Source: a virus. Taken from it: a stretch of DNA of 21,117 bases. Each line of letters starts with the position of its first letter. Positions within the stretch are counted from its first letter, which is position 1. Shown piece after piece: positions 1 through 21,117 of the stretch. A model generated the notes under the pieces. The model saw nothing but the letters and a program-made list of their open reading frames with translations, had not been told where the DNA came from and did not search any database. The translations under genes and the position numbers were made by a program. The stretch spans positions 1 through 21,117 of IMG/VR virus record IMGVR_UViG_3300035666_000191, one strand, 5' to 3'.

Positions 1-409
1 AAGAGCGGCCAAGCGTCTGATATAGCCCGTTGTCCACAAGCCCTGTGCTGGACGTTAGCGCCGTAAGCGCCGCATTGTTCGACACGATCAGAGGCGTAAG
101 GACAGCCGCGCCGGCCGCGTCCAGTTCTGCGGGGACGTAGATCGTGTCGTACGTCACCGCCTCGGCTGCGTCGGTGATGGTGAACGCATAGGACAGCGCG
201 GGGTTGACGTAGACGACACGGCCAGCGGCACCCAGCGTGGCCGGGTTTGCGGCAGGCGTCGTCAGCTCCGGGTCGGTGTAGAACGTGCGGCGCGTTGCAG
301 TCGGTGCGCCGGCAGAGGTCGGAACCCAGCCGTTGACCTTGAACGAGGACGCGACTGTGCCGTTAGCTGCGACAGCGGGGATAAACAGCGGGGCGCCAGT
401 TGCGGCCAT
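1..409 (-). CDS. Tailspike/tail fibre N-terminal part (partial, 3' end outside window)
   Basis: This ORF is open from an ATG at 407-409 to the left edge, giving 136 residues with no stop. A GGAG ribosome site lies nine bases before the ATG. Residues 43-56 read FYTDPELTTPAANP and are followed by G-R-V-V-Y-V-N-P-A-L-S-Y. This 'TD..LTTPAANP ... DPALSY' pattern is one I know from the N-terminal virion-binding part of tailspikes and tail fibres of podoviruses of Alphaproteobacteria. The part that would bind or cut host polysaccharide is beyond the edge. Position fits: it is the last gene after the ejection proteins, as tailspike genes often are. It lies directly behind a strong terminator, so expression may depend on read-through. 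The family call is from memory of the motif, and the reading frame itself is clear. Confidence 0.7.
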   Translation of the reverse strand, partial: MAATGAPLFIPAVAANGTVASSFKVNGWVPTSAGAPTATRRTFYTDPELTTPAANPATLGAAGRVVYVNPALSYAFTITDAAEAVTYDTIYVPAELDAAGAAVLTPLIVSNNAALTALTSSTGLVDNGLYQTLGRS

Positions 410-427
410 TGCTCAGGCTCCAATGCG

Positions 428-451
428 AAAAGCCCCGCTGCGAAGCGGGGC
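428..451 (-). terminator. Intrinsic terminator just upstream of the tailspike gene
   Basis: On the minus strand the sequence forms an 8-bp perfect stem, GCCCCGCT paired with AGCGGGGC, with a TCGC tetraloop, followed directly by TTTT. It faces right to left and so would stop transcripts leaving the ejection-protein gene. Only 18 bases separate its T-run from the tailspike start codon, and these hold the ribosome site. On the plus strand no T-run follows the stem, so it is not a good terminator for the small plus-strand gene. Confidence 0.82.
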
Positions 452-518
452 CGGGTCGTTTGTGGTGGGGGTGGGGAAAACGTGTTAGCTTGCGCGCCTG
501 ATTTGGAGGCGGGGGCGT

Positions 519-644
519 ATGGGACTTATCGGGCTGGGCTTGTTGCTTTTTGGGCTATACTGGGGGCTTGGCGTATGGCCGTTCGCTTTCTGCCTCGTGG
601 GCATCGTCCTGCTTGTAGGGGAAGACTATAACCGCCGTCGCTAG
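519..644 (+). CDS. Small membrane protein, 41 aa, two predicted helices
   Basis: The ORF starts at ATG 519, nine bases after a GGAGG ribosome site, and ends at TAG 642-644. Residues 2-18 (GLIGLGLLLFGLYWGLG) and about 20-34 (WPFAFCLVGIVLLVG) are strongly hydrophobic. The tail EDYNRRR is charged and would face the cytoplasm. It is opposite in direction to the genes around it and overlaps the end of the 804-aa gene by four bases (CTAG). Size and hydrophobicity would suit a lysis accessory or holin-like role, but nothing in the sequence proves this. The evidence is the good ribosome site, the fully hydrophobic composition and the filling of an otherwise empty gap. No promoter was recognised. Confidence 0.6.
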   Translation: MGLIGLGLLLFGLYWGLGVWPFAFCLVGIVLLVGEDYNRRR

Positions 645-3055
645 TCGTTGTTGCGCGGGGCCAGTGCGTTTGCGGGCGGTGTCGTTGGCGTTCCAACATT
701 GAGCGCATTGCGTGGGGGGCGGTTGCCGTAGATGCGGGCCAGGTTCTCGTCTGTCGCGCCGCCATAAAGAATGTCGGCCATGAGGTCGCGTTGGGGTTTG
801 CTGAAGGAGCCGCTACGGGACATCGCTGCAAGGACCGTGGCGAGCGGGTTTGTCTTGAACGCCAACGCGGTCTGCGCCATTTCGGCAGCGTTCTGGATGC
901 CGCCAGCGCCGCCCATTCCGGCCTGCGATGTCGCAGAACCAACGTTGGGGTCACGGCGCTGTGCGTTCTTGATAATGACCTGTTCCGCACGAACGCGGGC
1001 AACTAGGTTATCAGCCACGTCCTTGTCAAACACATCGCCGAGCATTTCGCGCATGCGCTCGCTGGACAGGCCGTCAATGTTGCGCCCCTTCTCAATGTCG
1101 GGAACGATCTTTTCAACCGCGCCCATTTGCAGGGCCGTCAGCGGCTTGCCGGTCAGCTTCGACGCGATGGCGCGGACCTTCTCGACCGACAGACCACCAC
1201 CGGCAATCTCAGCGCCTTTCTTGCGGGCGTCTTTCATGCGTGGCGCATCTGCTCCTTCGCGCACAGCCGCATATTCCGGCATCAGCTCGTCAAGTTCTCT
1301 GACAACCGCCTCGCGCGCCCTTAGCAGGGCTTCGCTTGGCCTGCTGCCGCCAGAGAACGCCTTGTCGATTGGCCGATCCAGCGCACGCTTGACCAGATCC
1401 CATGTGCGCGCATTGCTGGGGGTCTGGCCTGCGGTCGTCGCAAGGCTTTCCGCTTCATTGATGGCGGCGCGAACATACTTTCCAACGATCCTGTCATCCG
1501 CGAGCTGCATAAGCCGTTCGGAGTTGACGCCCGCGTACTTCCCAAACAGCGCCTCGTAAGCGGGGCTGATTTCCTCGGATGCCTGCTTGATGGCTGCGTC
1601 AAGATCAGCCGTGACCGTCGCCGGGTTTATATTCGTGGTCGTCTCAACGTCAGAGAACAGACGCCCTGACTGCGTGCGGCGCAAGTATGCGGCCTGTTGG
1701 CTTGCAAGTTCGGGGGCGTTGCCCGGAAGGCGAGACAGGCCAACGCCGAGGTTCTGCGCCTGCTGCGTGGCGTCTGCCAGAGACACAGGCTTGTCGCCAT
1801 ATTGCGCATTAAGGCTTGCCTTAACTTCGTCAGCGGTCTTGCCCAGCGGCGCCAGCGCGTTCTTCAGAACGTTGGACACCACTCGCTCATCAAACCCTTT
1901 CGGGCGGAATGGCTTCACGGCAGCACGAAAGCCACGCCCGGCAAGGCGCGGGGCTATCATCCCGGCCACAGCGCCAGTGGCCGGATTGATGATGTCGGGG
2001 CCACCGCCTTCGTTGCCGTCTCCCGGCGCAGCAAGCGCGTCTCCAGCGCTACCCGCAAACGCACCGACACCACCACCAACGATCCTGTCCGCATTGTTGC
2101 GCAGGAAGCCGCTCGCCTTGGGCTCTGCGGGGGCGCTGAAGGGCGCGGGCTGCGGGGGAGCTGCGCTAGGCTGCGCACTGGCTGCGGGTGCGCTGCGCAC
2201 GGGCTGCGCGGTAGCTGCGCGCGGGCGCCCGAAGGCATCCAGCACCATTCCACCGCCCTTGATGATGCCGCCCACAACCGTGCTGGCCAGCAGGTCTTCC
2301 GCTGCGTTCTTCCCGAAGGCCGTGAATGCGTTATCGCCCTCGCGTGTTCGCAGCATGTCGGCAATAGGCGTCCCCTCGGGGAACATATCAGACAGGCGCG
2401 GCATGTCTTGCGGAGTGCCCGCCCCTATCGCAATTGCGTCTTTTGCAGCGTTCGCGCCAAAGCCGCCACCGGGCATGGCTTTGCCAATCGCAACGCGAGG
2501 CCCGGCGATCTGGCCCGCAATACGCGGGGCCATGCCGCTCATGGATTGCAGCGCGCCGCCATCGTCCAGAAGCGCATTCCGAGGCACCTGGATCTGCATC
2601 GGCTGGCTTTGTTGCCGGTTAGGGTCAAACACATTTAGCGCAGCGTTTCCAAGCCCCGTTGAGGCCGCCATGATCGTGTTGGCTGTGTTGGCAGCGCCCT
2701 CGGCCAGACCCTGCCCGAATGACAGCGGCGCACCCGTGAGGCCTGCGGAGAGATCAGTATTGATAGCACCGCCATCGGGGCGCACATTGCCGGCAGCGTC
2801 TTGCCCGACCATCATGTCCATGCCGCCGCCAAGCGCTCTGGCGGCTTCACGGCGTTCCTGCGCGTTGCGCGCCTCGGCTGCTTTGCGGGCTTCCTGCTGC
2901 TGCGCCCATTGGCTCATGGCCTGCGTCTGGCTTTGACGCTGCGCCGCGATGATGGGGTTAGAGGCGTTCGGATTTGGCCCGGCTTCCGCCTCGGCGCGTT
3001 TCCGCTTCGCCTGCGCAATCGCAAGCGCTCTCTGTTGTTCGATTGTGAGCGGCAT
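641..3055 (-). CDS. Large internal virion/DNA ejection protein, 804 aa (P22 gp16 position)
   Basis: This is the last and largest of three proteins that follow the tail genes, the place held by ejection proteins gp7, gp20 and gp16 in P22. Such proteins are packed in the head and form a DNA conduit through the cell envelope. The N terminus is a charged, Gln/Ala-rich helix (MPLTIEQQRALAIAQAKRKR). Short Gly/Ala-rich hydrophobic stretches (for example STVVGGIIKGGGMVLDAFG near 255-275, and VGGGVGAFAGSAGDALAAP after 325) could insert in membranes. An Ala/Pro/Ser linker lies at about 280-312. The second half is a long helical region with the phage-type segment ALDRPIDKAF ... RELDELMPEYAAVREG near 560-605. 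The C-terminal tail is Pro/Asn-rich. No lysozyme or transglycosylase motif was found. Its ATG shares one base with the stop of the gene before it (TAATG). Confidence 0.85.
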   Translation of the reverse strand: MPLTIEQQRALAIAQAKRKRAEAEAGPNPNASNPIIAAQRQSQTQAMSQWAQQQEARKAAEARNAQERREAARALGGGMDMMVGQDAAGNVRPDGGAINTDLSAGLTGAPLSFGQGLAEGAANTANTIMAASTGLGNAALNVFDPNRQQSQPMQIQVPRNALLDDGGALQSMSGMAPRIAGQIAGPRVAIGKAMPGGGFGANAAKDAIAIGAGTPQDMPRLSDMFPEGTPIADMLRTREGDNAFTAFGKNAAEDLLASTVVGGIIKGGGMVLDAFGRPRAATAQPVRSAPAASAQPSAAPPQPAPFSAPAEPKASGFLRNNADRIVGGGVGAFAGSAGDALAAPGDGNEGGGPDIINPATGAVAGMIAPRLAGRGFRAAVKPFRPKGFDERVVSNVLKNALAPLGKTADEVKASLNAQYGDKPVSLADATQQAQNLGVGLSRLPGNAPELASQQAAYLRRTQSGRLFSDVETTTNINPATVTADLDAAIKQASEEISPAYEALFGKYAGVNSERLMQLADDRIVGKYVRAAINEAESLATTAGQTPSNARTWDLVKRALDRPIDKAFSGGSRPSEALLRAREAVVRELDELMPEYAAVREGADAPRMKDARKKGAEIAGGGLSVEKVRAIASKLTGKPLTALQMGAVEKIVPDIEKGRNIDGLSSERMREMLGDVFDKDVADNLVARVRAEQVIIKNAQRRDPNVGSATSQAGMGGAGGIQNAAEMAQTALAFKTNPLATVLAAMSRSGSFSKPQRDLMADILYGGATDENLARIYGNRPPRNALNVGTPTTPPANALAPRNND

Positions 3056-4515
3056 TACTGGAACAGCGCTTTCTGTTCAGGCGTCATGAACTCCCAATCG
3101 GCGGCGTCCACACCGTCAGGCACGCCCGCTGGCTGCGGCTTGGCAAGCAGGGGCGGAACACCCACGCGCGTCCGTCTCTCAGGCGCTGCCGCTGCCGGCC
3201 GGTTGGGCAGCACGGGAGCCTTGACTGCGCGCTGGCGGGCAACTTCGATGCCCTTCCGGTAGTAGCCCTGCAACTCGTTCATCGCTTTGAGCGCTTCGCC
3301 AACTGAGATGTCCTGATTTTGCAGGCGCGTAATGGCCGCTGTCGCAGCCTTGCCCTCGGTTTCCGTGATGGCGCCGCCGCCTTTGAGCTGTTCGAACGCG
3401 TTGAGGAATGCTTGGCTGACGACTTGGCTGACAAGCGCCTGCACGTCTGCGCCTTCTGTGCCGGGAATGGCGTAAAGCTTGCTCTGAAGCCCGAACCGCG
3501 TTCCGATGTTGCGGCTCTTGAGGTCGTCAAGCGAGGCAATGGCCGCTCTTGCGCGCATCTCGATGTTAGGCAGATCAAACGCCACCTGCCCCTGCGCCTT
3601 GCCTTGAACCTCAGCGCTTGCGAGCGCGGCCTTGTTGCCCGCGACATCAGACAGCGGCGCAAGTTCAGAGCTTTCACCCGTGCGCCTGTCAACCGAAACG
3701 GGAAGCCCGCCAAAGCTCATGATTTGCGGCGCGACATACGCTTCAACGCCCGTTCCGATGATTGTTCCGTTGTTCATGATGAGCTTTTGCTCACCCGTTT
3801 GGCGATCAATGACGCCTTGGAACACGCGTGCCGTCTCGGCGGGCGAGGAGCCCTCAAACACAGGCTTCCAGGTTCCATCGGCTTGACGCTCAACGATCTG
3901 GTTGCCCACCTGCCGGATGTCCGCGCCCTTGGCTTCCTGCGGCGATGGCTCGCGCACAAGCTCCATCTGGCCCGTGGTCGGGTTGAACGAACCAACGCCA
4001 CCATCGCCAAGGTTGACGCTCTGATACTGCACGGGCTTCGCCACTTCCGGCGAAATCCCCGCCTGCGCCGACAGCGCCGCAATGTTTCCATCCAGCGCCG
4101 CGTTGGCAAACATTTCCGGCGAAAGCTGCATTGAGCGTGGATCAACACCAGTGATTTTCAACACGGTGTCGGCGTTGTCCATCGCCCACTTGATCCGCTG
4201 TTCTTCGGGCAGGGCGCGTTGCTGCTGCATGAGCGCGAGCGTCTGTTTCAGCTTGTCGCCTTCTGCGGTTTTCGCCTCGGCCTGGCTGGCCTTGTAGCCT
4301 TCCGGGTCGAAGCTCTTGCGGAAGGCGTTCAGCCCGCCGCCGATTGCTTGCATTAGTGCATTGTTCGGCGGGGCTTGCATTGGCTGCTGCGGAGACATTG
4401 GCCCCGGAGCGTTCGCTTGTGCAGGCGCAGGCAGCGCCATTTGCGGGTTCATGTTGAGCGCAGCCGACTGCATGGGCTTCTGGATCATGCTGGCCGCAAG
4501 CGGGTTCTGGATCAT
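3055..4515 (-). CDS. DNA ejection protein, 486 aa (P22 gp20 position)
   Basis: Second of the three putative ejection proteins. I chose the ATG at 4513-4515, which overlaps the previous stop as ATGA and follows GGTGG. A GTG at 4527 would add four residues. The first 60 residues are rich in Met, Pro, Gln and Asn (MIQNPLAASMIQKPMQ...), as is usual for such proteins. The middle is mixed beta-type sequence with VGNQIVERQADGTWKPVFEG. Residues about 320-430 form a helical domain containing LYAIPGTEGADVQALVSQ, then LKGGGAITETEGKAATAAITRL. This pattern ('PGT ... LKGGG.ITE.EG..A..AI.R') recurs in many phage virion proteins next to tail and ejection genes. The C terminus DAADWEFMTPEQKALFQ is acidic. The precise function is inferred from position and composition. 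Confidence 0.85.
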   Translation of the reverse strand: MIQNPLAASMIQKPMQSAALNMNPQMALPAPAQANAPGPMSPQQPMQAPPNNALMQAIGGGLNAFRKSFDPEGYKASQAEAKTAEGDKLKQTLALMQQQRALPEEQRIKWAMDNADTVLKITGVDPRSMQLSPEMFANAALDGNIAALSAQAGISPEVAKPVQYQSVNLGDGGVGSFNPTTGQMELVREPSPQEAKGADIRQVGNQIVERQADGTWKPVFEGSSPAETARVFQGVIDRQTGEQKLIMNNGTIIGTGVEAYVAPQIMSFGGLPVSVDRRTGESSELAPLSDVAGNKAALASAEVQGKAQGQVAFDLPNIEMRARAAIASLDDLKSRNIGTRFGLQSKLYAIPGTEGADVQALVSQVVSQAFLNAFEQLKGGGAITETEGKAATAAITRLQNQDISVGEALKAMNELQGYYRKGIEVARQRAVKAPVLPNRPAAAAPERRTRVGVPPLLAKPQPAGVPDGVDAADWEFMTPEQKALFQ

Positions 4516-5657
4516 GTCGTCCACCACTTATTCTTGTTGCCGTAGTCCACGATACCGCCGACGGCATCGCTGATGCCGGTTCCATAGCCCTTGTATGCGG
4601 ATGAAAGCGCATTGGCTCGAGCATCACCGGCTTTCATCATCGCATTGCCCGCGTTGACGCCGTAGTTGCCCGCAGCGTTGGACGCGAGCTGCGAACTAGT
4701 CTGGCCCATGCCCGCGAGGTTGGCGAGTTGGTTCGTGTAGTCCCCAAACGCGCCGTAGGTGTTCCCGGCTAAGGTTTTCGCATAACGGCCTTCTGCGGCC
4801 CCGCTGATGGACTTGCCGGCCGCGCCGAGGTTGCCCTTGATCTGGTCAAATTGCTGGTCGTTGATCGTCGTCGCCAATTTGGCATAGGGCGAGGCGTAGA
4901 ACTCCGCGAGCGGGTTGGACGGCCCGCCCATCGCGCCGCCAGACTGCCCCGCCATCTGCGCGTCACCGACAGGCATGTTGGTCTTGTCAGCCATCGGCGC
5001 GAGCGTGCGGCCCTCGTTCTTGCCGAACTGGTTGAAGTGCCAGTTTGCGTAGGCGTCCTGGTTGCCGCCAAACAGCGCCTTGATATCGGGCTTTGCCCAC
5101 TCGGCCTGAAGGTCAGGCTGCTGCATGTATGCGGCGTAGTCGAACCCGCCGGGAGCCTGCGTGGCGACTGTCTTCCAGTTGTCGCCGCCGTCGCGGATCA
5201 TGCCGCCCAACGCGCCGCCGACAGCGCTGCCGAGAGGACCGCCTAGGAATGTGCCAGCGATGCTTCCGACAGCGCCCGCAGCCGCGTTGGACCCGCCGCC
5301 GCCCGAACGTCCCTGCACAGGCTGGCCTGCGCCGAGGTTAGGCAGCATCTGCGAGCCGCCCTGCATGTTCATCCCGCCGCCGCCATAGGCCGCCTGATAG
5401 TCCTGCGGGGCGATGCCAAAGAGCGCAGCGAGCTTGTTGGAGGCAGCGCCGCCCGTCATGTACCCGGGCGAGGCAAGCCCGCGCTGGTCCATGTAGATCT
5501 GGCGCTGAAGCGCGGTCGTCTGGTTCGCCGCGTCCTGCTGCGCTTTGGCTGACGCCTGCCCGCCTTGGCCTTGCATGTAGCCGCCAGCCAGTGACGCGCC
5601 CGCATTGATCAGCGCGGGGGCGTTGTCTATGGCGAACTTGGCGATTTGATCCCACAT
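4512..5657 (-). CDS. DNA ejection/virion protein with glycine-rich segment, 381 aa (P22 gp7 position)
   Basis: First of the putative ejection trio. The frame is open to 5894, but the N-terminal part upstream of MWDQIAKFAIDNAP is Arg-rich shadow sequence of the gene before it. ATG 5655-5657 has AGGACGG upstream and lies 25 bases after the previous stop. Residues 124-154 are a run of Gly, Ala, Ser and small hydrophobics with GxxxG-type spacing (GSIAGTFLGGPLGSAVGGAL), like membrane-inserting segments of ejection proteins. Residues 173-219 carry a 'DYAAYMQQPDLQ ... YANWHFNQFGKNEGRTL' motif, related in look to 'NPDV ... HY..FGKNEGR' units of phage and surface proteins. The rest is Ala/Gly/Asn/Gln-rich. 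The C-terminal 120 residues look helical (QFDQIKGNLGAAGKSISGAA). The role is inferred from place and composition. Confidence 0.83.
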   Translation of the reverse strand: MWDQIAKFAIDNAPALINAGASLAGGYMQGQGGQASAKAQQDAANQTTALQRQIYMDQRGLASPGYMTGGAASNKLAALFGIAPQDYQAAYGGGGMNMQGGSQMLPNLGAGQPVQGRSGGGGSNAAAGAVGSIAGTFLGGPLGSAVGGALGGMIRDGGDNWKTVATQAPGGFDYAAYMQQPDLQAEWAKPDIKALFGGNQDAYANWHFNQFGKNEGRTLAPMADKTNMPVGDAQMAGQSGGAMGGPSNPLAEFYASPYAKLATTINDQQFDQIKGNLGAAGKSISGAAEGRYAKTLAGNTYGAFGDYTNQLANLAGMGQTSSQLASNAAGNYGVNAGNAMMKAGDARANALSSAYKGYGTGISDAVGGIVDYGNKNKWWTT

Positions 5658-5682
5658 TCTATGCCGTCCTGATTTCAAAAAG

Positions 5683-6210
5683 TTACGGCGCGACGCCTTC
5701 GCCATAAATGGCGACACCGATTGATATGCTTGCCGTCGCCGCGAGGCTGTCGGTAACCGTACAGGTTGCGATGTCCTCCGTGGTCGTGCCGATGGACACG
5801 AACCCGGTGAAGCTGGTCGTTGCAGATGTTGACGCGCCGATTGTGAAGTTCGCCAAGTCCAGAACCCACGCATAGGTGTAAGGCCCCGTCCCACCCGTTG
5901 GCGTCACCGTCACCGCGTTAGTCGTCGCAGTTCCCGAACCAACACGATCCCCGAATGCGCTGGAAGGCGTTGCAGAGGCATAGAAGCCTCCCGGCGCTGT
6001 CTGGCTCGCCAGTGTGGCAATGCCCGCAACCGCTCCCGTTGCCGTCGCTTGCGCCTGCGCTGCCGCAGCCTGGGCCTGTGCCACCCCACTGTTGACGTTG
6101 TCCGTGAACGTCACGCCGCCCGTGAGATACTTGTACCACTCAGGCGTCAATCGCCCGTCCTTGTCCACGAGCGGCACGGCCAGCGATGGCGGTTTAGGAG
6201 CCCGCGCCAT
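5683..6210 (-). CDS. Tail protein with Ig-like/PKD-like C-terminal domain, 175 aa (tail-needle position)
   Basis: It follows the gp10-like hub gene with a one-base TAATG overlap and a GAGG ribosome site. The N terminus MARAPKPPSLAVPLVDKDGRLTPEWYKYL has the 'P.PLVD..G..TPEWY.YL' form that I recognise from tail proteins of many alphaproteobacterial phages. It is followed by an Ala/Gln/Thr-rich helix (VAQAQAAAAQAQATATGAVA, about 43-62). Residues about 90-172 look like a beta sandwich: GTGPYTYAWVLD, Thr/Ser-rich strands, ending VTDSLAATASISIGVAIYG, as in PKD/Ig-like domains. In P22 the gene after gp10 encodes the tail needle gp26. Here an attachment or needle-tip role is possible, but no needle-type heptad core is obvious, so the function is left open. 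Confidence 0.82.
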   Translation of the reverse strand: MARAPKPPSLAVPLVDKDGRLTPEWYKYLTGGVTFTDNVNSGVAQAQAAAAQAQATATGAVAGIATLASQTAPGGFYASATPSSAFGDRVGSGTATTNAVTVTPTGGTGPYTYAWVLDLANFTIGASTSATTSFTGFVSIGTTTEDIATCTVTDSLAATASISIGVAIYGEGVAP

Positions 6211-8027
6211 TACAGATCCTCATTGACCAGCACGCCCAGATAGGCCGCCGGCGCGGGATCGGACTTGCTGAACTGGAACACCATGCCCGCAAGCTTCGTT
6301 CGCCCGCAGCGATGCCAGACCGTGCGCTGGTCGTAGACACCCTGCGCGCCCAGCTTCCGGTCGCGCCAGTTCGTCCATGTATTGCCGCCATCCACTGACG
6401 CGCGCATCCGCACGATAGGGTTAACACCCTGCCCGGTCGCCACGCCAACGCCCTTGGCGCTCTCGAGCCGCAGCGTGGTCACTGGCAAACTATCAGGAAC
6501 GCCGCTCATGTGCGCCGTGAACTCGCGCACGATCTCCGTCCCCATCGTCGTTGTGTTCGCCATGCTCTCGGACGTGTAGTCCCGGCTCAGCTCGTCAAAC
6601 TGGCCCGTTGCATCGCAGACGAACACACGGCCCGCAGCCGTGATGATGTCCGTGTATCGCCACGAGTTTTGCAGGTTGGTTCCGCGCGTGTGCCATTCCT
6701 GCGTCAGCACGTCGAACACCATGCAAGCCGTAGGCGTCCGGTAGCTGATGAAGATGTGGCCACGGTCCTGGTACGTCTTGCCGATAATGTTGGCCGCGCC
6801 TGCACTGCGCAGCGCCGCAGATACCCAAGGTTCTGAGACGATGGGCGAGCCGCCCTGTCCCAGCCTGCGGACGTTAAACGCCTCGTCCACGAAAAACAGC
6901 GAGTTGTCAGCCTTGACGATGCCGTCACGGCACGCGCAGCCGACTTGCTGCGTCATGCCCGCCTGCGCCGCGAAGGGGTCCGTGCTGTCACCCGTCTGCG
7001 ACCAGACTTCAATCGTCTGCGAGCCCAGCAGGTAATAGAACTCGCCCAGCACGCGGCCCGCGATGATGTCGTCAGGCGAACTCTCTGCCGTGTAGTAGTT
7101 CAGCGCCGTGGTCGATTGCAAGTCGAGAACCGAGGTAAACCCGAAACGGTTCTTCCATGTCATCAGCCCGCGCTGGCCCAGCGTGTCCACACTGGTAAAG
7201 ACCGTTGCGCCTGCATCAGAAAGCAGGGTCGTGAAGCCCGTGTTTACCGCGCTGTCAGTGTAAGCAACCGTCGTGTTTGCCGCTGCAAGCGATGTCGTGC
7301 CGAACGTGAACGCGCCGTCTGATTTAGTGGCTGTCACGTAGCCGATGCGAACGCGCGTGGTGACAACCGTGGGCAAAGCAGCCGCCGCCGCCGATGCGCT
7401 GGCATAGCCCGTAGCATTGGCTGGCGCTTCGATTGCCGTGATGGTCCCGGCAGCGTCGATGTCCAGCGCAACCGCGCCGAACAGGCCAAGCGGGACCACA
7501 TCATTGCCCGGCGCCGTACCAGCCGCAACCGCCGTCTTGTTATAGACCGTTCCAGCTATCGAATAGCTGAACGCGCCGGTTGCGACGTTTGCAGGCGTGG
7601 AGCCAATAGCGAGGTTTGGGTCAACCGTGACGCCGTCAGATGCGCGCCTGATATACGTCCCGTCAGACACATAGGGCTGGCCGTTGAAAAGCCCAAAGCC
7701 CTCGGTTTCCGTGAATGCGAAATCGCCACGATCTGTCCCGCTGATGGTCCCGGTCAGGCTGCTTGTCGTGTTGGTGGATGGCGCAAACGTCGATAGCGTC
7801 GTCCCCTGCGCGATCAGCACATTGCCCGAGGCGTGGCCGTCAGCCTGCCACATGCCACGGCACGCGCCAGCGAAGTCCGCACGCTGGAGACTGCCAGGCG
7901 CTTCGATCAGCACATTCTCGCGTTGCGGGTCGTTCGGATGCGGCTCGCGATAGACGTTGTGGCACTTCTTCTCGGCAAGCCCCGTGACAACAGCAGAGGC
8001 TGCGGACGTCGCCATCGGCACGCGCAT
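6210..8027 (-). CDS. P22 gp10-like packaged-DNA stabilisation protein (tail hub), 605 aa
   Basis: The protein should close the portal after packaging and form the hub that carries tailspikes and needle. Its size is above that of P22 gp10 (472 aa). The family look is clear in the middle and C-terminal part: RGLMTWKNRFGFTSV, IIAGRVLGEFYYLLGSQTIEVWSQTGD, then DGIVKADNSLFFVDEAFNVRRLG and WHTRGT.LQNSWRYTDI. These are typical of this beta-propeller-like family. The last 90 residues hold RMRASVDGGNTWTNWRDRKLG and TVWHRCGR. ATG at 8025-8027 overlaps the previous stop by one base (TGATG). A second ATG four codons on (MATSAASA) is possible. A Thr/Ala-rich region (about 85-240) may be a longer insertion than in P22. 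Confidence 0.9.
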   Translation of the reverse strand: MRVPMATSAASAVVTGLAEKKCHNVYREPHPNDPQRENVLIEAPGSLQRADFAGACRGMWQADGHASGNVLIAQGTTLSTFAPSTNTTSSLTGTISGTDRGDFAFTETEGFGLFNGQPYVSDGTYIRRASDGVTVDPNLAIGSTPANVATGAFSYSIAGTVYNKTAVAAGTAPGNDVVPLGLFGAVALDIDAAGTITAIEAPANATGYASASAAAAALPTVVTTRVRIGYVTATKSDGAFTFGTTSLAAANTTVAYTDSAVNTGFTTLLSDAGATVFTSVDTLGQRGLMTWKNRFGFTSVLDLQSTTALNYYTAESSPDDIIAGRVLGEFYYLLGSQTIEVWSQTGDSTDPFAAQAGMTQQVGCACRDGIVKADNSLFFVDEAFNVRRLGQGGSPIVSEPWVSAALRSAGAANIIGKTYQDRGHIFISYRTPTACMVFDVLTQEWHTRGTNLQNSWRYTDIITAAGRVFVCDATGQFDELSRDYTSESMANTTTMGTEIVREFTAHMSGVPDSLPVTTLRLESAKGVGVATGQGVNPIVRMRASVDGGNTWTNWRDRKLGAQGVYDQRTVWHRCGRTKLAGMVFQFSKSDPAPAAYLGVLVNEDL

Positions 8028-8383
8028 CAGAAGTATTCCGCCCGCGTCGGCTTGTTGAACCGCTCGCCGCTGGACACCAGACGCCGCAGGTTGCGTTCCG
8101 CCGTCGGCTCGTAAGTCTGACGGAACGATGCGGCTTGCCCGCCGTCCATGTAGTCGTCAGCCGCATGGCAGGCGACATACATGGCGAGGTCTTCCAGCAT
8201 CGACTGCGGGCAAGCGCTGTCGGACCAGTAGGCAATGCCAAGGTCGCGCAGCTTCTCGTTGACGCTGGCAATCAGCCCCTCGATCAGCGCGGTGTCCTCG
8301 GCTTCCGCCGTCTCGCCTGCCTGAAGCACCTTGAGCTTTTGCAGCACGCGGTTGCGCAGTTCGGCAAGGGTCGCGTCAGCCAT
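8027..8383 (-). CDS. gp4-like head-to-tail adaptor (tail accessory factor), 118 aa
   Basis: A small mostly helical protein directly before the gp10-like hub gene, the position of tail accessory factor gp4 in P22, which adds to the portal ring after DNA packaging. The N-terminal half (LRNRVLQKLKVLQAGETAEA, then EDTALIEGLIASVNEKLRDLG) has the 'L..L.V...GE...AED...' layout of that family. The middle LEDLAMYVACHAADDYM matches the second helix pair. At 118 aa it is shorter than P22 gp4 (166 aa) and lacks the longer C-terminal extension. It overlaps the gene before it by eight bases (ATGGCTGA). Assignment rests on helix layout and synteny, not on a unique motif. Confidence 0.78.
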   Translation of the reverse strand: MADATLAELRNRVLQKLKVLQAGETAEAEDTALIEGLIASVNEKLRDLGIAYWSDSACPQSMLEDLAMYVACHAADDYMDGGQAASFRQTYEPTAERNLRRLVSSGERFNKPTRAEYF

Positions 8384-8717
8384 TGACCACCTCGCCCTCG
8401 ATCACTTGCATCGGTTCGCGTGTCGCGCCCTGAAGCGCCGCGCGCAGCCGTTCGATGCCCCAGCGCTTGTCATAGTTCGCGCCGAGGTCGTCCAGTTGCT
8501 GCTTGATGATGGCGCGCTCGTCCTGTTCCCGTGAGCCTTTCGGCTCCGGCGCATCCTGCGGAACTTCCGTAAAATACGGATGGTTCCGCAGTTTGTTGAC
8601 CTGCCAGGGCAACAGGTGCCCGACATCAACAGGTGCGCCAGCCGAAAACGTGACGCCGTAGAGGGAGGCGAACTCGTCGCCCCCCTCATCGTCACCTTTC
8701 CAGATGAAGGCCGTCAT
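8376..8717 (-). CDS. Small virion-associated protein with SAP/HeH-like C-terminal motif, 113 aa
   Basis: It lies between the decoration-protein candidate and the gp4-like adaptor and overlaps both (TAATG at its start, ATGGCTGA at its end). The N-terminal half has short beta-type segments (FIWKGDDEGG, FASLYGVTFSAGAPVDV) and the phrase LPWQVNKLRNHPYFTEV. This 'G..V.V.....KL..NP.F' pattern occurs in small proteins found between coat and connector genes in many phages. The C-terminal half, IIKQQLDDLGANYDKRWGIE followed by RLRAALQGA, looks like a SAP/HeH/LEM-type helix-extended loop-helix ('L...LD.LG..YD.RWG...L...L'). Those small domains often bind nucleic acid or protein. No specific function can be given. 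Confidence 0.85.
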   Translation of the reverse strand: MTAFIWKGDDEGGDEFASLYGVTFSAGAPVDVGHLLPWQVNKLRNHPYFTEVPQDAPEPKGSREQDERAIIKQQLDDLGANYDKRWGIERLRAALQGATREPMQVIEGEVVNG

Positions 8718-9229
8718 TAAACGGCCAGCGTCGGATCGACCACGTAGTACACGACGAGCGAAATTGTGCCCGTGTGGCCTGCGTTGCCAGCCACGTTGGC
8801 TTCGACTTGCAGCTTTGTCTTCTTCGTGAAGAACGGCAGCACGCCAGTGGCGAGAATGCCGCTCAGCGGGTACATGAGGCCCGCAACCGGCGACACGTTG
8901 CCAAGGGCAAACGCGTCACCCGTCAGCACGCCGAGATTGCCGAGCCCGTCAGGGTCAGCAGCATCATACGTGCCAGAGCCGCCGTTAGCGGCCCAGCCGA
9001 GGTCCATGTCCAGCGTCTCCGTGCCGGTATCAAGGTCGGCGCCGTAGAACATGCCTCCGACGACAACCGCCCCGGCCGGAACCCAGCACATCTCGAAGAT
9101 GTCGCCATCTTCGACCGCAGCCCCGATTGTGTAGGAGCCGTAAGCGCACTGGAGAACGCCAGCCAGGGAAGGACCCGCAATCGGGAAGCCTGTTGCACCG
9201 CGCGTAGCGGTGAGTGTTTCAGCAACCAT
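8717..9229 (-). CDS. Probable head decoration/capsid-associated protein, 170 aa
   Basis: It directly follows the major capsid gene, 12 bases later, with a strong ribosome site (AAGGAG, about eight bases from ATG 9227-9229). The sequence is beta-rich and Gly/Ala-rich, with almost no charged helices: DGDIFEMCWVPAGAVVVGGMF, LDTGTETLDMDLGWA, LMYPLSGILATGVLPFF, KTKLQVEANVAGNAGHTG and a final ISLVVYYVVDPTLAV. Small beta proteins right after the coat gene are often decoration or stabilising proteins, present at one copy per coat subunit. The strong ribosome site next to the coat gene agrees with high copy number. I recognise the style ('G.....D.LDT.T..LD.G') from proteins placed next to N4-gp56-type capsid genes, but the function is inferred. 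Confidence 0.85.
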   Translation of the reverse strand: MVAETLTATRGATGFPIAGPSLAGVLQCAYGSYTIGAAVEDGDIFEMCWVPAGAVVVGGMFYGADLDTGTETLDMDLGWAANGGSGTYDAADPDGLGNLGVLTGDAFALGNVSPVAGLMYPLSGILATGVLPFFTKKTKLQVEANVAGNAGHTGTISLVVYYVVDPTLAV

Positions 9230-9241
9230 TGGTAATGCTCC

Positions 9242-10354
9242 TTACGAGTCGGCGGCGGCTGCGAAGAAGCACGACACCATGCCGTGTTGCTTGCCGTTGT
9301 ATGCGAGTTTCTTGACGCCAAGCAGTTCCTCGATGGCGACACCAGGGCGGAACTTGTAGTCCTTGTCCATGTCGCTGCGCGGGGTCGGCTCTTGACCCCA
9401 TGCGATGCCGACAGCCTGCGCGCCGCACAGGAACACCGGACGGACGTCCGTCGTTCCAGAAGCGCCGGCGTTGGTCAGGTTGTAGGTTCCGGTCGATGCG
9501 ATGTCGTCGATCTCCGGGACTTCGCGATGGATGATCCCGTCATAGAGCAGGTCGCCGTCCTGAAAGATTGGGTTGTCGTCCATGCCAGAGCCTTCACGCG
9601 AGCGAGCCTCACGGTTCGCTTGCGTCATCGTGGTGTCGGCCTTCAGGTCGCGGAACGTCCGCGCCCCGTGGAACGCCACGTAGTATTCCCGGCCGTCCGC
9701 TGTCTTGTACGGGCGGATATGGGGGTCAGCCGACTTGGCGATGCGCTTGCCAAGCGACATCGACGCAACCGTGCATTTGTCGTCGGTCGTGTCGAGCGTT
9801 GCCGTGGCGGTTGCCCAAGTCGCGGAGTAGTTCGACTTGAGCTTGCCGAACAACAGGCGGTCAGCGTTCGCAGCCGCGTAAGCGTTGCGGTTCGCAGCTG
9901 ACGAGCTTGCAAGCGTGACAGTCGTGTCGCCAGTCGTGACAGCCGACAGCATAGCCGTGATGACATCGTCACGCAGCTTCTCCGCTTCCCACTGGCGCAG
10001 CATGTCCTTCGCAGCGCCGTACAGGTCAATCTCGGTCTTGTAGCTGGTCGATTTCGGCACGCGCACGCCGTTCCTGCGCCAATCGACGGAGATTGCGCAG
10101 TTGTAGTTGCCGAGTTCTTCCTCGGCGCCGTCGAGCATGGTTGCCCCGCTCACGCCCTGGCCGACCAGTTTCGTGATCAGCGGGATGTTGATGGTCTTTC
10201 CCGCTTCTTCCTGAAGCTCGTACTTGGCGATGATGATGGATGACGACGAGCGGCCCATGTACGGCTTGAAGCCGGACGCGCGGACATACTCAGCGTAGTA
10301 TTGGCTGATCCACTTCTGTTTCTCAGAAGCAGAAGCCAGCATGACTTCTGACAT
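9242..10354 (-). CDS. Major capsid protein, N4-gp56 family, 370 aa
   Basis: The coat protein of the head. The family is recognised from the N-terminal part: WISQYYAEYVRASGFKPYMG, then SSSIIIAKYELQEEAGKTIN with PLITKLVGQGVSG, the 'G.GV.G...L.G.EE.L......I.VDW.R..V' block and MLRQWEAEKLRDDVITAMLS. The middle has EYYVAFHGARTFRDLKAD, and the end has DYKFRPGVAIEELLGVKKLAYNGKQHGM, typical closing motifs of N4 gp56-like coat proteins. Length is usual for the family (about 340-400 aa). ATG 10352-10354 has GAGG seven bases before it, three bases after the scaffold stop. Scaffold, coat and decoration genes thus form one tight block behind the terminator at 11171. Confidence 0.93.
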   Translation of the reverse strand: MSEVMLASASEKQKWISQYYAEYVRASGFKPYMGRSSSSIIIAKYELQEEAGKTINIPLITKLVGQGVSGATMLDGAEEELGNYNCAISVDWRRNGVRVPKSTSYKTEIDLYGAAKDMLRQWEAEKLRDDVITAMLSAVTTGDTTVTLASSSAANRNAYAAANADRLLFGKLKSNYSATWATATATLDTTDDKCTVASMSLGKRIAKSADPHIRPYKTADGREYYVAFHGARTFRDLKADTTMTQANREARSREGSGMDDNPIFQDGDLLYDGIIHREVPEIDDIASTGTYNLTNAGASGTTDVRPVFLCGAQAVGIAWGQEPTPRSDMDKDYKFRPGVAIEELLGVKKLAYNGKQHGMVSCFFAAAADS

Positions 10355-10357
10355 TGG

Positions 10358-11086
10358 TTATCCTCTGAATAGGTTATCGAAAGCGTTGCCCGGTCCCGTA
10401 GGAACCGCGCCTGCTCTCGCTGCCGCTGGTCTTCCGACCACACTCGGCGGGGGTTGCTGTGACGATGGGGCCGGCTGGACGCCTTGGCCCTGAAGTTCAG
10501 CCAGTACCTGCGCGCGGATCTTCTCGGCCTCAGACTTGCGCCACGCTTCCGGGTCTTGCCCGATCTCTGACATCAGCTTGTGCTGGCGGTGCCATTTGAC
10601 GACAAAGTCGTATGGATGGATCTGGCCTTGCAATTGCTGTTGCAGCATCGGGTTCTGACCGACAGCGGCCAGGAATGCCTTCTGCGCCTCGCTCACGATT
10701 TCCTCGCCATGGCTCTGTCGCGCCATCAGTTCGGATGTGTTCAGACGTTCGTTGAAGGCGATGCGCTGCTGTTCAGCGAGCGCGTACTGGATGATCCCCG
10801 AAGGGTCAGTCGGTATCTGCTCGGGCTGTTGCGGTTGCTGGTAGCGTTGGAGCTGTTGCTCAAGGTCTATCCGCTTGGCAGTCTCGGCTTGTCGTTTGTC
10901 GCGCTCGTCTAGAAGCGCGGAGATGGGGACGAAACGCCCTGTTTCCGGATCACGCGCCCTGCCATCGCCTTGCGGCTCGGGTTCGGGTGCGGCTGGCTTC
11001 TCGGCTTCGATGACCGGAGCGGATGGCTCAGGCGCAGGCGTTGCCGGTTCTTCAGCGTCCAGAAAGTTCAGCTTTTCATCGCTCAT
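10358..11086 (-). CDS. Capsid scaffolding protein, 242 aa
   Basis: It is immediately upstream of the coat gene, as scaffolds are. The composition is typical: acidic Pro/Glu/Ala-rich start (LDAEEPATPAPEPSAPVIEA), then the phage scaffold phrase GRARDPETGRFVPISALLDE, then long Gln-rich helices (RIDLEQQLQRYQQPQQPEQ; then GQNPMLQQQLQGQIHPYDFV), and a basic/Pro-rich tail ending NAFDNLFRG. The pattern 'D..GRFVP..AL..ER' followed by a coiled coil is shared by scaffolds of N4-gp56 and P22-type phages. I chose ATG 11084-11086 (MSDEKLNFLD), which has GAAAGGT seven bases upstream. A GTG at 11110 would add eight Thr/Arg-rich residues and has no better site. No protease domain is seen. Confidence 0.82.
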   Translation of the reverse strand: MSDEKLNFLDAEEPATPAPEPSAPVIEAEKPAAPEPEPQGDGRARDPETGRFVPISALLDERDKRQAETAKRIDLEQQLQRYQQPQQPEQIPTDPSGIIQYALAEQQRIAFNERLNTSELMARQSHGEEIVSEAQKAFLAAVGQNPMLQQQLQGQIHPYDFVVKWHRQHKLMSEIGQDPEAWRKSEAEKIRAQVLAELQGQGVQPAPSSQQPPPSVVGRPAAARAGAVPTGPGNAFDNLFRG

Positions 11087-11128
11087 CGTTCGACCTTTCG
11101 TCGTCGTCACGCAATCGCCCGAAACAGC

Positions 11129-11146
11129 GGCGTCCTGTTTGACGCC
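11129..11146. repeat. Inverted repeat GGCGTC-N6-GACGCC upstream of the scaffold gene
   Basis: Two perfect 6-base arms with a 6-base spacer lie in the 84-base gap between the internal terminator and the scaffold start. No T-run follows, so it is not a second terminator. It could be an operator, an mRNA leader hairpin or chance in GC-rich DNA. The rest of this gap shows no convincing -35/-10 pair on the minus strand. Confidence 0.35.
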
Positions 11147-11170
11147 CGATTGACCCCGGCGGCGGGTACG

Positions 11171-11196
11171 AAAAAACCCGCCTGATCAGGGCGGGT
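11171..11196 (-). terminator. Intrinsic terminator between the 406-aa gene and the scaffold gene
   Basis: On the minus strand ACCCGCC pairs with GGCGGGT around a CTGATCA loop and is followed by an unbroken T-run (TTTTTT including the last stem base). It stands 27 bases after the stop of the 406-aa gene. It splits the late genes into a packaging block and a head/tail block. On the plus strand no T-run follows. Confidence 0.88.
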
Positions 11197-11222
11197 CACT
11201 CATCTCGAATTGTTGCGAAGCG

Positions 11223-12443
11223 TTACGCCGCCATCAGCAGCATAATCGCCTCGTCCTCGTCTTCCTGTTCAGCCTCGGCCTGTTGCCGCGCGAGCTGTTG
11301 AAGCGCACTCGCAAGCTGCGCCTGCGTCCGTGCGATTGCCGCGTCCTGGCGCGCAAAAACGTCTTGCGGCGCGGGAATCGGCGGGATTGCCGGCCGTGGC
11401 GTTGGCGGTTGCCAATCGTCCCCGAAGTCCTTGGAGACGGGCTCAGGCTGCTTCTTCTTGCGCTTCTTGTAGTAGTAGGGGTCTTCAGCAACGCCGCCGC
11501 TCTTCGAGCCGCTGGACAGCCCGTTATCAACTGTCGGCGCGTGGCCGGTGATGACGAGCGCGCCCGTTCCCGGCGTCACGCTGACGCTGGTCGGAACCGT
11601 AACCGTGGGCGGGTAGCCCTGAAGGACCAGCGCGCCAGTTCCAGGCGATGCTGTGACGCTCGTTCCAACTGAAACTGTCGGAGCGAACCCCGTCAGCACC
11701 AGCGTGTCTATGCCGGGGCTGACCGTGGAACTTGCGCTGACCGTTGGCGCTTGTCCGGTCAGGACCAGCGTGTCTATGCCGGGCGATGCGGTGGCGTCGG
11801 TCGCCCCGCCATCGGGACGCACCGCGATGGTGTTGGCAACCCACGCCAGAGACGCGGCAATCGTCCACGCAGCCGGGTCTTCCGATGACGCCGCGTTGTC
11901 GCGATAAGACGATCCAACACCAACGCCCGCCGCGTTGGGGGCATCGTCGTAAATATCATTGGTCGTGTAATTCGTCGGGCCGTCTGTCGGGTCCGCCGTC
12001 TGGTTATCAGACGCAAAAACCGTCAGCCATGTGGTGTCAGCGCTGCCCCAGCTTGGCGTCAGGCTGGGCGAGTTCGGAGCCGTGCTGGTGCCTGTCGCCG
12101 CCGTTCCAGCCTCAACACTCTGGGCGCCGCTGATGCGGTAGATATGCCAAGCCGAACGCTCGATGGCCGAGGTGTCGATAGACAGAACAGCGCCGTCTTC
12201 AGTCCCGTCTGCAACCTTCCAGTACGCCGTCAGGCGCGCGGCTACCCCGCTCGCCGTCGAAAACAGCAGGGTCCATGTTCCCGCCGTGGTGTTGTCCCAT
12301 GTGACCGTCGCATCGCCATCGTTGGCGAACAGGGCAATGAGAATGTCGTTGGCGTTGACCGTCGCCGGAAGCGTGACGCTCCGGGTCGTAGCGTTGGTGT
12401 TGTTGTTGGCTCGTGTGACGGACTGAACGACTGGAAAGGCCAT
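11223..12443 (-). CDS. Virion-associated beta protein with four C-terminal repeats, 406 aa
   Basis: Function not recognised. Residues 1-210 look like an all-beta domain (SVTLPATVNANDILIALFAN; TTWLTVFASDNQTADPTDG; ending WVANTIAVRPDG), similar in style to lectin/jelly-roll-type phage proteins. Residues 219-305 hold four tandem units of 22-24 aa with consensus SPG(I/T)(D/G)(T/A)LV(L/I)(T/Q)G-x-(A/P)PTV. A basic, Tyr/Lys-rich stretch follows (DPYYYKKRKKKQPEPV), then a Pro-rich linker and a Gln/Ala/Glu coiled coil (ARTQAQLASALQQLARQQAE). The Thr/Ser/Asn richness and repeats suggest a surface or fibre protein. It is the last gene before the internal terminator. The two central repeats share a nearly identical DNA stretch, which points to recent duplication. 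It could be a head fibre or a decoration protein. Confidence 0.82.
   Translation of the reverse strand: MAFPVVQSVTRANNNTNATTRSVTLPATVNANDILIALFANDGDATVTWDNTTAGTWTLLFSTASGVAARLTAYWKVADGTEDGAVLSIDTSAIERSAWHIYRISGAQSVEAGTAATGTSTAPNSPSLTPSWGSADTTWLTVFASDNQTADPTDGPTNYTTNDIYDDAPNAAGVGVGSSYRDNAASSEDPAAWTIAASLAWVANTIAVRPDGGATDATASPGIDTLVLTGQAPTVSASSTVSPGIDTLVLTGFAPTVSVGTSVTASPGTGALVLQGYPPTVTVPTSVSVTPGTGALVITGHAPTVDNGLSSGSKSGGVAEDPYYYKKRKKKQPEPVSKDFGDDWQPPTPRPAIPPIPAPQDVFARQDAAIARTQAQLASALQQLARQQAEAEQEDEDEAIMLLMAA
11529..11789 (-). repeat. Four tandem coding repeats (72, 72 and 66 bp steps)
   Basis: The motif encoding 'LVLTG' recurs at 11554, 11626, 11698 and 11764, giving periods of 72, 72 and 66 bases. 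All are multiples of three, so frame is kept. The stretch GTCAGSACCAGCGTGTCTAT (S = C or G) occurs at 11692 and again at 11758, exactly 66 bases later. The units encode SPG-x2-(T/A)LV-x-x-G-x-x-PTV. Confidence 0.8.
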
Positions 12444-12446
12444 CGC

Positions 12447-12719
12447 TTAGACCCTCTCGACGACCATCACCCGCGAACCCGTGAACGTCAGCGAGACTAT
12501 CTCGCGCTCACCAGCCCATAGCTGCGATGCAGCAGACAGCGCCGCGCTTGCTGAGAGGTCGCCGGGAACAGCCACAAGCATCGTCTCAGGCAGCTGCTGT
12601 TGCTCAACGAACGCAGGGTCTTCCGCCAACGCTTCCGCCAGTTCGGCTGGAGTCAGCGGCGCAACCACGCGCCGGGACACGATCTCAGCCATACGATGCA
12701 TAACCCACGTTTCAGCCAT
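12447..12719 (-). CDS. Unknown phage protein, 90 aa
   Basis: Not recognised. The N-terminal half is helical and amphipathic (ETWVMHRMAEIVSRRVVAPL, then TPAELAEALAEDPAFVEQQQ). The C-terminal half alternates hydrophobic residues as strands (MLVAVPGDLSA, EREIVSLTFTGSRVMVVERV). It has no membrane segment or metal site. Its ATG lies within the last eight bases of the 35-aa membrane gene (ATGGCTGA), and its stop is three bases before the 406-aa gene, so it is part of the same translation-coupled row. It may be a small virion or assembly protein, since it lies among structural genes, but no evidence favours one role. Confidence 0.75.
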   Translation of the reverse strand: MAETWVMHRMAEIVSRRVVAPLTPAELAEALAEDPAFVEQQQLPETMLVAVPGDLSASAALSAASQLWAGEREIVSLTFTGSRVMVVERV

Positions 12720-12819
12720 TGGGCGGCGGCTCGTCGTGGGATGTTTTTGCCAGTGACAGCGCGAAAAACGTCACCACAACGCCCGCCTGCACGCCAAGAA
12801 GGAAGCTCCAGATATCCAT
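12712..12819 (-). CDS. Single-helix membrane protein, 35 aa
   Basis: This short ORF fills the gap between two structural genes. ATG 12817-12819 follows AGGGGCGG with good spacing, and its stop overlaps the next ATG by eight bases. The protein has a short start (MDIW), then one hydrophobic segment SFLLGVQAGVVVTFFALSLA, then a polar tail KTSHDEPPPNG. This is the layout of a small one-helix membrane peptide such as a phage lysis accessory or pinholin-like protein. No signal peptidase site is needed to explain it. The evidence for a real gene is the ribosome site, tight coupling to both neighbours and the clean helix. The role is unknown. Confidence 0.65.
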   Translation of the reverse strand: MDIWSFLLGVQAGVVVTFFALSLAKTSHDEPPPNG

Positions 12820-12828
12820 GTGCCGCCC

Positions 12829-13266
12829 CTATGCCAGCGTGAACACGCCGCTTGCGTTAATGGCCACAGTGAGCGTCCCGGATACCGTCGAGACGTTAGT
12901 CACCGTGTCCAGTTCGCAGAAGCACAGAAGGTCATCGTTGGTGTTGTCGGCGTAGATCACCGCATATTTGGCCGTGATGGTGGACGAGGTCCACGCCTGG
13001 TCATCGCAATCGAAGGTCACCGTGCCGGTCGATCTGACCCATGTGCAGGACAGCGTCTTGCCCGCCGTGGTGTAACCGCCGCCATTGGCAACTTCAGCCG
13101 TCAGATCCGCATAGCGGCAATCGGTCGATGTGCCGGCGAAGGTCGCAGCAAGCGCCTGCGCGTCGGTGCAGAGCGCCATCTTGAAGGTCTGCGTGTCGAG
13201 GTCAAAGACCCCATCCGCCAACTTTTCCTTGGCGATGTTGAAGACTGTCCATGCGCCCGCAGCCAT
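12829..13266 (-). CDS. Small beta-rich virion protein following the portal, 145 aa
   Basis: The start ATG shares one base with the portal stop (TGATG), and AAGGGA stands about eight bases upstream. The layout is one I know from many phages: 'FNIAKEKLADGVFDLDTQTF', then KMALCTDAQALA, a YADLTAEVANGGGYTTAGKT block, a TGTVTFDCDDQAW...ITAKYAVIYAD block, and a final LTVAINASGVFTLA. These are all beta-type sequence, commonly found among head or tail genes with no proven function. Unlike versions I recall, this one is rich in cysteine (six residues: in ALCT, TDCRY, LSCTW, FDCDD and LLCFCEL), which could support crosslinks outside the cell. The call as a virion protein rests on family style and position. 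Confidence 0.83.
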   Translation of the reverse strand: MAAGAWTVFNIAKEKLADGVFDLDTQTFKMALCTDAQALAATFAGTSTDCRYADLTAEVANGGGYTTAGKTLSCTWVRSTGTVTFDCDDQAWTSSTITAKYAVIYADNTNDDLLCFCELDTVTNVSTVSGTLTVAINASGVFTLA

Positions 13267-15431
13267 CAGCTATTTCCCTTCTTGATGCGAACGCCCATCG
13301 CCTTGCCGGTCTTCGGATCGCGGACCAGTTCCTTCTCGGACGATGCTGCCGCTTTGACTTCCTCAAAGCCCCTCACCATGATCTGCGCGAGCTGTTCCAG
13401 GCCTTGCAGAACCGCATCCTGCTTCTGACTGAGGTCATCGATGCGCGGGTCTGGCATTTCTTCAGGCTGTTCGGGCGGGGTCTTGAGCGCCATTTCCTGC
13501 GAGCGGAAGCCGTCTTCAGCCTGCGCACGCGACCTGTTGAACTCAAGCTGCTGCTGGCTTTCCTGCGCCCTCGTGGACATTTCCTGCGCTTTGAATGCGC
13601 GTTCCTGGTCAGAGCTTTCCCGCTCCAGCATCATCCGTTCACGCTCAAGCGCACGGGTTTCAGCCTCGGAGCCAAGCTTCTGGCGTTCCATCTCGAGCTG
13701 AAGCGGGGCCAACTGGCTATCAAGCTGCGCCTTGGACATCGTCGCCTGCGCTTGCGCCTGCTTCAACCCTACCTCGGCTTCCTTGCCCGCAATCTCCGCC
13801 TCGGCAGCGCGCTTCTGCATCGCCTGCGCCTCGGGGTCCTGCTGCTGGCCTTGGCCGCTCAGGAGCTCCGTCATCTTCTTCTTGCGCTGCGCCGGCAGGC
13901 TGCTCGCCTCGATCAGCGCCAGTGCGTAAGGCGGAGGCAGGGCTGCAAGCTGCGGCATGATCTGCGCCAGTTGCTCGAATTCCTCGCTCTGGAGCGTCAC
14001 CGTGTCCGGTCCCGTCTCAAGGATCACGTCCACATCCATCTGCGCCACGGCGTTCTGCACCTGCGGCTGGCCCGTCATCGGGTCCACCTGCACCTGGTTC
14101 AGCCCGATGAATTGCGTCGCCTGCTCGTCGTCAGTGATCCTGACCCATTTGGGCGAGGTCCAGAACTGTTTGATCCTGGCCCATGTGGCCCGGTAGACGC
14201 GCAGCTTGAAGTCATTGAACCGGTCATACAGCGGCGCAAGCTCGGCAAGCCCTGCCTGCTGCTGGGCGATGATGGCGCGTCCGCTCTCGCCTTCGGTGCC
14301 CTTGCCCTGAAGCGCATTGTTCGGCCCGAGAAGGTCAATCTCGGCTTTCGCCTCCTGCAACATATTGAGGTTGCCGGTCGTCTCCTGCGCCGTGTCCAGC
14401 ACCTGCACCGCTTGCGGGTCAACAACCTCGACCCAGCCATCAGGACGCGCAATCTCGCGCTTGGCCTGGCCTACATCAGCCACCGCGCCCTGTTGCGCCA
14501 TGACGCGGCGCGAGTGCAGGAAGTGGACAGCCTTGGACCGGCGATGGTTGATCTCGTCCTGCGGGCCGCGCATGTCGGCAACCACGCCGTAACGGGCGTT
14601 CTCGCGGTCAACGTAGGCGCTGAACGCCTCGATGGGGCAGACGGTCTTGCCCTTCTCGTCGCGGTAATAGCTCGGCCCGTCCATGACGAGCGTGGAGCCC
14701 ACCACGACGGCGTAGTTATGCTCAGAGCCAGCCTTGTAATAAAGCTGGCAGACCTGGACCCTTCTCCTTTTGCGGTCGATCCACGTCCCGCTCGACGGCT
14801 TGTCGTCAACGCTCTGGTCCGCAACGAACGCCTTTTCCGAGCCGGTAATGCCCGCCTCGATCTCCTTGCCCTTGTCGGGGTACAGCGCAATGGCGTCGTC
14901 TGCGTCCATCCACTTGAGGACGCCAAGGTAGCGAGCATCCGAAAAATCGTGGCGGCTGCTTCTCGGATCGAAGATGAACTCATCCCACGGGATCAGGTTG
15001 ACCCGAATGTCCTCGGGGCCGTCCATGATGACTTCGGCCGCACCCGCGCCCTCGATCATCCCGCACTCAAAAGCGCCGCTGAAGATGTTGTTCAGCCGCG
15101 TCTGATCGCTCACGAACCGCAACGCCTGCGTTACGATGTCGGCGCTTTGCTCGTCGCGTGGCGTGCGCGGATAGGCCTTGGGATCGGTGCGCCTGTTGCG
15201 CTCGACGCCCAAAATGCTGTCCACTTTCCTCTTGATGCGGTTGAAGACGATGGGCGGCTGACCGCGCTGCTTGAGGGTCGCGATTTCCTCACGCGTCCAT
15301 TGTTTGCCGTCGTAATAGTCACGCGCCAGGGCCGAGCGGTCGCGGGCCTCTTCCATCGTGTCGAGATACTCGCGCACCATCTTCCGGATGCGCTCGGCGC
15401 CGTCCTCGCCCGCTTCGGGCTTAGGCGACAT
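13266..15431 (-). CDS. Portal protein, P22-type, 721 aa
   Basis: The portal forms the dodecameric ring at the head vertex through which DNA is pumped. Length nearly equals P22 gp1 (725 aa). The family is recognised from the opening helix (VREYLDTMEEARDRSALARD, YYDGKQWT), GQPPIVFNRIKRKVDSILGV, the stem/wing segments RVNLIPWDEFIFDPRSSRHD and DARYLGVLKWMDADDAIALY, and RRVQVCQLYYKAG. The last third is a very long Gln/Glu/Arg-rich coiled coil (about 530-670), like the helical barrel of P22 portal. I chose ATG 15429-15431, two bases after the terL stop. A TTG at 15449, preceded by AAGGCGG, would add six residues and overlap terL by 16 bases. Both are plausible. Confidence 0.93.
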   Translation of the reverse strand: MSPKPEAGEDGAERIRKMVREYLDTMEEARDRSALARDYYDGKQWTREEIATLKQRGQPPIVFNRIKRKVDSILGVERNRRTDPKAYPRTPRDEQSADIVTQALRFVSDQTRLNNIFSGAFECGMIEGAGAAEVIMDGPEDIRVNLIPWDEFIFDPRSSRHDFSDARYLGVLKWMDADDAIALYPDKGKEIEAGITGSEKAFVADQSVDDKPSSGTWIDRKRRRVQVCQLYYKAGSEHNYAVVVGSTLVMDGPSYYRDEKGKTVCPIEAFSAYVDRENARYGVVADMRGPQDEINHRRSKAVHFLHSRRVMAQQGAVADVGQAKREIARPDGWVEVVDPQAVQVLDTAQETTGNLNMLQEAKAEIDLLGPNNALQGKGTEGESGRAIIAQQQAGLAELAPLYDRFNDFKLRVYRATWARIKQFWTSPKWVRITDDEQATQFIGLNQVQVDPMTGQPQVQNAVAQMDVDVILETGPDTVTLQSEEFEQLAQIMPQLAALPPPYALALIEASSLPAQRKKKMTELLSGQGQQQDPEAQAMQKRAAEAEIAGKEAEVGLKQAQAQATMSKAQLDSQLAPLQLEMERQKLGSEAETRALERERMMLERESSDQERAFKAQEMSTRAQESQQQLEFNRSRAQAEDGFRSQEMALKTPPEQPEEMPDPRIDDLSQKQDAVLQGLEQLAQIMVRGFEEVKAAASSEKELVRDPKTGKAMGVRIKKGNS

Positions 15432-15433
15432 GC

Positions 15434-16888
15434 TTACAATACTCGCCAATTGTCCGCCTTTGGTGGGGGTCTGTAGTCGCGTGGTCGCGTCAAGGGTTCA
15501 GGCGCGGCAGGCGTGAAGCCTGGATGCGCCATGTCGATCACCATGCCCATCAGGGCGCAGGTATCGACCAGATCGTCATGCTTGCCGGCCGGGAAGCTCA
15601 GAAGCTGGTTCAGCACCTTCTCGCCCAGATCCGTCTTCGGAAGGCTCACCTTGCCCATCGCAGCGCGGGCCTGGAATGCCCGGGCGCGGGTCGGCTTGTC
15701 CGAGATGGACGGTATCCATTCCGTGCGCGCGAACACGCGCAGCTCGTTCATGCGACGGGTCAGCATCGGCTTGACCGCCTTCACGATCACGCCAGCCTCG
15801 CCAAAGTAGCACAACGGGCGATGCTGCTTGAACAGCCGCAACAGCTCCTCGATCCACACATCCGCCGAGGTCTGGCCGGTCCAGCCATCGATCAGCGTCA
15901 GCGTGTCCTCGTGATAGTTCCAAACCAGATGCGCGGTCCAATCGCCGCCGTCCTCGGTCACAGCGTAGTCGCTGGTGATGTAGATGTGGCCCAGCTTCGG
16001 GGGCTCGTCGTGGCGCTTGAACCAATCGCGCAAGAAGAACGTGCCGTCGTCAGGCGTCGGGTTCTGCTGGTAGAGCGCCTCAAAGTCTCGCGGGCCAATT
16101 GCGGCCTTGATGCGCTTCAATGCATCGACGTCATAGCGTTCGGGCCAAAGCGCCTTGCCATTGTGGAGCGCAGGCAGGTTGACCTTGACCCACTGGTCGC
16201 CGCCATTGCCTTCCGCCTCGAGGAGCCGCCCGCCAAGGTCGTCCTCATGCCAGCGCGTCTGGATCAGGATAACAGCCCCACCCGGCATCAGGCGGGTGTA
16301 AGCGGTTGACGTGTACCAGTTCCAGATCGTGTCCCGCCGCAGCTCGCTCTCGGCTTCCTCACGGTCCTTCACAGGGTCATCGATCAGCAGGATGTGCGCG
16401 CCGCGACCAGTGACCGCTGTGCCGACACCGGCGGCGACATAGGCCCCGCCCGCGTCCGTGTTCCACCTGCCGGCCGCGCGGCTGTCCTCTGCCAGCTTCA
16501 CGTTGAACAGGCGGCTGAACTCGTTCGTCTTGATGATGTTGCGAACCTCGCGCCCGAAGTCTGAGGCCAGGTCCGAGTTGTAAGACGCCGCGATAATTTG
16601 CTTCTGCGGGTTCCGGCCCATGTACCAAGCGGGAAAGCGCCTCGAGGCCAGTTCCGACTTGCCGTGCCTTGGCGGCATGAAGATCATCAGGCGGTCGATC
16701 TCGCCCCGTTCAACTGCTTCCAGCTTCTCGGCTATCTCCGAATGAGGCGGGGCGGGCTCATAGGCGTGGTTGGTGTATTCAGTGAACGGGATCAGACCCC
16801 TTCGCGCGTGACGCCTCCGCAATAGCTCCTGCGCTGCCATTGCTGGCGATATAGGCGAGTTGTGCGTCTTCAAGCTCTGCTGGGTCAT
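15434..16888 (-). CDS. terL: Terminase large subunit (ATPase and nuclease), 484 aa
   Basis: The packaging motor. The ATPase shows Walker A PPRHGKSE (72-79), Walker B HILLIDDP (165-172) and the coupling motif QTRWHEDD (210-217). The RNase H-like nuclease shows its acidic residues in TSDYA (D307), FGEAG (E363) and KHDDLVD (D438/D439), all intact. Layout and length fit the phage TerL group whose C-terminal domain is modelled as psiM2-like. The start is uncertain: ATG 16888 gives a 110-base overlap with terS, while ATG 16843 (MAAQELLRRRHARRG) begins at the point where relatives usually begin but lacks a clear ribosome site. The stop lies two bases before the portal ATG. Confidence 0.95.
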   Translation of the reverse strand: MTQQSLKTHNSPISPAMAAQELLRRRHARRGLIPFTEYTNHAYEPAPPHSEIAEKLEAVERGEIDRLMIFMPPRHGKSELASRRFPAWYMGRNPQKQIIAASYNSDLASDFGREVRNIIKTNEFSRLFNVKLAEDSRAAGRWNTDAGGAYVAAGVGTAVTGRGAHILLIDDPVKDREEAESELRRDTIWNWYTSTAYTRLMPGGAVILIQTRWHEDDLGGRLLEAEGNGGDQWVKVNLPALHNGKALWPERYDVDALKRIKAAIGPRDFEALYQQNPTPDDGTFFLRDWFKRHDEPPKLGHIYITSDYAVTEDGGDWTAHLVWNYHEDTLTLIDGWTGQTSADVWIEELLRLFKQHRPLCYFGEAGVIVKAVKPMLTRRMNELRVFARTEWIPSISDKPTRARAFQARAAMGKVSLPKTDLGEKVLNQLLSFPAGKHDDLVDTCALMGMVIDMAHPGFTPAAPEPLTRPRDYRPPPKADNWRVL

Positions 16889-17186
16889 TCAGGTTTCTGA
16901 CAACATGTTCAGTGGTTTCTCTCCACCCCATGCGGCGCGCAGCCCATAGCGTGCAGGCCCAGCTTTCCCCGCGCTTGGCTGCTTCGAAGATCTTGCCGCC
17001 GACAATCGTGTTGGCTTCGCTGGCGCCATAGTCCAGGTCATCGCGATAGCAGCGGTGCAGCGTCTCAAGGCTCATCTTCAGCACGCCTGCCATCTGTGCG
17101 TGCGGAATGCCAATGGCAGACATGATCTTGATCTTGGCGTGCAATTCCTCGCGCGGGTGCTCTTGCCCCTTCTTAGGCCGGGACAT
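16779..17186 (-). CDS. terS: Terminase small subunit, 135 aa
   Basis: It recognises phage DNA and loads TerL. Residues 15-50 form a helix-turn-helix-like unit (LHAKIKIMSAIGIPHAQMAG, VLKMSLETLHRCYRDDLD), followed by the typical small-terminase stretch EANTIVGGKIFEAAKRGESW and ACTLWAARRMGWRET. The C-terminal tail is flexible and overlaps the 5' end of terL. The start overlaps the end of the glycosyltransferase gene by 14 bases (ATG-TCC-CGG-CCT-AA). The N terminus SRPKKGQEHPREE is basic, as expected of a DNA binder. The direct position before terL supports the call. Confidence 0.85.
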   Translation of the reverse strand: MSRPKKGQEHPREELHAKIKIMSAIGIPHAQMAGVLKMSLETLHRCYRDDLDYGASEANTIVGGKIFEAAKRGESWACTLWAARRMGWRETTEHVVRNLNDPAELEDAQLAYIASNGSAGAIAEASRAKGSDPVH

Positions 17187-18051
17187 GGTTCTGCTTCCTG
17201 TGAGCCGGGCTTATGATCTTCGGGGCAATGGCGCCCCAGTTAACCTGGTGGTGTAGGCGCTTCCGGTTGTCGCCCATCAGCGTGATCTTCACCGCGCTTG
17301 GGGCGACGATCACGGAATAGAATGATTTCACGTAGGTGCCGAAGGCCTTGTAGATATCCGTCAGGCCGCCGGCGTTTTCCTGCGTGTTGCCCTGATCGAG
17401 CGAGAACAGGGTGGTTGATAGAAACACGCGCGAGCCGTCACGCTGAAGCAGGCTGCTGTTGACGTCGTCATTGAGCTTGCCGAGGAACTTGAACGGCCGG
17501 TCGACGTCGCACAGGAAAAAGTTCATGGCCTTGCGCTTCCACTTGCCCACCTTGCCCTCACCGCCGCCGATGAAGTCGCCGCCTTGGCAGATGGCGAACG
17601 TGGTGAGGTAGGGCACGGACGCATAGAAACGGAGGAGCAACGCGAATACCGTGTCTAGGTCGTGAATTATGGTGGTGGTCTTGTTGTTCTGCCACTCCTC
17701 GCGGAAGCGGAACGCGAAGTGATAGTAATCGTCATCGAGTTGCACAAAGTACCGGAAGCCGGCCGCGCGCACCAACTCATGAACCGCATTGCGGGCATAG
17801 AGCACGGAACGCCGCTCGGGGAAGTTGTCCACCTCGTCCGCCGGGTCGTAAACGTCTTCTTTCGAGAACACGATCAGCTCATCGCCGAACTTTTCCCGAT
17901 ACTGGTCAAGTTCCGGGTCTGCGTCATCAACCACGAGGCGGATGGCGCCGGTATATCCCCGCTTGCGCAAGAGCTTGTATGTGGACACGTCGGCGGATCG
18001 CTTGTGCGAGAAGATCACCGCGCAAAAGGTCGCCGGATCAATCTTCGCCAT
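17173..18051 (-). CDS. Predicted DNA-base glycosyltransferase, TET-associated (TAGT-like), 292 aa
   Basis: Likely transfers a sugar to a modified base in phage DNA. Visible features are a Rossmann-like start (FCAVIFSHKRSADVSTYKLL, IRLVVDDADPELDQYREKFG), a metal/nucleotide-sugar site YFVQLDDDYYHF with D106-D108, ICQGGDFIGGG (155-164), KRKAMNFFLCDVDRPFKFLG, LNDDVN, GGLTDIYKAFGTYVKSFYSV, ITLMGD and a final LHHQVNWGAIAPKIIS. These blocks match, from memory, the TAGT family described in phage base-hypermodification loci. The ORF is open to 18183, but the part before MAKIDPATFC is Arg/Trp/Ser-rich shadow sequence of the ParB gene. ATG 18049-18051 gives a 14-base overlap with parB-like and no obvious ribosome site, so it is probably coupled. 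No dioxygenase or methyltransferase is in the window. Confidence 0.8.
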   Translation of the reverse strand: MAKIDPATFCAVIFSHKRSADVSTYKLLRKRGYTGAIRLVVDDADPELDQYREKFGDELIVFSKEDVYDPADEVDNFPERRSVLYARNAVHELVRAAGFRYFVQLDDDYYHFAFRFREEWQNNKTTTIIHDLDTVFALLLRFYASVPYLTTFAICQGGDFIGGGEGKVGKWKRKAMNFFLCDVDRPFKFLGKLNDDVNSSLLQRDGSRVFLSTTLFSLDQGNTQENAGGLTDIYKAFGTYVKSFYSVIVAPSAVKITLMGDNRKRLHHQVNWGAIAPKIISPAHRKQNHVPA

Positions 18052-18874
18052 GTTGCTCAAGAAAGGCCCCCATGGCCTCGTCCGCCAGTTGAACGTAACC
18101 GCGCTTGATGGCGTCATCGAAGTCGATGACCACCAGAGCGGATTGCTCGAATAGCGCCTGAACGTCCGCCGGCGCGTGAGCATACTTCTCGGCGATGAGG
18201 CCGAAGTTGAAACGGATGTGACGGGACGCGGCGAGCTTCAGAAAGCGGCGCGTCTCATGGTCAAGGCCTGGCGCCTTATCGATCTCACTTGCGAGTGCGT
18301 TGTACTTCTCGACGTCCGCGAGCTTCGCCCATGGCGGGTTCTCGCCGCGGATTTCATAGACCGGGGACGCGACCTTGTGGGTGTAGGCGTCATGGTCGAG
18401 AAGGCTTTTCTCGGATCCCGAGGCGAACAGGTCATCGAGGAACGCGCCGTCAAAGCCCATCAGGCCAACGTCAAATCCCTCGGCCTGCAAGTCGCCGATC
18501 TCGACCTTGAGCAGGTCCATGTCCCATCCGGCATTCTGCGCCAGCTGGTTGTCCGCAAGCACATAAGCCCGCTTCTGCGCGTCGGTCCAACCCGTCGCCA
18601 CGATGCAGGGGACTGCCTCGATCTTCAGCTTGCGCGCAGCCATCACGCGGCCGTGGCCGGCGATGATCCCGCCCGCTTCATCGATCAGGACCGGGTTGGT
18701 CCAACCCCATTCGCGGATTGATGCCGCTATCTGCGCCACTTGCGCCTCTGAGTGCGTGCGAGCATTCCGGGCGTAAGGGATCAGGCTGGCCACTGAACGA
18801 CGTTCTGGCGCATCGCTAGGCCACTTCGCGCGCGTTGACGTTACAGTTTTTGACTTCACGAAGCGTACGTCCAT
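18038..18874 (-). CDS. ParB/Srx-like domain protein with phage-specific C-terminal domain, 278 aa
   Basis: Residues 26-115 are a ParB/sulfiredoxin-type domain: SVASLIPYARNARTHSEAQV, IAASIREWGWTNPVLIDEAG, IIAGHGRVMAARKL (box with GHGR in place of GERR), then CIVATGWTDAQKRAYVLADN. Such domains bind or hydrolyse nucleotides and often head phage DNA methyltransferases. Here no methyltransferase follows. Instead residues about 165-265 (PVYEIRGENPPW; FLKLAASRHIRFNFGLIAEK; YAHAPADVQALFEQSALVVI; DFDDAIKRGY) form a distinct domain that I recall next to TAGT-like glycosyltransferases in other phages. The gene overlaps its upstream neighbour by 19 bases and the glycosyltransferase by 14. A GTG at 18859 is a possible later start. 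It may guide or regulate DNA modification, which is inference. Confidence 0.85.
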   Translation of the reverse strand: MDVRFVKSKTVTSTRAKWPSDAPERRSVASLIPYARNARTHSEAQVAQIAASIREWGWTNPVLIDEAGGIIAGHGRVMAARKLKIEAVPCIVATGWTDAQKRAYVLADNQLAQNAGWDMDLLKVEIGDLQAEGFDVGLMGFDGAFLDDLFASGSEKSLLDHDAYTHKVASPVYEIRGENPPWAKLADVEKYNALASEIDKAPGLDHETRRFLKLAASRHIRFNFGLIAEKYAHAPADVQALFEQSALVVIDFDDAIKRGYVQLADEAMGAFLEQHGED

Positions 18875-19230
18875 CCATAATCGCTGCGCCAGTTCCCGTT
18901 CACCTCGACATAGCGAAGCTTCTCGATGCGCACGCGGCCATCGCTGAACGTCACGGTCACGTCCGTGTCGCCATAGCCCATGCCGAGGCCAGTCGTGGTC
19001 AGCGTGACCTGGCCGGATGAAACCGCAACCGATCCGCTGATGTTGCTGTCAGTGACAGCGGCTGTGATGGTTGCGCCGTTCAGCACGTCGGTAAAGTCTA
19101 GGACAGCTTTGCCCGTCTCGTCCTCTCGTTGCTGCAAGACGAACCTCCCAACACGATGGTCTTTAGTGACGCCGCGCAAGATTTCGCGGTTGTTCTCGCG
19201 GTATCGGATGATCGGGTTGGGATAGGCCAT
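18856..19230 (-). CDS. Beta-rich phage protein, 124 aa, first gene of the late operon
   Basis: Not firmly recognised. It starts MAYPNPIIRYRENNREILRG, then RFVLQQREDETGKAVLDFTD, and then shows Ig-like strands (LNGATITAAVTDSNISGSVA, VSSGQVTLTTTGLGMGYGDT, DVTVTFSDGRVRIEKLRYVE). The pattern 'DFTDVL.GATI....' resembles small phage fibre or tail Ig-like proteins ('W..WL...TI'). It leads the minus-strand row and overlaps the ParB-like gene by 19 bases. Upstream, the mRNA reads UGAGG-UAUAG-CCUCA-AUG: the GAGG ribosome site lies in the 5' arm of a 5-bp hairpin next to the start codon, so initiation may be controlled. A structural role is possible but its place before terS is unusual for one. Confidence 0.75.
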   Translation of the reverse strand: MAYPNPIIRYRENNREILRGVTKDHRVGRFVLQQREDETGKAVLDFTDVLNGATITAAVTDSNISGSVAVSSGQVTLTTTGLGMGYGDTDVTVTFSDGRVRIEKLRYVEVNGNWRSDYGWTYAS

Positions 19231-19245
19231 TGAGGCTATACCTCA
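19231..19245 (-). promoter_or_regulatory. Small inverted repeat covering the ribosome site of the 124-aa gene
   Basis: TGAGG-CTATA-CCTCA is a perfect 5-bp inverted repeat that ends one base before the ATG at 19230. In minus-strand RNA the GAGG ribosome site is in the 5' arm, so folding would mask it. It could equally be a DNA operator or chance. Confidence 0.4.
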
Positions 19246-19268
19246 CGAATACTGTAACTATACTCACG
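19236..19268. repeat. Direct repeat CTATAC(C)TCACG in the divergent intergenic region
   Basis: CTATACCTCACG (19236-19247) and CTATACTCACG (19258-19268) differ by one inserted base, and their starts are 22 bases apart, about two helical turns. They lie between the divergent minus-strand late operon and the plus-strand membrane gene, where an operator would be expected. The rest of 19231-19449 holds no gene. An 8-base palindrome CACATGTG is at 19269-19276. No convincing -35/-10 pair was found on either strand. Confidence 0.4.
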
Positions 19269-19389
19269 CACATGTGATTAGGAACGGCCCATGTAACCTT
19301 GAGCGGTAACCTATCCCGTAGTGGGCGAGTGCGTATGTTGATGTCACTGCACAAGCAAAACGCGCTTGGAGAGCAGATTGAAAATCAGC

Positions 19390-19426
19390 GGACCGCAGGG
19401 AGGCTTCAGCCCCTCACCTACGGTCC
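19390..19426 (+). promoter_or_regulatory. Structured RNA leader (13-bp imperfect stem-loop) before the four-helix membrane gene
   Basis: GGACCG (19390-19395) pairs with CGGTCC (19421-19426), AGG (19397-19399) with CCT (19417-19419) and GAGG (19400-19403) with CCTC (19412-19415), with one mismatch, one bulged A and an 8-base loop (CTTCAGCC). It ends 23 bases before the start codon and has no T-run, so it is not a terminator. Control of translation or mRNA stability is possible. Confidence 0.5.
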
Positions 19427-19449
19427 TAACGGGAAAAGGACACCCGCTA

Positions 19450-19917
19450 ATGACCAAATATACCGACGAAAAAACCTTTGAACAACAGGCCTGCCTTGCC
19501 TTCGTAGGCTTGTCCGTTGTCACAGCTACCCTCGGCTTCTGGAGCAAGGGCTGGCTGCCCGGAACACTGCTCACCGTTGCGATGGTGGTGATTGTGTTCC
19601 TTCTGTCCCGCGCTGTGGAGCGTGTGATGGAAGCCTGGGAGACCAAGAACTACGCCACGGCAGTGATTGCCGGCGTCCTCGGCGTAGGTTTCGGCTGCAT
19701 CGAGGCCGGGCTTAACCACGTAGGCCTGGAACACCTCAACGCAGAATACGCCTTGGCCCCTGATTGGGCGCTGTGGCCCGCCTGCTTCTTCATCTCGCTG
19801 GTGAACGTGTTTGCCAGCTTCGGGTTCGCAAGGGCCATGAAGGACCACAGGCAGGTGGCTCCGGTTACAAATCCGGCCCGCCAGCTTGCCAGCATGCGCT
19901 GGAACAAAGTCGCCTAA
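19450..19917 (+). CDS. Four-helix integral membrane protein, 155 aa
   Basis: Not assigned to a family. The frame is open from 19366, but ATG 19450 (MTKYTDEKTFEQQ) follows GGGAAAAGGA and is the natural start. Four hydrophobic segments are seen at about 12-30 (ACLAFVGLSVVTATLGFW), 36-54 (LPGTLLTVAMVVIVFLLS), 67-88 (NYATAVIAGVLGVGFGCIEA) and 107-127 (WALWPACFFISLVNVFASFG). The loop between helices 2 and 3 carries charged residues (RAVERVMEAWETKN), and the C terminus is basic and polar. It is the only plus-strand gene of this size in the right part of the window, with its own leader and terminator. Holin or superinfection-exclusion roles fit a phage membrane protein of this kind, but neither is shown by the sequence. 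Confidence 0.78.
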   Translation: MTKYTDEKTFEQQACLAFVGLSVVTATLGFWSKGWLPGTLLTVAMVVIVFLLSRAVERVMEAWETKNYATAVIAGVLGVGFGCIEAGLNHVGLEHLNAEYALAPDWALWPACFFISLVNVFASFGFARAMKDHRQVAPVTNPARQLASMRWNKVA

Positions 19918-19918
19918 A

Positions 19919-20344
19919 TCAGACGCCCTCGGAGAAATCCGGGGGCGTTTTGCTTTCTGGCCCTATCCATTCCGACCGCTCACGAAGCAGGTTCAGCGAG
20001 TATCTGCGCTTTGCCTTTCGTCTGACGTCTTCGCGGACAATCGGCCGGTCGCTAAGAACCAGATGAAACGTAGCAAAGCCGTCATTTGGACAGTCAGCCA
20101 TGAACCAGACGTAGACATGCCGCCGGCGCGCCGCAGCCAGGCGAAAGCCTATCGCCCCGACAGCCTCGTCGCGTTCGGCTTCGAAGGCGCAACGCTCGTA
20201 AATGCGTTGCAGCTCGCAGATCCCGTCAGCATCGGGAGCGGTAAGCGAAACAACGATGAAATCAAGGGTTGCGACAGTCTCAGGATCGGGTGACCAGCGC
20301 GCGGCTTCGATGGATGCCACCATTTCGCGTGATGGCAGGATCAT
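19919..20344 (-). CDS. Unknown protein, 141 aa
   Basis: Not recognised. ATG 20342-20344 is preceded by CGGGGCGCC, a modest ribosome site. The protein is mixed alpha/beta: VATLDFIVVSLTAPDADGIC and RHVYVWFMADCPNDGFATFH are strands with a middle helix (ELQRIYERCAFEAERDEAVG). A basic segment REDVRRKAKRRYSLNLLRER lies near the end. Its stop (19919) is one base beyond that of the convergent plus-strand gene, so its 3' end lies across that gene's terminator. The transcription signal is odd: a strong terminator ends 14 bases before its ATG, so it needs read-through from the right-hand cluster or a promoter hidden in the hairpin. Confidence 0.75.
   Translation of the reverse strand: MILPSREMVASIEAARWSPDPETVATLDFIVVSLTAPDADGICELQRIYERCAFEAERDEAVGAIGFRLAAARRRHVYVWFMADCPNDGFATFHLVLSDRPIVREDVRRKAKRRYSLNLLRERSEWIGPESKTPPDFSEGV
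19923..19951 (+). terminator. Intrinsic terminator of the plus-strand membrane gene
   Basis: ACGCCCTCGG pairs with CCGGGGGCGT (one T-G pair) around an AGAAAT loop, followed by TTTT. It begins five bases after the stop of the membrane protein gene. The other strand has no T-run after the stem, so it acts mainly left to right. Confidence 0.85.
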
Positions 20345-20358
20345 GGCGCCCCGGAATC

Positions 20359-20390
20359 AAAAATGGCGGCTCCACACAGGAACCGCCACT
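20359..20390 (-). terminator. Intrinsic terminator after the right-hand small-gene cluster
   Basis: On the minus strand a 12-bp stem (AGTGGCGGTTCC with GGAGCCGCCATT, two G-T pairs) encloses a TGTGT loop and runs into TTTTT. It lies 42 bases after the stop of the 42-aa gene and only 14 bases before the start codon of the 141-aa gene. Confidence 0.85.
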
Positions 20391-20431
20391 CTGAATTTCC
20401 CAAATAAAGCGATTTGTGGGCGCTGTAAAGT

Positions 20432-20560
20432 CTACAGTTTACCCGGCAGGCTTACCCCATGCCAATGCTCGACGAAGCAGTTGTGTTTGGTTGTCCAGTG
20501 GCGGAAAGCCCAGCAATCGTGCTCCCACCCGCGATACAGGATGGCGGCAAGGTCATTCAT
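20432..20560 (-). CDS. Small unknown protein, 42 aa
   Basis: The ATG at 20558-20560 overlaps the stop of the 34-aa membrane gene as ATGA, so it is very likely translated by coupling. The protein reads MNDLAAILYRGWEHDCWAFR, then HWTTKHNCFVEHWHGVSLPG, ending KL. It is unusually rich in Trp (four), His (five) and Cys (two), which could hint at metal binding, though no standard motif such as CxxC is present. It is the last gene before the terminator at 20359. I recognise no family. Existence is supported by the overlap and by the neat fit before the terminator. Confidence 0.55.
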   Translation of the reverse strand: MNDLAAILYRGWEHDCWAFRHWTTKHNCFVEHWHGVSLPGKL

Positions 20561-20661
20561 GTGTTCCCGCTTCCGTGCTCGATCGCTTTCCAGATGATCC
20601 ATCCAAGCAGCGGCGTTGCGGCAATCACGCCTATGAGCAGGGCAATCTGATCAATGCTCAT
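20557..20661 (-). CDS. Single-helix membrane protein, 34 aa
   Basis: The ATG at 20659-20661 overlaps the stop of the upstream gene as ATGA, and its own stop overlaps the next ATG in the same way. The protein has a short polar start (MSIDQ), one hydrophobic helix IALLIGVIAATPLLGWIIW and a polar end KAIEHGSGNT. Two ATGA overlaps in a row and a clean helix support a real gene. Small phage peptides of this kind include lysis regulators, but no function is shown. Confidence 0.62.
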   Translation of the reverse strand: MSIDQIALLIGVIAATPLLGWIIWKAIEHGSGNT

Positions 20662-21117
20662 GCCGCCTCCCGCCGAAACATGCCCATGTGATCCGCAAGG
20701 GCGGTCAAGCCGATAGCCAACACGTCAAGCGAACGCGGCGGCGAGCCGTGCATCACCCTTTGCACCTCCCGTAGTGAGCGATACGAATACCGCCGGATCG
20801 CTGTCACCACCTCGAGGTATTCGGCAACTGCGGCCTGCGCCTGCTCCAGTGTCATCCCGCCTTCGCCAGAACCTTGCACGAAGTCCCTCAACTGGCCGGC
20901 CGTCACCCGGGGCGCGCGGATGGCAACCACGTACCGAGCATAGACCGTTCGGGCGTAGCGGCCCGCGTGGTACTGTTCTTCGGTCAGGCGGGCGGCCACC
21001 CTATCGACGGGACAGACTTCCTCACGGGCGAGCCTGTAATCGCCAAATAGGGCTATCCTACGGGCGATGGTCTCGGGCGTTGGTTCGATCACCTCGCCCC
21101 GAGGGGTTTTCCGGCGT
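20658..21117 (-). CDS. Putative late regulator-like protein, partial (5' end probably outside window)
   Basis: A GTG at 21090-21092 gives 144 residues, but the frame stays open to the right edge (…RRKTPRGEVIEPTPETIARR), so the true start is probably outside. The visible part has VCPVDRVAARLTEEQYHAGR with a YARTVYARYV helix, then TLEQAQAAVAEYLEVVTAIR and SYRSLREVQRVMHGSPPRSL, ending VLAIGLTALADHMGMFRREA. The pattern 'P.DRL...G.LT.EQ..AG..YR' with a closing 'L..GL.AL..H.G' helix resembles, from memory, DUF6456-like or phage regulator proteins of Alphaproteobacteria found before terminase genes. A helix-turn-helix is possible in the last 60 residues but not certain. It leads the small cluster that ends at the terminator at 20359. 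Confidence 0.7.
   Translation of the reverse strand, partial: RRKTPRGEVIEPTPETIARRIALFGDYRLAREEVCPVDRVAARLTEEQYHAGRYARTVYARYVVAIRAPRVTAGQLRDFVQGSGEGGMTLEQAQAAVAEYLEVVTAIRRYSYRSLREVQRVMHGSPPRSLDVLAIGLTALADHMGMFRREAA

Follow-up and report, generated by a model that had tools for sequence, protein, structure and literature searches.

Layout of the locus

The window, i.e. the whole stretch of 21,117 nucleotides that was analysed (IMG/VR record IMGVR_UViG_3300035666_000191), carries on its minus strand a run of overlapping genes, in which a predicted glycosyltransferase and a ParB-like protein adjoin the genes for the terminase and portal. The features referred to throughout are as follows.

13266..15449, minus strand: P22-like portal protein gene, given for context (Pfam PF16510, E 4.1e-118)
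15434..16888, minus strand: large terminase subunit gene (PHROG 38, E 1.9e-109; Terminase_6N, E 7.4e-18)
16779..17186, minus strand: putative small terminase subunit gene (terS), 135 aa
17173..18051, minus strand: predicted TAGT-family glycosyltransferase gene, ATG start, TAA stop, 292 aa (Pfam, PHROG, AF2 model)
17248..17253, minus strand: H267-H268 pair near the TAGT C-terminus, invariant in 75 sequences
17464..17472, minus strand: N194-x-D196 of the TAGT, both numbered residues invariant across 75 sequences
17728..17736, minus strand: DDD motif (D106-D108) of the TAGT, from conservation in 75 sequences
18038..18874, minus strand: predicted ParB-fold adaptor protein gene, ATG start, TGA stop, 278 aa (PHROG 620, AF2 model)
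18041..18388, minus strand: C-terminal helical domain of the ParB protein (residues 163-278), adjoining the TAGT with or without ParB
18395..18802, minus strand: predicted ParB-CTPase-fold domain (residues ~25-160), from a structural match to 7bnr_A
18647..18658, minus strand: GHGR (residues 73-76) of the ParB protein, apparent counterpart of the ParB phosphate motif
18856..19230, minus strand: gene of 124 aa that shares 19 bases with the start of the ParB gene

The first-pass annotation had described two adjacent genes with 14-base overlaps into each other and into terS, and its coordinates, strand and overlaps proved exact, both for the TAGT and ParB genes and for the TAGT stop and terS. The large terminase subunit is clear from its profile matches, and terS was called because of its position together with a weak match to PHROG 309 (E 5.6e-4). 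The 124-aa gene, whose sole Pfam signal is a sub-threshold TIG-like match, is a candidate member of the unit at most. We took the ATG at 18051 as the TAGT start because similarity to relatives begins near there, and a 336-aa open frame starting at 18183 was rejected on that ground.

TAGT enzymes were reportedly described by Iyer et al. in 2013. In the profile comparison with the TAGT Pfam family that had been proposed at first reading, the window enzyme matched PF20691 with 102.7 bits (E 3.4e-29), above the curated cut-off of 27.5, and it also matched PHROG 842 (E 9.7e-53); an NCBIfam search gave no match to it, nor did a search of PDB sequences with a TAGT profile (A1). The fold comparison proposed alongside gave GT-A enzymes as the best PDB structural neighbours (Z 11.5-13.2) of the AF2 model (pLDDT 88.0, pTM 0.87), the nearest solved folds including polypeptide GalNAc-transferases and the SunS S-glycosyltransferase, and many of them being protein glycosyltransferases. 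The window transferase thus belongs to the TAGT family, and its model has a GT-A fold. The LDDD, QGGDFIGGG and KSFYSV motifs noticed earlier are all present, with core residues conserved across the 75 aligned sequences: D108 is invariant, and D106 and D107 each occur in at least 90%, the three forming what we take to be the GT-A metal/nucleotide-sugar motif, and N194-x-D196 is a candidate for the catalytic acid.

The upstream protein matches PHROG 620 over residues 24-266 (E 3.3e-61), and its AF2 model (pLDDT 84.9) superimposes at residues 22-160 on 7bnr_A, a ParB structure with bound CTP-gamma-S (Z 15.2, rmsd 2.5, 135 residues), which indicates a ParB-CTPase fold, with a ParB_N Pfam score under the cut-off (20.8 vs 26.3 bits). 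Known ParB relatives are NTP-driven DNA clamps. Because the phosphate-motif arginine (R76) is present in 61 but absent from 10 of the 71 ParB proteins aligned, NTP use is probably not universal among them. Databases name the gene as a partition protein or nuclease; the window protein scores below cut-off against the NCBIfam partition models, and for the canonical ParABS partition family it reaches 21.9 bits against a TIGR00180 cut-off of 58.45.

The helical domain as partner of the TAGT

A ParB/Srx domain with a separate C-terminal domain had been claimed for this protein, and both are there, but the C-terminal part, a domain of about 110 residues that is helical in the AF2 model, had not been recognised as the key one. 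PDB structure searches with the full ParB-protein model returned matches taken up by the ParB part. What almost always accompanies this type of TAGT is the helical domain rather than the ParB domain. The counts that follow are not independent, since a locus was selected when it resembled the window or another member: the C-domain gene lies immediately 5' of the TAGT in 90 of 91 entries (the 91st contig begins within the TAGT), the two are at most 600 nt apart in 79 of 80 viral loci, and the TAGT was linked in all 13 bacterial-genome loci selected on the C-domain alone. In another set of 130 non-identical C-domain proteins, a TAGT follows directly for 118 and lies elsewhere within ~2.5 kb for 11, and for the remaining one the contig ends first; likewise, every one of the 28 phage records that contain the C-domain is also a TAGT record. 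No fusion of C-domain and TAGT was flagged among the 80 viral loci.

The two also diverge together. In a mirror-tree comparison of 63 of 129 loci, from which near-copies and loci with two TAGTs had been removed, the correlation was 0.436 for C-domain and TAGT vs 0.215 for N-domain and TAGT and 0.185 for N- and C-domain. P-values throughout the analysis take related contigs to be independent and thereby overstate the strength of the evidence. In three Lactobacillus phages the C-domain gene and the TAGT gene are damaged jointly. These observations support the view that the C-domain/ParB protein and the TAGT form one unit. The helical domain does not appear to accompany every TAGT: in two of nine ParB-N/TAGT-type loci (L220 and L268) a divergent TAGT (56-58 bits) is found with a ParB-N that has another tail, and without the C-domain, a pairing that would fit partner-specific tails.

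ParB-N domains beside other DNA modifiers

Among the 80 viral loci that, of the matches listed, fitted the ParB-N domain best, scanned for a fused enzyme (50 loci) or the next gene (20 loci), with the ten remaining loci being TAGT-type or cut, the partner was an N6/N4 methyltransferase in 53 (50 fused), Mom in 7, a C5 methyltransferase in 4, a TGT-like protein in 1, a TAGT or C-domain in 9, and ABC-GNAT in 3, with 3 unassigned. Window-like ParB-N domains thus occupy the same pre-terminase slot with methyltransferases, with Mom, and once with a TGT-like protein, and the tails of these proteins vary with the partner enzyme. Among the rows of an N-domain tree that contained no near-identical copies of the window ParB, those closest to the window's come from a methyltransferase cassette and from a Mom cassette (76% to L192). 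Because partner labels cluster on this tree (0 of 500 shuffles were as low for the TAGT, and likewise for N6/N4), exchange of partners on the ParB-N domain appears to have been repeated, but not free.

The window has the arrangement that marks a ParB-linked DNA-modification cassette, namely a ParB-N protein overlapping a modifier gene ahead of the terminase. Since recognised kinds of DNA-base modifier use this ParB-N domain at the same position, DNA is strongly indicated by analogy as the substrate of the TAGT module. Of the DNA-base glycosylation unit first proposed, the TAGT and its union with the ParB protein hold, and the DNA substrate is a strong inference.

Cassettes without a ParB domain

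In some phages the C-domain and TAGT persist without ParB, and a short LF motif then usually marks the start of the helical domain, in many cases one of the sliding-clamp type. We examined the leaders of 73 of 98 ParB-less proteins, excluding those of <8 or >45 residues, those with no clear start, repeats, and those whose start lies inside the domain. LF occurs in 58 of the 73 leaders (7.2 expected), and the stricter clamp motif, Q..[LM]F, is limited to 22 (0.44 expected); the latter was found in none of 43 N-termini and none of 71 linkers of ParB-bearing controls.

ParB-less cassettes lie mostly among replication genes (DNA polymerase, SSB, DnaB-type and clamp-like). The 'sliding clamp' identity of the genes beside four of them is tentative, because Pfam support is below the curated cut-off in three (E 2.5e-4 to 9.6e-3), the fourth having none. 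The module usually lies ahead of the terminase, as in 40 of the 54 loci with enough room. With copies and cut genes removed, a terminase follows within 3.3 kb downstream in 19 of 24 ParB-bearing but only 3 of 74 ParB-less cassettes; with these included, the counts are 26 of 32 vs 5 of 105. The coupling to terS proposed in the first-pass annotation is therefore real but not general, with ParB-less versions being found mostly beside replication genes.

As a side observation, of 58 PolA-like genes, 34 have an open N-terminus, and 22 of these start with LF..P; among the remaining 12, the start seems to have been wrongly picked in several.

Proposed function and alternatives

We consider it probable that the two genes constitute a DNA-modification cassette, in which a tether, be it a ParB clamp or the replisome, keeps the transferase attached to phage DNA. 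The helical domain would dock the TAGT, and the ParB domain would act as a DNA clamp that keeps the complex on replicated phage DNA, with bases being glycosylated ahead of packaging by the terminase. In phages without the ParB domain, the short leader, often of the clamp-binding type, may take the tether role at the replication fork; it is because a clamp-type leader stands in for ParB in some phages that ParB is read as a tether. The sugar donor would be a host nucleotide sugar, and two loci have a sugar-nucleotide-type enzyme of their own inside the cassette (an epimerase in L118, a phosphatase/cytidylyltransferase in L231). We infer with good support that the module modifies DNA; its link to TET is not supported.

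It had been expected that a TET/JBP, dCMP hydroxymethylase or 5mC route would provide the hydroxylated base from elsewhere in the genome, and on such a route the acceptor would be a 5-hydroxymethyl or 5-hydroxy pyrimidine, with a hydroxymethylase or TET/JBP enzyme lying outside the 21-kb fragment or going unrecognised. In its favour, the accessible text on T2 and T6 describes such TAGT chemistry, the enzyme adding glucose to already glucosylated hydroxymethylcytosine (PMC13216743), and the window is a fragment only. The expectation nevertheless found little support, as the hydroxymethylase family occurs in 1 of 93 module records (many of them 40-160 kb), with the T6 control positive, and C5-methylase in 1 of 45. 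The single family member, in Vibrio phage SRILMA, counts towards the route, but the gene may be an ordinary thymidylate synthase. Five named complete phages (31-65 kb) have neither the hydroxymethylase family nor a C5-methylase, and ~7 kb more of the window's phage type (L005) holds replication-type genes and no such acceptor-making enzyme. TET/JBP searches found none in 45 and 23 records, many of them fragments, which is weak evidence because no control matched at E 0.001. Nothing found among the examined phages supplies the usual hydroxylated base, and we regard a hydroxylated acceptor as unlikely. We give rather less than even odds to a reading in which the pair glycosylates an ordinary base, or one readied by an unrecognised step, without prior hydroxymethylation. 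The enzyme would then be delivered by a ParB clamp ahead of packaging or by a sliding-clamp leader as the DNA replicates, and ParB would be an exchangeable tether shared by at least five classes of modifier. If the TAGT does work without a hydroxylated base, this would be new DNA chemistry, a novel type of DNA glycosylation.

Two further explanations were weighed. The TAGT could act on a virion or packaging protein, with the ParB protein regulating packaging, as might be suggested by the position beside terS, terL and the portal, and by the polypeptide GalNAc-transferases and SunS among the nearest folds; we hold this to be quite improbable, given that ParB-less cassettes sit among replication genes and seldom before a terminase, and that DNA methyltransferases and Mom also make use of this ParB-N domain. 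That a transferase simply happens to share an operon with a ParB of partition or nuclease type, as the database names would have it, has hardly any credence in our view, against near-obligate linkage seen from both sides, the co-divergence of C-domain and TAGT, their joint damage and the persistence of both without ParB.

Relation to known systems

In the literature searched, which did not cover Iyer et al. 2013, we found no report of the ParB-TAGT pairing, the helical domain or the tether exchange. The T2/T6 ggt product (beta-glucosyl-HMC-alpha-glucosyltransferase) belongs to the same Pfam family PF20691, T6 scoring above cut-off (E 4.8e-11), and a GT-A fold is given for T6 TAGT from a model, as for the window enzyme, in the available portion of the report (PMC13216743). 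The T6 enzyme is distant, as a profile of ParB-linked TAGTs gives no significant match to it; its gene adjoins dCMP hydroxymethylase, and the C-domain was not found in 50 kb around it.

DpdA/DpdB likewise combine a ParB-like protein with a base-altering enzyme, but differ in exchanging the base for 7-deazaguanine by a TGT homologue, and the accessible parts of those reports describe no TAGT-docking domain (PMC12839542, PMC6392294). ParB-methyltransferase fusions and CmoX with ParBc also join a ParB fold to a phage DNA modifier, but transfer methyl or carboxymethyl groups, and no ParB-linked glycosyltransferase is described in the text at hand (PMC12783734, PMC12704722). In its accessible part, a 2025 paper calls the precise role of the ParB part beside phage DNA modifiers unknown (PMC12783734); our analysis suggests a testable one, that of a DNA tether. 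Homologues of phage Mu Mom occupy the same kind of slot and adjoin the same ParB-N domain, with the tails of their ParB partners unlike those of TAGT-linked proteins. Mom modifies adenine by another reaction.

We know of no adaptor protein for the T4 alpha-glucosyltransferase. Like the putative clamp-tethered ParB-less cassettes, it is associated with a clamp, co-purifying with gp45, but it has a GT-B fold and acts on hydroxymethylcytosine, and gp45 binding does not chiefly account for its dominance in T4, according to the portion of the report available (PMC13216743). The same 2026 paper, again in the part accessible, reports 'solitary' TAGTs for 288 of 753 phage genomes and proposes that they are novel transferases (PMC13216743); the cassettes described here may offer a concrete home for part of these.

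Spread and selection

At least 80% of the ParB-TAGT pair is carried by 885 of 5,426 complete E. coli genomes, and because E. coli prophages are among the carriers, the pair is testable in laboratory E. coli. Viral contigs were scanned with a closer TAGT set (A2), as all nine TAGTs together share no sufficiently conserved stretch. For viral-contig alleles resembling the ones of E. coli, median dN/dS was 0.083 for the TAGT (32 alleles) and 0.121 for ParB (25 alleles), i.e. both genes are under purifying selection. Gene order is identical in unrelated named phages, which, together with the low dN/dS, takes the pairing beyond chance: the ParB and TAGT genes make up a phage module that is widespread and under selection.

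Architecture of the cassette

In the window, a record of 21,117 bases that is possibly a fragment, the minus strand carries in head-to-tail order a 124-aa gene, ParB, TAGT, terS, terL and portal. The genes around the pair are as follows:

18856-19230, minus strand, 124-aa gene overlapping the ParB start, with a TIG-like match only at sub-threshold level
18038-18874, minus strand, ParB gene (278 aa)
17173-18051, minus strand, TAGT gene (292 aa)
16779-17186, minus strand, terS

The first-pass annotation had noted 14-base overlaps between ParB and TAGT and between TAGT and terS, and both were found at that length, along with a 19-base overlap between the 124-aa gene and ParB. Its reading of the second gene as a TAGT-like glycosyltransferase was borne out by Pfam family PF20691 (102.7 bits against a cut-off of 27.5), and the structure predicted for the protein (pLDDT 88.0, pTM 0.87) has a GT-A fold, with solved GT-A chains among its top neighbours, including GnT-I (Z 13.2, rmsd 4.0, 197 residues), bacterial cellulose synthase and polypeptide GalNAc-T2; SunS was a further neighbour in Foldseek. 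Residues 22-160 of the ParB protein are modeled as a ParB-CTPase fold (here ParB-N), which aligned to ParB bound to CTP-gamma-S (Z 15.2, rmsd 2.5, 135 residues), followed by a low-confidence linker and a predicted helical part at ~189-275, referred to here as the C-domain.

The helical C-domain is the closest partner of TAGT

Among 91 TAGT entries (the window and comparison loci L001-L090, including one copy of the window, L001, and four near-copies, L002-L005), a C-domain gene lies directly upstream of TAGT in 90, the exception being L086, which starts inside TAGT. Searches by the C-domain alone gave the same picture: TAGT followed in 13/13 loci from bacterial genomes, and lay within 600 nt in 79 of the best 80 viral loci and 1,053 nt off, behind an epimerase gene, in the remaining one. 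TAGT stood at the expected place for 118 of 130 further non-identical C-domain proteins (from two viral scans and nine earlier loci), and elsewhere within ~2.5 kb for 11 of the other 12, the contig ending first in one. In the phage collection, all 28 C-domain records fell within the 36 TAGT records; the other eight comprise two from a Porphyromonas phage whose C-domain the profile does detect, and six from Lactobacillus with a damaged module. In three Lactobacillus phages (Ld17, LL-Ku and Ld25A; L105, L106 and L107, first 1 kb) both module genes are damaged at once, and the module therefore seems dispensable there.

Across 63 dereplicated loci, the C-domain co-diverged with TAGT (r 0.436) more closely than ParB-N did (r 0.215), the difference ranging from 0.078 to 0.351 under bootstrap. 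Its co-divergence with the ParB-N of its own chain was also weaker (r 0.185). The C-domain was absent in two loci, where ParB-N has another tail and TAGT is divergent, a second kind of cassette whose different tail looks conserved:

L220:5989-7576 and L268:826-2497, ParB-TAGT cassettes without the helical domain

ParB-N is common to TAGT and other DNA-modifier cassettes

Beyond TAGT cassettes, the top matches of ParB-N were mostly labeled methyltransferase. In ctOK67, a ParB-N6/N4-methyltransferase fusion directly precedes a small DNA-binding protein, terminase and portal, and in Psychrobacter phage Y8A the ParB gene overlaps a Mom gene directly before terS. Two further phages, D93 of Vibrio and P711 of Acinetobacter, have no terminase annotated in the stretch examined.

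Partner classes of the best 80 ParB-N viral loci: number of loci; terminase at most 4 kb downstream, among loci with room
Fused N6/N4 methyltransferase: 50 (50/50 of those scanned for fusion); 22/26
Separate N6/N4 methyltransferase: 3 (two partial matches); 1/2
Mom: 7; 2/4
C5 methyltransferase: 4; 3/4
ABC-ATPase/GNAT: 3; 1/1
TGT-like: 1
TAGT-type: 9 (six C-domain plus TAGT, L266 cut before TAGT, L220 and L268); 4/5
Left without partner class: 3 (one cut)

TAGT loci from the C-domain scan had a terminase at most 4 kb downstream in 40/54. Individual partners are:

L110:4587-5240 (Psychrobacter phage Y8A), Mom homologue (E 1.8e-55) flanked by ParB and terS and annotated as hypothetical
L237:619-1686, L259:1606-2700 and L271:2550-3617, protein combining ABC-ATPase and GNAT parts encoded behind ParB-N, a candidate for another DNA modifier
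L214:3-1669, TGT/queuine-transferase-like gene (PHROG 887, E 2.3e-18) behind a ParB protein that retains a methyltransferase-like remnant, possibly a ParB-DpdA-type cassette

The Y8A homologue is distinct from the MOM gene that the authors of that genome list elsewhere in it.

ParB has been exchanged repeatedly between cassettes. The N-domain tree (149 rows, window near-copies L002-L005 left out) had 31 partner-label changes, with four unassigned rows left out, and 20 changes of the TAGT label, of which well supported branches require at least 5; many forks remain open because there are few columns. TAGT and N6/N4 labels were clustered (0/500 shuffles as low), and Mom, C5 and GNAT labels scattered as when shuffled. 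In this tree the window's N-domain is nearest to that of L194, from a methyltransferase cassette, and that of L192 (76%), from a Mom cassette. The tails behind the N-domain vary with partner class: Mom partners share one conserved tail in 6/8, with CPxC-type tails in the other two, C5 partners have CPxC-type tails in 4/4, the three GNAT partners share another tail, and the helical domain goes with most TAGTs.

ParB-less cassettes often carry a clamp-type leader

No recognized ParB-N was present in 98 of the 130 non-identical C-domain proteins, where a short leader usually stands in place of ParB. The motif Q..LF, a bacterial sliding-clamp-binding motif, was enriched there in the form Q..[LM]F (22/73 usable leaders; 0.44 expected and at most 4 seen across 2,000 shuffles), as was LF (58/73; 7.2 expected, at most 17). 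In ParB-bearing controls, Q..[LM]F occurred in 0/43 N-termini and 0/71 linkers, and LF in 0/43 and 4/71. Within the first 12 residues, Q..[LM]F was found in 20/73 leaders vs 2/343 other open frames (at least 150 residues) of the same loci, and LF in 51/73 vs 40/343.

Ten proteins beside ParB-less cassettes comprised two family A DNA polymerases, a DnaB-type helicase, an SSB, a second TAGT, three clamp-model matches, all below cut-off, and two without a match. A PolA-like gene occurred in 58 loci of the ParB-less scans, and 22/34 of those with an open N-terminus had a leader-like LF..P start:

L401:1047-3446, L279:1210-3534, L403:1118-3451 and others, PolA-like polymerases whose short M.LF..P start resembles the adjoining C-domain leaders

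With copies and cut genes removed, a terminase lay at most 3.3 kb downstream of 19/24 ParB-bearing vs 3/74 ParB-less proteins.

Proposed mechanism and acceptor base

We infer two ways of delivery, by ParB or by leader. The helical domain would dock TAGT; ParB (or the leader where ParB is missing) would keep TAGT on DNA; and bases would be glycosylated before packaging or at replication. Both links have precedent: the alpha-glucosyltransferase of T4 purifies together with that phage's sliding clamp (PMC13216743), and the ParB-like DpdB accompanies the DNA-modifying DpdA (PMC12839542, PMC6392294). ParB joined with TAGT was not found in the available literature on TAGT, ParB, Mom, base J and DpdB, which included few subscription papers, nor in passages of PMC13216743, PMC12704722, PMC12783734, PMC12839542, PMC10434257, PMC7761591, PMC6392294 and PMC13390438.

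A thymidylate-synthase/hydroxymethylase family gene was detected in 1/93 records (a 195-kb Vibrio phage; the T6 control was positive) and a C5-methylase in 1/45. TET/JBP matched in none of the module records searched, nor in any control genome. In ~7 kb more of the window's phage type (L005, identical TAGT), no hydroxylase was recognizable, with 6/10 proteins lacking a match over cut-off; AAA, DnaA-C-terminal, PD-(D/E)XK-like and Toprim/AAA-type genes were found there.

Distribution, selection and variants

The ParB-TAGT module is widespread and under selection. It lies upstream of the terminase in phages of Lactobacillus, a haloarchaeon (eight small genes intervening), E. coli (Rac-like), Nocardia and Porphyromonas. 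Viral-contig alleles with at least 85% identity to E. coli-type references gave a median dN/dS of 0.083 across 32 TAGT alleles and 0.121 across 25 ParB alleles. Among 5,426 complete genomes of E. coli, 885 contained at least 80% of the pair and 1,572 some match; the match in the listed K-12 MG1655 record is limited to the first 254 of 1,717 bases, i.e., the start of the first gene. Cassette variants include:

L102:10335-12037, L125:8342-9996 and L148:8335-10025, two TAGT genes in tandem behind one C-domain gene
L231:6740-7693, histidine-phosphatase/cytidylyltransferase fusion between C-domain gene and TAGT
L118:4921-5937, NAD-dependent epimerase between C-domain gene and TAGT
L152:8339-9727, TAGT preceded in a fusion by ~180 residues that begin with P-loop-like GGSRAGKT
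L009:19205-20921, Rac-like E. coli phage pair (ynaK-type ParB plus TAGT) between a trkG gene and terS

Tandem TAGTs hint at sugar chains in some phages, with two sugars added in turn, and the enzymes inserted in L231 and L118 are possibly donor-sugar enzymes. The stretch ahead of the L152 TAGT had no Pfam match. The TAGT of the E. coli pair is labeled 'GREB1-related protein' in some genomes.
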